Below are positions 1 to 64,000 of a stretch of 64,000 nucleotides of DNA, in pieces. Location: the NCBI RefSeq assembly GCF_003003005.1, contig NZ_PVTR01000014.1, positions 1 to 64,000 of the forward strand. The letters are read 5' to 3'. Each line of letters opens with the position of its first letter. Position 1 is the first letter of the stretch. Below the pieces are notes generated by a model. It ran no database searches, had not been told where the DNA came from, and saw only the letters and a list, made by a program, of their open reading frames with translations. Position numbers and translations under genes: made by a program. The DNA comes from Mongoliibacter ruber (GTDB taxonomy: Bacteria; Bacteroidota; Bacteroidia; Cytophagales; Cyclobacteriaceae).

Positions 1-3000
1 GAAGTTCCGTCAGGCAGATTACCACTTATGGCAAGGGACTTTTGAGTGTTATCAAATACAAAGCTTCCATCTTGGAAAGTGATTCCAGTGATGGTAGCAG
101 GGGTGATGGTCAAATCTGCTGTCAATACCAATGTGGTATAATTGGCTCCGGAAATGATGGCTGTCGCTTGCTGAGTTCCTGCATTTGTTCTGGTATTGTC
201 GTCATAGGTGACCGAAGTTCCATCAGGAAGCGTACCTGTGATTTCAATGGTTTTCTCCGTTTCATCAAATACAAAGGATCCGTCTTCGAAAGTGATTCCA
301 GTGATGGTGGCAGGAGTGATGGTCAACTCAGCAGTCAACACCAATGTGTTGTAGTTTGAACCGGTAATCCTGGCAGTCACCTGTTGGTTTCCGACATTCG
401 TCCTTCCATTGTTTTCATAGTCCACTGTTGCCCCATCAGGAAGCGTACCTGAAATTTCAATGGTTTTCTCCGTTTCATCAAATACAAAGCTTCCATCTTG
501 GAAAGTGATTCCAGTGATGGTGGCAGGGGTAACGGTCAACTCAGCAGTCAATACCAATGTGTTGTAGTTGGAACCTGTAATGGTAGCTGTTGCTTGTTGA
601 GTTCCCACATTTGTTCGGGTATTGTCGGCATAGGCGACCGAAGTTCCATTCGGAAGTGTACCTGTGATTTCAATACTTTTCTGGGATTCATCAAACACAA
701 AGGATCCGTCTTCGAAGGTGACTCCAGTGATGGTGGCAGGGGTGATGGTCAACTCAGCAGTCAACACCAATGTGTTGTAGTTGGAACCTGTAATGGTGGC
801 TGTCGCTTGCTGAGATCCCACATTTGTCCGGGTATTGTCGGCATAGGTGACCGAGGTTCCATTCGGAAGCGTCCCCGAGATTTCAATGGTTTTCTCCGAT
901 TCATCGAATACAAAAGTCCCATCTTCAAAGGTGATTCCAGTGATTGTGGCAGGGGTAACGGTCAACTCAGCTGTCAATACCAATGTGTTGTAGTTGGAAC
1001 CTGTAATGGTGGCTGTCGCTTGCTGAGATCCTACATTTGTTCGGGTATTGTCGGCATAGGTGACCGAAGTTCCATCCGGAAGCGTACCTGAGATTTCAAT
1101 GGTTTTTTCAGATTCATCAAATACAAAGCTACCGTCTTCGAAGGTGATTTCGGTGATTGTTGCAGGGGTAACGGTCAACTCAGCGTTAAGGACAAGAGTG
1201 GTGAAGTTTGAGCCAGTTATAGTAGCTGTTGCTTGCTGCGTTCCTACATTTGTTCGGGTATTGTCGGCATAGGCGACCGAAGTTCCATTCGGAAGCGTAC
1301 CCGAGATTTCAATGGTTTTCTCGGATTCATCAAACACAAAGGATCCGTCTTCGAAAGTGATTCCCGTGATGGTGGCAGGGGTAATGGTCAATTCTGCTGT
1401 CAACACCAATGTGTTGTAGTTGGAACCTGTAATGGTGGCTGTCGCTTGCTGCGTTCCCACATTTGTTCGGGTATTGTTGTCATAGGCGACCGAAGTTCCA
1501 TTCGGAAGTGTACCTGTGATTTCAATGGTTTTCTCCGTCTCATCAAACACAAAGGATCCGTCTTCGAAAGTTACTCCAGTGATTGTTGCAGGGGTAACGG
1601 TCAACTCAGCGTTAAGGACAAGAGTGGTGAAGTTTGAGCCAGTTATAGTAGCTGTTGCTTGCTGAGTTCCCACATTTGTTCGGGTATTGTCGGCATAGGC
1701 GACCGAAGTTCCATCTGGAAGAGTCCCTGTGATTTCAATACTTTTCTGGGATTCATCGAATACAAAGCTACCGTCTTCGAAGGTGATTTCGGTGATTGTT
1801 GCAGGGGTGATGGTCAACTCAGCAGTCAATACCAATGTGTTGTAGTTGGAACCTGTAATGGTGGCTGTCGCTTGCTGGTTTCCGACATCCGTCCTTCCAT
1901 TGTTTTCATAGTCCAAAGAAGCCCCATCAGGGAGGCTTCCAGCTATCTCAAGGGTTTTTTCGCTTCCGTCAAATACAAAGCTGGCATCCTCGAAAGTAAT
2001 TCCCGTGATTGTGGCCGGCGTGATTTCCAACTCAGCAGTCAATACCAGATCATTAAAGTTTGAACCGGTAATCCTGGCAGTCACCTGTTGGTTTCCGACA
2101 TCCGTCCTTCCATTGTTTTCATAGTTCAAAGAAGCCCCATCAGGGAGGCTGCCAGCTATCTCAAGGGTTTTTTCGCTTCCGTCAAATACAAGGCTGGCAT
2201 CCTCGAAAGTGATTCCTGTGATTGTGGCTGGGGTGATGGTCAACTCAGCAGTCAACACCAGATCATTAAAGTTTGAACCGGTAATCCTGGCAGTTACCTG
2301 CTGGTTTCCGACATTCGTCCTTCCGTTGTTCTCATAGTCCAAAGAAGCACCATCAGGGAGGGTGCCAGCTATTTCAAGGGTTTTTTCGGATCCGTCGAAC
2401 ACAAAGCTCTGTTCACTAAATGTGATTCCCGTGATTGTGGCAGGGGTGATGGTCAACTCTGCTGTCAATACCAGATCATTAAAGTTTGAACCGGTAATCC
2501 TGGCGGTTACCTGCTGGTTTCCGACATTCGTCCTTCCGTTGTTCTCATAGTCCACTTTTGCCCCATCAGGGAGGGTACCAGCTATTTCAAGGGTTTTTTC
2601 GGTTCCGTCAAATACAAAGCTGGCATCCTCGAAAGTAATTCCCGTGATTGTGGCAGGTGTGATGGTCAGGTCTGCATTGAGAATCAGTGTGGTATAATTA
2701 GCCCCGGATATAGTAGCTGTCGCTTCCTGAGTTCCTACATCGGTTCGTGTATTGTCGTCATAGGCAACCAGAGCTCCTTGAGGAAGTATACCTGAGATTT
2801 CGATGACTTTTTCATTTCCGTCAAAGATGAAGGTGCCATCGCCGAAAGTGACTCCTGTGATTGTGGCAGGTGTGATGGTCAGGTCTGCATTGAGTACCAA
2901 TGTAGTATAATTGTCTCCTGAAATGGTAGCTGTTGCTTGCTGCGTCCCCGCATTTGTTCGGGTATTGTTGACATAGTCAACTGAAGTTCCTTCAGGGAGT

Positions 3001-4800
3001 TCACCAGAGATTTCGATGCTCTTTTCATTTCCGTCAAAAATGAAGGTGCCATTGCCGAAAGTGACTCCTGTGATTGTTGATGGCGTGATGGTCAGGCCTG
3101 CAGTCAGAATCAGTGTGGTATAATTAGCCCCTGATATAGTAGCTGTTGCTTCTTGAGTTCCTACATCGGTTCTGGTATTGTTGCCGTAGTTTACAGATGC
3201 ACCTTCAGGTAAAGTCCCTGTTAATTCAATACTTTTTACGGATCCGTCAAAGGTGAAACTTTTATCCTCGAAAGTGATACCTGTAACGGTGGCAGGGGTG
3301 ATGCTTAATTCTGCTGTCAGAATCAGAGTTGTATAGTTGGAGCCGCTTATCGTTGCGGTTACCTGCTGGTTTCCGACATTCGTTCTTCCATTGTTTTCAT
3401 AGCCCACTGAAGCGCCATCAGGGAGGGTACCAGCTATCGCAAGGTTTTTTTCATTTCCGTCAAAAGTGAAGGAGCCATCGTCGAAAGTGATTTCTGTGAT
3501 TGTGGCAGGCGTGATAGTCAAATTCGCATTGAGCACCAATTCGTTGTAATTGTCTCCTGAAATGGTAGCTGTCGCTGCTTGCGTTCCTACATTGGTTCGG
3601 GTATTGGCGGCATAGCTTACAGAGGCTCCTTGAGGGAGGTCACCTGAAATTTCGATGGTTTTTTCATTTCCGTCAAAGATAAAGCTGCCATCGCTGAAGG
3701 TGATTCCTGTGATTGTTGCAGGGGTGATAGTCAAATCCGCATTGAGTACCAATGTGGTATAATTGTCTCCTGAAATGGTAGCTGTCGCTGCTTGCGTTCC
3801 TACATTGGTTCGGGTATTGGCGGTATAGTCAACTGAAGTTCCTTCTGGTAGTTCACCTGAAATTTCGATGGTCTTTTCATTTCCGTCAAAGATAAAGCTG
3901 TCATCGCCGAAGGTGATTCCTGTGATTGTTGCAGGCGTGATGGTCAGATCTGCATTGAGCACCAATGTGGTATAATTGTCCCCTGAAATGGTAGCTGTTG
4001 CTTGCTGCGTTCCCGCATTTGTTCGGGTATTGTTGGCATAGTCAACTGAAGTTCCTTCTGGGAGATCACCTGAGATTTCCAGGGTTTTCGATGTACCGTC
4101 AAAGCCGAAGGTGCCATCTTCAAAGGTAACTCCTGTGATTGTACCAAGAGTAATAGTCAAGTTTGCATTTAAAATCAGGGTGGTGTAATTAGCACCTGAT
4201 ATGGTTGCAATGGCTTCCTGAGACCCCAAGCTGGTTCGGGTATTATTGGCATAGGAAACAGATGTTCCTTCAGGTAGGGTACCCGTAATTTCAATTGTTT
4301 TTACGGAACCGTCAAAGGGAAAGCTAATGTCCTCAAACGTGACTCCTGTAACAGTTGCTCGAGTAATAGTCAAATTTGCATTGAGAATCAGTGTGGTGTA
4401 ATTAGCGCCAGATATTGTAGCTGTCACTTCTTGCGAACCTACAATCGTACGGGTATTATTGGTATAGGCTACAGAAGTTCCTTCTGGTAGATCGCCTGAG
4501 ATTTCAATTGTTTTCACGGATCCGTCAAAGGTGAAGCTATCACCTTCAAATGTGATTCCTGTGATGCTGGCAGGTGTGATGGTCAGATCTGCTGTCAGAA
4601 TCAGATTTGTATAGTTGGAGCCGCTTATCGTTGCGGTTACTTCCTGCGTTCCGACGATTGTTCTACCGTTGTTCGTATAAGCCACCGAGGTTCCTTCAGG
4701 CAGCTCACCACTGATCGCGAGAGTTTTTTCATTTCCATCAAAGACAAAGCTCTGACCATCCAAAGTGACTCCTGTGATTTCAGCAAGGTTGATAATTCCT
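1..4800 (-). repeat. Coding tandem repeat array, unit 213 bp (71 aa), at least 22 copies
   Basis: The landmark gtgattcc/gtgactcc recurs from position 79 to 4765, exactly 22 x 213 bp apart, so there is no net indel across the array. Copies at about 1-1870 are very similar at DNA level. Those at about 1880-2640 belong to a second subtype (ccggtaatcctggcagt), and copies at 2650-4760 are more diverged. One unit at about 360-450 carries the second subtype inside the first block, which suggests shuffling by recombination. The array codes throughout for MBG domains. Confidence 0.93.
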
Positions 4801-6134
4801 ACATTTGCAGCTGCTGAAGTTGAGGACAGTGAATAATTGTTGGCGTCGATACCTGTGATTGTAAGGTCATTGACAGTTACCAGAATAGCAGTTCCAACTG
4901 TAGCGTTTGCATAGATTCCCGATCCAGGATTGACAATTGCAACATCATCTTCGTCCAAACTGCCAATTAATTCAAGATTTTCATTTGTAATGGTTGCCAG
5001 GGTGTTCCCATCAAATTCCTTTTCGACCGTGCCAATTAAGTTAACTGTAAGAGATCTTGGATTTACCGTGAGAACAAGATGATTTGAAATTGCCTCATTT
5101 CCGCATGCATCTACCGCTTTTACGCGATAACGGTAATTGCTATTTGAAACTTCTGGTTTGGAGATTTCTAGCGTTGCTGAAGTCGTTCCGGAATAAATTC
5201 CCGAATCAGCTAAATCAGAATAATCAGCGCCCTCATTTGTGCTTATTTGCCATTGATATGAAGTGATATTCCTAGAATCAACATTTGAAACCGTGAATTG
5301 CGTATTTGCACCGTAGGTGATTGAATTTGTTCCTGTAGGGGTATTGAGAAAATTGAAAGGTGTAACTGAAAAAGACAGTGTTTTGGGAAGCTGAAATCCT
5401 GTAGCACGGGAATCAGGTAGATACGTTTCATCAAAAATCCAATTTGAATTTTGGTTAAATTCCGATACTATATCTGAAAATAGTCCATTGAAACTATCAC
5501 CTGAAATAACAGCATCTGTAAATCCATTTGAAAATGCACTCAACAAACTTACATTTTGCACATTTGCAATGTTGAGGCTAGCTGGTAAAGCTGATTCAGA
5601 GGAGGTTAACTTATCAGAAGGGAGATTGGACCAGTTTTGATTCAGGTTAATTCCAGCTATGAAAACAGGGTTTTCAATACTGCCTGTAAATGCGAAAAGT
5701 TGATCTCCTGAATTTCCCAGGTCCAAATAAATATTGGGATCATTTGGAGTAGCACGAACGCCAATGATTGAACCCAAACTGGCGGACAAGTTGTATTTTG
5801 CATCTATGGTAATTTGAGTTCCTGATTGGACGCCTCCTGCTGGAGCTGTCCATTTGATCACTCCATCTGTCAATGCTTTAGCCGGAGTTTGAAATGAATT
5901 AGAGGCAGTCCAGCCAAGATCAGTAAAATAAATCTCAAAGTTTTCACTGACTTCCTGCAATAAAACAAAGCTAAACCGATCGTTTTGGGTCGCTCCATTT
6001 ACGCCATCATCTTCCAGATTCACTCCGGAAAAAACTAAATTTCCTGGAAATAGGATACACTGAGCGTAAATTGAAGTGTAACCAAGAAGGAAAAGGGCAA
6101 GGAAAGTCAGTAGACTTTTGTAGAATTTTTTCAT
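1..6134 (-). CDS. Giant secreted MBG/YDG-repeat protein, C-terminus beyond window
   Basis: The reading frame is open from an ATG at 6134 to the left edge (at least 2044 residues, no stop). Residues 1-25 form a signal peptide ending in YAQ. Residues 26-260 match no family I know. Residues about 265-348 look like an Ig/PKD-type domain (SYQWQIST motif), residues about 353-448 are a YDG domain (EKEFDGNT), and the rest is tandem MBG repeats of 71 residues with the motifs TFDGxxKTIxIxGxLPEGTSV, YTNNTRT and ATISGANY. Such proteins are normally T9SS-exported surface adhesins or filaments, but the sorting signal lies outside the window. It is last in a minus-strand operon, 78 bp after the binding-fold gene. 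Frame continuity was checked at both ends of the repeat array. Confidence 0.9.
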   Translation of the reverse strand, partial: MKKFYKSLLTFLALFLLGYTSIYAQCILFPGNLVFSGVNLEDDGVNGATQNDRFSFVLLQEVSENFEIYFTDLGWTASNSFQTPAKALTDGVIKWTAPAGGVQSGTQITIDAKYNLSASLGSIIGVRATPNDPNIYLDLGNSGDQLFAFTGSIENPVFIAGINLNQNWSNLPSDKLTSSESALPASLNIANVQNVSLLSAFSNGFTDAVISGDSFNGLFSDIVSEFNQNSNWIFDETYLPDSRATGFQLPKTLSFSVTPFNFLNTPTGTNSITYGANTQFTVSNVDSRNITSYQWQISTNEGADYSDLADSGIYSGTTSATLEISKPEVSNSNYRYRVKAVDACGNEAISNHLVLTVNPRSLTVNLIGTVEKEFDGNTLATITNENLELIGSLDEDDVAIVNPGSGIYANATVGTAILVTVNDLTITGIDANNYSLSSTSAAANVGIINLAEITGVTLDGQSFVFDGNEKTLAISGELPEGTSVAYTNNGRTIVGTQEVTATISGSNYTNLILTADLTITPASITGITFEGDSFTFDGSVKTIEISGDLPEGTSVAYTNNTRTIVGSQEVTATISGANYTTLILNANLTITRATVTGVTFEDISFPFDGSVKTIEITGTLPEGTSVSYANNTRTSLGSQEAIATISGANYTTLILNANLTITLGTITGVTFEDGTFGFDGTSKTLEISGDLPEGTSVDYANNTRTNAGTQQATATISGDNYTTLVLNADLTITPATITGITFGDDSFIFDGNEKTIEISGELPEGTSVDYTANTRTNVGTQAATATISGDNYTTLVLNADLTITPATITGITFSDGSFIFDGNEKTIEISGDLPQGASVSYAANTRTNVGTQAATATISGDNYNELVLNANLTITPATITEITFDDGSFTFDGNEKNLAIAGTLPDGASVGYENNGRTNVGNQQVTATISGSNYTTLILTAELSITPATVTGITFEDKSFTFDGSVKSIELTGTLPEGASVNYGNNTRTDVGTQEATATISGANYTTLILTAGLTITPSTITGVTFGNGTFIFDGNEKSIEISGELPEGTSVDYVNNTRTNAGTQQATATISGDNYTTLVLNADLTITPATITGVTFGDGTFIFDGNEKVIEISGILPQGALVAYDDNTRTDVGTQEATATISGANYTTLILNADLTITPATITGITFEDASFVFDGTEKTLEIAGTLPDGAKVDYENNGRTNVGNQQVTARITGSNFNDLVLTAELTITPATITGITFSEQSFVFDGSEKTLEIAGTLPDGASLDYENNGRTNVGNQQVTARITGSNFNDLVLTAELTITPATITGITFEDASLVFDGSEKTLEIAGSLPDGASLNYENNGRTDVGNQQVTARITGSNFNDLVLTAELEITPATITGITFEDASFVFDGSEKTLEIAGSLPDGASLDYENNGRTDVGNQQATATITGSNYNTLVLTAELTITPATITEITFEDGSFVFDESQKSIEITGTLPDGTSVAYADNTRTNVGTQQATATITGSNFTTLVLNAELTVTPATITGVTFEDGSFVFDETEKTIEITGTLPNGTSVAYDNNTRTNVGTQQATATITGSNYNTLVLTAELTITPATITGITFEDGSFVFDESEKTIEISGTLPNGTSVAYADNTRTNVGTQQATATITGSNFTTLVLNAELTVTPATITEITFEDGSFVFDESEKTIEISGTLPDGTSVTYADNTRTNVGSQQATATITGSNYNTLVLTAELTVTPATITGITFEDGTFVFDESEKTIEISGTLPNGTSVTYADNTRTNVGSQQATATITGSNYNTLVLTAELTITPATITGVTFEDGSFVFDESQKSIEITGTLPNGTSVAYADNTRTNVGTQQATATITGSNYNTLVLTAELTVTPATITGITFQDGSFVFDETEKTIEISGTLPDGATVDYENNGRTNVGNQQVTARITGSNYNTLVLTAELTITPATITGITFEDGSFVFDETEKTIEITGTLPDGTSVTYDDNTRTNAGTQQATAIISGANYTTLVLTADLTITPATITGITFQDGSFVFDNTQKSLAISGNLPDGT

Positions 6135-6212
6135 TTCGTGTGGGTGTAGACCTAAAAACCTATTTTTTTTCGGAAACAGATTTGAAAGATCGATTTCGGG
6201 TGATTACTTTTA

Positions 6213-7352
6213 TTAAGAACACAAATAGGTATTGAACCAACCCACTTGAGGGGGGGTAGGTCTGCTTTCCATCAATTGCTCCCATTCCTTCAGCACTTCC
6301 TCTACTTCTATTTTTATAACTTTATACTTATCTCCACGGACTTTGAACTGATACTGGTCACCAATAAAATATCCAGTTTCCAAATGAAATCGAAGTGCAC
6401 CTCTACTTCCAGTGATTGTAGTTTGTTCAAGCTTCTGTGCACATTCTTTCCAGCCCGTATTTGCTAAAGAAGAAAGTTTTTGAAGTACCTCTCCAGCATC
6501 CCAGCCCAAATATGAGAATGGGGAAGCTTCTCTCTTGACTTCAGTTTTGAAATATTCATTGATGGGTTGGAATCCCTTACTTGGCCACTCCGGACTCAGT
6601 GAACTACAGGCGATGATCTCAGGTAGTGCCATCTTTGACCCCAATTCATTTGAGATGATTTCATGGATTGTTGCCTGACTGCAGACCAAGGTTATTTTTG
6701 GATCAAAACCTTCTACAGCTTTGAGAAATAGGGGTAAAATTTCCCCTGTATAAGTAGAAAAAATCAATATGGGATCCTGATTTTCTTCTAAAAAGTCTAT
6801 TATTGATCGGGAATCAAAATCAGCTTCTAAATGCTTGGAAATAAAGTTGAATAAAATGTTAGCCCCTGCACTTTCCTGTCCAAGGTAAAATCCATCTGCC
6901 ATTCCATAGCCTCCATCATAAAAATTGGTTGCATTTATGCCTTTTTGAATCCCACTTTGGACTATCCCTTTTTTAGCAACTAATTTTGCAGAAAGCATTT
7001 CTCCCAAATTGAGAAATATCACGTATTCTGCAGCTTTCCATTTCACTGGATACTTTGCACCTGCATTTACAACAAGGATTGGCCTGCGAAACTGCGATGC
7101 CAATGGAAAGATTTTATCCACTTTAGGATGCTCTGCAAATACCACAACAACATCTACATTTTTTTCCAAAAACATCTTTTCGGTTTCTGAATAAAGCAGA
7201 TCATCATCTATCCCAAATCCAATGTTTGAAGTGAAAAAGGAAGGATTGTTATCGCCATGGAAAGCGTAAAATGCATTTAACCCATAAAAGAAATCATATC
7301 CTATATATGGATGCGTACTTGATTTAGGAAGTAAAATACCGATTTTTTTCAT
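6213..7352 (-). CDS. Type 1 periplasmic-binding-protein-fold protein without signal peptide
   Basis: This 379-residue protein has the type 1 periplasmic-binding fold seen in branched-chain amino acid receptors. It opens directly with the first beta strand (KKIGILLPKSS). A stretch resembling that family's hinge follows (VDVVVVFAEHP, FRRPILVVNAG), with a second lobe near residues 185-330 (DPILIFSTYTG, KITLVCSQATI). No signal peptide or lipobox precedes the fold, unlike ABC-transporter receptors, and no permease or ATPase lies nearby. Its ATG overlaps the stop of the upstream collar gene as TGATG, so the two are translationally coupled. The ligand is unknown. It may be a cytoplasmic sensor or assembly factor for the neighbouring surface proteins, which is inference. 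Confidence 0.8.
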   Translation of the reverse strand: MKKIGILLPKSSTHPYIGYDFFYGLNAFYAFHGDNNPSFFTSNIGFGIDDDLLYSETEKMFLEKNVDVVVVFAEHPKVDKIFPLASQFRRPILVVNAGAKYPVKWKAAEYVIFLNLGEMLSAKLVAKKGIVQSGIQKGINATNFYDGGYGMADGFYLGQESAGANILFNFISKHLEADFDSRSIIDFLEENQDPILIFSTYTGEILPLFLKAVEGFDPKITLVCSQATIHEIISNELGSKMALPEIIACSSLSPEWPSKGFQPINEYFKTEVKREASPFSYLGWDAGEVLQKLSSLANTGWKECAQKLEQTTITGSRGALRFHLETGYFIGDQYQFKVRGDKYKVIKIEVEEVLKEWEQLMESRPTPPQVGWFNTYLCS

Positions 7353-7897
7353 CAGGTTGGCGAAGGAAATATCCCAAATAGACTAATTATATAATTAACA
7401 GCTAAATAAGGCTGGATATTGGTATGTGGTTGACTGCCACCCTTGGGTGTCAAGATAGCCAAGTTGTCAACAGGCTGGGGAGTAGCCATATTTATATTCT
7501 CTCTTGCCGTTGTACTATAGAGGTTTACTCCAGGTGATATGGCGGGGTATTTTCCTGAGGGATCTTCCGAATTTCCTGCATTCGATCCCAAAGCTACCAT
7601 ACTTGGGCCTTTTAGTTTATGCGAATGCGCTGGAATTTGACCTATGCTTAAGGTTACTTGTTCGACACCGCCGGATTCTGCCAATGTAAAACCATTTCCC
7701 TGATGAATGGGAATCCTACCGCGTAGATCCGGCAGAGCAAAGGTAGATTGACCGTCACCTCCATAAGTGGTTCCAATTAGCTGAAACAAGGTTTCATTTT
7801 CCGAAATGGCCAGTAATTGCCCTTCACAAAACATCCACCCTGCTGGAGGGAAGTTACCGGCGAAAATTCGAATTTGTCCAATAAAAGGTTGAGACAT
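7352..7897 (-). CDS. Phage tail collar domain protein (MdpB-like), copy 3
   Basis: The roughly 181-residue protein has the collar-domain signature of microcystin-dependent (MdpB-like) proteins: an N-terminal IGQIRIFAGNFPPAGW block, then CEGQLLAI, GTTYGGDGQSTFALPDLRGR and a C-terminal NYIISLFGIFPS. I use the ATG at 7897 (MSQPFIGQ) rather than an in-frame ATG 15 codons upstream, because it aligns with the starts of the two sister proteins and leaves 5 bp after the preceding gene. There is no signal peptide. Related proteins are tail-fibre or spike components in phages, but free-standing bacterial copies have no settled function. It is the third of three tandem paralogues. Confidence 0.9.
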   Translation of the reverse strand: MSQPFIGQIRIFAGNFPPAGWMFCEGQLLAISENETLFQLIGTTYGGDGQSTFALPDLRGRIPIHQGNGFTLAESGGVEQVTLSIGQIPAHSHKLKGPSMVALGSNAGNSEDPSGKYPAISPGVNLYSTTARENINMATPQPVDNLAILTPKGGSQPHTNIQPYLAVNYIISLFGIFPSPT

Positions 7898-7902
7898 AGC
7901 AG

Positions 7903-8469
7903 TTAAGATCTTGGTGGGAAAACTCCTTGGAGAGCGATACAATAGTAAACAAAAAGGGATGGCTGCATATTGTTGTGGGCTTGCCCTTGGCCAAGGGGTT
8001 CGGTGCTGATATCTGAATTGAAAGTAGCCATGCTGCCATCAGAAGTGTCCGAATACAATTCGGCTGGATTTCCATTCACTTGAGCTCCTGCCTCAAAAGT
8101 TGCAGGATAGGCATTCAATGGCGAATCAGTATCAGCAGCAGCTCCAACTGGGATATTAATATCTACAGCATGTGTATGAAATGGAATTTGACTTTCAAGG
8201 AGGGTTACTGTGCCTTCTCCTCCTGATTCTCCCAGATCGTAAAGGGAAAGACCCGGGCCTTGACCAGGATGCATAAGAACCCTGCCCTGCAGATCGGGTA
8301 AGGCAAAAGTAGATTTGCCATCACCTCCGTATGTAGTTCCTAAGAGAGAGAATAAAGCTGTATTTTGGGATAAGGGCAATAATTGACCGTTACACCAAGC
8401 CCAGCCTCTAGGCGCAAAATTGAAAGGAAATATGCAGATTTCTGCAACAAATGGATCAGTGGCGCTCAT
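7903..8469 (-). CDS. Phage tail collar domain protein (MdpB-like), copy 2
   Basis: This is the second of three tandem collar paralogues, about 188 residues. Shared blocks are the N-terminal FVAEICIFPFNFAPRGW, CNGQLLPLSQN, GTTYGGDGKSTFALPDLQGR and YYCIALQGVFPP at the C-terminus. The middle (about residues 95-150) is unlike the sisters in sequence and so may be the binding face. The ATG at 8469 (MSATDPF) is preferred over an in-frame ATG 15 codons upstream because the upstream codons overlap copy 1 and are not conserved. Gaps to both neighbours are 5 bp, indicating one transcript. Confidence 0.9.
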   Translation of the reverse strand: MSATDPFVAEICIFPFNFAPRGWAWCNGQLLPLSQNTALFSLLGTTYGGDGKSTFALPDLQGRVLMHPGQGPGLSLYDLGESGGEGTVTLLESQIPFHTHAVDINIPVGAAADTDSPLNAYPATFEAGAQVNGNPAELYSDTSDGSMATFNSDISTEPLGQGQAHNNMQPSLFVYYCIALQGVFPPRS

Positions 8470-8474
8470 GGTTT

Positions 8475-9017
8475 TTAATTTGGAGATGGGAAAATACCCT
8501 GGAGGGCAATACAATAATTGAGTGTCAAAAACGGCATCATATTCGAATGCGCTTCACTACCTCCAATACTACCAGAGGAATTTGAATCAGAAGATTGTTC
8601 AGCAAGGCCTTCATCAAACTTCTCCCCGAAACGGTTGGGGAGGTTACTATTCCCTGCAAAAAACCGTCCCTCTGGATCTCCTGAATTAGCAGATGAGGAT
8701 GCATTTGTGTTTATAGCAACAGCAGGCGATTTATTTGACTCATGCAAGTGGGTTGGAACTTCTGATATGTTCAATGTATGCGTTTGCGCGCCAACTCTTT
8801 GACCCAATACAAAACCAGCTCCTACATGCGCCAAAGCTCTACCCCGTAAATCCGGTAAGGCGAAATTGACACGCCCGTCTCCTCCGTAAGTAGTTCCTAT
8901 AAGTGCATATAAGGCTTGATTTTGGTTAATTGGTAGTAATTGTCCATTGCAAAGAGCATAACCCTTTGGTGCAAAATTGAATGAGAACAGCACTATTTCC
9001 GCTAGAAATGGTTCCAT
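8475..9017 (-). CDS. Phage tail collar domain protein (MdpB-like), copy 1
   Basis: First of the three collar paralogues, 180 residues, starting MEPFLAEIVLFSFNFAPKGY. It shows CNGQLLPINQNQALYALIG, TTYGGDGRVNFALPDLRGR and a closing NYCIALQGIFPSPN. The variable middle is rich in Ser, Asn and Gly. There is no signal peptide. It begins 2 bp after the stop of the Tat-exported pseudo-phosphatase gene, so the collar genes are transcribed with it. No head, portal, terminase, sheath or baseplate genes are in the window, so this is not a prophage or an obvious contractile injection system. Confidence 0.9.
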   Translation of the reverse strand: MEPFLAEIVLFSFNFAPKGYALCNGQLLPINQNQALYALIGTTYGGDGRVNFALPDLRGRALAHVGAGFVLGQRVGAQTHTLNISEVPTHLHESNKSPAVAINTNASSSANSGDPEGRFFAGNSNLPNRFGEKFDEGLAEQSSDSNSSGSIGGSEAHSNMMPFLTLNYCIALQGIFPSPN

Positions 9018-9019
9018 AC

Positions 9020-9931
9020 TTATGCTTGATTAGTTGAATATATACCTGATTGAATTGCCAACATTTTATCCCGGGATGCATTTCCAGGGACAAATGACAG
9101 ATTTGTTAAGTTGTTGATTTTATAGTCTTTATCCATTGAATAAATAAAGGAACTGACCAGTTTCGCCTTTTCGGCAGGCTTAGAAATCCACACTTCTTTT
9201 CCCGAAGGTGAATGAATGATTCGGGATCCTACACCGACTTGATCGGTAAGCCCTAATAAGTAGTGGGTCACCTCATGATCAAAAGCGTCTAATCTCAGAT
9301 TTTGCTTGTTGGAAAGATTTATTGGAACATCGCCTAAACCAATCAAGGCATCGCATTGATGAAGAAGTTTCATTTCCATACCGTACGCATTTAACTTACT
9401 CAATGTCAAACCCTGTGTCGATAAAACCCCTATTCTATATTTTCCAAATTGTACTATGGCTTTTGTGAAATAACTTTCCCCTTTTTTCAGTCCTTTTGAT
9501 TCCAATTTATTCCCAATGACCTTCAGGCCACTTTCTGAAATAATGAATTTGAGATCAGCATTTGAAAAACTCATTTCTGATTTACCCAAAGCAACCATTT
9601 TAACTCCACTTGAGACTAGGTCTTTTGCAAACTTTAAATTTTCATCCAATGATAAGTCTGGATTTAAAAAGTTACCTGCATCAAGGAATAATGGAGTGGT
9701 TTGAAGTTTTTTCAAATATTCACCTAAAGGATTTAAGCCTCCAATTTGATCAGGATTAGTATATGTTCCGTGTAGACCTGCCGTATGTACTATTTGGAGA
9801 TGGCTTGTTTGACCCTCAAATTTAACTTCCAATAGAGCATTGGAGTAGCTTAGCCTGAATGGCGAAAAAGCTGCAACTGAAGCTAATACTGACCCTGATC
9901 GAAGAAATTCTCTTCGGCTATTTTTTTTCAT
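9020..9931 (-). CDS. Tat-exported 5'-nucleotidase-like metallophosphatase fold lacking metal ligands
   Basis: The 303-residue protein begins with a Tat signal (SRREFLRSG, then a hydrophobic stretch). The next part follows the N-terminal metallophosphatase domain of UshA/5'-nucleotidases step by step: LQIVHTAGLHG for the usual ILHTNDxHG, IGGLNPLGEYLKK, LFLDAGNFL for LLLxGGDxxxG, MVALGKSEMSF for the usual xALGNHEFDF, and later YRIGVLSTQG. The metal-binding Asp, Asn and His residues of these motifs are replaced, and the C-terminal nucleotidase domain is missing. It is therefore probably a non-catalytic binding or scaffold protein. It heads the operon with the collar genes and the giant repeat protein. 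Confidence 0.75.
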   Translation of the reverse strand: MKKNSRREFLRSGSVLASVAAFSPFRLSYSNALLEVKFEGQTSHLQIVHTAGLHGTYTNPDQIGGLNPLGEYLKKLQTTPLFLDAGNFLNPDLSLDENLKFAKDLVSSGVKMVALGKSEMSFSNADLKFIISESGLKVIGNKLESKGLKKGESYFTKAIVQFGKYRIGVLSTQGLTLSKLNAYGMEMKLLHQCDALIGLGDVPINLSNKQNLRLDAFDHEVTHYLLGLTDQVGVGSRIIHSPSGKEVWISKPAEKAKLVSSFIYSMDKDYKINNLTNLSFVPGNASRDKMLAIQSGIYSTNQA

Positions 9932-10720
9932 TTGTATAGATTGGACAATGAAGATTGGAAGACTACTTTATATAAGAACTAGAAGTGTATGAATAAGAAT
10001 ATTCAAATTATTGATACTATTAATTTTCAAATTTTCAGGTTGACAATTGGTGTCAAACCTATTCTGTTATATCAATTCCCAGTGCCTTAATCACTTGTTG
10101 ATGTACTGTGTGTGATGGGTAAATTGATAAAATCTTATTATTGAATTTGGGTGGTGGAAAATACATGAAAACACGTATTTTTAAGCAATGGCATGTGTAA
10201 ATTCAATGGTCAAATAAAGTTAATTTTATTTAGAACCCATGGAAGAATTAAAGTTTTTAATTCAAAAATTTAATTTGTTCTTCAGGTTCAAAATTCCATT
10301 ATAAATAAAAAAAATAAGATAAATGGCTATTATTCTGTGTTGAAGTATTTAAAAAAAAATCAACTTGTTTTTTCTTTTTCCAAAAGACGTAAAAGTGGTG
10401 ATAATCAGAATTTCACTAAAATCCATTACAATCTTAGTTATCTGAAGATTTTGATTTTTAATGTTTTCAGCCAATGAAATTACGCCCAAAAAAAATTTTG
10501 AGAACCTCAAAAAAAATTACTTCTAGGTCAATAAATTGAAAATTAGCTTTGATTTCTTTAAAAAAATAAGAAAATGAAGCCTGTTTCTTTGCGCTGTCTT
10601 TTTTATTGTATGAGCTGTAGAGGAATCCAACTCATACCAGTTATATTTATCAATTAAGGTATGCTAACAAAACGTAATTCAACCTTATTTTGGTGAAACA
10701 ACTTCGGCAGTTCCTGAATC
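9932..10720. other. Divergent intergenic region, AT-rich
   Basis: This non-coding stretch separates the minus-strand collar/MBG operon from the plus-strand GH95 gene. It has many A and T runs and no ORF or tRNA that I can see. It must hold the promoters of both units. Apart from the TAGGTTTG candidate I see no convincing element. Confidence 0.6.
10054..10061 (-). promoter_or_regulatory. Possible Bacteroidota -7 box of the collar/MBG operon
   Basis: Read on the minus strand the bases are TAGGTTTG, a full match to TAnnTTTG. They lie about 120 bp before the ATG of the first operon gene. No -33 TTG at the usual distance is clear, so the call is weak. Confidence 0.3.
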
Positions 10721-13219
10721 ATGATGCAAAAACCACTTTCAAAATCCATGTTGAAAAAAACCTTTATCCCCTTGGCTTTTATTCTTTTTATTTTTCAAAG
10801 TGCGGCACAGACTGATCCCGGCCTTAAACTCTGGTACCTCCAACCTTCCGGTGAAACCTGGGAAAATGCACTGCCGATCGGAAATGGGCGTATTGGCGCC
10901 ATGATCTATGGAAATTTGCCTGAGGAAATCATCCAACTGAATGAGGAAACTGTCTGGTCCGGTAGTCCCAACCGAAATGATAATCCCTATGCCTTGGAGG
11001 CACTTCCCGAAATCAGAAAATCAATCTTTGAAGGGGAGTACAAAAAAGCAGAACAGTTGGCCAAGGAAAATATCCAATCCAAAAAGTCCCATGGTCAGAT
11101 GTACCAGCCTGTAGGAAATCTACATATTCAATTTCCTGACCATATAGATCCCGGAGAATATTACAGGGAGTTGGATATTGAAAATGCCATCCAGCTTACC
11201 AGGTATAAGATTGGAAACGCATCTTACCAAAGAGAAACCTTCGCTTCTCTTGCAGATGATGTCATTGTCCTCAAATTAAGTACCGATGTCAAAGGAGGCC
11301 TGAATTTCAACACAAAGTTTTCAAGCCCGCACCAATCTTCTATAACCAATAATGATGCTGTTTCTACTTTGGGTCTTTCCGGCAAAACCTCCAGCCATGA
11401 AGGTGTGGAAGGTTTGGTGAAGTTTCAGGCTTTGGCCAATATCAGGCAATTTGGAGGTGAACTCATAGAAAAAGAGAATGGCATGGAAGTCAGCAACGCT
11501 GACTCTGTCTATATATTCATCTCCATGGCGAGTAATTTCAAGCGCTATGATGATATTTCCGGAGATGAGAAAAAGTCAGCAAAAACTGCATTGGAAAAAG
11601 TAGCCCAAGAAGATTATCAAATTCTCAAAAACCGTCATATCCAAGCATATAAAAAATATTTTGATCGGGTTAGTTTAGACCTTGGAACCACAGAAGCGGC
11701 AAGCCTTCCTACAGACGAGCGCTTGAAAGCCTTTAAATCAGGTAATGATCCCCATTTGGTTTCACTTTATTTCCAATATGGCAGGTACCTTCTGATATCC
11801 TCCTCACAGCCGGGAGGCCAGCCGGCCAACCTTCAGGGAATCTGGAACCACAGACTTAGCCCTCCATGGGACAGTAAATACACCATCAATATCAATGCAC
11901 AGATGAACTATTGGCCCGCAGAAAGGACTAACCTGTCAGAATTGCATGAACCGTTTTTGAGGATGGTAGAAGAGTTGGCTGAAACAGGCAAACAGACTGC
12001 AAGAGAAATGTATGGAACCAGAGGCTGGATGGCCCACCATAATACAGACATCTGGAGGATAACGGGGCCTGTTGATGATATTTTCTGGGGGATCTGGAAC
12101 GGTGGCGGAGGTTGGATCAGTCAGCACCTTTGGGAACATTATCTCTATACAGGAGATGAAGCGTTTCTCAATCGCGCCTACCCAATACTTAAAGGCACAG
12201 CTCTTTTTTACCTGGATTTCCTTGTACCGCATCCGGAAAAAAGCTGGCTGGTGGTAAACCCCGGAACTTCGCCGGAAAATGCACCCAAAGCGCATGAGGG
12301 AACATCCCTGGATGCAGGCACAACCATGGACAATCAAATTGCATTTGATGTTTTCAGTACAGTCATACAGGCAGGAAAAATCGTCGGAGAAAACAATGAG
12401 TTTTTGGACTCATTACTGGCCTACAGGGAGAAGCTACCGCCCATGCATATCGGACAACATGGGCAGTTGCAGGAATGGTTGGATGACATTGATGATCCGG
12501 AAGACAAACACCGCCATATTTCCCATCTTTATGGACTATTCCCTTCAAATCAGATCTCTCCCTTGCGAACGCCAGAACTGGCAGCTGCTTCCAAAACGAC
12601 TTTGATTCATAGGGGAGATATTTCCACAGGCTGGAGCATGGGCTGGAAGGTCAATTGGTGGGCAAGGCTGCTGGATGGCAATCATGCCTATACCCTTATC
12701 CAAAATCAACTTTCACCGGTCAGGGGGGAATTTGAAGGCGGAGGATCATACAATAATCTCTTTGATGCTCATCCACCTTTTCAGATTGACGGAAACTTTG
12801 GCTGTACTTCAGGTATTGCTGAAATGTTGGTGCAGAGTGCAAACGGTGAAGTCCATCTGCTTCCTGCTTTACCTGACGCCTGGCCCAAAGGGAAGGTAAA
12901 AGGACTCATGGCAAGAGGTGGTTTTGAAATCCTGGATCTGGTCTGGCAAAACGGTGAAATAGAAAGCATCAGGATAAAGTCAAAACTAGGTGGAAATCTC
13001 AGAATCCGTTCCGGAATAGCGTTGAAACTTGCTGATGGAGAGAAAATCCCGAAAGCTGAAGGGGAAAACAAGAACCCCTTTTATGTTGTAGCACATACAC
13101 CTACACCAATTGTGGCCGGGAATGTCGTTCTTGACCTTCTCCGGATTCCTGAGGGCTATGTGTATGACATTAGTACTGAAAAAAACAGGATTTATGAATT
13201 GAAAGCATCCGGAAATTAA
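10721..13219 (+). CDS. Glycoside hydrolase family 95 (alpha-L-fucosidase/alpha-L-galactosidase type)
   Basis: An 832-residue exported GH95 enzyme that cleaves terminal alpha-L-fucose, or in some members alpha-L-galactose, from glycans by inversion. After a signal peptide (cleavage after AAQ) come the N-terminal domain typical of the family ([23 protein letters not shown]), the (alpha/alpha)6 barrel ([35 protein letters not shown]) and a C-terminal beta domain. Key acidic residues are Glu519 in SPEN and Asp690 in FQIDGN. The ATG at 10721 is followed by further in-frame ATGs, of which 10748 (MLKKTF) gives a more typical signal peptide. It opens the sugar island and probably acts on oligosaccharides bound by the SusCD pair downstream. 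The exact sugar specificity cannot be read from sequence. Confidence 0.95.
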
Positions 13220-13292
13220 CACTTGATGATGCTTTATTTAAAACACAGCCCAAAAGCCAATAGTGAGTTGTGTAAATTTGAATTTAAGTAAA

Positions 13293-13464
13293 GTGATTAT
13301 CCGCAAGCATACCACTAATCAATTGATTGATGGTTTTTGGGAGACCCGATACTAATAGCTACCTGCCCTCAATTAGGAGAATTGGATGCACCACGGCTAA
13401 GTTATTTACTGATATTGGTTCGAAACCATTGGTTAATTCTATTTTATAAATTCTATTGGTATTG
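13293..13464 (+). repeat. Dispersed repeat, copy A
   Basis: Starts gtgattatccgcaagcat and contains accactaatcaatt, cgatactaatagctacctgc, gatattggttcgaaacc and ggttaattctatt, shared with the copies near 18.6 and 34.3 kb. It is the most diverged copy and its right terminal inverted repeat is lost. It lies 73 bp after the GH95 stop and 37 bp before the next gene. Confidence 0.85.
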
Positions 13465-13501
13465 AGTATTACCTGGAAACCTAACCTAAAAACATCCTTG
13501 A

Positions 13502-14530
13502 ATGAAAACCATAATTCTTAATAAACCTGAAGATTTTGAGCTTATTGAGACAGAATTTCCCAATAAACCAAAACCGCATGAAGCTCTTGTGAAAGTTCGT
13601 AGAATAGGTGTCTGTGGTACAGATATACATGCCTTTAAAGGGAGACAGCCCTTCTTTTCTTTTCCAAGGATTCTTGGACACGAATTGGGTGTGGAAATTC
13701 TTGAGGTAGGAGAAGAGGTAAAGCACTTAAAAGCCGGTGACCGCTGTTCTGTAGAGCCTTATTTCAACAAAACCAAAGATCAAGCTGTCAGGAGAGGAAA
13801 GACCAATTGTGGAGAAGCAATTTCTGTTTTCGGAGTTCATGAAGATGGAGGAATGCGTGAACAGTTCCTGATTGATGCCAATTACCTTCATGCTTCAGCC
13901 ATTTTGACTTTTGAGCAACTTGCACTTATAGAACCTTTGGCCATTGGTTTTCACGCAGTCCAAAGAGCTCAGATCCAAAAAGAAGATAAGGTCTTGGTGA
14001 TAGGGGCAGGGCCTATTGGTTTGGGTACCGCTCAATTTGCAGCATTGAAAAGCAAAGAAGTGGTAGTGATGGATATCAATAAAAGCAGGCTGGAAACCTG
14101 CAAAAAGAACTTACCGCTTAAAAATACACTTCATATCACAGAAAGTGACTTCGATCAGGTAGAGGCACTCAGGAAAATTTTTGAGGGAGATTTACCCACA
14201 GTGATTTTGGATGCTACGGGTAATCCCTATTCCATGAAAAACACTCTGGAAATAGCAGCGCATGGTGCAACTATTGTATTTATAGGACTGTATCAGGGAA
14301 ACTTCGAATTTCATGACCCTTTATTTCATAAAAAGGAACTTACCTTAATGGCAAGCAGAAATGCCTTGCCTGCCGACTTTAAAAACATCATTACACTTAT
14401 AGAACAAAATGCCATTCAGACCGACTTCTGGGTAAGTCATTATCTTGAATTCCAAAATCTTCCCAAACAGTTTGAATCCTTATTTTTCGGGAAGGAAAAT
14501 GTATTGAAAGCAATTGTAAAAATGGATTAG
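13502..14530 (+). CDS. Zinc-type medium-chain alcohol/polyol dehydrogenase
   Basis: A 342-residue cytoplasmic dehydrogenase of the zinc-dependent MDR family. The catalytic-zinc residues are present: the Cys of GVCGTDIHAF and the His-Glu of ILGHELG. The Rossmann motif VIGAGPIGLGTAQ sits near residues 160-175. The structural-zinc loop is degenerate: around residues 82-101 only one Cys remains where four are normal, so this lobe probably binds no zinc. Relatives oxidise sugars or polyols such as L-fucose, galactose or sorbitol. Its place between the GH95 gene and the oxidative pathway genes suggests a sugar released by the glycosidase, which is inference. Repeat copy A lies just upstream. Confidence 0.85.
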   Translation: MKTIILNKPEDFELIETEFPNKPKPHEALVKVRRIGVCGTDIHAFKGRQPFFSFPRILGHELGVEILEVGEEVKHLKAGDRCSVEPYFNKTKDQAVRRGKTNCGEAISVFGVHEDGGMREQFLIDANYLHASAILTFEQLALIEPLAIGFHAVQRAQIQKEDKVLVIGAGPIGLGTAQFAALKSKEVVVMDINKSRLETCKKNLPLKNTLHITESDFDQVEALRKIFEGDLPTVILDATGNPYSMKNTLEIAAHGATIVFIGLYQGNFEFHDPLFHKKELTLMASRNALPADFKNIITLIEQNAIQTDFWVSHYLEFQNLPKQFESLFFGKENVLKAIVKMD

Positions 14531-14733
14531 AGAGTGCTTAAATTTCTATTTACTTCTCTTTGCTATCGATAGAAGCATTCCCACTATTTCAAAGGTGTTC
14601 CAATCAAAACTCTTTAGTTTTTAGAATGTGTTTGGATTTTTTAAAATAACAGAATCAGTAAAATTGATTCTTTGACATCAAGACTGTTTACTTTAAGGCA
14701 GGAGTGATTGAAAAATCATATTGATTTTATTAA

Positions 14734-14754
14734 TTAGTGTCAAAATTACACTAA
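14734..14754. promoter_or_regulatory. Palindromic operator, site 1
   Basis: The arms TTAGTGT and ACACTAA are perfect inverted repeats around a 7-bp AT-rich centre. The core AGTGTCAAAATTACACT differs by one base from the reverse complement of the site at 23420-23436. It sits upstream of a TACTTTTG promoter box, a position that would suit an activator. The regulator is not identified. Confidence 0.55.
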
Positions 14755-14785
14755 AAGTTTATAAGCGGTTAATTCTTCATGTAAT

Positions 14786-14793
14786 TACTTTTG
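14786..14793 (+). promoter_or_regulatory. Candidate -7 box TACTTTTG of the PQQ dehydrogenase gene
   Basis: Full match to TAnnTTTG, about 145 bp before the ATG and 33 bp after the palindrome. No good -33 TTG is seen at the usual spacing, which fits a promoter that needs an activator. Confidence 0.4.
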
Positions 14794-14937
14794 CTAAACG
14801 CCCTGTTAGCCATAGATTTATAGGATTGAGTAATTCTTTAATTTTCTGTTTTATCTCAGTGAAATTCCATGTTTCCCTTATACACCATTCTTACATGTTG
14901 ATTGTAAAATGGAATTAAAATTTAATCCCAATTGATA

Positions 14938-17205
14938 ATGAACCCCAAAAAAATCAAATCAAATCTTTTCCCATTACTGTTTTGCTGCATTTGTCTTACT
15001 GCACAAATGTCTTGCAGTGAAAGCTCCCAAAGGTCTTCTCATAACACGTGGACACATTATGCCGGCAGTCCTGATCAGTCAAAATATTTTGAATCGGAAC
15101 AAATAACCCCAGAAAATGTCCACCTGTTGGAAGTATCCTGGTTTTATCCTACTGAGGATAATGTACCATACTTTTTCAGCCCTATTATAGTAGATACAGT
15201 CATGTATGTAATGGGTAAAAACTCTTCACTTATAGCTTTGAATGTAAAAAATGGTGAGGAAATATGGATTCATTCCAACCTCAATGGCTTGACCAAAAGG
15301 GGTATCAATTATTGGGAAAGCCAGGATAAAAGTGATAGACGCTTAATATTCACCATAAACAATACCATACAGGCAATAGATGCTTTGACAGGACAATCTA
15401 TTTTAAGTTTTGGTGAAAACGGGTATGTGGACCTCAGGGAAGGACTTGACAGAGTACCTTCTTCGATTCGCCGAATACAACCCATGATGCCGGGGGTGTT
15501 GTATGAGGATTTATTGATTATTGGTTCTGCTACAGGAGAGAATTATTTTTCTCCCCCTGGGCATATCCGGGCTTATAATGTCATCACCGGTGAAATGGAA
15601 TGGATATTTCATTCAATTCCACATCCCGGAGAATTCGGTTATGAAACCTGGCCAAAAGATGCCTACAAATACGCAGGAGGAGTCAATGTCTGGAGCGAAA
15701 TAACAGTTGACAGTGAAAAAGGAATCGCTTTCCTTCCAATAGGTTCTCCGACTTATGATTATTATGGCGCTGATAGGCTTGGGAGCAATCTTTTTGGGAA
15801 CTCATTGGTTGCTTTGGATGCCAAAACAGGGGAAAGACTTTGGCATTTTCAAACAGTTCACCATGATTTATGGGATTACGATTTATCTCCCGCCCCACAG
15901 CTTCTCACCCTCAATAGAAATGGTAAGAAAATTGACGCGGTGGCTATTGCGACCAAACATGGTTTTGTCTTCGTTTTTGATCGGGTCACGGGAGAGCCTG
16001 TTTTTCCCATTGAAGAAAAGCCTTTTCCAGCCAGTGAAATGCCTGGTGAAGAAGCATGGCCAACACAGCCAATATCTTCTCTACCTAGATTTACAAGGAA
16101 TGAAGTCACTTTAGAAACCTTAAATCCCTACTTCCCAGACAGTATCAAGCAAGTGTGGCAAAAGCGATTAAGTGAAGCAAAGTCGGGTTTGTATATACCT
16201 CCATCTGATAAATATGAAACAGTAATGATGCCTGGAGCATTAGGAGGTTCAAATTATGGAAATACTGCAGCAGATCCTGACAAGGGTATTTTATATATAC
16301 TTACCCAAGAGCATGCTTCTATTTACAAATTGAATAAAGTCGAACCACCAAAATTAGATTTATCTGTTGGGGAAATCAAAAGAGTCAAAACCCTTTACAC
16401 AGCCTCGTGTCAATCCTGTCATGGTATAGAGATGGAAGGAGGCGTTGGGCCTCCATTGCAAAATATCGGAGAGCACCTTTTTTATGATGAATTCAGAAGC
16501 ACTGTGCTAAATGGGAAAGGGCAAATGCCAGGATTTGTACATGTAGATGAGGAAACACTCAAGGCATTGTATCGATATCTTGGAGGTAACCCTAGGACCT
16601 TCAATATAAGAAGAAACCTAGAGGCTCAAGAAGTCGAAGGGCCTGTTGTGGCCTCCGGTGGTGTTAAAATTCTACCGGATGAAAACCATAGCTTGGCAAT
16701 GTCTGATTACCCCAATGATGTAGAACATCCTGATGTCCGTTTTACAACGGATTATGGACTCGATTGGCCTGGTTTGGCAGCCCCTCCTTGGTCATCTATT
16801 CTTGCATATGACCTGAACAATGGGACTATCAAATGGAGAAGACCTGTTGGGCAGGACTCCCTTTATGCACAAGGGAACCAAAGTCTGGGAGCACCTGGAG
16901 GTGTGCTGAGGAAGGGGATGATAGTCACCTCAACCGGAGTAGTATTCACTACAGCCAAAGGTGGTAAACTATATGCACTTGATGCTGAAAGTGGAGAGAT
17001 TTTGTGGGAAGAAACTTCCAGCAATGAAATAAATGCCCAACCTAGCATGTATACACTTGATGGTAATCAATATTTGGTAATTAATGCAACTTCAAATTTT
17101 GCCAGAGACAGTTACAATCATTCCAAAAAGCCCAACGCATTGCCTAAAGGCTATGTCATTTATTCACTTCCAAAAAACAAACTGAATCCCATTGAAAATC
17201 AATAA
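14938..17205 (+). CDS. PQQ-dependent sugar/alcohol dehydrogenase with inserted cytochrome c, lipoprotein
   Basis: A 755-residue quinoprotein of the membrane glucose dehydrogenase/alcohol dehydrogenase beta-propeller family. It oxidises a sugar to its lactone in the periplasm and passes electrons through a heme. The N-terminus carries a lipoprotein signal (AQMSC). Propeller motifs include NTWTHYAGSPDQSKY, SLIALNVKNGEEIW, SPTYDYYGADR, LVALDAKTGERLW, FQTVHHDLWDYD and GGKLYALDAESGEILW. A c-type cytochrome is inserted in the propeller: Cys491-xx-Cys494-His495, with a probable axial Met in GQMPGF. The ATG at 14938 is used because the in-frame codon 6 bp earlier is TTG. It is followed 74 bp later by the double-cupin gene. 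Such enzymes usually act on aldoses, so I call the substrate open. Confidence 0.92.
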   Translation: MNPKKIKSNLFPLLFCCICLTAQMSCSESSQRSSHNTWTHYAGSPDQSKYFESEQITPENVHLLEVSWFYPTEDNVPYFFSPIIVDTVMYVMGKNSSLIALNVKNGEEIWIHSNLNGLTKRGINYWESQDKSDRRLIFTINNTIQAIDALTGQSILSFGENGYVDLREGLDRVPSSIRRIQPMMPGVLYEDLLIIGSATGENYFSPPGHIRAYNVITGEMEWIFHSIPHPGEFGYETWPKDAYKYAGGVNVWSEITVDSEKGIAFLPIGSPTYDYYGADRLGSNLFGNSLVALDAKTGERLWHFQTVHHDLWDYDLSPAPQLLTLNRNGKKIDAVAIATKHGFVFVFDRVTGEPVFPIEEKPFPASEMPGEEAWPTQPISSLPRFTRNEVTLETLNPYFPDSIKQVWQKRLSEAKSGLYIPPSDKYETVMMPGALGGSNYGNTAADPDKGILYILTQEHASIYKLNKVEPPKLDLSVGEIKRVKTLYTASCQSCHGIEMEGGVGPPLQNIGEHLFYDEFRSTVLNGKGQMPGFVHVDEETLKALYRYLGGNPRTFNIRRNLEAQEVEGPVVASGGVKILPDENHSLAMSDYPNDVEHPDVRFTTDYGLDWPGLAAPPWSSILAYDLNNGTIKWRRPVGQDSLYAQGNQSLGAPGGVLRKGMIVTSTGVVFTTAKGGKLYALDAESGEILWEETSSNEINAQPSMYTLDGNQYLVINATSNFARDSYNHSKKPNALPKGYVIYSLPKNKLNPIENQ

Positions 17206-17279
17206 ATGTTCATTGAGTTGATTTATTGACCAAAAAAATATCAAACTGTTACATAATTAAACCTTTAATAACCAGCATT

Positions 17280-18494
17280 ATGAAAAGTGTAATTTACCTA
17301 GTGTTGTTTGTGTTATCGGCGCAGCTGTCAGCACAATCCTTAAAAGAAAGAATCATCTCGAATGATTCTACAACTTACAGAGAACTTTCAGCAGTGCATG
17401 AAGGTGCAGGTTCAATGGGTTTTACCCAATTGATTGGAAGGAATGATTTGGCTTCTAACTTTCTCTATTTACATGCAGGTAAAATCCATCCTAAATCGGG
17501 AATAGGGCACCATTTTCACCATTCAATAGAAGAAATGTTTGTGATTTTGGACGGTGAAGCGGAGTTTACTGTCAACGGTCGAACCAGTACCATTAAAGCT
17601 CCAGCCCTTGTCCCTTGCAAAATGGGTGATTCTCACGCTATTTATAATGCAACAAACAAGAATCTTACGTGGCTAAATTTTGCAGTGAGCCGTACAAAAG
17701 GCAATACAGATGCATTCGATTTAGGGGATACCCGAGTGGGTGTATCAATGGATCCTGTCCCTACCTTTGTAAATGGCCGCTTGGAAAGTGAAAAGCTGAA
17801 AGAGAATACCTCATCTTACAGTGGTGAGGGGGTATTGCATCGTCAGATTTTTGGACCTCAAATCTTTGCTACTGACTGGAATCACGTGGATCATGTCGTG
17901 ATCAAGCCCGGGGAAAAGTCAATCAGCAGACAATTAAATGGATTGGAGGAGGTCTATTATGTCACGAAAGGCAAGGGAAGTGTGCGAATAGATGATGATC
18001 AGGCGTCTTTTTCTACACATAGTGCATTTTTCGGTTCAATTGGTGAGACACTTATGTTTTCAAATGAAAGCAATGAAGACTTGGAATTGCTGGTTATTGG
18101 AATTGCCCCATCAAAAAACAAGTTTTCAGCTCTACAAAAAAAAGAAGGGGAGTCTACTGCAATGGCCTTGCAAATGGAATTTGAGGTTGAAGCCCAACAT
18201 GCCAAAGCATTTGAGGATATGTATCATTCTATCTATGTGCCAGCCATGACTGTACAAGAAGGCTACCTCAGCTCAAAACTGTTGAAAATATATTCTCCGG
18301 ATATTTCCAAAGAAATTGAAGCAGAGCAGACGACATATAACTATCAGATTATGATTGTTTTTGATACAGAGGCTAACAGGAGAAAATGGGTTGCCAGTAA
18401 GCAGCATGATATAGCATGGCCAGCAGCAACCGACCTTGCCAAGGGCTATAAATGGAAAGGCTACGATGTGGTGGGATCAGATGAAATCAAATAA
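17280..18494 (+). CDS. Secreted double-cupin protein with C-terminal ABM-like domain
   Basis: The protein has about 404 residues from the ATG at 17280 (MKSVIYL); an upstream in-frame TTG would only add a tail ahead of the signal peptide. The signal peptide ends near SAQS. The first cupin (about residues 55-125) has GIGHHFHHSIEEMFVILDG, a full metal-binding set. The second cupin (about residues 190-260) has LNGLEEVYYVTKGKGSVRI but lacks the His pair. The last 100 residues resemble a dimeric alpha-beta barrel of the ABM/EthD type. It lies directly after the PQQ dehydrogenase. A role as sugar isomerase, lactone-binding or oxygenase-like enzyme is possible, but I cannot choose. Confidence 0.8.
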   Translation: MKSVIYLVLFVLSAQLSAQSLKERIISNDSTTYRELSAVHEGAGSMGFTQLIGRNDLASNFLYLHAGKIHPKSGIGHHFHHSIEEMFVILDGEAEFTVNGRTSTIKAPALVPCKMGDSHAIYNATNKNLTWLNFAVSRTKGNTDAFDLGDTRVGVSMDPVPTFVNGRLESEKLKENTSSYSGEGVLHRQIFGPQIFATDWNHVDHVVIKPGEKSISRQLNGLEEVYYVTKGKGSVRIDDDQASFSTHSAFFGSIGETLMFSNESNEDLELLVIGIAPSKNKFSALQKKEGESTAMALQMEFEVEAQHAKAFEDMYHSIYVPAMTVQEGYLSSKLLKIYSPDISKEIEAEQTTYNYQIMIVFDTEANRRKWVASKQHDIAWPAATDLAKGYKWKGYDVVGSDEIK

Positions 18495-18848
18495 AACTCA
18501 CCGTAACATTTCCTAAAATTGGTAATGACAATTTTGTATGTACTGGTCAACATGTTGTTGAATATGATTATCCGCAATCATGCCACTAATCAATTAAACG
18601 AGGGTTTATTGGCAAACGGATACTAATAGATACCTGCCCTTCTGGAGGCGGGTTGGATACTTATTGATATTGGTTCGAAATCACAGGTTAATTCTATTAT
18701 TTAGATTCTACTGGTATGAAAGCGGATATACATATTGGTGGATCAAAAGATCCGCTTTTCTTGAAGGAAAAATTGATACGTTCAGTCCCAATCTGACTTG
18801 CTAAAGGTTAACTCATAATTTCAATCACCTACAATTGCCAAAAGGTGA
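18495..18848. other. Convergent intergenic region holding repeat B
   Basis: The only recognised content is dispersed repeat copy B. The remaining sequence on either side has no ORF and no T-tailed terminator hairpin that I can see. Confidence 0.6.
18561..18736 (+). repeat. Dispersed repeat, copy B (fullest copy)
   Basis: 176 bp with imperfect terminal inverted repeats: aatatgattatccgc at the left and the complement of aatatgtatatccgc at the right. The left part folds as ATCCG...GCCA...AAAC-gagg-GTTT...TGGC...CGGAT. A second hairpin is formed by cctgcc and ggcggg. It lies 66 bp after the double-cupin stop and matches copy C almost base for base. Confidence 0.9.
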
Positions 18849-20780
18849 TCAATTGAGGTAATTGATATAACCGGTTTTATTGGTCTTGATCTTATATACA
18901 TTGCTAAAGCTCACAATATATAGGGTTTTCATGTCATCATCTCCAAAACTCAGACTGATAGGAAATGTCGGAAGGTTAATCATTCCAACAAATTCACCAC
19001 TTGAATTGAATATTTGAACGCCATAATAAGTTGCTACATACAAATTTCCTTCGATATCTATGGCCATCCCATCAGCACCGGAGGATTTTCCTTTTCTATC
19101 CAACACGTCTCCTACCAATAACAATTTTGCAAACTGACGGCCATTTTGGATTGATCCGTCTTCATTGACATCATATGCCCAGATGTAATTGTCTTTCTCA
19201 CTTTGTACCGGATACCAAGTTTCTTTATCATACGTATTGTTGATGTAAAGTGTCTTTCCATCAGGAGATAAAAGTATGCCGTTTGGCATAGCAAATTCGT
19301 TAGGTTCTGTTAAACGTGAAATTGCACCATCTGCCGAAACATAATATACTGCACGTCCAGGCTGGAACTTCTCTTCCTCCATGGTGAATTGAGGGTCTGT
19401 AAAATAAAATCCACCTTTTGCATCTGTTACGATGTCATTGGGTCCATCAATTGGTTTTCCATCGAACTTATCCGCTAGGACCCTCACTACCTGACCTGAT
19501 GTAGTCAATTCAACAATCCGATGCCCCATCATATCACAAACGATTAGATTCCCGTTTTTATAGGGGTAAAGCCCATTGGCCTGCATTTTTCCTTCCGTAA
19601 TATTCCTGTAATTCCCCTCTGAATTCATTTCTACTATTGAACTTCTAGTCGGATCCGCGTTGAAATCCTCATCAAAATACATATTTGAAAAATAAAGATT
19701 ACCATTCATCCATTTTGGCCCTTCGGTAAAAAATAATTCTGGCGTAGTTGATTTCCCATCAATAACCAATTCCAATTCAGCGTCTTTCGGAATATAGGTC
19801 TCAAATGTACTTTTTTGTTCCTTTTCCCTTTTTATGTATTCAGCTCTTGAAGGCCAATAAATATCCAGCCCATCAAATCCCAGATCACCGGCAGATACTC
19901 CATGTACAAAATTACCGGGTATTCGAACAAGATCATTTTCTTTCATTAAATACTGTTCATCCAAAAGAATCTCATTGACGGAACCCCGAAGTGCAATCCG
20001 AATTTGCTCTTCTGGGTGAATGTGATTCTCAAATTCGGTTTCTGGATCCAGATAAATAAAGCTTAATAAGATATTTTTTCCTGAAATTAACCTTGTAAAT
20101 GCTCCTGATCCAATCTTTGTTAACTGCATGGAATAGAGGTCGTAAACTTGGTTTGAGTTGATGTTGGGTGTTGCCTCCGATGTGAAATGCTTGGGGGTTT
20201 CATCATTGACCTTTATTCCGGTTTGTTCTATATAATCAGCCCTTTGAGGACTATATACCTCTATAAGTTTTGCACCTGAAGCACCTGCTTTGACAGCCTG
20301 TTTACTGTCTTTTTCTAGATAAACAAATTCAATACGCGGTGTTCCTCCATCTATCCCTGTTGGCGCTTCTCTTTCCAAGGCCTGCATGGGATGCGAAATA
20401 CCATTAATCCGATATTCTACATCTCCCTCCAACAAAAAGGTAAATTTTTCAGATGGGACGAGTTCGTCAGGGATTTTTGCGTGAGGTTCCAGTTCAAGTA
20501 TGGTTACCATTGCGCCTGCTCCCCACAAAATCTTAGCCTTTACTCCCTGATAGAGTATTTGGTCTTCAAAACTTTTTAAATTGACAACTGATCCAGCTTC
20601 CAGATTTGAAGAGATTCCAGCGTCAACATTATTTTCAACAGCTTTTTTTTCAAAACCATACTTTTCTATTAGCATATTATTTTTTTTCTCCCAGTTCTTA
20701 GAAGGAAGAGAACATTGAGAAGCGCAAAAAATGAAGCTGGCAATGAAAGCTGCATTTACTGTTTTTTGATATGACTTCAT
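18849..20780 (-). CDS. Cupin-cupin-SMP-30/gluconolactonase fusion, exported
   Basis: A 643-residue protein with three modules. Residues about 65-150 form a cupin (LEPHAKIPDELVPSEKFTFL, LEGDVEYRIN). Residues about 215-300 form a second cupin with metal-binding type residues (FENHIHPEEQIRIALRGS, GNFVHGVSAG). Residues about 345-630 form an SMP-30/gluconolactonase propeller (FFTEGPKWMNGNLYFSNM, DGPNDIVTDAKGGFYFTDP, PNGILLSPDGKTLYINNTY, GADGMAIDIEGNLYVATY), which opens sugar lactones to acids using a divalent metal. The N-terminus is hydrophobic with Cys residues (CASQCS), so it is exported and perhaps lipidated. The ATG at 20780 is chosen over an in-frame GTG two codons earlier. It is well placed to hydrolyse the lactone made by the PQQ dehydrogenase. 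Confidence 0.88.
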   Translation of the reverse strand: MKSYQKTVNAAFIASFIFCASQCSLPSKNWEKKNNMLIEKYGFEKKAVENNVDAGISSNLEAGSVVNLKSFEDQILYQGVKAKILWGAGAMVTILELEPHAKIPDELVPSEKFTFLLEGDVEYRINGISHPMQALEREAPTGIDGGTPRIEFVYLEKDSKQAVKAGASGAKLIEVYSPQRADYIEQTGIKVNDETPKHFTSEATPNINSNQVYDLYSMQLTKIGSGAFTRLISGKNILLSFIYLDPETEFENHIHPEEQIRIALRGSVNEILLDEQYLMKENDLVRIPGNFVHGVSAGDLGFDGLDIYWPSRAEYIKREKEQKSTFETYIPKDAELELVIDGKSTTPELFFTEGPKWMNGNLYFSNMYFDEDFNADPTRSSIVEMNSEGNYRNITEGKMQANGLYPYKNGNLIVCDMMGHRIVELTTSGQVVRVLADKFDGKPIDGPNDIVTDAKGGFYFTDPQFTMEEEKFQPGRAVYYVSADGAISRLTEPNEFAMPNGILLSPDGKTLYINNTYDKETWYPVQSEKDNYIWAYDVNEDGSIQNGRQFAKLLLVGDVLDRKGKSSGADGMAIDIEGNLYVATYYGVQIFNSSGEFVGMINLPTFPISLSFGDDDMKTLYIVSFSNVYKIKTNKTGYINYLN

Positions 20781-20933
20781 ATACACAGGGTTTCGAATTA
20801 GGCTAAAGATTTAATTTTAAATATTCAATAGGTAATAAATTTCTGCAACGCGATTGTTTGTCATAGAAAAGCATTGTACTCGCCAGGTTACTGCTGAATC
20901 TATTACTCAAATCGCAAATGATTGGTGAGGGTT

Positions 20934-22385
20934 TTATTTTTTAAATTCTCCATTCACCATCCTCCATATCCCCAATGGATTTGAGTCCGACAAAGCTTCA
21001 GGAAGTAATGATTGAGGCATGTCCTGGAAAGCGATTGGTCTTGCAAATCGTTTGATTGCATAAGCTCCAACTGATGTGCTTCTGCTGTCTGTTGTTGAGG
21101 GATAAGGGCCACCATGTTGCATGGCATGGCCTACTTCTACACCTGTAGGTACACCTTTGAATAATAGTCGGCCACACTTTTCTTGTAGAAGGCTAATAAG
21201 GATAAGGTTTTCCTGCAACTCATTTTCATCTCCCCAAATTGAGATTGTCAATTGTCCTTTGAGTTTTGTTGCTACTTCCAAAAGCTCATTTTCATCTTTG
21301 TACACTATCATGAATGCAAAAGGTCCAAAGACTTCTTGTTGGAAAGTGCTGTCCTTTAACCAATCTTCAGAGCTGATCTTAGCCAGCGCAGGCTGACTTT
21401 TTATCATGTCCTTTTTTCCGGAAACTTTAATCCATTCAAGTTCAGGTCTTTCTTGAAAGTATTCCAATGCGGAGTAGTAACTCTTTGCAATTCCCTCATG
21501 TAGCATTGGGGCTGATGCAACTTCATTGAGTTCTGATTTTACCAGCTCAGCAAACTCTTTTTCAAAAGTTTCCGGAATAAAAATAAGTCCCGGGTTCGTA
21601 CAAAATTGTCCTGCTCCCAATGTCAGAGAAGCAACATAAGACTTGGCTAGACTTTCTAATTCTCTTTTAAGAATATTTTTTAAGGTGATAATTGGATTTA
21701 CAGAACTCATTTCAGCAAATACAGGAATGGGTTCTTCTCTTTGGGATGCTATATCAAATAGAGCCTTTCCACCTACATGTGAACCGGTAAAAGCTACCGC
21801 TTTGGCAATTGGGTGTTTGACCAACTCCTGACCTTCCGGAATTCCGCCTTCTACATGAGTGAAAATACCTTGAGGCAAATCTGATTTTGACAAAGCTTCT
21901 TCAATGACTTTGGCAACCAGCCTGGATGTTTCAGGATGTGCAGGGTGTGCTTTGTAAATCACAGGGCATCCGGCAGCCAAGGCTGAGACCGTATCTCCAC
22001 CAATCGTTGAAAAAGCTAAGGGGAAATTACTTGCCCCAAATACCACTATGGGGCCTATCGGTGTGAGGTGCCTGCGGATATCAGGTTTTGGTGCCGGAGA
22101 TCTCTCAGGATCAGCATGGTCAATAGTAGCTTCCACCCAGCTGCCCTCCTCTATGAGATTGGCGAAAAGCCTGACTTGACCAACGGTACGTCCAAGTTCT
22201 CCTGTAATCCTTCCTTCAGGAAGATTGGATTCTGAAGATGCCAGAGGGATCAGATTATCTTTGATATTTTCCAAGCCAATGGCAATCTCTCTTAGGAATT
22301 GTGCTTTCTTTTTAACTGAAATGGATTTATACATCAAAAAAGCTCTTTGAGCTTGCTCAAAAATTGTATCAAAAGTTTTATTCAT
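20934..22385 (-). CDS. 2,5-dioxovalerate (alpha-ketoglutarate semialdehyde) dehydrogenase, NADP type
   Basis: A 483-residue cytoplasmic aldehyde dehydrogenase of the KGSADH subfamily. It oxidises 2,5-dioxopentanoate to 2-oxoglutarate, the last step of non-phosphorylative pentose and sugar-acid pathways. Subfamily hallmarks are RHLTPIGPIVVFGASNFPLAF, AAGCPVIYKAHPAHPETS, the cofactor/active-site stretch AFTGSHVGG, catalytic Glu in PVFAEMSSVNP and catalytic Cys in GAGQFCTNPGLI. The closing block (GVPTGVEVGHAMQHGGPYPSTTD) is also typical. There is no export signal. The adjacent upstream gene encodes the KdaD-like dehydratase that would produce its substrate; the two are 98 bp apart on the same strand. 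Confidence 0.93.
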   Translation of the reverse strand: MNKTFDTIFEQAQRAFLMYKSISVKKKAQFLREIAIGLENIKDNLIPLASSESNLPEGRITGELGRTVGQVRLFANLIEEGSWVEATIDHADPERSPAPKPDIRRHLTPIGPIVVFGASNFPLAFSTIGGDTVSALAAGCPVIYKAHPAHPETSRLVAKVIEEALSKSDLPQGIFTHVEGGIPEGQELVKHPIAKAVAFTGSHVGGKALFDIASQREEPIPVFAEMSSVNPIITLKNILKRELESLAKSYVASLTLGAGQFCTNPGLIFIPETFEKEFAELVKSELNEVASAPMLHEGIAKSYYSALEYFQERPELEWIKVSGKKDMIKSQPALAKISSEDWLKDSTFQQEVFGPFAFMIVYKDENELLEVATKLKGQLTISIWGDENELQENLILISLLQEKCGRLLFKGVPTGVEVGHAMQHGGPYPSTTDSRSTSVGAYAIKRFARPIAFQDMPQSLLPEALSDSNPLGIWRMVNGEFKK

Positions 22386-22483
22386 GATAGATTCTATTTA
22401 ACAGATGTGAAATGAATTTAGATTATGTTATCAAAGCTTTACCCTTTGATAAATGTGTAGAGATCCGAATACAAACAATGATA

Positions 22484-23317
22484 TTATTTGTTGAGCATCT
22501 CAACAGTATTAACCAGTTCTCCTATTTCCGGTATTTCAATTTTAACCTGATCCCCAACCTGAAGAGAGAAAGTATCATCAGGAACCAAACAGGTTCCGGT
22601 CATTAAATAAACACCTTTTGGAAAATTCATTTCACGGAACAAAAATTCGATCAATTCAGTATGTTTCCGTTTCATTTGGTTGATTGAAATCTGTCCTTGA
22701 AACACCTCCTTACCATTGCGATTGATTGTCATGGTGATGGTTGTATCAGGATCAATAGGGGATTCAGGTACATATAAGCAAGGGCCAATTGCAGCGGCGC
22801 GTTCATAGCATTTAGCCTGAGGAAGGTACAGTGGGTTCTCACCTTCTATGTCACGGCTGCTCATGTCATTACCGATTGTATAACCTACGATATTTCCAGA
22901 AGAATTTGCAAATAAAGTCAACTCAGGTTCAGGAACATTCCACTGTGAATCCTTTCTAATATAAACAGCTTCCTCGGGTCCAGAAGCTCTGAAATGAGTC
23001 GACTTAAAAAAAAGCTCGGGTCTTACCGCTTCATATACATGAGAATAAAAAACGGCTGCTCCGCTTTCCTTGGATTCTTCCATTCTTGCTTCCCGGCTTC
23101 TCATGTAAGTGACCCCTGAGGCCCATATTTCCTGAGTGCCGATTGGAGCAAGAATTTCTTCTCCAAGTTCAGTCTCACTTAGTTGAGAAATGTCTGTTTT
23201 GATTTGTTGGAAGAGGTTATCTCTGTTGACAAAGCTGTCCCAATCTTGGGCATTTGTAGAATAAAATTTTTGGTTGTATTCAATTATTATTCCTTTTGTT
23301 GTTTTGTAAAGTTTCAT
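22484..23317 (-). CDS. kdaD: FAH-superfamily 2-keto-3-deoxy sugar acid dehydratase (KdaD/XylX type)
   Basis: A 277-residue fumarylacetoacetase-superfamily enzyme of the KdaD/XylX branch, which converts a 2-keto-3-deoxy-pentonate to 2,5-dioxopentanoate. Characteristic stretches are LAPIGTQEIWASGVTYMRS (near residue 55), the metal-site region with VPEPELTLFAN and the Glu/Asp around it, YTIGNDMSSRDIEGENPLYLPQAK, and a final LMTGTCLVPDD. No signal peptide is present. It is paired with the KGSADH gene, which fits a shared pathway. A 2,4-diketo-3-deoxy-L-fuconate hydrolase is the main alternative for this superfamily, but the KGSADH partner favours KdaD. The promoter region carries the palindrome also found at 14.7 kb. 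Confidence 0.85.
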   Translation of the reverse strand: MKLYKTTKGIIIEYNQKFYSTNAQDWDSFVNRDNLFQQIKTDISQLSETELGEEILAPIGTQEIWASGVTYMRSREARMEESKESGAAVFYSHVYEAVRPELFFKSTHFRASGPEEAVYIRKDSQWNVPEPELTLFANSSGNIVGYTIGNDMSSRDIEGENPLYLPQAKCYERAAAIGPCLYVPESPIDPDTTITMTINRNGKEVFQGQISINQMKRKHTELIEFLFREMNFPKGVYLMTGTCLVPDDTFSLQVGDQVKIEIPEIGELVNTVEMLNK

Positions 23318-23373
23318 GGTTAAAAGAACAGGTTATTAGGTTTGAGTTAATTTTTCTATTGGCTTTCGTGCCA

Positions 23374-23381
23374 TAAACTTA
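23374..23381 (-). promoter_or_regulatory. Possible -7 box of kdaD
   Basis: On the minus strand the bases read TAAGTTTA, one mismatch from TAnnTTTG. It lies 57 bp before the ATG and 38 bp from the palindrome, the same arrangement as at the PQQ dehydrogenase gene. Confidence 0.35.
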
Positions 23382-23419
23382 ATTTTTTTCGGGAATAAAA
23401 GTGGCATTTTTTTAAAAAA

Positions 23420-23436
23420 AGTGTAATTTTCACACT
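23420..23436. promoter_or_regulatory. Palindromic operator, site 2
   Basis: AGTGTAATTTTCACACT with inverted arms AAAGTGT/ACACTTT. Its reverse complement matches the site before the PQQ dehydrogenase at 16 of 17 positions. It lies between divergent kdaD and the ECF sigma gene, so one regulator could control both directions. Confidence 0.55.
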
Positions 23437-23593
23437 TTATAGAAGTAGTCGAAATAAATTCTCATCTCAACAAACATTAGTCATCATTTATGAAGCTGCT
23501 TGTTTGTATTTGTATCGGTGAGCTTTTAAAATATGCTTTTAAAACCAATTGAAAGTCAGTGATTTAAATTGATAATTTACTTTCATTAAACCT

Positions 23594-24199
23594 ATGAATA
23601 ACCTTGATTCCCCATCAATTTCCAAACTGGTATCACAACTTAAAGAAGGAGACCAGAAGGCATTTGCAGCTTTGTTTGAGCTGTTTTCTCCTAAATTGAT
23701 TCGCACCGCTGAACGGATGTTCGTTTCAAAAGAAGATGCTGAGGGTATGACTCAGGAGATCTTTATTTTTATCTGGGAAAAACGTAATAAGCTTAACCCT
23801 GACTTATCCTTTAATGCTTACTTGCTCACTATATTGAAGTCCAAGCTTTACAAAAAAGTAAAGGCAGATGCCAGGGAAACAGCTTATCAAAAATATGCAA
23901 TACAGCAAAAGGATGGGGAAAGTAGCTTTACCGAAAGTGAAGTGATGTATGAAGAGTTAAAACTACTATCTACAAAAGCGATCGAAAATTTACCCAATCA
24001 ACAAAAACAGATTTTTTTGTGGAAAGGATTAGAGAATTTAACATCTGATGAAATCGCCTCTAAGCTGGGACTATCAAAAAGGACAGTAGAGAATCATTTT
24101 TATCAAGCAAAAAAGAAGCTTCAGGCAGAAATCAGTAAAGAGTATTCAATACCCATGAAGAAGCTAATGGTACTTTTAATAGCTTTCATTATAAAATAA
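23594..24199 (+). CDS. ECF RNA polymerase sigma factor (FecI-like)
   Basis: A 201-residue extracytoplasmic-function sigma factor. Region 2 spans about residues 18-85 (DQKAFAALFELFSPKLIRTA, TQEIFIFIWEKR) and region 4 about residues 130-185, with the helix-turn-helix LTSDEIASKLGLSKRTVENH. It ends in an unusual hydrophobic tail (KLMVLLIAFIIK), common in Bacteroidota sigma factors of the FecI type. The FecR-type anti-sigma gene follows, then SusC and SusD. In such sets, substrate at the SusC receptor signals through FecR to release the sigma factor. Confidence 0.92.
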   Translation: MNNLDSPSISKLVSQLKEGDQKAFAALFELFSPKLIRTAERMFVSKEDAEGMTQEIFIFIWEKRNKLNPDLSFNAYLLTILKSKLYKKVKADARETAYQKYAIQQKDGESSFTESEVMYEELKLLSTKAIENLPNQQKQIFLWKGLENLTSDEIASKLGLSKRTVENHFYQAKKKLQAEISKEYSIPMKKLMVLLIAFIIK

Positions 24200-24329
24200 A
24201 AGTAAGGGTATACATCCATTAAAAACTGTTGCGGTTTAATTTTTCAAAATAATATCAACTTTTTTTCAATTCCAACTGAGTAAATATATCGAGTTGAGGC
24301 TATATACAACAGAACATAGCCTGATATAC

Positions 24330-25307
24330 ATGCAATTTGATTATCGAGATTTTGAAAAGTACCACAATGGAATGATGGACAAGACAGAAGCTACAAGGTT
24401 TTTGGAATGGCTTGAATCCCCTGAAGGTGAGAAATCATTTCAGAAATGGCTTGAAAATGATTGGGATACATACTCCCGAGTTGAACCACAAAAAATCACT
24501 TTATCAAAAAGCCAAACAAATAGAGGGGGAATTAAAATCAGAAGGTATTGGCAAAATATTGCAGCTGCAGTACTTCTGGTACTTACAGCAATTTTTGTTT
24601 TCTATTTAAACAGAGACAGTGACCCACCCGCTGAATATCAGACCAGTATTCAACCTACTGATATTGTCAAATCCGCACCTAAGGGCAAAAAAACTACAGT
24701 TACCCTTTCGGATGGGAGTAAGGTTTACCTGAATTCTGAAAGTGAAATACACTATTTGTCCAACTTTAGAGATGAGCGAACGCTGAAATTGAACGGTGAA
24801 GCTTTTTTTGAGGTGGTCTCAGATAGTCTCAAGCCATTTACTGTCATCACTGATGGTGTTTCTACCATTGCCCTTGGTACGAGCTTTAATATAAATGCTT
24901 ACAAAGACAAAGGGGAAATTTTTATAGGCTTGGCCAGTGGAAAAATAGTAATAGAAACTGCGCAAAGCGCAAACGGGAAATTACTTGTCAAACCAGGAGA
25001 GGGTGTAGGTTACGGGTTGGAATCCGGAGCCCTTTTCAAAAAAGAAATCGACATCAATAAAATTGGCCAATGGAAGTCTGGAATACTGGAATTTGAAAAT
25101 ATGCCCCTTGATGAAGTGCTGCAAACGCTGGAACGCTGGTATGATGTGGAAATTCAAGTAGAGAGGAATAAAAGTATTCCTAAGGAACTATGTACGGGGA
25201 GATTTAAACCCAACGAATATTTGACCAATGTTTTAGAGTCACTATCCCATGCTATTGATTTTGACTACTCAATTGACAAAAAGAAAGTCGTACTGAATTT
25301 TAAATGA
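24330..25307 (+). CDS. FecR-type anti-sigma/transmembrane sensor
   Basis: A 325-residue inner-membrane regulator. The N-terminal cytoplasmic part (about residues 1-75) would bind the sigma factor, and a membrane helix follows (IAAAVLLVLTAIFVFYL). The periplasmic FecR domain (about residues 110-215; TLSDGSKVYLNSESEI, LNGEAFFEV, VITDGVSTIALGTSFNIN) precedes a C-terminal DUF4974-type domain (FENMPLDEVLQTLERWYDV). I use the ATG at 24330 because the longer frame starts at a TTG with no homologous residues. It probably senses the loaded SusC receptor through that receptor's N-terminal STN domain. Confidence 0.92.
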   Translation: MQFDYRDFEKYHNGMMDKTEATRFLEWLESPEGEKSFQKWLENDWDTYSRVEPQKITLSKSQTNRGGIKIRRYWQNIAAAVLLVLTAIFVFYLNRDSDPPAEYQTSIQPTDIVKSAPKGKKTTVTLSDGSKVYLNSESEIHYLSNFRDERTLKLNGEAFFEVVSDSLKPFTVITDGVSTIALGTSFNINAYKDKGEIFIGLASGKIVIETAQSANGKLLVKPGEGVGYGLESGALFKKEIDINKIGQWKSGILEFENMPLDEVLQTLERWYDVEIQVERNKSIPKELCTGRFKPNEYLTNVLESLSHAIDFDYSIDKKKVVLNFK

Positions 25308-25439
25308 TTAAGCCTATGTAAACAACAAATAAGATTAAACCACAAATACCCCATTACTCTGTGCCCTAGTATTCAATAAATAGGTGTCTACGGAGCATTA
25401 CCATAATTATTAGTTTGTAAACCAATCAAAACCCAAGAT

Positions 25440-28400
25440 ATGTTACCTAACCTTTACAAAACAATGATTATGGTCTTCAAATTGGTCACAATCCTGACCC
25501 TTTTCCTGACCATAACCTCCCCCGCAGTATTTGCTGAAAGCAAAATGGACCAGGTCAAAAGTATTGATGAAGTATTTATCACACTTGAGATCCAGGAAGG
25601 CAATTTGGAAGAAATTCTAAATGCAATAGAAAATAAAACTGAGTATAGTTTTTTTTATACACAGAAGAATCTTAAAAATAAAAATTCAATCAGGCTTTCT
25701 TCGAAAGAAGGGAAGGTCTCAGATTTTTTAATGGATATTGCCAGCCAAAGACGCTTACATTTTAAACAAGTAAACAATGTAATCAGTGTTCGTTCCCTAC
25801 CAGAACAATCTGATTCCAGTCCTATTGCTATCGAAATCAATGATTTGGAAGTAGAAGTCAAAGGGACTGTTACCAATCAAGATGGTGAATCACTTCCAGG
25901 GGTAGCAATTTCAGTGATGGGCACTACTACTGGCGCAATTACAGATATTGATGGTAATTACCAAATACTGGCACCTGATGGAGCTACATTGGTTTTTTCC
26001 TATATAGGATACAGTACTCAATTCATCGAAATCGGCAATAGGTCTGTCATAGATGTCATCATGGAGGAAGATACTCAAGGACTGGAAGAGGTTGTGGTTA
26101 CCGCTTTGGGTATCCAAAGATCTGCCCGAAGCCTGGGTTATTCTACTTCAAGTGTGAAGTCAGAAGAAATTACAGTCAACCGTACTCCGAACATGATGAA
26201 TGCCCTCGTTGGCAAAGTAGCCGGAGTTAATATTTCCCCCATGGGAACAGGTCCTGGCGGGACTTCAAAAATCAGGATACGCGGTCAATCATCTTTATCA
26301 GGACAAAATAATCCATTAATTGTGATCAATGGTATTCCTATTGATAATACAAATTTTGGAACGAATCCAGGTAATCAAGGCGCGGATGGTGCTATTGGCA
26401 ACAGGGGTGGAGGCATGACCTCAGATGGAGGAGATGGACTTTCCAGTATCAACCCGGATGATATAGAGGACATGACGATATTGAAAGGTGCTGCCGCCTC
26501 AGCGCTATATGGAAGTAGGGCAAAGGATGGCGTCATCATGATTACCACCAAAAGCAGTGCAAAAACAAAAGGAATAGGTGTGACATACAATGTGAATTAC
26601 ACCAATGAACAACCTTTGGATTTTACTGACTATCAATATGAGTATGGCCAAGGAGAAGGTGGTGTCAGACCAACAAGCCCCAACCCAACATCCGGACAGT
26701 GGTCTTTTGGTGAAAGGTTTCAATCAGGGATGACACAGGTTTTGTTCGATGGTATCACTGTACCATATGTGCCAAACCGTGGAATGATCAATCAGTTTTT
26801 CAGAAACGGTCAGAACCTGACCAATACCGTTTCTATATCTACAGGTGGAGATAAAGGTGGTCTTACTTTTTCTTTTGCCGATATGAATAGCAAAGGGATT
26901 GTACCCAATAATTCATTTAACAGAAAGACTGTATATCTAGGTTTCAATTATGATTTAACTCCTAGATTAACCATTAGAGGGAACGTGAATTACTCTATTG
27001 AAGAGAATACAAACCCACCAAATGTCGCAGAACAAGACAACTCAATCCCTACGGCACTCTACAATATGGCTAACTCCATGCCATTGGACGTATTGAGAGA
27101 CAACTATTTGGATGCCAATGGAAATGAAGCGGTTTATTCAAGGTTCAGAAACCGAACCAATCCTTACTTTACGTTGAATGAGCAGTTTCAGAATATCAAG
27201 CGAGACAGGATTTTCGGAAACGTATCTTTGAAGTATGACATTCTGCCTTGGTTGTATGTTCAGGGCAGAATTGGACAGGATTATTGGTCCCGTGACCAGG
27301 ATTTTAACAATTTCCCACATGGACATGCATCACGGGCACCCGCTCCAGTAGGTTTTGTAAACGGAGTATATACCCAAGAGTCCAGGAGATTCAGAGAAGT
27401 CAATGCTGACTTTATTCTGTCCGCCCAAAAAGAATTTGGTGAATTTGAGACGAGTCTCAATGTTGGGGGAAATCATATGTATAGGTCTTCTGACCGCAAC
27501 AGTGTGCAGGTTACTGATTTTATTATCAGGGATTTGTATACTGTTCAGAATGGTAGAGTCAAAGATCCAATTTATAATTTCTCTGAAAGATCTGTCAATT
27601 CTTTATTTGCATTCGCAGAGGTCTCTTACAATAAGACCATTTACCTGAACGGTACCTTGAGGAATGATTGGTTTTCTACATTGTCAGAAGAAAACCGAAG
27701 CATTATGTATCCCTCAGTTGCATTGAGTTATGTGTTTACAGAAAACCTGGTCACAAACCGCTTCTTGAACTTTGGTAAGTTCCGTCTTGCTTATGCAGAA
27801 GTAGGTAGTGACTCTGATGTGGCACCTTACTCCAATGTGTTGTTTTATGGAGTCAATGCAAATCTCTTCAATGGTCAACCTGTAGGTTTTCCTCTTGGCT
27901 CTACATTGCCTAACCCCAACCTTCGTCCTATGAGGATTTCAGAAGTTGAAGCTGGAATGGAGTTGGCATTTTTAGATGGAAGGGTAAATCTTGACATCGC
28001 AGCTTACAATAAGATCACGACTGACCAGATAGTAAGTGCTCAAATCTCTGATGCTTCGGGGTTTCAAACAACAGCAATCAACAGCGGACAAAGCAGAAAC
28101 AGAGGGATTGAAGGTTTGTTAAGGATAATTCCTATTGAGACAGATAATTTTCTATGGGAAGCTTCGATAAACGGCGCATATAACAAAACCAAGGTTCTCA
28201 GTTTATTGACAGATGTTCCAGGTGAAAGAATAACAGTGGGTACACATGTTTTTAATGGTGAATTGAGGCAAATAGTAGGAGAAGAAATGGGGCAGGTTGC
28301 TGGATTTGGTTACAGAAGAGATGAAGCTGGAAATATAATCTTCGGTGGCAACGGTTTGCCTTTAAGGACTCAGGATTTGGTCAATTTCGGAAGTGCATTG

Positions 28401-28922
28401 CCTAGATGGGTTGGGGGTATTAATAATGCCTTCAATTATAATGGGATATCATTTTCTTTCTTAGTCGATTTCCGACTTGGAGGAACGATGCTTTCGGGCA
28501 CCAATTTTAATGCTGTAAGGCATGGCTTACACAAGATGACACTTGAAGGTCGTGAAGGTGGAGTAGTGGGGCAAGGAGTCACTGAGACAGGGGAAGTTAA
28601 TACTGTGGCAGCACCGGTTCAGACTTATTGGGAAGTTGTCAGGTCACAAGGTTTGGTAGAACCCGTTGTGTATAACTCAGGCTTCTGGAGGCTGCGGCAA
28701 ATCACTCTAGGTTACGATTTGGCAAGGGTAATTCCCCAAAACCGCTATTTCAGTTCAATGCAATTGAGTTTTGTTGCCAACAATGTGTTTTTACTTAAGA
28801 AATGGGTAGACAATATAGACCCTGAATCTTTTGGGTATACTTCAGATAATCTTGTAGGATTGGAATCTACAGGTCTGCCAAGTACAAGAGGCTTAGGCTT
28901 CAATCTTAATGTTAAATTTTAA
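25440..28922 (+). CDS. SusC/RagA-family TonB-dependent outer-membrane receptor with STN domain
   Basis: A 1160-residue outer-membrane importer. After the signal peptide (to about residue 32) comes an STN signalling domain (about residues 45-120). Next are a carboxypeptidase-regulatory-like domain (VKGTVTNQDGESLPGVAISV, about 138-215), the SusC motif GLEEVVVTALGIQRS, the plug (IRIRGQSSLSGQNNPLIVI, LKGAAASALYGSRAKDGVI) and a long beta-barrel ending in VKF. The STN domain fits control by the upstream sigma/FecR pair. With the SusD lipoprotein it would form a lidded pump for an oligosaccharide. The ligand is not apparent, though the GH95 gene points to a fucosylated or L-galactose-containing glycan. 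Confidence 0.96.
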   Translation: MLPNLYKTMIMVFKLVTILTLFLTITSPAVFAESKMDQVKSIDEVFITLEIQEGNLEEILNAIENKTEYSFFYTQKNLKNKNSIRLSSKEGKVSDFLMDIASQRRLHFKQVNNVISVRSLPEQSDSSPIAIEINDLEVEVKGTVTNQDGESLPGVAISVMGTTTGAITDIDGNYQILAPDGATLVFSYIGYSTQFIEIGNRSVIDVIMEEDTQGLEEVVVTALGIQRSARSLGYSTSSVKSEEITVNRTPNMMNALVGKVAGVNISPMGTGPGGTSKIRIRGQSSLSGQNNPLIVINGIPIDNTNFGTNPGNQGADGAIGNRGGGMTSDGGDGLSSINPDDIEDMTILKGAAASALYGSRAKDGVIMITTKSSAKTKGIGVTYNVNYTNEQPLDFTDYQYEYGQGEGGVRPTSPNPTSGQWSFGERFQSGMTQVLFDGITVPYVPNRGMINQFFRNGQNLTNTVSISTGGDKGGLTFSFADMNSKGIVPNNSFNRKTVYLGFNYDLTPRLTIRGNVNYSIEENTNPPNVAEQDNSIPTALYNMANSMPLDVLRDNYLDANGNEAVYSRFRNRTNPYFTLNEQFQNIKRDRIFGNVSLKYDILPWLYVQGRIGQDYWSRDQDFNNFPHGHASRAPAPVGFVNGVYTQESRRFREVNADFILSAQKEFGEFETSLNVGGNHMYRSSDRNSVQVTDFIIRDLYTVQNGRVKDPIYNFSERSVNSLFAFAEVSYNKTIYLNGTLRNDWFSTLSEENRSIMYPSVALSYVFTENLVTNRFLNFGKFRLAYAEVGSDSDVAPYSNVLFYGVNANLFNGQPVGFPLGSTLPNPNLRPMRISEVEAGMELAFLDGRVNLDIAAYNKITTDQIVSAQISDASGFQTTAINSGQSRNRGIEGLLRIIPIETDNFLWEASINGAYNKTKVLSLLTDVPGERITVGTHVFNGELRQIVGEEMGQVAGFGYRRDEAGNIIFGGNGLPLRTQDLVNFGSALPRWVGGINNAFNYNGISFSFLVDFRLGGTMLSGTNFNAVRHGLHKMTLEGREGGVVGQGVTETGEVNTVAAPVQTYWEVVRSQGLVEPVVYNSGFWRLRQITLGYDLARVIPQNRYFSSMQLSFVANNVFLLKKWVDNIDPESFGYTSDNLVGLESTGLPSTRGLGFNLNVKF

Positions 28923-28934
28923 ACGGACACTATC

Positions 28935-30461
28935 ATGAAAAAGCGATTATATCATTTATTTGTTGCCTTCACGTTGCTTGTGGTTTCATCATGTGACCAA
29001 AATTTTGATGAGTGGAATACCAATAGGGTTGATGCCACAAACATCAACCCAGCGTATCAGTTGAATCAAGCAATCATCAATTCTTCAGCTTCATCTTTTG
29101 GGACGATGGTGTATGAATTGGGGATTGTACAACAACTGATTTCACCAAACTCAGGTGTACTAACAGGAGCCAATTACAATCAGGATAACAGGGCTTCAAC
29201 ACAAAATAATTGGCAGGTTTATTATAGAGAAGTTATCAAAAATACCAAGGATATAATTCGAAGAATTCAGGACGATCCCAGCAGACAGGATCTCTATCAA
29301 ATGACCCGAATTATCCAAGCCAATGCCTTTATGGTATTGACTGATACTTATGGTTGGGTTCCATATACCCAAGCCGGTTTGGGATTTTCTGATCAACAGA
29401 TTTTTTTTCCTGCCTATGATTCACCTGAATTCATTTATGGAGAAATCATCAAGGAGCTCACAGAAGCATCCAACGCGCTTGGTGCGGCAGGTAGTAATGT
29501 CGAGACAGGGGAAATCCTATACGGCGGAAATGTAGACCAGTGGAGAAGGTTTGCCAACTCACTCCTCTTGCGTGCAGGTATGCGGTTAAGTCGGGTTGAT
29601 CCTTCGCGGGCAGGCCAAATTGTCCAAACAGCCTTTTCCAGTGGTGTGATCCTGAGCAATGAAGACAATGCCTTGGTAAGACATGACAATAACTTTCTCA
29701 ACCCAATTGGAAATACCTTGAATGCCACTGAGGCATCAAACGTGTACATGACAGAGCCATTTGTAAATTACCTAAAAGAAAATAATGACCCTAGGTTGAG
29801 CGCTATTGCAGTAAGATATGTGGGAGCTACCTCAGGCACGCAACATACTGTAGATAGACAAAGCTTTGACCCTGAAGTCCAAATCGGTATGCCAATGGGT
29901 TTAGACAATGTTACTGCAGTTGAAAGAGCTGCTAGCATGGGCTTGGCAAGTTTTTATGATTTCACTCAAATTGACCGAAGAAGAATCACCAAGCTCAATG
30001 CCCCCAACTTTATTGTCACTGCTTCTCAGACAAATCTGCTTTTGGCAGAAGCTGTCAGCAGAGGCTGGATAGCTGGTGATGCTGGAAGCTTTTATTCTGA
30101 AGGGATTAGACTTCACATGGAACAAATAGGAACCTATGATGAAGCTTCGGTTATCCCAGATGAGGAGATAGCTGCTTATTTGGCGGCTAATCCTTTGAAT
30201 GAAGGCTCAGCTTTGGAACTTATCAATACTCAATACTGGGTTTCATCCTTATTGAACGGTCCTGAGGCTTTTGCGAATTTCAGAAGAAGTGGTTTTCCTA
30301 ATCTTGCCCCCAACCCTTATCCAGGCAGGGAAGTAGAGTTTATCAATAGGTTGACTTATCCTAATTCGGAAATATCTGTCAATGAAGAAAATGTGAGTCA
30401 AGCTATCAGTCAGCAAGGTCCTGATAATCTTGAAACCAGAGTATGGTGGCACACTCCCTAA
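28935..30461 (+). CDS. SusD/RagB-family surface lipoprotein (SusD-like group 2)
   Basis: A 508-residue lipoprotein with lipobox VVSSC near residue 20. The all-helical TPR-containing fold is supported by NPAYQLNQAI, NWQVYYREVIKNTKDIIRRI, AFMVLTDTYGWVPYTQAG, EIIKELTEASNAL, NSLLLRAGMRLSRVDPSRA and a late LINTQYWVSSLLNGPEAFANFRRSGFP block. It begins 12 bp after the SusC stop and forms the lid of that receptor, binding glycan at the cell surface. A stem-loop follows the stop, which could lower read-through into the next gene. Confidence 0.95.
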   Translation: MKKRLYHLFVAFTLLVVSSCDQNFDEWNTNRVDATNINPAYQLNQAIINSSASSFGTMVYELGIVQQLISPNSGVLTGANYNQDNRASTQNNWQVYYREVIKNTKDIIRRIQDDPSRQDLYQMTRIIQANAFMVLTDTYGWVPYTQAGLGFSDQQIFFPAYDSPEFIYGEIIKELTEASNALGAAGSNVETGEILYGGNVDQWRRFANSLLLRAGMRLSRVDPSRAGQIVQTAFSSGVILSNEDNALVRHDNNFLNPIGNTLNATEASNVYMTEPFVNYLKENNDPRLSAIAVRYVGATSGTQHTVDRQSFDPEVQIGMPMGLDNVTAVERAASMGLASFYDFTQIDRRRITKLNAPNFIVTASQTNLLLAEAVSRGWIAGDAGSFYSEGIRLHMEQIGTYDEASVIPDEEIAAYLAANPLNEGSALELINTQYWVSSLLNGPEAFANFRRSGFPNLAPNPYPGREVEFINRLTYPNSEISVNEENVSQAISQQGPDNLETRVWWHTP

Positions 30462-30468
30462 ATGATTC

Positions 30469-30501
30469 ATGCGGGCTTGACTACCCAGGCCCGCATTTGT
30501 T
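30469..30501 (+). terminator. Stem-loop after SusD, terminator or attenuator
   Basis: ATGCGGGC pairs perfectly with GCCCGCAT across a 12-base loop and is followed by a short T-rich run (ttgtt). It lies 8 bp past the SusD stop. The weak T tract suggests partial read-through into the exported RraA-like gene. Confidence 0.6.
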
Positions 30502-30530
30502 AAATAGAAATTATCAATAACCTGAAAAAT

Positions 30531-31472
30531 ATGATTTTAACGTACAGAATCCCGATTTTAATTTTGGCTTGTCTATTTATGACCTTTCAAAGTATTGGCC
30601 AACAGATTTCCAGAGAGGAAATGTTATTCCTAACCCCTCTATGGGAGGGCGAAAGATACAGTGATGGCAGACCTAAAGTTTCGGATGATATCCTTCGGCG
30701 CATGAAAGATGTCACCCATGAAGAAGCTTGGGCAGTGATGAAAAATGCAGGTTACAAATACCAGTATGCAGATGGATGGGAATTGATCAATCCTGATAGT
30801 GTTCTTGTGGGTAGGGCAGTAACAGCCACCTTTATGCCTGGGCGTCCGGATATCCATGATGCTATAGATGAGCGCGGAAAAAAAGAAGGAAAAAAGGGGC
30901 AGAACTCATGGCCTGTCGATGTTTTGATCAAAGATGACGTGTATGTGGCAGATCAATTTGGAATCCATGTAGATGGACCAACAATCGGTGACAATGTAGG
31001 AAATGCAATTTATGCTAAAACAGGCAACGGCATCGTTTACGATGGGTCTATTCGAGATATAGTAGGACTAAAGGAAATAGGTGGTTTTACCTCATTTTTC
31101 ACCAGCTATCATCCTTCCCACCATAATCAGAAAGACAATTTAAATACCATGCTATTGGGGATCAACAGACCGACCAAAATCAGACAGGCAACTGTAATGG
31201 CCGGAGATGTGGTATTGGGCCGTGATGGTGCAGTTTCATTTATCCCCCCTCATTTGGCAGAAAGGGTCGTAATTACCTCAGAAGTAGTTCGATTGCGTGA
31301 TATGTTTGGCCATGAGCGCTTACGTGCCGGAGTGTATACAGCAGGTCAGATTGATATGCGTTGGTCAGAAGAAATAGAAAGGGATTTTTCAGCATGGTTA
31401 AACGAGCACATAGATGACCTTCCTGTGGCCAAAGAACAAATTCAAGAAATTCTTAAGAACCGGACTTGGTAA
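30531..31472 (+). CDS. Exported RraA-like / HMG aldolase-fold protein
   Basis: The 313-residue protein has a signal peptide (to about residue 23) followed by an RraA-type fold, longer than the usual 160-230 residues. Family blocks are VGRAVTATFMPGRPDIHDA, the active-site region GDNVGNAIYAKTGNGIVYDG with SIRD, and VMAGDVVLGRDGAVSFIPP. Members include 4-hydroxy-4-methyl-2-oxoglutarate aldolases and oxaloacetate decarboxylases, which cleave or decarboxylate 2-keto acids with a divalent metal. Export of such an enzyme is unusual. It lies between SusD and the Tat-exported dehydratase, so it may act on the keto-deoxy acid outside the cytoplasm. This is inference. Confidence 0.8.
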   Translation: MILTYRIPILILACLFMTFQSIGQQISREEMLFLTPLWEGERYSDGRPKVSDDILRRMKDVTHEEAWAVMKNAGYKYQYADGWELINPDSVLVGRAVTATFMPGRPDIHDAIDERGKKEGKKGQNSWPVDVLIKDDVYVADQFGIHVDGPTIGDNVGNAIYAKTGNGIVYDGSIRDIVGLKEIGGFTSFFTSYHPSHHNQKDNLNTMLLGINRPTKIRQATVMAGDVVLGRDGAVSFIPPHLAERVVITSEVVRLRDMFGHERLRAGVYTAGQIDMRWSEEIERDFSAWLNEHIDDLPVAKEQIQEILKNRTW

Positions 31473-31496
31473 GTCATAAATGATAACTATAAATCT

Positions 31497-32777
31497 ATGA
31501 AAGAAGTAAAAAACGGCAGAAGATCATTTCTGCAAAAAAGTCTTGTAGCTGGACTCACAGGTGGAGCTTTGATAGGAAGCATGAGCGAAAGTCTTGGTAG
31601 TGCAATACAAAATCAAAACAGCTATTCTAATCCAGCGGATCTTAAAATTACCGATATAAAATGCGGCTATGTAAGAGGTGCTCTTTATGTGAAAATCTAT
31701 ACCAACCAGGATGTTTGGGGATGTGGAGAGGCCGTGGATGCCATTCATGGTACTTACCACTTGGTAAAGCGTATGGGGAATATGATCAAAGGAGAAAGTC
31801 CTTTAAATCCCAACCGCATTGCCGAGCAATTGCGTAAAGCTGCTTTTTTTGGTGGTGCCCAGTCCGGAGTGTATGTAGCTGTATTGACCGCTATTGAAAC
31901 AGCCCTTTGGGATTTGACCGGTAAAGTTTTTGGCGTTCCTGTTTATCAACTTCTTGGTGGGAAGTATAGAGATAAAATCAGGGTTTATTGTGATACCGCT
32001 CTATATACTTCTAGAAATCCCCAACCATCAGATTACGCTGAATCTGCAAGAGATGCGGTCGCCTTAGGTTATAATGCAGTCAAGTTTGATGTTGATGATG
32101 GAAGAGACCCAAACAAATACGACAGGTTCAACTGGACCGCAAGCCCTGCAGAAATTGAGCGCATGTACAATGCTATTGCGGCTGTTCGGGAAGAGGTTGG
32201 ACCTCATATAGATATTTGTGTGGATATGCATGGCCGATATGATGCAGTTTCAGGCCTTAAAATGGCCAAACTTTACGAAGATCTCAACCTGATGTGGCTA
32301 GAAGAACCGATTCCGGCCGATAACCCTGAGGTGTACAAATCAATTACAAGTCAGACTACAACCCCCATCTGTACAGGAGAAAACATTTATCTCGCTTATG
32401 GATTTACCAGGCTACTTTCTGAGAGTGCTGTGGATATCATCATGCCAGATCTACAGAAGGCCGGTGGCTTAGGTGAAGGACAGCGGATCGCTAATCTTGC
32501 CAACCTCTATTATGTTCCTTTTTCTCCTCATATGGTTGCCTCCTTCCTAGGGGCTATGGCCTCTTGTCATGTTTGCGCTTCAGTACCAAATTTCCAGATA
32601 ATGGAATGGCAGATATATATGGACAAAGATCAAATGTGGAAGGATATCGTGACTTACGATGGTCCACGTACGGAGAATAGTTTCATTACACTTTCTGAAA
32701 AACCTGGAATTGGAGTGGAAATCAATGAAGAAGGAATGCGCAAATACGCAGTGAAGGATGTTCCTTTCTTTGAATAA
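31497..32777 (+). CDS. Tat-exported enolase-superfamily sugar-acid dehydratase (MR/MLE family)
   Basis: A 426-residue mandelate racemase/enolase-superfamily enzyme with an N-terminal Tat signal (GRRSFLQKS then a Gly/Ala-rich hydrophobic run). Metal ligands lie at Asp243, Glu269 and Glu295, spaced 26 residues apart as in the superfamily. The DMHGR motif supplies His245 as in galactonate/mannonate-type dehydratases, and His345 (SPHM) is a second catalytic candidate. GYNAVKFDVDDG is the KxD variant of the usual KxK. It probably dehydrates an aldonate to a 2-keto-3-deoxy acid. It follows the RraA-like gene by 24 bp. Exported members are uncommon. Confidence 0.87.
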   Translation: MKEVKNGRRSFLQKSLVAGLTGGALIGSMSESLGSAIQNQNSYSNPADLKITDIKCGYVRGALYVKIYTNQDVWGCGEAVDAIHGTYHLVKRMGNMIKGESPLNPNRIAEQLRKAAFFGGAQSGVYVAVLTAIETALWDLTGKVFGVPVYQLLGGKYRDKIRVYCDTALYTSRNPQPSDYAESARDAVALGYNAVKFDVDDGRDPNKYDRFNWTASPAEIERMYNAIAAVREEVGPHIDICVDMHGRYDAVSGLKMAKLYEDLNLMWLEEPIPADNPEVYKSITSQTTTPICTGENIYLAYGFTRLLSESAVDIIMPDLQKAGGLGEGQRIANLANLYYVPFSPHMVASFLGAMASCHVCASVPNFQIMEWQIYMDKDQMWKDIVTYDGPRTENSFITLSEKPGIGVEINEEGMRKYAVKDVPFFE

Positions 32778-33025
32778 AAATAATTTTCTCTATAAGTTTC
32801 TGATTTTCAGCTTGGAAAGCTGAGTAATCCATGGCCATTCCACATCCTTCTAGAAAGTGACATGATGTGTCAAATGATTCGATGGTATGAAAAGCAATCA
32901 CAGGATCGGACTTATGGTTGGAATACATAAATTAAGCGGCTGGAATCCTTTTGTAACACTGGATTTCAGTCCTATTCTGTTTGGTTTAGGGTTTCAAAAC
33001 CCCGTTTATTTAAAAAAGCTTAATA

Positions 33026-34135
33026 TTGGAAAGGAAGATATATCAATTAGCGAGTATTGCGACAATTGTTTCATTTGTTCTTGGAATAGGAGTTTGGGCA
33101 GTTTATAGCCTGGAAGAGTCAGGGATTTTTTGGGTTCTAGCCTTAATGGTATTGAGTATCGCTATAAGGCAAAAAAAACAACTGAGAGGCTATACTTATA
33201 CAGTAATGATATTTGCCTCAGTGACTGCGGCAATGTTTTATCCCGCTATTTTTGTCGAAATCAAGGGCTTTCAAATGGGAGGTTTGATTGTTCCCCTGTT
33301 GCAGATTATCATGTTTGGTATGGGGACATCCATGAGTTTTAATGATTTTAAAGGCGTTATAAAAATGCCGAAAGGCGTGATAATCGGAATTCTATGTCAA
33401 TTCACTATTATGCCCATTGTTGGATATGCACTAGCCAAGGGCAGTGGCTTTCCTCCTGAAATCGCTGCGGGAATTATTCTCATTGGTTGTTCTCCCAGTG
33501 GAATGGCTTCTAATGTAATGAGTTATTTGGCTAAGGCCAATTTGGCGCTTTCAATTACAATCACAGCGGTAACCACCATGCTTGCACCTTTTATTACCCC
33601 TTTGCTAATGGGTTTACTTGCGGGGGAGTTTGTAGAGGTTGAAGTGTGGAAGATGATGATGGATATTATAAAAATAGTGATGATACCCATAGGTTTTGGA
33701 TTGTTGTTCAATAAGTTTTTTAAAGGCAAAGCCAAATGGCTTGATGATGCGATGCCTGTCGTATCTATGGTGGGAATAGCCCTTATATTGGTTATCATCA
33801 CAGCGGCAGGTAGAGACAGTTTGCTTGCTATTGGGCCTTTATTAATTGTATTGGTTACAATCCACAACCTTAGTGGCTATACATTGGGGTATTGGGCTGG
33901 TAAGCTGTTTCGTATGGATGAGCAAGATTGTAGGACAATTGCACTTGAGGTCGGGATGCAAAACGGTGGACTTGCTTCCGGCATTGCCAAAGAAATGGGT
34001 AAAATAGCCACCGTAGGTTTAGGGCCAGCTGTATTTGGACCACTCATGAATGTAACGGGTTCAATTTTGGCTTCTTACTGGCATAGAAAACCTGTGGATA
34101 TTCCCGCTAAAGAGGTTGGGGAAACAGTTACCTAA
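33026..34135 (+). CDS. Bile acid:sodium symporter family (BASS) transporter
   Basis: A membrane protein of about 369 residues with roughly ten helices. Family motifs are FGMGTSMSFNDF, GILCQFTIMPIVGYALAKG, AAGIILIGCSPSGMASNVMSYLAKANLALSIT in the crossover region, and EVGMQNGGLASGIA. BASS and related BART-superfamily carriers move bile acids, pyruvate, ketopantoate and 2-keto-3-deoxygluconate with sodium or protons. No ATG fits before the first helix, so I take a TTG start at 33026 (MERKIYQLASIATIVSF); this start is uncertain. Its place after the exported dehydratase suggests it imports that enzyme's keto-deoxy acid, which is inference. Confidence 0.88.
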   Translation: MERKIYQLASIATIVSFVLGIGVWAVYSLEESGIFWVLALMVLSIAIRQKKQLRGYTYTVMIFASVTAAMFYPAIFVEIKGFQMGGLIVPLLQIIMFGMGTSMSFNDFKGVIKMPKGVIIGILCQFTIMPIVGYALAKGSGFPPEIAAGIILIGCSPSGMASNVMSYLAKANLALSITITAVTTMLAPFITPLLMGLLAGEFVEVEVWKMMMDIIKIVMIPIGFGLLFNKFFKGKAKWLDDAMPVVSMVGIALILVIITAAGRDSLLAIGPLLIVLVTIHNLSGYTLGYWAGKLFRMDEQDCRTIALEVGMQNGGLASGIAKEMGKIATVGLGPAVFGPLMNVTGSILASYWHRKPVDIPAKEVGETVT

Positions 34136-34206
34136 ACTACACTGAACCCAATACTTTCACCATAATGTTTGTGCGATTCCATTATTCATCGTTTGAAAAA
34201 TTAATC

Positions 34207-34362
34207 ATTATGATTATCCGCAATCATGCCACTAATCAATTAAACGAGGGTTTATTGGCAAACGGATACTAATAGATATTGGATATTTATTGAAATTGGT
34301 TCGAAATCACAGGTTAATTCTATTATTTAGATTCTACTGGTATTAAAGCGGATATACATATT
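34207..34362 (+). repeat. Dispersed repeat, copy C
   Basis: Nearly identical to copy B but lacks an internal hairpin of about 20 bp (cctgcccttctggaggcggg in B). Both termini are kept (gattatccgcaatcat and agcggatatacatatt). It lies 71 bp after the BASS stop and 35 bp before the next gene. Confidence 0.9.
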
Positions 34363-34397
34363 AATCATAAATTCTTATCGAAAAAAAATTACAACAC

Positions 34398-34835
34398 ATG
34401 AAAATTCTCATCAATTTTATTTTGGTCTTGTTGACAATGGGGCATGCATTTCCACAAGGGATTCAGCAAACTGCGGAGGTTGAGTTGGCGGTAAAAAAAC
34501 TGTTTGAAGTGATGGAGTCCGGAGAAGAGGAGTTTCTGAGCAGTTTACTTTCTGAAAATCTGAGTTACGGTCATTCTTCGGGTCTGATCCAAGACAAAGA
34601 AGCCTTTATGAATGAGGTCATTAGCCGAAAGCCGCTACATCTGAAAAACATCCTTGGTGAGGAAGAGACCATAACAATAGCTTCCAATACAGCAATAGTC
34701 CGGCATGTTTTTGTAGCAGATGGGGTAATGCCAAACGGTGAAATAGTACCGGTCCGAATTGGGAATTGTATGGTTTGGATTAAAAATGAAGGAAAGTGGC
34801 AACTTTTGGTAAGACAGGCTTTTAAGTTGAATTAA
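34398..34835 (+). CDS. Secreted SnoaL/NTF2-like (DUF4440) protein
   Basis: The 145-residue protein has a signal peptide to about residue 20 and then a cone-shaped NTF2-like fold: AVKKLFEVMESGEEEFLSSLL, LSYGHSSGLIQDKEAFMNEV and NCMVWIKNEGKWQLLVRQAFK. DUF4440/SnoaL-like proteins are small-molecule binders or isomerases and many have no known reaction. It ends the plus-strand run of the sugar island and probably shares its regulation, although repeat copy C separates it from the BASS gene. Confidence 0.85.
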   Translation: MKILINFILVLLTMGHAFPQGIQQTAEVELAVKKLFEVMESGEEEFLSSLLSENLSYGHSSGLIQDKEAFMNEVISRKPLHLKNILGEEETITIASNTAIVRHVFVADGVMPNGEIVPVRIGNCMVWIKNEGKWQLLVRQAFKLN

Positions 34836-35483
34836 GAATTCCTCTAAGTGTTAGGAAAACCTCTTTTAGAACAGTAGGGAATGACCCAGCAAAGGGCAAT
34901 CATTGAATTTACAGCTATTCCATTTTCAGCTATCACATAATATTTGAACCACGTTGGTTTTTAATGCATCATATGGATATGCAATCCTAAACAACCAATA
35001 GAAAGCTTGGACTTGGTTAATTTAATGATCAAGGGAGAGTGGTTTCGGGAAATCATTTCAAAGGAGTGTGTAAAGATTTTTCCTTATATCTAATAACATG
35101 AACAAAACTGGGATTATTTTGACTGTAATTGGCTTCCATTTAGCTTTATCAATATCAAGTCACAATGCAAAAGGATGGGAAGGAAGAATTGATGTATGTG
35201 GAGGCCAATCCAAAGTATAAGTCTGTGAATGTCTTTGATTCCCAGAAGAGGATGGTCAAGACCAATGACCTAATATAACCAATAAATGAGCCGTAGATGG
35301 ATAAAAAAAGCCCAGGTCATGAAGGAAACTCCCTAAGTGCCTAAAGTTTACAAGTGCAAACGGATTTGAAATGATTGGCCATTTTGGTAAAAAATACCTT
35401 TCATTTGGAGAAGTGTTTTTTAATGGAGTATTGATTTTTCGGTTTTGTCCATTTGTATATTTCTCAGTTGCGGTGTTGGGCTT
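34836..35483. other. Intergenic region between convergent genes
   Basis: Apart from the frameshifted small-protein remnant near 35.1 kb there is no ORF, RNA or clear terminator visible. Confidence 0.5.
35098..35278 (+). pseudogene. Possible frameshifted remnant of a small secreted protein
   Basis: An ATG at 35098 opens a 40-codon frame with a signal-peptide-like start (MNKTGIILTVIGFHLALS). A different frame continues as DGKEELMYVEANPKYKS and stops at 35278. A one-base shift in the aaaagg/tggga stretch near 35175 would join them into a secreted protein of about 60 residues. No family is recognised, and it may simply be non-coding. Confidence 0.3.
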
Positions 35484-36212
35484 TCATTTGGGTAAATTAT
35501 TTGACGTTAATAAAAAGCTATAAATAACAACGTCCTGAACAAAATGAACTCCCCAAGCTACACCAATTCCTTTTGTTTCCAATACAGATTTTGCCAGGAT
35601 CCAGCCAAGAAAACCTGCCATAATTACCCCTACGGGACCACCTGGATTTCCAAAATAATGGGGCAGCCCAAATATTAATGCTGAAGCAATCATAATTGTT
35701 GATGGTTTCATTACTTCATGCAACAAACCAACGACAGAAAACCTGGTAATGAGCTCTTCACTGAATGAATTGGTAATGGAAAATAGCAGAATAAAAGGAA
35801 GAAAAGGAGTGAGTTTGCTCCAGTCGGCTTTGTCTCCAAAGCCCATGTACATAAATAATGTAGTGACTAATGTAATCACTATAAGGTAAGAAGCAGCAAC
35901 CCCATACCAGGATTCTCCTTCTTTGATGCCAAGCCATTGGACTGCCCTGGCTCCGTCCTGAATATTGCCAAATTTTAGCAAATTTTTACTGTCAGGTTTT
36001 AACCAGATTGTTAGAAGCAGCGCACTGAAACTTAAAATCAATCCATAAATCTGAAATATAAAAATCTGATTAACCTGCACATTTTCGACAAGCGGTACAT
36101 TAAGATTTTGGGTCAGATAGTTACCTCCGAGATAAGCCAATATAAAAGCTGACGGAATGGCTATGCCTAAAATCGTCTGCTTAGAAGTGCCCATGGATAG
36201 TTCTGTTTGCAT
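35484..36212 (-). CDS. CPBP-family intramembrane metalloprotease
   Basis: A 242-residue integral membrane protein of the CPBP (CAAX protease/Rce1-like) family. The catalytic motif EELITR is near residues 151-156, followed by GLPHYF and the conserved His in WGVHFVQD. About six hydrophobic segments are visible. Family members cleave prenylated or other membrane peptides, or give immunity to bacteriocins; the target here is unknown. It lies 34 bp after the DUF998 gene on the same strand, so the two may be co-transcribed. Confidence 0.85.
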   Translation of the reverse strand: MQTELSMGTSKQTILGIAIPSAFILAYLGGNYLTQNLNVPLVENVQVNQIFIFQIYGLILSFSALLLTIWLKPDSKNLLKFGNIQDGARAVQWLGIKEGESWYGVAASYLIVITLVTTLFMYMGFGDKADWSKLTPFLPFILLFSITNSFSEELITRFSVVGLLHEVMKPSTIMIASALIFGLPHYFGNPGGPVGVIMAGFLGWILAKSVLETKGIGVAWGVHFVQDVVIYSFLLTSNNLPK

Positions 36213-36246
36213 TGCGTATTATTATAAATTTTCAAAGCTTAATACA

Positions 36247-36873
36247 CTATTGACTAAAATTTTGCTGCATTGTCTTCCTTTTACTACATGCATACAAACT
36301 AAAGGCACAAAGAAGCACCCAGCCAAAATAACAGGCAAAAACAAACCGCTGGCCAATTGACGGCATACTAGTGAAAATGAATGGCCACGTGCCAAAAAGG
36401 AAGCTCCCAAAGGTTAAAAGGTAAAGTGGATTTCTGAGATTTTCCCACTTATCGACATAGCTTAACAGCTTTGGAAAGGTGAATGCTGCTACTAAAAAAG
36501 CAATATAGCTTCCAAAACTTCCAATGGCATGAAGAGTCGAAGTCAAAGATGCTTTGTTATCAAAGTCTCCGGGAAAGACACCTGCCATTGCCATGAAAAA
36601 ACCACTTAAAGCCAGGGCTATAAACGGAACTTTGCCAGGAGTATTCTGAAAGTGCTTTTTAAGCCCCAAGGAAAATAGCACTATCAACAATCCAGGAATG
36701 ATATACCCAAAGAAATTCCAATACAATTTGTTTGGAGCATCCACAGATCCCAGTTCACTAATAGCTTTAGTAAAATTGCTATACTCAGGCCTGGAAATAG
36801 ACATGATCAAATAAGTGATCAGAAATATAGCTGGGGCTAACATTCCTGCGATGGCGTAGATTCTTGTGTTCAT
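36247..36873 (-). CDS. DUF998-family membrane protein
   Basis: A 208-residue protein with about six transmembrane helices in the DUF998 pattern: IYAIAGMLAPAIFLITYLIM, FTKAISELGSVDAPN, MAMAGVFPGDFDNKASLTS, then LHAIGSFGSYIAFLVAAFTF. The EYSNFTKAISELG block after the first helix is a hallmark of this domain. No function is established. It is probably co-transcribed with the CPBP protease gene. Confidence 0.85.
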   Translation of the reverse strand: MNTRIYAIAGMLAPAIFLITYLIMSISRPEYSNFTKAISELGSVDAPNKLYWNFFGYIIPGLLIVLFSLGLKKHFQNTPGKVPFIALALSGFFMAMAGVFPGDFDNKASLTSTLHAIGSFGSYIAFLVAAFTFPKLLSYVDKWENLRNPLYLLTFGSFLFGTWPFIFTSMPSIGQRFVFACYFGWVLLCAFSLYACSKRKTMQQNFSQ

Positions 36874-37004
36874 AAGCTTGAATTGATGGATACCACAAAA
36901 TAAAGCAAATCATCAATTTGAGATTTTGATCTATATCAAAATCTCAAAAGGTTAAGAGACATAAATTTGCACCCAAGAAAAACAAGTCCACAACCAAATA
37001 AAAT

Positions 37005-37115
37005 ATGAAACTAAAATTGATCACTACTTTTCTTGCCATTTCATTCATACTGGCTATAGAAACACCAATTGCACATATTTTTATGGCGAGCCGGAGCGGT
37101 TTTTCACACAGTTAG
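37005..37115 (+). CDS. Small hydrophobic ORF, 36 aa
   Basis: MKLKLITTFLAISFILAIE is a membrane or signal-anchor helix, followed by a short tail and a TAG stop. The ORF is too short to assign, and could be a genuine microprotein or the start of a lost gene. Confidence 0.3.
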   Translation: MKLKLITTFLAISFILAIETPIAHIFMASRSGFSHS

Positions 37116-37183
37116 TTAAATTTTTAAAGAAAAAAAATTTAAGGGAAAATTACAGGTAATCGATTAAAAACAATTTTAAACAC

Positions 37184-37336
37184 ATGAAAAATAAAAATTT
37201 TCTAGGAATGTGGGTTCCAATAGGAGTCAGTATAGGTACTGCACTAGGGGTAGCTATCCAAAATATAGGAGTTGGTATTGGCACAGGTCTTTTATTGACA
37301 TTGCGCCGGGCTTGTTGGCGAAAAGAAAAAATTTAA
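37184..37336 (+). CDS. Glycine-zipper membrane microprotein, 50 aa
   Basis: The protein begins MKNKNFLGMWVPIGVSIG and continues with regularly spaced Gly residues (VSIGTALGVAIQNIGVGIG) before a basic tail (RRACWRKEKI). The pattern matches small single-helix glycine-zipper proteins common in Bacteroidota. These often self-associate in the membrane, but their role is unknown. The ATG follows a long AT-rich leader. The nearest same-strand gene is the 36-residue ORF 68 bp upstream. Confidence 0.6.
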   Translation: MKNKNFLGMWVPIGVSIGTALGVAIQNIGVGIGTGLLLTLRRACWRKEKI

Positions 37337-37583
37337 AGGATGGCAAATCGGGGTAATTGATAATAAGCAGCGTTTGGTTAATGGTGTTTTGAACCGGAAT
37401 GAATGTAATAGTGCAGCTGTTAACCTATTACCATAGACTTTGTCTTTTCTCCGCGGACTAATTTGCAATGGACTATCAGTATCTCGTATATGTAATCATC
37501 GAGTGAGTGCACCCATGGACTGTGGACCGTCTGCTTTGGAATATAGAATGATGCCATCTATATGCCAAAATCAACTGTTAAAT

Positions 37584-38153
37584 TTATCCCTTTTCCGCTC
37601 TTACCCGGCTCAACGTTTCCTGAGTGATGCCAAGGTATGAAGCCACCATTCCCAGAGGTATCCTATTCACTTTGTGCTTTTCTGTTTTTAAAAAATATTG
37701 ATATTTTTCCCGGGCTGAAAAGAACTGTAAAGAAATAGCCTTCTCCGACTTGCTAAGAAAATACCTGGTCATCAATATCCTGCCAAATGTTTCCATGGCA
37801 TGAAAGTCATGGAAACACTTTTCCAAATCCTCTAACTTTATTACAATAAGGTCACTATCCTCTATGGCCTGAATATGAAATCTGTCCGGCACGTTTTGCA
37901 AAAAACTATAGATAGAAGTTATCCACTCTCCCTCAGCAGAAAAATTATCTGTTACCTCTTTTCCATCCTTTTCATAATAGGTACGCAACAGGCCTTTGGT
38001 GATGAAATATGTTCGGTCACATACTCTTCCCGGCTTATGTAAAAAATCACCTTTAGAAATTTTCTTGATTGAAGAAATCTTTTGAATCCTTTCCTTTAGA
38101 TCATCTTCTATAGAAGTAAAGATTTCAATGTGTTCTAAAAGTAGATGTATCAT
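37584..38153 (-). CDS. Crp/Fnr-family transcriptional regulator
   Basis: A 189-residue regulator. A cyclic-nucleotide-binding-like beta-barrel (about residues 10-125; KKISKGDFLHKPGRVCDRTYFITKG, GEWITSIYSFLQNVPDRFHIQ) is followed by a dimer helix and a compact helix-turn-helix (RIPLGMVASYLGITQETLSRVR). The barrel lacks the cAMP-binding RxxSLE signature, and no Fe-S Cys cluster is present. Bacteroidota proteins of this shape sense unknown ligands. The target genes cannot be told; DUF998 and CPBP lie downstream on the same strand but 700 bp away. Confidence 0.9.
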   Translation of the reverse strand: MIHLLLEHIEIFTSIEDDLKERIQKISSIKKISKGDFLHKPGRVCDRTYFITKGLLRTYYEKDGKEVTDNFSAEGEWITSIYSFLQNVPDRFHIQAIEDSDLIVIKLEDLEKCFHDFHAMETFGRILMTRYFLSKSEKAISLQFFSAREKYQYFLKTEKHKVNRIPLGMVASYLGITQETLSRVRAEKG

Positions 38154-38710
38154 TTTTTAGATAGACTGGATTTTTAGCTTTGAATCTCTAAAACAAATAC
38201 CCTCTTTAAGCCAGACAACAAGTAAATGCATGAACCAAAATGCCATGGTTAAATCAATGAGATTTGAATCATGACAAATTACAAAAAATACAATGCTGTA
38301 CAAAAGGCTTAGTTAGCTTTTGAATCATTAAAAACATCCAAAATGGATATGGAAGTAAGCTCTTGGTTTATATGTTTTCCTTTCTGAAGGAAAATTCTGT
38401 ATAGTAAGTCTGGTGCAATGCAAGGGTAAATAAGGCAGAATTCTATTCCAATTATGGGCTTGTTGTTACAGAAAATACTTTTCAAAAATCAGTAATCAAG
38501 TATGTGGTCTTGGAGATGGCCATTTGAATCTTTTATGTCAGGGAATTTTTAACCTCAAGTTTTAGTAATACTTGCTTGTCCCTGTTGTTTTTCAAAATTA
38601 GTAATAAATCAGCCAAACAAGTCGGGGGATTTTTGCTGATGGGTTTCAAGGTAGAAGGTATAAGCAGGAAAGGATCTAGGTATAAAAGAAAATTTCACAG
38701 ATTATTTGAC
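38154..38710. other. Intergenic region, nothing recognised
   Basis: No ORF of note, no tRNA and no T-tailed stem-loop are visible on either strand. It includes the Crp/Fnr upstream side and the 3' side of the lipoprotein gene. Confidence 0.5.
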
Positions 38711-39196
38711 TCAATTTTTAGTGAGATGTAAAATAATGGTAGAATGTACATCTGGAACCACCTTTATTTCTTGGTTTATCATTGTCATTTCACTTGCATT
38801 TTGGTGTGACCTTCTGGTTCCATCATCAAATTCTATTTCATATTCAGATTCCAAAAGTTGAAGTCGCCATTTGCGAATTTGGGCAAATCCAGCACGTTCC
38901 TTGTCGGAGGTGAGTACATATGAGCTTTCACCATACTGTTCAAATTCATCGAGAGCATATTGATAGGTGACAAATTCCTGATCAAATAAAAAACTGCCCA
39001 AATCACCTTCAAACCGCCATACACTGTCCTGCCCATTAGAAGGGCCAAAAGTAATAACAGCTTCATTCACTTCCCATTTCCCAATCAGGCTTTCATTAGC
39101 TACATGTTCAAAATCATGACATGAAGAAAATGCCATAATCGAAAATATATAAAGGCAAACTCCTATATAATTTTTAAATTTATTTTGGTTTATCAT
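38711..39196 (-). CDS. Lipocalin-like small lipoprotein
   Basis: The 161-residue protein has a lipobox (AFSSC) near residue 26. The mature part starts with a GKWEVNEAVITF block typical of lipocalin-like beta-barrel lipoproteins in Bacteroidota. Alternating strands end in STIILHLTKN. No catalytic residues are recognised. The gene lies 115 bp after the CotH gene on the same strand and may belong to its transcript. Probable localisation is the periplasmic face of the outer membrane or the cell surface. Confidence 0.75.
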   Translation of the reverse strand: MINQNKFKNYIGVCLYIFSIMAFSSCHDFEHVANESLIGKWEVNEAVITFGPSNGQDSVWRFEGDLGSFLFDQEFVTYQYALDEFEQYGESSYVLTSDKERAGFAQIRKWRLQLLESEYEIEFDDGTRRSHQNASEMTMINQEIKVVPDVHSTIILHLTKN

Positions 39197-39311
39197 TGAA
39201 TTTTTTATGTTTTTAATATTTTTTAGAAGTTAAAAATATATTTTAATATAATAGAATTATATTAAAAAGGCAAAAGCCAAGTTTACTTAGGATAACAAAG
39301 AGACCTATTGA

Positions 39312-42300
39312 TCATCGTTTGATAATTCTGGTGATTTCTACTTTTTTACTCGTAACAGCCCGAAGGATATACGTTCCTGGTAACCATGTGCGGATATCTA
39401 ATTTTATATAATCATCTCCATGACTCGAATGGGAAAACATGTCCTGTCCTTGCATATTGATTACCTGTAGGTCTATTACTTCATCAATCCTGTTTCGATT
39501 CAATAGTACCATCACATCATTGCTTGATGGGTTGGGAAAAGTCAATAGGATTATTCTTTCATCCGTATCGCTTTCAATGGAACCCGGGGATTCCACTGCT
39601 TTACTGCCAGAAATAGAAATATTGTTGAATCTTGCATTTCCGCTGGTATTGGAGGTGTTTCCCTCAAATCCAATTCTCAATTTGAAATGTTTATTGGCAT
39701 TTATTTCAGCAAGTGATGTCAAATCCAATTCAAGAAGATTAAAATCAGGGTTTAGGTCAAATGTGCTCAATTCTCTGGGCAGGGCTACAAAACTTTCATC
39801 CTCTTGTGTACTGTAAGCAATTTTCAATTGTAAGGGACCATTATTGGTTCTGGAAACCGCTGCTTTAAAAAGCAGGTCTTTGTATTGGTCTGCGGGTATG
39901 TCAAAAATAAGGTAGCCTTTCCTGCTTGTTTCACCATCAATCACCATCAAAGGGTTTCTGGTTCTAATGCCCCTCATTTTGTCCATATCAAGAGTAAGGC
40001 CATCTGCTGGTTCATCAATAAAATTGATAGAGGTAGGATCGTTCACCCTATCCATTATTCCAGCGGAATTTCCTTCATTGAGAGGGTAGGGATGTATGGC
40101 AGGTTCAAACCTCATATTGGCTGAGGTATGATCAATTGCACTGTATGCAGGACTAATGGAGAGAAGTGGCGTATCATTGGCTATGTTGGTATCAAAGTAC
40201 CAGTAATACATCAGTTCCCTGACTACAACATCATCCTTTGTGAAAACCGCTAAAATCTGAAGGTTTTCGGAAGGAGTGTATTCCAGTTGTTCCTCCTTAT
40301 ACTGCTCTCCGTTGATCAACCAAAAATCAAATTTGTAACCCACATGTGCCTTTGCTTCTAGGGTAATGGGGATATTCTTAAAGTAGGTGCCTTCCCATGG
40401 ATATGCCTTACCCCCTGTGCCTGCTAAATTTTCATCCAAGCTTAAGGTGTTGATATTGACAAAACCACTTTCAAGCTCCCTCACGTTGATTTGTATAATG
40501 AGGTTCTCTTCTAGACCAAATGCTTCTCGGAGGTGCGCTCTCTGTGAATTTGGCCGATCTTGCGCGTATTGATGAAACCTGTTCAGATAATTTTTATAAC
40601 CGTACAAACTGTTTGTGCTGCTGGGGTAAAAGTTCCATCTGGCAAAATGGCGCTCAAATTCAGGCTCAATTCCAGCATAATAATCGTTGGAAATAGCACT
40701 TATTCTTTCTGGTTTAAATGCACTGTTGATAAGGTCATTGAACCTATTGAGGAATAAATTTTTGAATGCACTGTTTTGGAGAAGAGTCCTGAGAATTCGG
40801 GTTTTCTCTGGATCATTTGTTGCAAACTCATTTCCTCCTCCTTTTGGGTCAATCCAGTTGATCAATGTATTGAATCCTGCCCCATTGGTCAGGGCAGCAT
40901 CAAAGTCCCAAACGATAAACCTGAATTTACCGTCATCGAATGAAGAGTTTGTTTGTGTACTGCGCCAAATCCTAAAATGCTTGTCACCGTACCAATCTAC
41001 ATTGTTCCAATAGACAAAGGCTACCACATGATCGATATAGCTTAGAATGTCCAGTTTTTCAGCAATCGTTTCAAAGGAACCATCTTCGCTAAGATCGGTA
41101 TTGAGGATCAGGTTCCTCAATTCTCTGTAATATTGGATATCACTGGGCGAGCCCTCATCAACCATTGCCGAAGATCCTTCTCCCCAAGGAGAATCTATCA
41201 TCACCACATTGTCCGGATCAATATTGTAATTGTCACCAACAAAATACCTGTCTATCCTATCTCTTGCAGTGATCAATCCCCAATACTCTCCATTGATATA
41301 GTGAACCATGGGAGCGGACCTTTGTAAACCAAGATACATAGGCTCCATAATCCGGTGAAGTACTGCATCAGTTAAGTAATCCAGTCTGTCCCCACCTTGA
41401 CGGAAGAGCAATCTTTTATAGGAAGTTAATGGATTTCCAAGAGCGGTAAGGGAATTTGGGATAAATGGAAAATCTATGATAGCTTGCTGATCATAATCAT
41501 TTCTGGCGTACAGCCTGAAACTTTTGATCGGCCTGGTTCTTGAACCACTCCCGTGGATTCTTAATCCCAGTCCCTGTGAAAAAACCAAATCACTGTTCTG
41601 GTATAACTCTAAACTTACAGGTTTTTCCGAAGGTCTTCCAGACTGCCGATAATTGGCATTCAATATATATTGGTTGGGTGAACCCCCATTTTCGATAAAT
41701 CTTTTTCCTGGTACATATAGACCTTCTTCATACCCGAATAAGTCTTCATTATCGACAATCAATGAGAGAATAGGTAAATGATGTGTTTCTACAACCTCCG
41801 ATGGGAAATAGGTTTTTGCGCTCACTGGACTATACCTTCCATTATGATAAATTGTCGCCCTTATTGCCATTCCTTTTTTGTGATTTTCAGAAGGTTTTTG
41901 CCAATGCATTTCAAAATCCCTGTTGTAGGTTGTAATGATATCGCTGAGCTTGTGGGTAGATTCCTGCGAAAGATCCAGCTCTACCGGATCCTCATAGGTA
42001 AACGTCGTATGTTCGAAATTTTTGAGAACATTTGTCTCATTTTCGCCTTCAAAATAGTAATCGACTTTAAAAGTGCGTCCTTGCTCAAAAGCTTCCAAAG
42101 AGGGGACTGATCCATCCAAAGTATACAAGATGATGCCCTTTTGATTTGGGTTATTGATTTGCAGACTGATGGTGTGCACGTTAGGTGCTGTAATAATAAT
42201 TTCTGGTTTGCTCAGAAATTCTGTAAACCCGTTTGAATCATTGGGTTGATTTGGAGTCGGAATATCAAAAAATACCAGGTTTTCGGTTCCATCAGGTTGC

Positions 42301-42743
42301 CTGCCATAGGAAACATCAGTCGGTATAGCCATTGGAGGGATTTCATCTATTACAAACCCTTCTGGGTGTGAAAGCAAAATTTCCTCTCCTGCCGCACTGA
42401 TTGAATAATTGGTATGAAGTGGCTGGTTTATGTTTTTTCTGTCTTTTCCTGATGCCCAAATGAGTAAAAATCCTTTTGGGGCAATAGTCACATTGGGAAG
42501 AACCCACTTAAAGGGGTTGTTTTCATTATCTGAAAGACCATATCCCAATAGATTAACTTCATTTTCACTTGTATTATACAATTCTATCCAATCTGCAAAT
42601 TCCCCGTCCTCATCACTTATGGTAAAACTATTGGAAGACATAATTTCATTGATCACTACTTGTGACCAGGCATGACCGGCAATCAGGGTCATCAAAACCA
42701 TAGAGAAAACAATTGCGAAAAAGTGAATGATTTTTCTGTTCAT
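39312..42743 (-). CDS. CotH kinase-family protein with lamin-tail domain, T9SS type A secreted
   Basis: A 1143-residue secreted protein. The signal peptide ends near AWSQ. A lamin tail domain follows (residues about 28-130; VVINEIMSSNSFT, DWIELYNTSENEVNLLGYGLSD), then a chitobiase-type repeat region (GIILYTLDGSVPS, about 205). The CotH kinase domain runs from about residue 310 to 650 (LRIHGSGSRTRPIKSFRLYA, YINGEYWGLITARDRIDRYF, and FIVWDFDAAL with its acidic metal-site residues). A C-terminal T9SS sorting domain follows (TFPNPSSNDVMVLLNRN, LPGTYILRAVTS). CotH phosphorylates proteins in spore coats, while the target in Bacteroidota is unknown. It appears to be a surface-anchored or released enzyme. 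Confidence 0.92.
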   Translation of the reverse strand: MNRKIIHFFAIVFSMVLMTLIAGHAWSQVVINEIMSSNSFTISDEDGEFADWIELYNTSENEVNLLGYGLSDNENNPFKWVLPNVTIAPKGFLLIWASGKDRKNINQPLHTNYSISAAGEEILLSHPEGFVIDEIPPMAIPTDVSYGRQPDGTENLVFFDIPTPNQPNDSNGFTEFLSKPEIIITAPNVHTISLQINNPNQKGIILYTLDGSVPSLEAFEQGRTFKVDYYFEGENETNVLKNFEHTTFTYEDPVELDLSQESTHKLSDIITTYNRDFEMHWQKPSENHKKGMAIRATIYHNGRYSPVSAKTYFPSEVVETHHLPILSLIVDNEDLFGYEEGLYVPGKRFIENGGSPNQYILNANYRQSGRPSEKPVSLELYQNSDLVFSQGLGLRIHGSGSRTRPIKSFRLYARNDYDQQAIIDFPFIPNSLTALGNPLTSYKRLLFRQGGDRLDYLTDAVLHRIMEPMYLGLQRSAPMVHYINGEYWGLITARDRIDRYFVGDNYNIDPDNVVMIDSPWGEGSSAMVDEGSPSDIQYYRELRNLILNTDLSEDGSFETIAEKLDILSYIDHVVAFVYWNNVDWYGDKHFRIWRSTQTNSSFDDGKFRFIVWDFDAALTNGAGFNTLINWIDPKGGGNEFATNDPEKTRILRTLLQNSAFKNLFLNRFNDLINSAFKPERISAISNDYYAGIEPEFERHFARWNFYPSSTNSLYGYKNYLNRFHQYAQDRPNSQRAHLREAFGLEENLIIQINVRELESGFVNINTLSLDENLAGTGGKAYPWEGTYFKNIPITLEAKAHVGYKFDFWLINGEQYKEEQLEYTPSENLQILAVFTKDDVVVRELMYYWYFDTNIANDTPLLSISPAYSAIDHTSANMRFEPAIHPYPLNEGNSAGIMDRVNDPTSINFIDEPADGLTLDMDKMRGIRTRNPLMVIDGETSRKGYLIFDIPADQYKDLLFKAAVSRTNNGPLQLKIAYSTQEDESFVALPRELSTFDLNPDFNLLELDLTSLAEINANKHFKLRIGFEGNTSNTSGNARFNNISISGSKAVESPGSIESDTDERIILLTFPNPSSNDVMVLLNRNRIDEVIDLQVINMQGQDMFSHSSHGDDYIKLDIRTWLPGTYILRAVTSKKVEITRIIKR

Positions 42744-43335
42744 CTTGGCTAAAATAAAGGGTCTGATTTTTTAAAATTATAAATTAAGTTATTGATTAAA
42801 TTTATCTATCCGCAATTTTACTAGCTATTTATTTATATTAAATTATTTTATCAGAGTAAAATCAATTAAAAATCATGGAATTATTAAATTTATGATCTTT
42901 TCTACGTGTTCTCCATACTACTTTTAGACGCTATCTGAATGGTTATTGTCTTGAATGTTTGGTGATTTTTTTCAACAGGCAAAAAAAATGCAAGGTTGGA
43001 AGTTTCAAATCTGTATGAATTGATATAGGAAACAGACGTTTATTTGCTCTTTTATTAGTCAGCCATTCTTAGGATTTTTCAAGATTGACCATTAGGTTTT
43101 GAATCTGATAGGACCTCGACCATAGAGCTGATTCTTCGTTTAAGTTTATTACTGTAAGCATTTAATGAAGGAAAAAAGAGAGGTGGAGTAAATGGAACTG
43201 AAAATAAAAAGGCCAAGGTTGGAGGCTGAATTTTAAGTTTGCTCTAAAATTCACTTCCTTTTCCTTGACCATTTCATTGCTTTTCAATCCATACCGCATT
43301 TGTATTTAGGATAAAAAGGATAGCTGTTGTTAAAC
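42744..43335. other. Intergenic region, AT-rich
   Basis: No ORF is visible. The notable content is the long stem-loop with T tract that ends the DinB transcript at its right end, plus the CotH upstream sequence with no clear promoter box. Confidence 0.55.
43198..43270 (-). terminator. Two-part stem-loop terminator of the DinB gene
   Basis: On the minus strand GGTCAAGG pairs with CCTTGGCC (one G-T) and encloses a second stem GAATTTTA/TAAAATTC. It is followed by TTTTTATTTTC. It lies about 65 bp past the DinB stop. Confidence 0.65.
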
Positions 43336-43827
43336 TCAAAATTGTCTTTCCCAAAAAGCAGGAGGCTCAATACCTAAAGCACGCAAATATACATAACCCT
43401 GACCCCTGTGGTGGATTTCGTTGTCAATGAAATACAAAAGTGTACAGTATCCTTTGTCTTTGTACTGACCAAAGGCCAAAAGTTCTTCCTGAAATCTTTC
43501 ATCACTGATTTGTGGCCAGTAATGATTGATTTCTTCTGTGGATTTATCCCAGAGCTCTAATAATTTTTCTTTACTGTTGCCTGAGCGGTCATTTTCATCG
43601 AGTTCCTCCCAAAGGTCAGTCGCCAAGCCCTTGACACCAGGAGCCGCTATGGCCAAAAGTTCGGCTACCATCTGAGCAAATGTCCTCATGCCTCCAATGG
43701 AAAAATCAAAAAGTTCTTTTTCTGGAAACGTTTCAATTACCTTTCTGGTAAGTAAGCGATGACCCTGCCAGTGGTTCAAAAATTGATCCTTTGAAATGGG
43801 AGTGAGCATTGTTTCTTGTGTTTTCAT
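43336..43827 (-). CDS. DinB-family metal-dependent protein
   Basis: A 163-residue protein of the DinB/YfiT-like four-helix-bundle family. A His in NHWQGHRLLTRKVIETFPE is the first expected metal ligand, and the pair in DNEIHHRGQGYVYLRALGIEPP supplies the others. Members bind nickel or zinc and some act as thiol transferases or bleomycin-type detoxifiers. The ATG at 43827 (MKTQETM) is chosen over an in-frame codon 11 residues upstream that has no homologous counterpart. It is divergent from the WYL regulator, which probably controls it. Confidence 0.88.
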   Translation of the reverse strand: MKTQETMLTPISKDQFLNHWQGHRLLTRKVIETFPEKELFDFSIGGMRTFAQMVAELLAIAAPGVKGLATDLWEELDENDRSGNSKEKLLELWDKSTEEINHYWPQISDERFQEELLAFGQYKDKGYCTLLYFIDNEIHHRGQGYVYLRALGIEPPAFWERQF

Positions 43828-43914
43828 AGTGTTTTTGAATTTGTTTATACAAAAAAACATATGACTTGTGACAACAGTATGTCAGTAGTATTTTTAAACT
43901 TTTAAAAAAATATC

Positions 43915-44865
43915 ATGAACAGAGTTGACAGGTTAACGGCTATCCTCACCCAGCTTCAATCGAAAAGGGTGGTCAAAGGCAAAGAAATTGCTGAAAGGTT
44001 TGGTATTAGCCTTAGAACCGTCTACAGAGACATCAGAGCTTTGGAAGAAGGAGGGATTCCTGTAATTGGAGAAGCAGGTATGGGATATTCATTGGTGGAA
44101 GGATACAGGTTACCGCCTGTGATGTTCACTCAGGAAGAGGGGATGGCTCTGATATTGGCTGAAAAACTTGTGTCTCAGCTATCGGATAAGGGGAGTAGCC
44201 AACACTTGAACTCAGCGATGATAAAAATCAAGTCGGTCTTAAAGAATCATCAGAAGGATGAGTTGGAGAGTTTGGGACAGCAAATCGGTGTTCTTTTTCA
44301 CCATAACCCTCTGTCGGATGTACAAAGCAAAGATTACTTGAATCTCCTACTGCAAGCCCTGTCAGGTAAATTTATAGTTACAATTACCTACACCACCTTT
44401 GAAGAAGAAAAGACTTCCACTCGTACTGTAGAACCTCTTGGGGTATATTTTTCATTTGGACAATGGTACCTGATAGCATGGTGCAGATTAAGGAGAGATT
44501 ACAGGAATTTCCGCCTCGACAGGGTCAGCAGTTTACAACTGGGTACTGAAACATACAGCCAAAAATCACATCCAAGTTTGCTTGAATATCTTGAAAAAGT
44601 CAGAAGTGCAGAAAATCTTTTTGAGTTTACCATTGCGGTTCCTTTTGAGCAGGAAAAGTACCTCAGGGTACAAAAGTACAATATGGGATTGGTGATGGAA
44701 ACCAGGCATAAGGACCATGTAGAGATGAAGTTTATGACTTCTTCCAGTGAAGGGTTTGTGAGATGGTTGCTTCAGATGGCCGACTCAGTCAAGCTTATAG
44801 CACCGGAATCAGCCAAAGAAATGATGAGAGAGATTGTAAATGGGATCAGTAGAAAACTGGATTAA
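43915..44865 (+). CDS. HTH/WYL-domain transcriptional regulator (YafY-like)
   Basis: A 316-residue repressor-type regulator. The N-terminal DeoR-type helix-turn-helix (MNRVDRLTAILTQLQSK, IAERFGISLRTVYRDIRALEE) covers residues 1-55. A WYL ligand-sensing domain lies around residues 140-225 (TRTVEPLGVYFSFGQWYLIAWCRLRRDYRNFRLDR), followed by a WCX-type C-terminus (KFMTSSSEGFVRWLLQMAD). The gene is divergent from DinB with 87 bp between the ATGs. The gap contains an imperfect palindrome around tgacttgtgaca...tgtca that could be its operator. Confidence 0.92.
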   Translation: MNRVDRLTAILTQLQSKRVVKGKEIAERFGISLRTVYRDIRALEEGGIPVIGEAGMGYSLVEGYRLPPVMFTQEEGMALILAEKLVSQLSDKGSSQHLNSAMIKIKSVLKNHQKDELESLGQQIGVLFHHNPLSDVQSKDYLNLLLQALSGKFIVTITYTTFEEEKTSTRTVEPLGVYFSFGQWYLIAWCRLRRDYRNFRLDRVSSLQLGTETYSQKSHPSLLEYLEKVRSAENLFEFTIAVPFEQEKYLRVQKYNMGLVMETRHKDHVEMKFMTSSSEGFVRWLLQMADSVKLIAPESAKEMMREIVNGISRKLD

Positions 44866-44983
44866 TATTTTGGAATATAATTTTAGATCTTCTGTCAAAA
44901 GACACCTTGTTTATTCTTTTTCTAGCCATATTTTTTGGTCTTTTGATGACAAAGTCCAAAAGATTAATGGAATGCTCATTCAT

Positions 44984-45238
44984 TTAATTTTGGTGGTCTT
45001 CCAATAAGCATACCCTGAATCCATTTTTCTGAAATACATGCTGGATCACTTCAAGGTTTATTTTCTCACAAAATTCAACCCTAAAGATATTGTCACAGTC
45101 ATCTAGGTCAAAATTCACTTTGTATTGTGGGTAAAACAATTGGGACTGAGCCAAAATCATATCTGCGGATTCTTGTTTTGTCACATTAGTGCAAAATACC
45201 TCTACTTGTTTTCCTGTTAGCAACGATTCATTTTTCAC
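44984..45238 (-). CDS. Hypothetical small protein, ferredoxin-like fold possible
   Basis: The 84-residue protein has alternating hydrophobic strands and one clear helix (KQESADMILAQSQLFYP). The composition is compatible with a beta-alpha-beta ferredoxin-like fold, but no motif is recognised. The start is a GTG at 45238, because the ATG at 45231 is out of frame and stops at once. It overlaps the upstream SRPBCC gene by 11 bp, so it is the last gene of a three-gene operon. Confidence 0.7.
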   Translation of the reverse strand: MKNESLLTGKQVEVFCTNVTKQESADMILAQSQLFYPQYKVNFDLDDCDNIFRVEFCEKINLEVIQHVFQKNGFRVCLLEDHQN

Positions 45239-45623
45239 AATAATTTTTCAGTCTATATAAAAACATTCCCCAATGGTAGTTGCACCATCGGTAATAATCA
45301 GTGACTTCCCTCCAATTACTATGGGTAAGGATAATTTCAGTACTATTATTTTTTACTCTAATATCGAACCTGACAATTGTGTCTAGCCATTCATTATCTG
45401 AAGCCACGCAATGCCAAGCGACATGTTGGCTTTCCTTAAGTTCAATCACTTTCATTTTGGTCACGTATCCCTCATCAAAGTCAAATTCATTGACATGACC
45501 GAGTATTGGCTCTACTTTAAGCTTCGGCGTCCAGATAGCTGAAAGCCCCTCTTTTGTTGTGATTGCCCCAAAAACCTTTTCGGTAGGAACTTTGATTTTA
45601 TTAAGATGCTCAATTTGGTACAT
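45228..45623 (-). CDS. SRPBCC (AHSA1/START-like) protein
   Basis: A 131-residue single-domain SRPBCC protein. Markers are KVPTEKVFGAITTKEGLSAIWTP at the N-terminus, an inner strand LKESQHVAWHCV, and a C-terminal helix YRWCNYHWGMFLYRLKNYC. Such proteins bind hydrophobic small molecules or act as Hsp90-activator-like domains, and the ligand here is unknown. It lies 2 bp after the VOC gene and is translationally coupled to the next gene. The trio is divergent from the GlxA-type regulator. Confidence 0.87.
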   Translation of the reverse strand: MYQIEHLNKIKVPTEKVFGAITTKEGLSAIWTPKLKVEPILGHVNEFDFDEGYVTKMKVIELKESQHVAWHCVASDNEWLDTIVRFDIRVKNNSTEIILTHSNWREVTDYYRWCNYHWGMFLYRLKNYCEK

Positions 45624-45625
45624 AC

Positions 45626-46039
45626 TCAGGATGTTTGTTTCGCAAGTGCTTCCTCATCCATAAAAAGTACCTCCCACTGGTGCCCATCCAAATCTGCAAA
45701 GGAGTTTTGATACATCCATCCATGGTCCTGTGGTTTGGAATATAAGGATCCACCGGCCTCAAGCGCTTTGTTTACCATTTCATCTACTGCTCCTCTGCTT
45801 GGCGCATCTATAGCGATAAGCATTTCTGAGGTTTGGTGGCCATCTGCGATTTTTCTGTCCGTAAACTGACTGAATTTTTCTTCTGTAAGTAGCATGACGT
45901 AGATGTTTTCTCCTAAGACCATACATGCTGCTGTTTCATCTGTAAACTGACTGTTGAATGTAAAACCTAAATGCGAAAAGAATTCAATAGATTTATTAAG
46001 GTCTTTCACTGGAAGATTGAGATAAATTTGCTTGATCAT
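45626..46039 (-). CDS. VOC-superfamily (glyoxalase/bleomycin-resistance-like) protein
   Basis: A 137-residue vicinal-oxygen-chelate fold: LNLPVKDLNKSIEFFSHLGFTFNSQF at the N-terminus, YVMLLTEEKFSQF in the middle, and FADLDGHQWEVLFMDEEAL at the end with an acidic ligand candidate. The reaction cannot be told from sequence; detoxification of small electrophiles or antibiotic binding are options. First gene of the VOC-SRPBCC-small protein operon. Confidence 0.88.
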   Translation of the reverse strand: MIKQIYLNLPVKDLNKSIEFFSHLGFTFNSQFTDETAACMVLGENIYVMLLTEEKFSQFTDRKIADGHQTSEMLIAIDAPSRGAVDEMVNKALEAGGSLYSKPQDHGWMYQNSFADLDGHQWEVLFMDEEALAKQTS

Positions 46040-46083
46040 GTCTATAGTTAGTAAATTGTTAGAAGTATTTGAGTGCTAGACCA

Positions 46084-46091
46084 CAAAACTA
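46084..46091 (-). promoter_or_regulatory. Possible -7 box of the VOC operon
   Basis: On the minus strand the bases read TAGTTTTG, a full TAnnTTTG match, 44 bp before the ATG. No clear -33 partner is visible. Confidence 0.4.
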
Positions 46092-46139
46092 AGTGGAATA
46101 TGAAAGATTTATCCTGTGTAAATCCGACATTGTATGAGG

Positions 46140-46170
46140 TTGATTACGACATACTTAAAAAATAAATTTG
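46140..46170 (+). promoter_or_regulatory. Promoter of the GlxA-type regulator; transcript probably leaderless
   Basis: TTG (46140-46142), then 20 bp, then TAAATTTG (46163-46170), the Bacteroidota -33/-7 arrangement. The ATG begins only 5 bp after the -7 box, so transcription would start at or next to the first codon. Confidence 0.6.
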
Positions 46171-46174
46171 CAGT

Positions 46175-47149
46175 ATGAAACATGTATCGATTTTATTGTT
46201 GCATCAAGTAAATCTTGGTGGATTAGAAAATGCAAGGCAAGGTCTACTGGAAGCCAATGAATACTTAAGGGTGAAAGGGAAGGCACCCATGTTTCATGTC
46301 AACCTTGTAGGATTGGTATCAGAAGTCTCCCTGAACAATGGCTTATACACCGTCAAACCAGACAAAGTATTGAAAGATGTACCTAAAACTGATATCATAA
46401 TTATCCCTCCTGTGACAGCAGATATGGCTTCTTCCTTACAGGAAAACAGCGGTTTTTTTTCATGGATCAGAAGACAATATGCCATGGGAGCTGAAGTGGT
46501 CACGCTATGTTTGGGTGCTTTTATATTAGGTTCAACAGGACTGTTGGATGGTAAAAAGTGTGTTACTCATTGGAAGGCTGCTGCAGATTTCCAAAAGCTT
46601 TTTCCCAATACCAAGCTTCAACCTGACCACCTGCTCACAGATGAAAATGGCATTTATACGGGAGGAGGAGCTTTTTCATCTGCAAATCTGATTTTATATG
46701 TCATAGAAAAGATGATAAACAGGGAGGCAGCTGTGTATTGTTCCAAAATTTTTCAGATCGATATGGGGAGAAATTCCCAGTCTCCATTTATCATTTTTAA
46801 GGGACAAAAAGACCATGCTGATGTGGAAGTAATAGATATTCAGGAATATGTGGAAATGAATTTTGAAAATAAAATCACAGTCGATGATCTTTGTGATAGG
46901 TTCAATATGGTGCGGAGGACTATGGAAAGGAGGTTTAAGCATGCTACTGGTAATACTGTATTGGAATATATTCAGCGGGTAAGGGTAGAGGCTGCTAAGA
47001 GAAACCTTGAAAAAACCCGGAAAACCGTAAGTGAAATCATGCATGAAGTAGGCTACTCCGATTCTAAATCTTTCCGTGATATTTTTAAGAAGTATGCTGG
47101 AATCTCACCTGTCGACTATAAAAACAAGTACGGCCTTTTCTTGAACTAA
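46175..47149 (+). CDS. GlxA-family transcriptional regulator (DJ-1/PfpI + AraC HTH)
   Basis: A 324-residue regulator. Residues about 5-180 form a DJ-1/PfpI-like class I amidotransferase-type domain, with Cys in LCLGAFILGSTGLLDGKKCVTHW at the nucleophile-elbow position. Residues about 225-320 form an AraC HTH (VDDLCDRFNMVRRTMERRFKHATGN, SEIMHEVGYSDSKSFRDIFKKYAGISPVDYK). Relatives sense reactive carbonyl or nitrogen compounds. It lies between the minus-strand VOC/SRPBCC operon and the plus-strand SRPBCC/VOC pair, so it is the likely common regulator. Confidence 0.93.
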   Translation: MKHVSILLLHQVNLGGLENARQGLLEANEYLRVKGKAPMFHVNLVGLVSEVSLNNGLYTVKPDKVLKDVPKTDIIIIPPVTADMASSLQENSGFFSWIRRQYAMGAEVVTLCLGAFILGSTGLLDGKKCVTHWKAAADFQKLFPNTKLQPDHLLTDENGIYTGGGAFSSANLILYVIEKMINREAAVYCSKIFQIDMGRNSQSPFIIFKGQKDHADVEVIDIQEYVEMNFENKITVDDLCDRFNMVRRTMERRFKHATGNTVLEYIQRVRVEAAKRNLEKTRKTVSEIMHEVGYSDSKSFRDIFKKYAGISPVDYKNKYGLFLN

Positions 47150-47194
47150 GTTGATTTTGTCGTATTTGACCCTTTTATTGTCGTTTTTTAACTA

Positions 47195-47223
47195 TTTGTA
47201 TACAATATGGAGTGGTATATTTG
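47195..47223 (+). promoter_or_regulatory. Promoter of the SRPBCC-SRPBCC gene
   Basis: TTTG (47195-47198), 17 bp, TATATTTG (47216-47223). The expected start gives a leader of about 35 nt. Confidence 0.6.
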
Positions 47224-47262
47224 TGAGTATAGTTTTTTAAATATAAACCAATCCAAAAAAGT

Positions 47263-48126
47263 ATGTCTATTATTCGAATTTCTGCTGCAATCCACGCACC
47301 ATTAAGCTTGGTATGGAAGTCATGGACTTTAGCTAATCATATTGTCAATTGGAATTTTGCCTCAGACTCTTGGCATTGCCCCAATGCTGAAAATAAGCTT
47401 CAACCTGATGGGAAATTTTCCTTTAGAATGGAAGCGAAAGATGGCAGCATGGGTTTTGATTTTTCAGGGAAGTATACAGAGATTAAGGAAGGTGAATCGA
47501 TTTCATCGGTATTGGATGATGGAAGAAGGGTTAATGTAAAATTTGAGCAAAGAGAGAACTTTGTAGTTGTTAGTCAGGAGTTCGAAGCTGAAAAGGATAA
47601 TTCAGAGGAGCTTCAAAAACAGGGGTGGCAATCAATATTGGATAATTTTAAATCTTACACAGAGAATCTGGCGGCAAAGGTTAGGATGAATTTTGAAATC
47701 CTGATTGAAGCGCCGATAGAAAAAGTGTACGAAACTATGTTGTCTGAAGACACCTATACCCAATGGACATATGCATTTTATCCAGGATCTTTTTACCGTG
47801 GTTCATGGGAAGAGGGGGAGAAAATTCTTTTTATTGCTACTGACAGTGAAGGAAATGAAGGCGGAATGGTTGCGAGGGTAAAAAAGTCAATTCCTAATGA
47901 AATAGTAAGCTTAGAACACTACGGGATTTTAGATAAAGGTGAGGAAATTACTGAAGGTCCCGAAATAAGTATTTGGTCAGGTGCATTGGAGGAATACAGG
48001 TTTGAATCTGTAGAAGGTGGTACACTTCTGAAAATCATAACAGATACCAATGGAGAATATCATGAGTATTTTGAAGTAACATGGCCAAAAGCATTAGAAT
48101 CCTTAAAATCAATCTGTGAAAACTAA
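47263..48126 (+). CDS. Tandem SRPBCC (AHSA1-like) protein, two domains
   Basis: The 287-residue protein contains two consecutive SRPBCC domains. The first (about residues 1-138) has IRISAAIHAPLSLVWKSWT and WQSILDNFKSYTENL; the second (about 142-287) has FEILIEAPIEKVYETML and ends with EVTWPKALESLKSICEN. The halves are only loosely similar, so the fusion is old. Each would hold one hydrophobic ligand. It has its own promoter and is followed 11 bp later by a VOC gene. Confidence 0.88.
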   Translation: MSIIRISAAIHAPLSLVWKSWTLANHIVNWNFASDSWHCPNAENKLQPDGKFSFRMEAKDGSMGFDFSGKYTEIKEGESISSVLDDGRRVNVKFEQRENFVVVSQEFEAEKDNSEELQKQGWQSILDNFKSYTENLAAKVRMNFEILIEAPIEKVYETMLSEDTYTQWTYAFYPGSFYRGSWEEGEKILFIATDSEGNEGGMVARVKKSIPNEIVSLEHYGILDKGEEITEGPEISIWSGALEEYRFESVEGGTLLKIITDTNGEYHEYFEVTWPKALESLKSICEN

Positions 48127-48137
48127 AGATTAATGAT

Positions 48138-48575
48138 ATGGCAACAGTAAGCACTTACCTCAATTTCAGACGTGAAACAGAAAAGGCCTTTGTTTTTTAC
48201 AAAGATGTATTTGGGACAGACTTTATAGAAGGGGTTCATAGGTACAAAGACATGCCCCCTTCAGAAGGTTTACCCCCTTTGCCGGAAGAAGACCAAAACC
48301 TAATCATGAACATGACATTACCAATTGTGGGTGGCCATCTTTTGATGGGTTCTGATTGCCCTTCAAGTATGGGACTAGATGTCAGAATTGGCAACAATGT
48401 ACACGTTAGCTTGCATTTAGATACCAAAGAAGAAACCCAGAAGTTGTTTGCAGCACTCTCCAAAAAAGGTAAAGTCACTATGGAACTTCAGGATATGTTC
48501 TGGGGCGATTATTATGGAAGCTGCACAGACCATTTTGGTGTACAATGGATGTTTCATTGTCCTTTACAACAATAG
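48138..48575 (+). CDS. PhnB-like VOC-superfamily protein
   Basis: A 145-residue PhnB/YjdN-type VOC protein: VSTYLNFRRETEKAFVFYKDVFG at the start, NLIMNMTLPIVGGHLLMGSD in the middle, HVSLHLDTKEETQKLFAALSKKGKV and the PhnB hallmark FWGDYYGSCTDHFGVQWMFH. Function is undetermined in this family. It is co-transcribed with the double SRPBCC gene and converges on the XRE gene with a 4-bp gap. Confidence 0.9.
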   Translation: MATVSTYLNFRRETEKAFVFYKDVFGTDFIEGVHRYKDMPPSEGLPPLPEEDQNLIMNMTLPIVGGHLLMGSDCPSSMGLDVRIGNNVHVSLHLDTKEETQKLFAALSKKGKVTMELQDMFWGDYYGSCTDHFGVQWMFHCPLQQ

Positions 48576-48579
48576 AATT

Positions 48580-48852
48580 TCATTTTCTGATTTCTGAGAA
48601 AACAAAGAAAATTGAGGGTATATAGATGAGCTTTCTTCCCGGCTCATCATCTTTAGCCAATTTCAGGATATCCTTTTCAAGTCCTAAGACCTTGAGCACA
48701 TTTAAATAATAGCCAATTCTATTACTTGGTGAACCTTTTTCTATGCTATAAATTGTCCTCCTGTTTATACCAGTCCTTTCAGCGAGCTGACCGGTACTTA
48801 ATTTCCTACGAAGACCAGCAAGCTTGATTTGCTCACCAACTTGACCCATCAT
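48580..48852 (-). CDS. XRE-family HTH regulator
   Basis: A 90-residue protein with a Cro/C1-type helix-turn-helix in residues about 8-65 (KLAGLRRKLSTGQLAERTGINRRTIYSIEKGSP, NVLKVLGLEKDILKLAKD). I use the ATG at 48852 because the longer frame opens with a TTG and adds residues unlike the family. It resembles HipB antitoxins, but no HipA-type partner gene is nearby. Repeat copy D lies just upstream, so the repeat may have altered its promoter. Confidence 0.88.
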   Translation of the reverse strand: MMGQVGEQIKLAGLRRKLSTGQLAERTGINRRTIYSIEKGSPSNRIGYYLNVLKVLGLEKDILKLAKDDEPGRKLIYIPSIFFVFSEIRK

Positions 48853-48958
48853 GTGTAAAGTTAACTTTGGTAAAAATATTGGTATGCTATTTCCCAAAAC
48901 TTGCAATTAAAGTAACAAATTCATTGATATTTATGCATTTAATTGCCAGATATGAAAT

Positions 48959-49083
48959 AATGTGATTATCCACTTTCATACTAATAGAACCTATATACAA
49001 GAATTAACTTCTGATTTAGAGCCAATATAAATATCCAACACGCCTCCCGGAGTGCAGGTATCCATTAGTATCCGTTGGCAAAA
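48959..49083 (-). repeat. Dispersed repeat, copy D (reverse, partial)
   Basis: On the minus strand it reads gccaacggatactaatggat, acctgcactccgggaggcg, then aaatcagaagttaattct, matching copies A-C. Its own right end (tatgaaagtggataatcac) repeats the left terminal motif in inverse. The left hairpin half is missing. It lies about 70 bp past the tRNA-Pro 3' end, same strand. Confidence 0.8.
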
Positions 49084-49096
49084 TACTAAAAAACGT

Positions 49097-49130
49097 AAAA
49101 GCCTGTAAATCATATGATTTACAGGCTTTT
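49097..49130 (-). terminator. Perfect 34-bp palindrome, tRNA-Pro terminator
   Basis: AAAAGCCTGTAAATCAT is followed immediately by its exact reverse complement, with flanking T runs on the minus strand (TACGTTTTTTAG). It lies 25 bp beyond the tRNA 3' end. Confidence 0.75.
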
Positions 49131-49154
49131 GATAGGCTTTGATTACCCATTCTG

Positions 49155-49228
49155 TCGGGGTGACAGGATTTGAACCTGCGACCACACGCCCCCCAGACGT
49201 GTACGCTACCGGACTGCGCCACACCCCG
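49155..49228 (-). tRNA. tRNA-Pro, anticodon GGG
   Basis: 74 nt. Acceptor arm CGGGGTG/CACCCCG, D arm with GTCCGGTAGCG, anticodon stem CACGT/GCGTG with loop CTGGGGG (anticodon GGG), T arm with GGTTCAAATCC, discriminator A. No CCA is encoded. It reads CCC and CCU codons. Confidence 0.96.
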
Positions 49229-49578
49229 AATTGAAAACCGAAATTAATACCACTTACTTGTTAATTCAAGCTTCTCTTACAAATTTTTAATTTTCACTCC
49301 TTACTTTTTTCTATAGCTTCTAATGACAAATATATCGCCTATTGATAAGTTCAACCCGACAGCATTACTCCATTTTTATAAGTAACACTTACCGAAGTCT
49401 TCGGATATAACCTTAGCAAATAAAAATTAATGCTTCAATCAGAATATTACCACCTATTGGGATAAAAAAATAGAATACTTTATAGTATATTGATGTATAT
49501 ATAGTATAATATTCTGTTTAGTAGTTCCTGGTTTATTATGTCAACCACCATTTTACCAACCAAAACCAAAAAATAAAC
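49229..49578. other. Intergenic region between tRNA-Pro and subtilase gene
   Basis: Divergent, AT-rich promoter region. Near-match boxes such as TATATTGA occur about 100 bp before the subtilase ATG, but none is a full TAnnTTTG. No ORF is seen. Confidence 0.55.
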
Positions 49579-50988
49579 ATGAGACAATTTTCAAAAATCC
49601 CCCTCTTCTTCTTGCTGCTGGTAATGATTAGTGTATGCTCTTGTAATGAAAATAATACAAGAGGCGCAGAGAATGGCAGCAGCCCATTGACAGGGCTAAA
49701 GACTCCTTTTGTCAAAGGAGAAATAGTAGTTGCTTACAAAGATGGAAATGTTGCCAAAACTTATGCCCCAAAAGTAGACTCCTTGATAAGGGCAGAATTT
49801 GAAAATGCGGAACAAATCAAATGTGCAAGCTGCATCAATTTAACCGAATTGTGGAGAGCTGAAGGGATTGAGTATTTCATTGAAAGTTTACTGAATAGTT
49901 TAATGGATGGACATAGTGGTATCAGAAGCACTACGCCTACAGGAGTAGCAGGTAGTACAGGTGATGAAAATGTATCTATTTCTTTAAATTACATTACAGA
50001 GCTGTATGAAACTGCCGAATTTCAGAGTCAGCATTCCTATGCTTCTACATCCAGTTTACAAGCCAATGACGATTTGATAATTGCTGTTTTAGACTCTGGA
50101 ATAGATAGTCAGACTCTTGGGGATCAATACCTGTGGCAGTCAAAAAATGATGATTCCTGTTTTCCCAATGAAAAATATGGTTGGAATTTTACAGAAGATG
50201 GAGAAGCCTTTGATATTGCTGATAACACATCATATAAGCATGGAACATTGGTCAATCTATATATATTGGAACAATTGTACGCCAATTCAGCTAATGTCCC
50301 ACGAATTTTAAATGTAAAAGTGCTAAATGAGGACAATAAAGGAACTTTGTTTTCTCTTGTGTGCGGGGTTCATTATGCTGTTTTCCAGGGTGCTTCGATT
50401 ATAAATACCAGTCTTGGCTTTTATGACAGTACAGAATATTCTCAATTTACAAATGGTAGGCATCCTATCATGCACTACCTGCATAACACTTATGCAAATG
50501 AAGGCAAAATACTATTTGTTACAGCTGCCGGTAATGAAGTAAAAGATCAAGGAACTGTCCGGAACTTAGAAGAAAACCCATTTTATCCGGCTGTGCTAAG
50601 CGAAAATGAGAAAGTAAAAATCAACAACGTCATATCAGTAACTACTTCAGATATTCAGGGAAACTATGTAAGTCCAAAACAAAATTATAGCCCCAGGCAT
50701 GTTGATGTTGCTATTCGTTCGGATTTTGACGATAATTTTGGATTTGCATTGCCTTTTTCTCTGAGGGGAGAACAGCAGGAGATGATTGGGTCATCTTTTG
50801 CCACGGCAATTTTCACAGGTAAAATTGCCGCTAAATGGAATAACGAGCGTGAAAGAATTGATTTTTCATATCAATCTAAATATGATTGGATAGATGATAT
50901 TTTTCCTCCGGACAGGCGTGAAAATCAAGAACTTAATTCACAAGTTAACAGAGGTTTTTCCTATATTAGGTTAAACAATCAGCCTTGA
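49579..50988 (+). CDS. Lipoprotein subtilase (S8 peptidase) paired with CHAT gene
   Basis: A 469-residue subtilisin-like serine protease with a lipoprotein signal (SVCSC near residue 22). The triad is visible: Asp172 in AVLDSGID, His221 in KHGTLV, Ser406 in GSSFATA, with the oxyanion Asn in TAAGNEV. The N-terminal about 140 residues include a pair of Cys (CASC) and a region that could act as a propeptide. It ends 1 bp before the CHAT gene, so the two are translationally linked. It is probably outer-membrane or periplasm anchored and could process, or be processed by, the CHAT partner. Confidence 0.9.
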   Translation: MRQFSKIPLFFLLLVMISVCSCNENNTRGAENGSSPLTGLKTPFVKGEIVVAYKDGNVAKTYAPKVDSLIRAEFENAEQIKCASCINLTELWRAEGIEYFIESLLNSLMDGHSGIRSTTPTGVAGSTGDENVSISLNYITELYETAEFQSQHSYASTSSLQANDDLIIAVLDSGIDSQTLGDQYLWQSKNDDSCFPNEKYGWNFTEDGEAFDIADNTSYKHGTLVNLYILEQLYANSANVPRILNVKVLNEDNKGTLFSLVCGVHYAVFQGASIINTSLGFYDSTEYSQFTNGRHPIMHYLHNTYANEGKILFVTAAGNEVKDQGTVRNLEENPFYPAVLSENEKVKINNVISVTTSDIQGNYVSPKQNYSPRHVDVAIRSDFDDNFGFALPFSLRGEQQEMIGSSFATAIFTGKIAAKWNNERERIDFSYQSKYDWIDDIFPPDRRENQELNSQVNRGFSYIRLNNQP

Positions 50989-50989
50989 T

Positions 50990-53770
50990 GTGAACTTTCT
51001 AAAAAGCATATTATTTATTGTTTTTATTTTTCTATTAAAAGTGGGTTTGTTGCTGGCACAGTCAGTTGACGAACCTGCTTTTTGGTTGGATCAGGTGAAT
51101 ATCATACATGCTGATCCCGAATTGAGCTGGGAGGAAAAGCAGGATAAAGTGGAATTGATTAGGCAACAGTTTTTGATGCAAAACGACAAAAACGGAGTTT
51201 ATGCCAAAATTATCCACCGATTGGCTGACTACAAGCGGATATTGGGGGAATTTCAGGAAGCGATCAATCTGATGCAGGAAGCCATTGCTATCAACAAATC
51301 CAATGTAGCACATGCAGAGGAGCTGTACCTGACTTTTACTTTTTGTAACATCGGAATTGCCTATCAGGAGCTTGGTATGCAGGAAAAAGCTGAGGCTTAT
51401 TATGACAGTGCTCTTCACCTGCACCGCAGGTTTCCTGATGAAACCTTTATACCTGCTTTTGTGACTTTTGACAGGAAGACGGTTTACACATTCAATAAAG
51501 GAGAGTATCAGCGGACAGTGGACCTCATAGATTATGCCTTTGGTTTTATCAAAGGTTTAGAGGGAACTGTGCAGGAAAATTTATTGCAGATCAAAAAGGC
51601 CAGAGCCTTGTTGGAATTGGGGGAGTTTGAACAAGCCGAAAAATTATACCTGCAAAGCATAGCGGTTTTTGAAAGTGGTGAATATTCCGGTGAGTACCCT
51701 GCTTTCGCTTATAATTCTTATGGCATTTACCTTGCCACGAGTGGAAGACCTGAGGAAGCAGAGGAATACTTCAATAAGGCACTAAAAATTTATCTTGCCA
51801 TGGACTACTTGGGAAATGTACTCAATGTCCTAGACGAGCTGTATTTCACCTGGGCAGAAAAGGATGACAATAAAGCATTGACTTACCTTCGCCGTTCACA
51901 AAAATATCTGGAACCTTACCAAGGAGCTAGAGAGCACCTCTCCACACTCAATCATATAGGGGCTTCATTTATCCGTCTGCAACGTTTTGATGAAGCATTA
52001 CCACACCTTCAAGATGCACTGCGCCTTGCAGTAAAAGATTTTGACCCAGCTGACCCCTACGAAAATCCCACAATCTCCCAAATCCAGCAGACAAGCAATT
52101 TTATGGAAATTGCCATGATTCTAAAAAATAAGGGAGAAAATATGCTGAGGAAATTTCAGCATAATGGTGGGTCTCAAGAGCAGCTTAGACATGCACTTGC
52201 CACCCTGAAGCTTGCCGATAAGGTGATAGACCTGATGCGCTGGGATCAGCAGGCTGAAAATACCAAAGCATATTGGAGAGGCTATACCAAACCGGTTTAT
52301 GAAATGGCTCTGGAGGCTGCCTACCAGAAAAATGACCCCAGAGCAGCTTTTTATTTTATGGAAAAAAGCAGGGCCGTGATGCTCAATGATAAGCTCAGTG
52401 AAATGGGGGCTTTGAAGTTTTTATCTGATGAAGATATTTATAGGGAAAAGCAACTGAAAAAAGAGTCTTTGACTTTTAAAGCGGTTTTGGAATCTACAGA
52501 CAAGGAAGATCAGGCATTCTACACAGCTTCCGTGAATTGGTTTGAGGCCCAATCCAATTATGAAGCCTTTATCAAAGAATTGGAAAACCGTTATCCCAAT
52601 TACTACCAGTATAAATATGATACGGCTGTCATTTCCTTGGATCAGTTTCAGCATCAGGTTCTGGGGGATGGTCAGGCCTTCATTTCTTACTTCTTGGGTG
52701 ATGATGCCCAGTATGCTTTGCTTGTAGCCAAAAATAAGTTGGTGCTTGAAAAGAAAGAAAGGTCTGGCTTGGATGAAAACATCAAGCAATTAAATGCACT
52801 CGTGTCAAACAGAGGAAAGTTAAATCAGAACTTCTCAAGTTTTCAGGAATTGGCATCGAAACTTTACCTTCAATTAGTACCCGAATCAGCTGAGGATTTT
52901 GACCGGTTGATTATCTCGCCAGATGAATATTTTGTTCCATTCGAGCTATTGATGAAAGACCGTCAAGACCCTGATTCCTATATGGTTCAAAGTCATGCAT
53001 TGAGTTATAGCTACTCTGCAGGATTCTTGCAAAAGCACATGAAACCCACAGCCAAACACCAGGTTTTCGGCCTAGCTCCTGTTGAATTCAAAGCAGAACT
53101 TCAGCAAGCTAGTCTGCTTGGGGCTGACCTGTCCTTGAAAAGGATCAATACATTTTTTCCAAGGAATCATTTTGTGACGCATGAAAAAGCCACAAAGCAG
53201 AGTTTTCTGGATAATTTGTCCCAATACTCTATTGTTCAGCTCTATTCCCATGCTGTAGCCGATGCTGAAGGCATTGAACCCAGGCTATATTTTTATGATG
53301 AATCTATGCCATTGTCAGAGTTACAATTGTTGGGAGACTTGTCAACTCAGCTGATCGTATTGGCTGCATGCAATACAGGAATAGGGAAAAATATAAGTGG
53401 GGAAGGAATTTTTTCTTTGGCGAGGGGTTTTGCCGCAGCCGGAATTCCATCAAGCGTGACAACACTTTGGGAAGTAGAAAGTAAAACTACTTATCAGATT
53501 ACCGAATTGTTTTACAAATACCTGAGCAAAGGTTTGCCAGCTGATGTGGCCATGCAAAAAGCCAAATTGGAATTTATGGATCAAAATGAATCAGTGATGC
53601 AGCTTCCTTATTTTTGGGCAGGAAATGTATTGGTCGGCAGGGCAGAGGTAATGATGCCGGCTCAAGCAGGAAAGAGGTTTTTTTGGATTTTTGGAATGTT
53701 TGTGCTTTTCGTTTGTCTGGGCTTTTTATATTCCTGGATGAATAGCCGGAAAAGTAAATTGATAAAGTAA
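50990..53770 (+). CDS. Exported TPR-CHAT (caspase-like) protein with C-terminal membrane anchor
   Basis: A 926-residue protein. A signal peptide (residues 1-24) is followed by TPR repeats (about 50-450; KIIHRLADYKRILGEFQEAI, YNSYGIYLATSGRPEEAEEY, HLQDALRLAV), a linker, and a CHAT domain (about 600-885) with the dyad His754 (LYSHAVAD) and Cys794 (LAACNTGIG), plus GEGIFSLARGFAAAGIPSS and PYFWAGNVLVG. A transmembrane helix near 900-918 anchors it. The start is a GTG at 50990, because the overlapping ATG is read straight into a stop. CHAT domains are caspase-like proteases of conflict and cell-death systems. Here the catalytic side would be extracytoplasmic. Confidence 0.92.
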   Translation: MNFLKSILFIVFIFLLKVGLLLAQSVDEPAFWLDQVNIIHADPELSWEEKQDKVELIRQQFLMQNDKNGVYAKIIHRLADYKRILGEFQEAINLMQEAIAINKSNVAHAEELYLTFTFCNIGIAYQELGMQEKAEAYYDSALHLHRRFPDETFIPAFVTFDRKTVYTFNKGEYQRTVDLIDYAFGFIKGLEGTVQENLLQIKKARALLELGEFEQAEKLYLQSIAVFESGEYSGEYPAFAYNSYGIYLATSGRPEEAEEYFNKALKIYLAMDYLGNVLNVLDELYFTWAEKDDNKALTYLRRSQKYLEPYQGAREHLSTLNHIGASFIRLQRFDEALPHLQDALRLAVKDFDPADPYENPTISQIQQTSNFMEIAMILKNKGENMLRKFQHNGGSQEQLRHALATLKLADKVIDLMRWDQQAENTKAYWRGYTKPVYEMALEAAYQKNDPRAAFYFMEKSRAVMLNDKLSEMGALKFLSDEDIYREKQLKKESLTFKAVLESTDKEDQAFYTASVNWFEAQSNYEAFIKELENRYPNYYQYKYDTAVISLDQFQHQVLGDGQAFISYFLGDDAQYALLVAKNKLVLEKKERSGLDENIKQLNALVSNRGKLNQNFSSFQELASKLYLQLVPESAEDFDRLIISPDEYFVPFELLMKDRQDPDSYMVQSHALSYSYSAGFLQKHMKPTAKHQVFGLAPVEFKAELQQASLLGADLSLKRINTFFPRNHFVTHEKATKQSFLDNLSQYSIVQLYSHAVADAEGIEPRLYFYDESMPLSELQLLGDLSTQLIVLAACNTGIGKNISGEGIFSLARGFAAAGIPSSVTTLWEVESKTTYQITELFYKYLSKGLPADVAMQKAKLEFMDQNESVMQLPYFWAGNVLVGRAEVMMPAQAGKRFFWIFGMFVLFVCLGFLYSWMNSRKSKLIK

Positions 53771-53879
53771 CTCAGAAGCATTTCTCTTAGATCAGTTATC
53801 CCCTTCAATTCTTTTTTGAAGAATGTATATTTAATCAGGAGCAGGATTTTTTAAAAGATTTCCAAAATCAGGTAACATA

Positions 53880-54004
53880 ATTAAGCATAGCGGATATGGT
53901 TAAGAACAGACGGTAAAATGGGGAAACCACCGTCGGTTTGGGGTGAACACAACTTTTGGGAAACCTATCCTTCTGCCGCTTTATTTTTTAGCGGCACTTT
54001 TTAT
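53880..54004 (+). ncRNA. Possible small RNA or structured 3' UTR after CHAT gene
   Basis: Three hairpins in a row: GACGGT/ACCGTC (53909-53934), GGTTT/AAACC (53935-53965) and the terminator at 53974. It begins about 110 bp past the CHAT stop. The 5' end is a guess and no known RNA family is recognised. Confidence 0.35.
53974..54004 (+). terminator. Rho-independent terminator
   Basis: Stem TGCCGCT/AGCGGCA with a 9-base T-rich loop, then cttttt. It ends the subtilase-CHAT transcript or the small RNA candidate. Confidence 0.8.
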
Positions 54005-54161
54005 AAATGCAAATACTGAATTATACCAGCAAAGTCTAAATTTCATTTAAATCATTGATAATTAAATCAATAGGAGGAATGCCCAATATCCACCAATATC
54101 GAAATCTTGAAAAGACTAGCTTAAATTAGCTTCTAGCATAAAATCATGGGAACACAAATTT

Positions 54162-55754
54162 TTAAAGTGCTTTTCTTTCTTCGAAAACTTCCCCTGGAAT
54201 CACGGCTCCTGCATTGTTGCCAAAACTGTTTCTAATAAAAGTCAGGATCTCCGCAATCTCTTCATCGCTGAGGTGTCGGTATGAAGGCATTTCCTGGTGG
54301 TAGTCAAGTCCATTGACGGTTATTTCTTCCGATAGGCCTTGAAGCATTACCCGAATCAGGCGCCCTTTATCACCTGTAACCCATTCTGTAGCAGCCAATG
54401 GAGGTATCAATCCCTCTGCTCCTTTTCCATCGGGACCATGACAGGTAAGGCAATGTTGGGTATAGAGTTGTGCTCCTTTTTCAAGGTCCTCACTGACCTC
54501 AAAAGACCAGTTTTCATCCATCAAGACCATTGTTTCCTTTTCTTTTTGAAAGATGGGGAGAATATGGTTTATCGCGTTTTCAGCTTGTAGTATCCTAATT
54601 TTAAGTATTTTGTCTGGCCCTTCAGGAAGCTCGGGATACATCCAAGGCTGGAACCTTGGGTGCCAGTCTCTATTACTGGTACTGATGAAAATGTCGCCAT
54701 TTTCTGCTATGGAAACATCTCTCAACCGGCCAAAATATTTTTGTAAGTAAATGCCCTCTTCGGTAATAGCTGTTCCTTCGTCATTCAAGTGCAAAACCCG
54801 CAATGACATCCCTTTCATGCTGACAAGCAAAAGGCTATTGTCCCATTCTGGAATGATTCCCTTTTTCAAGTAAGAAATCCCGGCAGTGGCAATAGTCGGT
54901 GTCCAGGCCTTTAGTGGATCTATTGTTTGATGCTCCTTTTGGTAGGTTTTTTCCTCCTCAGAATCAGCAAAACCTTGTACATCAGGCCAACCGTAATTGC
55001 CACCTTTTACCAATAAATTGACCTCGTCATCATTGAGAGGGCCGTGGTCTGAACCATAGAGTTGGTTGTTTTTCCCAAATACCAAACCTTGTGTGTTTCT
55101 CAATCCCATGGCCCAAACTGGATTCTTTGGATAAGGATTGTCTTCAGGAATGCCTCCATCAAGTTCTATCCTGAGGACCTTACCTCCCAAAAAATCAAGG
55201 TCTTGGGTCCTGTCAGTTTTACCCACATCTCCCAAAGAAAAATAGAGCTTGTCGTCTGAACCAATTACCAACCTGGACCCATTGTGAAAGGTCGCACCGG
55301 GAAGACTGTCCAGTAGGATTCGGGGATTGGTCAGAGTGTCTTTTCCAATTTCATATCGGACTAACCTGGAACTCACTTTTTCATCCATACCCTCCCTCGG
55401 GATAGCAAAGGTATAGTGTATAAATACATAGTTTTTCTCAGGATGTACTGTCATCCCCAACAATCCATAAGACTTCTTAGCCAGGATATCAGATACAGTC
55501 AGGACATGCTTTTTTTCACCCGTCTCTAAATCATACCTGTATACATTTCCTGCTACTTCTGTAAACCACAACTCTCCTGATCTTGCAGTTTCTATATCCC
55601 AAGGCACAGTAAGACTGTCAATGACTTCAGTGATTTCAAGGATGGAGTTTTCAAGTTGTATGTATCCAATGACCTTATGCCCTAATCCCTCCTTTTCAGG
55701 CATAGAACAGGCCAAAATGCTGATGGAACACACAAAAATCAAAATCCTATTCAT
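54162..55754 (-). CDS. Soluble-type PQQ sugar dehydrogenase fused to cytochrome c, lipoprotein
   Basis: A 530-residue lipoprotein (SILAC lipobox). A six-bladed propeller of the soluble glucose dehydrogenase type follows: LTVPWDIETARSGELWFTE, YGLLGMTVHPEKN, GATFHNGSRL with the catalytic His, YFSLGDVGK, AMGLRNTQG with the Arg, LYGSDHGPLNDDEVN, and GGNYGWP. The last 100 residues form a cytochrome c domain (QHCLTCHGPDGKG, distal Met in QEMPSYRHLSDEEIAEIL). The ATG at 55754 makes an ATGA overlap with the ThuA stop and starts the signal peptide cleanly, so I prefer it to the ATG at 55769. Electrons would go to the respiratory chain. The sugar oxidised is unknown. Confidence 0.92.
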   Translation of the reverse strand: MNRILIFVCSISILACSMPEKEGLGHKVIGYIQLENSILEITEVIDSLTVPWDIETARSGELWFTEVAGNVYRYDLETGEKKHVLTVSDILAKKSYGLLGMTVHPEKNYVFIHYTFAIPREGMDEKVSSRLVRYEIGKDTLTNPRILLDSLPGATFHNGSRLVIGSDDKLYFSLGDVGKTDRTQDLDFLGGKVLRIELDGGIPEDNPYPKNPVWAMGLRNTQGLVFGKNNQLYGSDHGPLNDDEVNLLVKGGNYGWPDVQGFADSEEEKTYQKEHQTIDPLKAWTPTIATAGISYLKKGIIPEWDNSLLLVSMKGMSLRVLHLNDEGTAITEEGIYLQKYFGRLRDVSIAENGDIFISTSNRDWHPRFQPWMYPELPEGPDKILKIRILQAENAINHILPIFQKEKETMVLMDENWSFEVSEDLEKGAQLYTQHCLTCHGPDGKGAEGLIPPLAATEWVTGDKGRLIRVMLQGLSEEITVNGLDYHQEMPSYRHLSDEEIAEILTFIRNSFGNNAGAVIPGEVFEERKAL

Positions 55755-56485
55755 TTGCTTAATGTCCATTTGATTCCTTCAGTCAGGTGTTTTAAAAAAG
55801 TCGCATCACTGTAATGCTCGCTTTTGTGTCCCAGTGCAGTGTAAAAAACCCTAGCCTTTCCAAAATGATGGTACCAGGAAAGTGGGGTATAATTGCCGAA
55901 AATACTACCTGGATAAGTATCTTTTTGCGGGTCTTCAATGGTCCTGAGGTCAGCCGCCAATAGGATGGTGATGGCAGGATTTAGATGGTCAAAATAGTAG
56001 CATTCGTCCTCCCATTTCCAAATGTCTGGCAAAAACGCTGTAGCTGGATGCTGGGGGTTGATCACTTTTATGTCAAAAGCCTGATAAGCTGGATGGCTTC
56101 GGAATTTACCCCCTTGCATTTCCCAAAACCAAGGCCATTCTCTTTCGGAACCTGTGCTGATATGGACGCCTACAAAGCTCCCGCCTTTTTCTATAAATTC
56201 TTTAAAGGCCTTTCGCTGTGCATCTGTGTAAAAAGCCTCATTGTTGGTATTGTTGAAAATTACCAAATCAAGCTTAGAGAGATTCTCAGGTTTGAAAAAA
56301 TCAGGATCGTCACTTACCTGCATCGTATAGAAGTTTGATTCTCCGATCCCTAACAATGCCTGGGTACTGGCCTCAACGTTGTCATGAACATAACCCTCAC
56401 CATTGTGGGTGTATATCAATATGTTTTGAGCTTGGATTGGCGTCCATAGCACAATGATTGCTAATAAAAAGAGGGCTGACTTCAT
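55751..56485 (-). CDS. Exported ThuA-domain protein
   Basis: A 244-residue protein with a signal peptide (end near IQAQ) and a ThuA-like glutamine-amidotransferase fold: ILIYTHNGEGYVHDNVEAS, LVIFNNTNNEAFYTDAQRKAFKEFIEKGGSFVGVHI, the WEDECYYFDHLNP block and PLSWYHHFGKARVFYTALGH. ThuA proteins occur in trehalose and other sugar-oxidation clusters, but their reaction is unsettled. It precedes the PQQ dehydrogenase with an ATGA overlap, so the two are co-translated. Confidence 0.9.
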   Translation of the reverse strand: MKSALFLLAIIVLWTPIQAQNILIYTHNGEGYVHDNVEASTQALLGIGESNFYTMQVSDDPDFFKPENLSKLDLVIFNNTNNEAFYTDAQRKAFKEFIEKGGSFVGVHISTGSEREWPWFWEMQGGKFRSHPAYQAFDIKVINPQHPATAFLPDIWKWEDECYYFDHLNPAITILLAADLRTIEDPQKDTYPGSIFGNYTPLSWYHHFGKARVFYTALGHKSEHYSDATFLKHLTEGIKWTLSK

Positions 56486-56565
56486 AAACGTAAATTAACT
56501 TAATTCATGAAGTAGCCCAAAAGAAAATTGATCAACGGATCAAATCAGCATTTTCAAAACAGCAA

Positions 56566-57279
56566 TCAATTTCTACTCAAACAATCCTCACCTTTTAAAA
56601 GTGGAATAATTTCATTGATAGTGTCGACTTGATGAAAATTGTCATGCTCAATGTGATGATCGATTTTTTCATGTTCCCATGTGATATGATAAGGAACATA
56701 TACAGCAGAACCTCCTGCCTGCAAAACAGGTAGGATATCAGACCGAAGTGAGTTGCCTACCATGAGAAATTCATCAGGTGCGCAATCCAAATGACGGATC
56801 AACTTTTGAAAATCTTCCTTATTTTTATTGCTCATTATTTCGATGTGGTGGAAGTGCCTGGCCAAGCCTGACTTCAATAATTTCCTTTCCTGGTCAAGCA
56901 AATCTCCTTTTGTGGCCATGACCAGTCTATAGTCTCCATTTAGAGATTTTAGTGTTTTTTCCACATTTTCCAACAGCTCGATTGGCTTGCCAAGAATCTC
57001 CCTGCCAATTGCCAAAGCCCCTTCTACAAGATGCAGAGGACCTTTTTTATCAGTTATATTCATTATCGCCTCGATCATGCTAAGTGTAAATCCCTTCACA
57101 CCATAGCCATACAAAGGCAGGTTATTGATTTCAGTTTTAAACAACTCTTGGTTGGCTTCTTCTTTGGGCAGGTAATCTTTTACCAATTCACAGAATTTAT
57201 CTTCTGCTTCTCTAAAGTAGGGTTCGTTTACCCATAATGTATCATCTGCGTCAAATGCAATTACTTTGATATTCTTCAT
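56566..57279 (-). CDS. HAD-superfamily hydrolase
   Basis: A 237-residue cytoplasmic HAD phosphatase: motif I DADDTLW (nucleophile Asp near residue 10), motif II around MATKGDLLDQ, a Lys in MSNKNKEDFQ, and motif III VGNSLRSDILPVLQAGG. The cap (about residues 20-95) is helical, of the C1 type. Substrate is unknown; phosphosugars or nucleotides are usual. It lies 80 bp before the ThuA gene on the same strand with no terminator between. Confidence 0.88.
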   Translation of the reverse strand: MKNIKVIAFDADDTLWVNEPYFREAEDKFCELVKDYLPKEEANQELFKTEINNLPLYGYGVKGFTLSMIEAIMNITDKKGPLHLVEGALAIGREILGKPIELLENVEKTLKSLNGDYRLVMATKGDLLDQERKLLKSGLARHFHHIEIMSNKNKEDFQKLIRHLDCAPDEFLMVGNSLRSDILPVLQAGGSAVYVPYHITWEHEKIDHHIEHDNFHQVDTINEIIPLLKGEDCLSRN

Positions 57280-57332
57280 TGATTAATTTTTATTTTTTTA
57301 GGACTAAGCTTGAAGAACTTATTCCTGATTAT

Positions 57333-58418
57333 TTATTGTCCCTCCGATTTCAGTAAGTTTTGGCCTATCATGGGTTCAATCAGCTGGCCTTGAATCAACT
57401 CACTATGTTCCACCAAAATATCCCAGGGTTCCATCCTTGGTTCGTCTGAAAGGTCAAAAGTACCAAAGTGCATGGGTATAAAGAACTTTCCTTCCATCAC
57501 ATTGAAGGCATCAATGGCATCAGTTGGACTGATGTGTGATTGGTTCATAAACCACTCTGGCCTAAAAGCGCCAACTCCCATCAGGCAAAAATCAGGTGCA
57601 CCAAGCGTATTTTTGATGTCTTCAAAATGAGGACCTTTACCGGAATCTCCCATAAAGTAAATTTTTTGTTGAGGGGTTTGGAAGTAAAATCCTCCCCAGA
57701 GGCTTTTATTGTCATCCCAAAGCCACCTTTTGGACCAATGTCTACTTGGTACATAGGTGATATTGATGGCAGTTTTGTCAATTTGATATTGCTGATACCA
57801 TCCCGCTTCCTGTATTTCCTGTCCCTCTGTCCATGATTTGATGACTTTTTTGAGTCCCAGCCCAGTCAGGAATTTGGCTTTTGGATGTTGTTTGGAGAGA
57901 AATTGAATGGTCTGCTTGTCACAGTGGTCTCGGTGATTGTGGGAAATCATGATGAAATCCAAAGGAGGGAGCTCCTCGATAGGAAATGGCAGCTTGCTAT
58001 CTCTCTTTAAAAATGTATTGTCGATCAGTATAGGGTCAATCAAAATCACTTGGCCACTTAGTCTCAATAGGTAAGTGGCATGACCTAGCCATAACATGTA
58101 GTCCTCTTCACCAAGTAGGTCTTCAGGGTCGAAATCAACGATCAAGGTTCTGTTTTCACTTTCCTTTTCTTCTTTATAGGGGTTTTTGCTGGTCTGCCAT
58201 TTGAGCAAATCAGCAAAACTAGACTCAAAAGGGTGGTATAAATTTACAAATCTTTCCTTCTCATCTATAGGCGTACCTTTCCATTCAGGAGGTGCTGATA
58301 TGGTTTCCAAGTTAGGGTTTGATATATAACTTATCTTTTCAGATGTAGTGGGTTTTGCCATTATCCAAATAAAAATAGGGAGTGCTAGTACGAAGGAAAA
58401 TCCAATTAATTTTTTCAT
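57333..58418 (-). CDS. MBL-fold metallo-hydrolase (NAPE-PLD/UlaG-like), membrane-anchored
   Basis: A 361-residue metallo-beta-lactamase-fold hydrolase. An N-terminal helix (LIGFSFVLALPIFIWIMA) anchors or exports it. The active-site motif is SHNHRDHCD near residue 150, with earlier WLGHATYLLRL and later YFMGDSGKG, SRHWSKR and MHFGTF. This pattern matches N-acyl-phosphatidylethanolamine phospholipase D-like enzymes, which cleave phospholipid head groups. The ATG at 58418 is used, as the longer frame starts at a TTG and lies over the upstream stop. The ACP-like gene is 38 bp upstream. Confidence 0.88.
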   Translation of the reverse strand: MKKLIGFSFVLALPIFIWIMAKPTTSEKISYISNPNLETISAPPEWKGTPIDEKERFVNLYHPFESSFADLLKWQTSKNPYKEEKESENRTLIVDFDPEDLLGEEDYMLWLGHATYLLRLSGQVILIDPILIDNTFLKRDSKLPFPIEELPPLDFIMISHNHRDHCDKQTIQFLSKQHPKAKFLTGLGLKKVIKSWTEGQEIQEAGWYQQYQIDKTAINITYVPSRHWSKRWLWDDNKSLWGGFYFQTPQQKIYFMGDSGKGPHFEDIKNTLGAPDFCLMGVGAFRPEWFMNQSHISPTDAIDAFNVMEGKFFIPMHFGTFDLSDEPRMEPWDILVEHSELIQGQLIEPMIGQNLLKSEGQ

Positions 58419-58456
58419 CTCTCTCAACACAACCACCAAATCAACAGAAGAGTTTG

Positions 58457-58690
58457 TCAAGCACTTAAAAGGTAGGCTATAGCCTCTGAAGGTGTCTGAA
58501 TATCTTTCACTTTGTCTTCTTGAATTTCTTTGTTCAGCTCCAATTCCAACTCATAAATCAATCCATTTACAAAAATCCAGTCCATGTGGAGTTCTAGGTA
58601 AAAATTAGCTGTTTTTCTTTGACCTGTCAAGGGTATGCCATAAGACTTAAAAACGGAGATGGCTTTTTTCAATTCTTTGATGTTTTTCAT
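58457..58690 (-). CDS. Acyl-carrier-protein-like small protein lacking the modified Ser
   Basis: A 77-residue protein whose second half mirrors helices 2-4 of acyl carrier proteins (FVNGLIYELELELNKEIQEDK, then TPSEAIAYLLSA). At the phosphopantetheine site the expected DSL is MDWI, so it has no Ser for the prosthetic group. The first half is basic and helical. It lies upstream of the NAPE-PLD-like gene on the same strand. It could be a regulatory or structural partner, or a decayed ACP. The assignment is tentative. Confidence 0.55.
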   Translation of the reverse strand: MKNIKELKKAISVFKSYGIPLTGQRKTANFYLELHMDWIFVNGLIYELELELNKEIQEDKVKDIQTPSEAIAYLLSA

Positions 58691-59041
58691 TAGGAGAAAA
58701 TTTAGGAAGTAATTACATCGAAGACGAAGGGTTTAAAGCTTCTGTTTTAGAATAAACATTAGTTTAACCTCTTTTAAGAAATAAAAGTCTGTAATTTCTT
58801 AAATACACAAAACACCAGCAACTTATTTACCATTGTACCCAATGGCTGTTTGATGGGTTTTAAAATGGCATGATCATTCTTTAGAATAACCTTGTTTAAA
58901 AACAGGGTAAACTTCAAAATTCCGGGTATATTTTAGCACCCTTCCATCACAAGTTGACTGCTTTTAGAAGCAATCAAAATAAGTAAGTAATTTTTTTATG
59001 CCTATATTAAAGGTGTTTTAAAACCTTTAAACCTTGATAAC
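58691..59041. other. Divergent intergenic region
   Basis: No ORF is visible. An imperfect inverted repeat, aaaggt...accttt, lies at 59009-59028 just before the oxidoreductase ATG, in its probable leader. No full TAnnTTTG box was found. Confidence 0.5.
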
Positions 59042-60169
59042 ATGAATTCTAGAAGAACCTTTTTACAGCACTTAACTGTAAGTGCTGGGATTTTGCCATT
59101 TGCCATAGGCAGCAGCGCCTACATCCAACCTGAGTCTGAGTATATTCCTGAGGTGCAAGATGGGCCTGTTCTGAAAGTTGCCCTAATGGGTCTTGGAAGC
59201 TATGCTGATAGAGTCGCCAAGGCAATGCAGGATTGTAAAAGAGCCAAAATCACAGGATTGATCTCAGGGACTCCTGATAAATTAGAATCATGGGGTGCCA
59301 AGTATGATGTGCCCGAAGGCAGTCGGTATAATTACGAGAATTTTGATGCAATAAAGGATAACCCCGAAATAGATGCAGTCTATATCATCACGCCAAATGC
59401 GCAACATCACGGTCAATGTCTGCGGGTGGCAGCTGCCGGTAAGCATGTTATATGCGAAAAACCCATGTCAATCAATGCCCAAGAAGGTAAGGAAATGGTA
59501 GAAGCCTGTGAAAAAGCTGGCGTAAAACTCCTGATTGGCTACAGGATGCATTTTGAAGCCAACACCTTGAATGCAGTCAGGAAACGTCAAAACGGCGATC
59601 TTGGGGAGGTTAAGTTTTTTCAAGGCTTGAGCGGGTTTATAATCGGAGACCCTACACAATGGAGACTTGATAAAGACCTTGCCGGTGGTGGGGCAATGAT
59701 GGATATTGGCATTTATGCAATAAATGGTGCCAGGTATATGGTAGGAGAGGAGCCTATTTGGGTGACAGCTCAGGAAGTCAAAACTGATCCGGTCAAATTC
59801 AAAGAGGGAGTAGATGAGACGATTACTTTTCAATTGGGTTTTCCGAGTGGGGTTATAGCCTCTTGTTTGTCTACTTATAGCATGAATTACCTCGATAAAT
59901 TTTTCCTTCTAGGGGACAAAGGTTTTGTTGAAATGCAGCCTTCAACCGGCTATGGTCCCATTAAAGCATGGTCTCATGACGGCGACATCACCAAGCCACA
60001 TGTGACACATCAGACGACTCAGATGGATCAAATGGCAGCAATCATTTATGATGGCAAAAAACCTGAAATCCCTGTGGATGGAGAAGAAGGATTGAAAGAT
60101 ATGAAAATCATTGATGCCATATTTCTTGCGGTAAAATCAGGGCAAAAAGTAAATTTGAATCTCGGATAG
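59042..60169 (+). CDS. Tat-exported Gfo/Idh/MocA-family oxidoreductase (glucose-fructose oxidoreductase type)
   Basis: A 375-residue NAD(P)-dependent oxidoreductase with a Tat signal (SRRTFLQHL). The Rossmann part has VALMGLGSYADRVAKAM, then the hallmark CEKPMSINAQEGKEMVEACEKAGVKL with the catalytic Lys. The C-terminal sheet includes GGGAMMDIGIYAINGARYMVG. Exported members such as glucose-fructose oxidoreductase keep a tightly bound NADP and need no free cofactor. The sugar is unknown. It is a single-gene unit ended by a strong stem-loop. Confidence 0.92.
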   Translation: MNSRRTFLQHLTVSAGILPFAIGSSAYIQPESEYIPEVQDGPVLKVALMGLGSYADRVAKAMQDCKRAKITGLISGTPDKLESWGAKYDVPEGSRYNYENFDAIKDNPEIDAVYIITPNAQHHGQCLRVAAAGKHVICEKPMSINAQEGKEMVEACEKAGVKLLIGYRMHFEANTLNAVRKRQNGDLGEVKFFQGLSGFIIGDPTQWRLDKDLAGGGAMMDIGIYAINGARYMVGEEPIWVTAQEVKTDPVKFKEGVDETITFQLGFPSGVIASCLSTYSMNYLDKFFLLGDKGFVEMQPSTGYGPIKAWSHDGDITKPHVTHQTTQMDQMAAIIYDGKKPEIPVDGEEGLKDMKIIDAIFLAVKSGQKVNLNLG

Positions 60170-60196
60170 GCAAAGGGTCATAAGTGCTACTAAAAA

Positions 60197-60238
60197 AATA
60201 AATTGACCTGAATGATGTAGTTTTCGGGTCAATTTTTT
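60197..60238 (+). terminator. Rho-independent terminator, shared by convergent genes
   Basis: Stem AAATTGACCTG/CGGGTCAATTT (one G-T) with a 14-base loop, followed by a T run. The palindrome and flanking A run also suit the minus-strand response-regulator gene. Confidence 0.8.
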
Positions 60239-60299
60239 CATTTCAAAAGGTAAAGACTCCTTAGGGATTTCGTAGAAAGCTCAAGAGAATGTATGAAAC

Positions 60300-60731
60300 T
60301 TATGGTTTCGGAAGTTTGGCTGTATTCATCCAAAACTCTTCTATTGACGCAATGGCATCATAAAAATTATCAACTTCCGCAGGCTTGGTAATATAGCTGT
60401 TGGCGTGGTTGGTGTAGGATGAAAAAATGTCAATATTGGAAGAGGAGGTGGTTAGCATCAAAATCGGTATATGCCTGAACTTTTCATCTGATTTGATCTT
60501 TTGTAGGACTTCATGACCACTTTTTTTTGGTAGGTTGATGTCAAGAAGTATCAGGTCTGGTTCTTCTACATTTTCGAATTTATCACGTTTGTACACAAAA
60601 TCCAATGCTTCTTGTCCATCTCTTGCAATGCTAAGTTGGTTATTGATTTTTCTTTGCTCCAGCGCTTCTTGAGTCAGTAGAATATCACCCTCATTATCTT
60701 CCACTAGTAGAATGTGTATTTTTTTGTACAT
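60300..60731 (-). CDS. Single-domain response regulator (Rcp1-type)
   Basis: A 143-residue receiver with no output domain: acidic pocket in LLVEDNEGD, phosphoacceptor Asp in LILLDINLPKKSGHEV, Thr/Ser in MLTTSSSN and Lys in YITKPAE. The insertion and NEGDILLTQEAL start are typical of Rcp1-type regulators that serve phytochrome-like kinases. The ATG at 60731 (MYKKIHIL) is preferred over a start nine codons upstream. It resembles the 62.1-62.5 kb regulator and could be a second output of the kinases on the right. Confidence 0.93.
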   Translation of the reverse strand: MYKKIHILLVEDNEGDILLTQEALEQRKINNQLSIARDGQEALDFVYKRDKFENVEEPDLILLDINLPKKSGHEVLQKIKSDEKFRHIPILMLTTSSSNIDIFSSYTNHANSYITKPAEVDNFYDAIASIEEFWMNTAKLPKP

Positions 60732-60881
60732 ATAAGTAAATATAAAAGAATATGTCAATTTCTCTCAGAAATAGTCAAATTTATTCTAATTATATAAAAA
60801 ATACTTGAATTAATCTATTGTGGTCTAATCATTCATTTCCCACCTTCAAAACCAGGTAGTGGTAAGGTCTTTTGAATTAAA

Positions 60882-62054
60882 CTATTTTTCTGACTGTGAA
60901 AAATTCTTTTGCACAATATTCATAGAACCAAATAAAGGTCCTAGACAAAGTATGATCAGTAGATATGCCGGATTGATTATCACTTGAAGCCAGTTCAACA
61001 ATTGTATGCTGAAGATGGTGATTCCAAAACCTATACAATTGACTATGGTCAGGGCTGTTCCTTTGTTGTGGGTGGGGACATTTTGTGCTACCAATGTAGA
61101 GAACATTGGCGAATCGGCTGTAACGACTACACCCCAAAACATCATAAATGCAAGCATAATTATTGAAAATGGCTGTAAAAATATCAAAGGAGATAAGATG
61201 CAACAAATGCCTGACAAGGAAAGCGATAGACGTGCAATTTGGATTGGAAGGAATCTCTCGGAAAGTATACCGCCTACCGCACAGGATATGCCTCCTATTG
61301 CAATGATGACGAAAGACCATAATGATAGGTCAAAACTGTCTTGATGCTTTAGTCCATATGCAGTCAAAAAAACAGGTGTAAATGCCCAAAATGCATACAA
61401 TTCCCACATATGTCCAAAGTAGCCAAAAGCAGCTTTTCTGAATTTTTGTTTTTGAAAAACCGAGAAAAACAAAGTGAAATCAAATCCTTTGGAACGGTTA
61501 CGATATGGCCCGTCAGGCACCCAGACTGCCATCATAAATCCGCCAGCCAAAGCCAAACCACTGGTGACATAAACCACATAATGCCAGTCCAGTCCGCTGG
61601 TAAATGTCCGTACAAAATGCGGAAATGCGGTGCCCAATACCAAAGCTCCTACCAGTAATCCAAGTGATTTTCCTAAACCTTTTTGGAAGTAATCAGAAGC
61701 GATTTTCATTCCTACAGGGTATATTCCTGCCAAAAAGAACCCTGTTCCAAATCTTGAAACCAAAATACTCAAGGCCGATATGCCATCTATGCTTAAGGCA
61801 AAATTGAAAAAAGAAGCTATTATCGCGCATGTAAAAAACACCCATGAAGGAGAAAAGCGGTCTGCGATGGTGAATATGGCAAAAATCAAAGTTCCGGCTA
61901 TAAATCCCAATTGTACAGCTGAAGTAAGGTGACCTAGAAAACTTGGTGAAAGCGCAATAGAAGCGGCCAGTTCGGGGAGTATGGCATTACCTGCGAACCA
62001 AAGAGAAGTACATAAAAACTGTGATATCACGATCACAGAAAGGGTTTTATTCAT
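60882..62054 (-). CDS. MFS transporter, 12 TM
   Basis: A 390-residue major-facilitator protein with about twelve hydrophobic segments. Visible marks are LTSAVQLGFIAGTLIFAIFTIADR (loop 2-3), SRFGTGFFLAGIYPVGMKI and, in the second half, GGILSERFLP. The N-terminal half resembles CynX/NimT-like and nitrate/nitrite-type carriers. The substrate is not deducible. It lies between two response-regulator genes but is probably independent of them. Confidence 0.9.
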   Translation of the reverse strand: MNKTLSVIVISQFLCTSLWFAGNAILPELAASIALSPSFLGHLTSAVQLGFIAGTLIFAIFTIADRFSPSWVFFTCAIIASFFNFALSIDGISALSILVSRFGTGFFLAGIYPVGMKIASDYFQKGLGKSLGLLVGALVLGTAFPHFVRTFTSGLDWHYVVYVTSGLALAGGFMMAVWVPDGPYRNRSKGFDFTLFFSVFQKQKFRKAAFGYFGHMWELYAFWAFTPVFLTAYGLKHQDSFDLSLWSFVIIAIGGISCAVGGILSERFLPIQIARLSLSLSGICCILSPLIFLQPFSIIMLAFMMFWGVVVTADSPMFSTLVAQNVPTHNKGTALTIVNCIGFGITIFSIQLLNWLQVIINPAYLLIILCLGPLFGSMNIVQKNFSQSEK

Positions 62055-62092
62055 GAATGCGTTTGGCGGTTGTTTTTAAGGCATATATGCAA

Positions 62093-62491
62093 TTATTGCA
62101 GTTTGTTTAAGACTTTTTGGAGGTCCATTTCTTCAAGAGGCTTGGTGAAAAAGTAGTCAGCATTGTTTTGCTGTGCAGTCATTTTGTCGTTGAAGGAAGA
62201 GGAAGTGGTCAAAATAGCTGTTGGAATATCTTTAAGTTTGGGGTCATTTTTTAGAATAGCCAAAACTTCAAGCCCACTTTTTTTAGGCATATTGATGTCC
62301 AATAGGATAAAGTCCGGAAGGGAAGCATTTTTGAAATTCCCCCTTTTGTATAAAAAATCAACTGCTGCCGCTCCATCTCTGACCACCGAGAGTGGACAGT
62401 TGATTGAGATTTCTTCAATCAACTCTGAGGTCAGCAGAATATCACCTTCGTTGTCTTCTGCCAGTAAAATATGGATTTTAGAACCTGCCAT
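62093..62491 (-). CDS. Single-domain response regulator (Rcp1-type), kinase-linked
   Basis: A 132-residue receiver: LLAEDNEGD, Asp in FILLDINMPKKSGLEV, ILTTSSSFND and Lys in FFTKPLEE. It lacks an output domain. It lies 23 bp after a hybrid-free histidine kinase gene on the same strand, so it is the probable phosphate acceptor of that kinase. Confidence 0.94.
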   Translation of the reverse strand: MAGSKIHILLAEDNEGDILLTSELIEEISINCPLSVVRDGAAAVDFLYKRGNFKNASLPDFILLDINMPKKSGLEVLAILKNDPKLKDIPTAILTTSSSFNDKMTAQQNNADYFFTKPLEEMDLQKVLNKLQ

Positions 62492-62514
62492 TTGAACTAA
62501 TTTGCGTGCTAATA

Positions 62515-63864
62515 TTATGTTTTTTTTGGGATACTGAAAGAAAAGATACTCCCTTTTTCAATTTCGGATTCCAAAAGTATTGTACCGCCCAGATTTTCAA
62601 CGCATTTTTTCACAATCGCAAGTCCAATTCCTGTACCTTCATAATCTTTCTTATGGTGTAATTTTTGAAATAAATTGAATACCCTATCGTGGAATTCTTT
62701 TTCAATCCCAATCCCATTGTCTTTGACTGAAAATTGCCAATACGTTTCTTTTTCTACACTACTGATTTCAATAATAGGGGGTATGTCTGACTTGGAATAT
62801 TTTAGTGCATTGCTGATCAGGTTTAAAAATATCTGAGAAATAGGGGGTGCATAACTTTCAACTGTGGGTAATGGATGAACAATAATTTCGGCTTTCTTTT
62901 CTTTGATTGATTCCTGAAATAGTCTTAAGGTGCTATGGACAAGCTCATCCAGGTTGATTATTGATTTTTCTCCATCGAATCTCCCTACTCTGGAGTAATC
63001 CAATAAGCCTTCAATCATGTCTTTCATCCTGACAGCCCCATCTGAAGCGAAATAAATATACTTTTTGCCTCTTTCATCGAGCAAAGAGATGTAGTTTTTC
63101 TCTAACTGATGCAGGAATGCAGTAATCATTCTGAGAGGTTCCTGTAGGTCATGTGAGGCCGAGTAAGCAAATGTTTCCAGCTCTGCATTTTTTTCTTTTA
63201 GGGTATTCAAGGCCTTTTCTAAATTATCATTTTGTTGGTTGAGTTGGGCTTTTAACATCCTTTCATTGTTGATGGATTTTTCCAACAAGTCAAATACTTT
63301 AGGGAATAAAGCCGAGGAAAAAAATCCTAAGAAAATCAGGTTTGATGCTACAGCAACAAATTGAGGAAGGTTGTGCGTAGGTTCATCTTTCCAAAACATA
63401 ACGTCAAGTGGGATAAGTAATCCAATGATGACGCAAAAGAGGACATTGGCTATTGTAGGATAATAGGCATACTTGACCGGGAAAAGTATGGTGCAGAAAA
63501 AGCTTGCGGCTAACATGTATAAAAAGGTTGGACCTGATAGACCTATGATAAACATGAACCCAAATGATACCATATAAAAAGTAGAAACAAAGAGAAATTT
63601 TCTGGTACTGATTGCGATTTTAGGTAAAAATCCAGCGGCTACTAAAAAGCCCACCGCCACAGTATCTAGAATGACTATGCTGAAGTATTCGGATTGAAAT
63701 GCAAATATGACTCCGGGGAAGTAGGGAATCAATACAAGGGGAATAATGAACAAAACGCTGTAATAGGTAAGCATTGTTCTCCATTGTAAAGAGGTATCCA
63801 AATCTCCGGTATCAAGTCCGAAATTTTTTCTGATATGCAGTGAGTATGTTTTCCAGATATTCAT
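62515..63864 (-). CDS. Membrane histidine kinase (HisKA-HATPase)
   Basis: A 449-residue kinase. About six hydrophobic helices occupy residues 25-205, followed by a coiled coil ([19 protein letters not shown]). HisKA holds the phosphorylated His in [13 protein letters not shown] near residue 240. The ATPase domain has the N box ([13 protein letters not shown]), G1 (VKDNGIGIE), F box (FNLFQKLH) and G2 ([12 protein letters not shown]). The kinase overlaps the preceding kinase gene by an ATGA. The signal sensed by the helical bundle is unknown. Confidence 0.93.
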
Positions 63865-64000
63865 GCTTTAATTTTGGGTAGGGTAAAGTGGATAGTTGTA
63901 CCAAGACCTAATTCTGATTCCACCCAGATTTCCCCATTAAAGTTTTCTATAATTTTCTTGACTATGCTAAGCCCCATACCAGTTCCTCCATATTGATCCT
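63861..64000 (-). CDS. Histidine kinase, C-terminal fragment (continues beyond window)
   Basis: The last 45 or so residues of a kinase ATPase domain are visible: [20 protein letters not shown] (G2 box) and [19 protein letters not shown], then a TGA that shares ATGA with the next kinase start. The N-terminal part lies past the right edge. With the next two genes it forms a kinase-kinase-regulator operon. Confidence 0.9.

Follow-up and report, generated by a model that had tools for sequence, protein, structure and literature searches.

A subtilase and TPR-CHAT protease pair as the candidate protease half of a CRISPR-free ECF sigma/anti-sigma unit in Bacteroidota

The protease pair and its predicted topology

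We analyzed a window of 64,000 nucleotides from Mongoliibacter ruber, which carries two neighboring protease genes on its forward strand. The first (49,579 to 50,988) is an ATG-started open reading frame of 469 amino acids encoding a subtilase predicted to be a lipoprotein. It was assigned to peptidase family S8 by its fold profile (PF00082, E 9e-18), its D172/H221/S406 triad and its oxyanion N319, these residues being invariant in an alignment of 11 diverse homologues. The second gene (50,990 to 53,770) starts with GTG after a gap of 1 bp and encodes a TPR-CHAT protein of 926 amino acids, identified through Pfam, an AlphaFold2 model and matches to Csx29, separase and DdvA. Its signal peptide is followed by about 350 amino acids of TPRs, a helical linker, the CHAT protease domain, a C-terminal transmembrane segment and a basic tail. 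The CHAT domain (52,847 to 53,638 on the forward strand, residues 620-883) was recognized by its profile (PF12770, E 2.5e-38), by the alignment of its catalytic pair H754/C794 with the His and Cys of Csx29, and by its separase fold (Z 27.6). Among 13 homologues in an unselected set, H754 was conserved in all and C794 in 12; both residues were also present in 80/80 scanned loci, where the search pattern itself partly selects for the Cys. Searching the PDB with phmmer for the two proteins returned nothing beyond TPR or generic subtilisin matches. The original prediction had described two protease genes 1 bp apart, the second starting at GTG, with intact catalytic sites; the genes are present as described, and the homologue alignments bear out both sites.

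Homologous pairs adjoin on the same strand in about 10 relatives, and four near copies retain the 1-nt gap. Because of this recurrence, the adjacency is, as judged from gene order, not a product of chance, and the proposed survey of genomes for the pair found it to be conserved.

Both proteases carry export signals, as had been predicted: the N-terminus of the subtilase ends in VCSC, with Cys22 as the predicted lipid site, and the signal peptide of the TPR-CHAT protein ends in LAQ. A hydrophobic helix (residues 894-925) marks the C-terminal transmembrane segment of the latter (53,672 to 53,740, forward strand) and is followed by the basic tail NSRKSKLIK; such an anchor with a K/R tail was found in nearly all CHAT homologues. 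From the signal peptide, the helix and the tail, the TPRs and the CHAT domain of the window protein are predicted to lie in the periplasm. The claim that both enzymes face the periplasm holds in the window and its clade but not in general: CHAT proteins are exported almost everywhere, whereas an export signal is missing from about half of the S8 proteins encoded in homologous operons.

A four-gene operon across Bacteroidota

Examining the surroundings of homologous pairs revealed a larger arrangement. The order ECF sigma factor, anti-sigma-like protein, S8 and TPR-CHAT occurs on one strand in 45 of the 66 Bacteroidota loci with enough flanking sequence, and 10 further loci have an S8-less version (sigma, anti-sigma-like and CHAT). 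Gaps within the operon are mostly below 40 nt, and the sigma and anti-sigma-like genes overlap in some. The first gene matches the ECF sigma profile TIGR02937 above its cut-off (E 4e-16 to 2e-20). The S8/CHAT pair makes up two of the four genes of this predicted stress-signalling unit, which is widespread in Bacteroidota. The notion of a two-protease module was therefore correct in that the pair is real and conserved but too narrow, since sigma and anti-sigma-like genes normally precede it. On balance, we consider it somewhat more likely than not that this protease half belongs to an ECF sigma/anti-sigma unit for envelope signalling.

The second gene of the operon encodes a protein with a single predicted transmembrane segment and predicted periplasmic TPRs. 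For the N-terminal parts of 57 members, the commonest matches were NCBIfam antisigma (28), Pfam zf-HC2 (13) and RseA_N (6, the best at 3.3e-5), which are consistent but weak, lying below the curated cut-offs. A profile of these proteins, built without FecR sequences, recognized the N-terminal part of the FecR encoded in the window itself (i-E 1.1e-7). In a Foldseek search with the predicted anti-sigma domain, 12 of 17 matches were anti-sigma factors (MucA, RslA, RsiW, RskA), all at E≥2.9 and not significant alone. Taken together, these profile and model comparisons lead us to call the protein anti-sigma-like. A literature search on CHAT proteins with anti-sigma factors in Bacteroidetes found nothing relevant, though these ECF groups may have been annotated before.

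The original prediction had envisaged a periplasmic cascade in which one enzyme may activate the other, with the subtilase as the candidate activator of CHAT. The two genes are adjacent and co-transcribed, their distances co-vary (Mantel r 0.69, with the S8, CHAT and anti-sigma-like correlations partly mirroring common species history), and within the clade of the window both products are exported. Nevertheless, roughly half of the S8 proteins lack the export signal that almost all CHAT proteins carry, and some operons have no S8 at all; a periplasmic S8-to-CHAT cascade is therefore not the general mechanism, and we regard it as improbable.

The split operon, its promoter-like motif and a putative small RNA

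In Mongoliibacter and two neighboring genera, the operon is split. A cassette of sigma, anti-sigma-like and lipoprotein genes lies on another contig of the same genome (C7) and is syntenic with three relatives; the small lipoproteins of such cassettes had no Pfam match. All genomes that have the S8-CHAT clade (5/5) also carry the anti-sigma-like subtype of this cassette, unlinked to S8-CHAT in two of them, compared with 0-1 of 54 genomes that lack the clade.

An ECF-type promoter-like motif, GTAACA-N15-GGATA, is located at 49,382 to 49,407 on the forward strand and lies 197 bp before the start codon of the S8 gene. This form occurs only twice in the 5 Mb genome, before S8 and before the lipoprotein gene of the C7 cassette, and three relatives have an N14 form 269-286 bp before S8. 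Allowing either spacing, the motif precedes the lipoprotein gene in 4/4 genomes and S8 in 4/5. This promoter-like motif would connect the S8-CHAT half to the sigma/anti-sigma half on the other contig. It is specific to a subgroup of Cyclobacteriaceae: outside this family it was absent before sigma or S8 genes and not enriched in other families, and aligned upstream regions of the sigma genes displayed no motif. As a separate observation, the motif before S8-CHAT fits an output (effector) role equally well.

A second promoter-like copy, GTAACA-N14-GGATAT (53,872 to 53,897, forward strand), lies downstream of CHAT and recurs at the same place in Arthrospiribacter (locus L022). Directly after the CHAT gene, at 53,904 to 54,002 on the same strand, follows a putative sigma-dependent small RNA with the core GGGTGAACACAACTTTTGGGAAA and a terminator hairpin (53,974-53,996) ahead of a T run. 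Of 146 genomes, exactly 3 contain the core, in every case with the motif before it and a GC-rich hairpin after it, and Rfam returned no match, which points to a putatively new and conserved small RNA under sigma control. The few motif sites in the genome comprise the lipoprotein gene, S8-CHAT, the small RNA and one response-regulator gene.

Since the lipoprotein gene, S8-CHAT and the small RNA have this motif in common, S8-CHAT and the small RNA behave as regulon members. The sigma/anti-sigma pair may thus sense the envelope otherwise, with the proteases as effectors in envelope protein quality control or self-damage, a reading that also fits their unlinking from the sigma and anti-sigma-like genes in the window clade. 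We consider it possible but unlikely, given that CHAT remains next to these genes where S8 is absent, that convergent CHAT/anti-sigma arrangements are present in Cyclobacteriaceae, and that the fold relatives Csx29 and DdvA directly affect sigma control.

A further alternative arises from Indibacter, where the CHAT copy beside the sigma and anti-sigma-like genes has lost its catalytic Cys, so that catalysis may be dispensable for at least one member. CHAT would then be a TPR receptor that masks the anti-sigma-like protein instead of cutting it. The conservation of the catalytic pair described above, with the Cys kept by 12 of 13 unselected homologues and the scanned loci partly search-selected for it, makes this reading improbable.

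Structural relatives and a candidate protease relay

Most of what is known about TPR-CHAT proteases comes from type III-E CRISPR systems, in which one of them lifts the inhibition of an ECF sigma factor. The AlphaFold2 model of the window protein (pLDDT 90, pTM 0.84) had Csx29 as its top Foldseek match (E 1.3e-14; Z ~26) and DdvA as its second, the 991-residue DdvA chain aligning with both TPR and CHAT regions (Z 20.9, 525 residues). The protein that Csx29 cleaves, Csx30, inhibits an ECF sigma factor (PMC10028731). DdvA is the anti-sigma factor of DdvS in Myxococcus xanthus, and under the control of DdvS is a defence island that includes CBASS and type III-B CRISPR (PMC12288465; PMC4374960).

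The match to DdvA raises the possibility of a phage-defence regulator, which would detect phage at the envelope and turn on defence genes as DdvA/DdvS does. However, PADLOC had no match for S8 and only a generic TPR model for the CHAT protein (E 0.009), the few motif sites are those listed above, and the locus is syntenic with another genus and not an obvious island. The annotated neighbors are metabolic and regulatory genes, none of them CRISPR or defence genes, and a search of the genome for cas1 found it absent. These searches gave no direct evidence for the defence role first suggested, to which we assign a low probability; they agree with the statement that no RNA-guided gene is near. Operon conservation and the CRISPR-free neighborhood support a conserved extracytoplasmic pair with an envelope-signalling role.

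Compared with type III-E Craspase, both systems combine a protease of Csx29-like TPR-CHAT architecture with a sigma-inhibiting protein, a putative one in the Bacteroidota unit, and an ECF sigma factor. However, the window CHAT is exported and membrane-anchored rather than cytosolic, the putative inhibitor is a transmembrane protein with periplasmic TPRs, and an S8 protease is added. Assignment to type III-E as a whole system was rejected, with no Cas7-11 effector or CRISPR locus among the annotated neighbors of the pair and no cas1 genome-wide. DdvA unites anti-sigma, transmembrane, TPR and CHAT parts in one chain and has a defence regulon, whereas two separate genes were found in all loci inspected here and no defence regulon is known for the Bacteroidota unit. 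ECF54 of Actinobacteria likewise has subtilase and CHAT proteins in its sigma gene context, and is described, with Geodermatophilus as the model, as lacking an anti-sigma factor (PMC8999054); compared by that description, the Bacteroidota unit falls outside ECF54, as an anti-sigma-like gene follows the sigma gene. RseA/DegS and FecI/FecR have a single-transmembrane anti-sigma protein with a cytosolic anti-sigma domain and expected release by proteolysis, for which the anti-sigma-like protein of the unit is the putative equivalent, but the signalling protease here would be a caspase/separase-like CHAT cysteine enzyme, not DegS or TonB-linked.

The sequences themselves show that the operon is conserved and the cassette unlinked, and they provide the common motif, the domain identities and the topology signals; beyond these, we infer sigma binding, an envelope signal, cleavage of a particular substrate and a role for S8 as follows. 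Through its cytosolic domain, the anti-sigma-like protein would tether the sigma factor to the inner membrane. TPR-CHAT, anchored in the same membrane, would recognize it, plausibly TPR to TPR, and upon an envelope signal would cleave or gate it; further intramembrane proteolysis could then free the sigma factor to transcribe the small lipoprotein gene, the S8-CHAT pair (as feedback) and the small RNA. The subtilase may be an accessory protease that trims or turns over the anti-sigma-like or CHAT protein. The Csx29/Csx30 precedent and the structural matches to Csx29 and DdvA count in favor of this relay. Its full form, in which a periplasmic Csx29/separase-like protease cuts the anti-sigma protein in a CRISPR-free, envelope-facing cousin of the type III-E protease arm, perhaps kin to its ancestor, is put forward tentatively, at somewhat below an even chance.

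A TPR-CHAT protease, a putative sigma inhibitor and an ECF sigma factor are found together again in dozens of Bacteroidota, in a CRISPR-free setting and at the opposite side of the membrane, in what looks like an envelope-facing counterpart of the type III-E protease relay. If true, this would be a second bacterial use of caspase/separase-like proteases, as site-1 protease for anti-sigma factors, and would hint at the origin of the Craspase relay, with Pedobacter, Dyadobacter, Spirosoma and Chitinophaga as culturable hosts for testing.

The subtilase/TPR-CHAT pair and its operon

The two adjacent plus-strand ORFs were both present as the original prediction described them. The first encodes a 469-aa S8 subtilase (49579-50988; Pfam PF00082, E 9e-18) whose N-terminal lipoprotein signal ends in VCSC; the second, after a gap of 1 bp, encodes a 926-aa TPR-CHAT protein (50990-53770; PF12770, E 2.5e-38). 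The catalytic residues had also been named correctly: across aligned homologues, D172, H221 and S406 of the subtilase and H754 of the CHAT domain are invariant, and C794 is found in 12 of 13. This last figure, from an unselected homologue set, is the fair one, since C794 conservation among the 80 loci considered below stems partly from the search pattern, which contains that Cys. The TPR-CHAT protein carries an N-terminal signal peptide and a C-terminal hydrophobic helix followed by NSRKSKLIK; under the positive-inside rule, the signal peptide and a stop-transfer helix with a basic tail would place TPR and CHAT in the periplasm.

When 98 relatives were searched, the S8 query matched 13 genomes, and in about 10 of these a CHAT gene directly follows on the same strand. 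The 1-nt gap recurs in four near copies. Arthrospiribacter shares synteny with the window across the right-flank genes (GSDH-cytochrome, ThuA-like, HAD and beta-lactamase-fold), indicating that the pair occupies a settled chromosomal place. Just upstream of the pair (49090-49228) lie a minus-strand tRNA gene and a strong inverted repeat; in Indibacter (locus L198) the pair is missing from the matching place, where there is a recombinase-like ORF.

Many related CHAT genes adjoin genes for an ECF sigma factor and a single-TM protein with periplasmic TPRs, hereafter "anti". A scan of named genomes yielded 80 loci from Cyclobacteriaceae, Spirosomataceae, Cytophagaceae, Sphingobacteriaceae and Chitinophagaceae. 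Upstream sequence of at least 3.8 kb was available for 66 of them; of these, 45 carry sigma, anti, S8 and CHAT in this order on one strand, 10 carry sigma, anti and CHAT without S8, five have S8-CHAT alone, and six have neither. Neighbouring genes are mostly separated by less than 40 nt, and an overlap of 4-8 nt between sigma and anti is common. The distance matrix of CHAT correlates with those of S8 (r 0.69; 0 of 5000 permutations above 0.21) and of anti (0.72), both values partly reflecting shared species history.

Subtilase and CHAT neighbours are already recorded for actinobacterial ECF54 (PMC8999054), so the association with ECF sigma factors is not wholly new. As far as the literature searched shows, the new elements are the Bacteroidota four-gene operon with its anti-sigma-like TPR protein, a split operon joined by a shared promoter-like motif, and a putative small RNA.

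Two further arrangements were observed. A different CHAT family (~900 aa, mostly without a C-terminal TM; loci L079, L085, L087, L089, L090 and L095-L101) has a 310-345 aa ORF upstream and usually lacks an adjoining sigma/anti pair. The window genome contains a second sigma/anti-sigma/TPR-CHAT set (L033 4173-13946, contig G000:C2; TPR-CHAT of 1066 aa), followed by two related lipoproteins (836 and 858 aa) in place of S8; the one tested had no Pfam match.

The anti-sigma-like protein and a proposed relay

The cytosolic part of anti spans ~85 aa, and its commonest matches are anti-sigma models: among 57 N-terminal parts, NCBIfam antisigma matched 28, Pfam zf-HC2 13 and RseA_N 6 (best 3.3e-5). 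Full-length proteins match antisigma across the N-domain and TM, with a best value of 2.5e-6, although these matches fall short of the curated cut-off. An anti profile built without FecR had a single match outside its own members, the N-terminus of the window FecR (24294-25307; i-E 1.1e-7). AlphaFold2 modelled the domain as three confident helices, for which Foldseek returned from the PDB MucA-AlgU as best match, then RslA, RsiW and RskA; 12 of the 17 matches were anti-sigma factors, and all 17 had E-values of at least 2.9. Together, these results give good but not final support to a zinc-less anti-sigma domain. The FecR N-terminus related to anti belongs to a FecI/FecR-like sigma/anti-sigma pair. 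Behind it, two large ORFs occupy the place where SusC/SusD genes are usually found and may encode such proteins; the whole stretch spans 23594-30461.

The CHAT model (pLDDT 90) retrieved Csx29 first and DdvA second in Foldseek. With VIA-align, the CHAT half scored Z 27.6 against separase, and the whole TPR-CHAT model Z 25-26 against Csx29 and 20.9 over 525 residues against DdvA. Csx29 cuts Csx30, an inhibitor of an ECF sigma factor (PMC10028731). In M. xanthus, inactivation of DdvA, a transmembrane anti-sigma factor, frees DdvS (PMC4374960), which controls a defence island (PMC12288465). The simplest reading is that TPR-CHAT, inhibitor and ECF sigma factor may form a recurring relay, here located in the envelope, with the TPR-bearing membrane protein anti as the presumed inhibitor.

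The subtilase is the least settled part of the system. By a crude rule applied to mechanical start calls, 26 of 55 S8 partners have an N-terminal hydrophobic signal, often with a lipobox, and 29 have none; the latter come from Pedobacter, many Spirosoma, Mucilaginibacter and Lunatimonas. The transmembrane anti-sigma protein would be a better common substrate candidate than a periplasmic CHAT, because it could be reached from both sides of the membrane. Signal-less S8 proteins occupy the operon position where others are lipoproteins (e.g. L114-L119, L128, L137-L140), a switch of compartment.

The divided operon and its shared motif

Both operon halves are retained in the window genome. Another contig, C7, carries a cassette (locus L191) of ECF sigma (6720-7292), anti (7297-8082) and 163-aa lipoprotein (8296-8787) genes, syntenic with Mongoliibacter LCM1.Bin19, Arthrospiribacter and Indibacter. 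In Indibacter, the cassette is still trailed by a CHAT gene lacking the catalytic Cys. This fast-evolving TPR-CHAT (L194 8719-11496, contig G039:C11; LTGGGS at the site of the lost Cys) is likely a pseudoprotease. The lipoprotein belongs to an unnamed family of 160-175 aa (GHDF ... GxGExY; also L142 4081-5885), present in one to three copies, without a Pfam match and placed in the proposed sigma regulon.

Across 59 relatives, the C7 anti subtype (E<1e-20) occurred in 5 of 5 genomes with the S8-CHAT clade and in 0 of 54 others, one of which gave a weak match (Fisher p 2e-7). As it lies within the pair locus in three of the five, the unlinked cases are the informative ones: two Mongoliibacter here, and Indibacter and Arthrospiribacter in a separate comparison. 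The split looks derived, because in the CHAT tree the window clade falls within a Cyclobacteriaceae group in which the full operon also occurs (support 98-99).

Aligned upstream regions of the lipoprotein gene from four genomes share a strongly conserved block, GGTAACA ... GGATAT, spotted by eye and searched for afterwards. GTAACA-N15-GGATA has two sites in the 5-Mb window genome, one before the lipoprotein gene and one 197 bp before S8. In three relatives, an N14 form is found 269-286 bp upstream of the S8 gene; in Arthrospiribacter the sequence surrounding it has diverged. Further sites stand ahead of S8 in Pararhodonellum and one Lunatimonas, and both genera also have the motif upstream of small lipoprotein-like genes; a wider-family search did not find it outside this Cyclobacteriaceae subgroup. 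The reversed pattern is about as frequent genome-wide, so the positions of the sites, not their number, carry weight; a single random site would fall no more than 300 bp upstream of a named operon with a probability of ~3e-5. The motif appears to join the two halves of the split operon.

A second window copy of this ECF-type promoter-like motif (N14, 53872) lies just past the CHAT stop, ahead of a putative small RNA of ~100 nt (53904-54002) that has a terminator hairpin as well as a conserved core and no match in Rfam. The core was found in three of 146 genomes, representing three genera, each copy with the motif in front. It directly follows CHAT in the window and Arthrospiribacter; in Indibacter it adjoins the same GSDH neighbour, at a place without the protease pair, and the hairpin's closing T-A pair has become A-T, with pairing kept.
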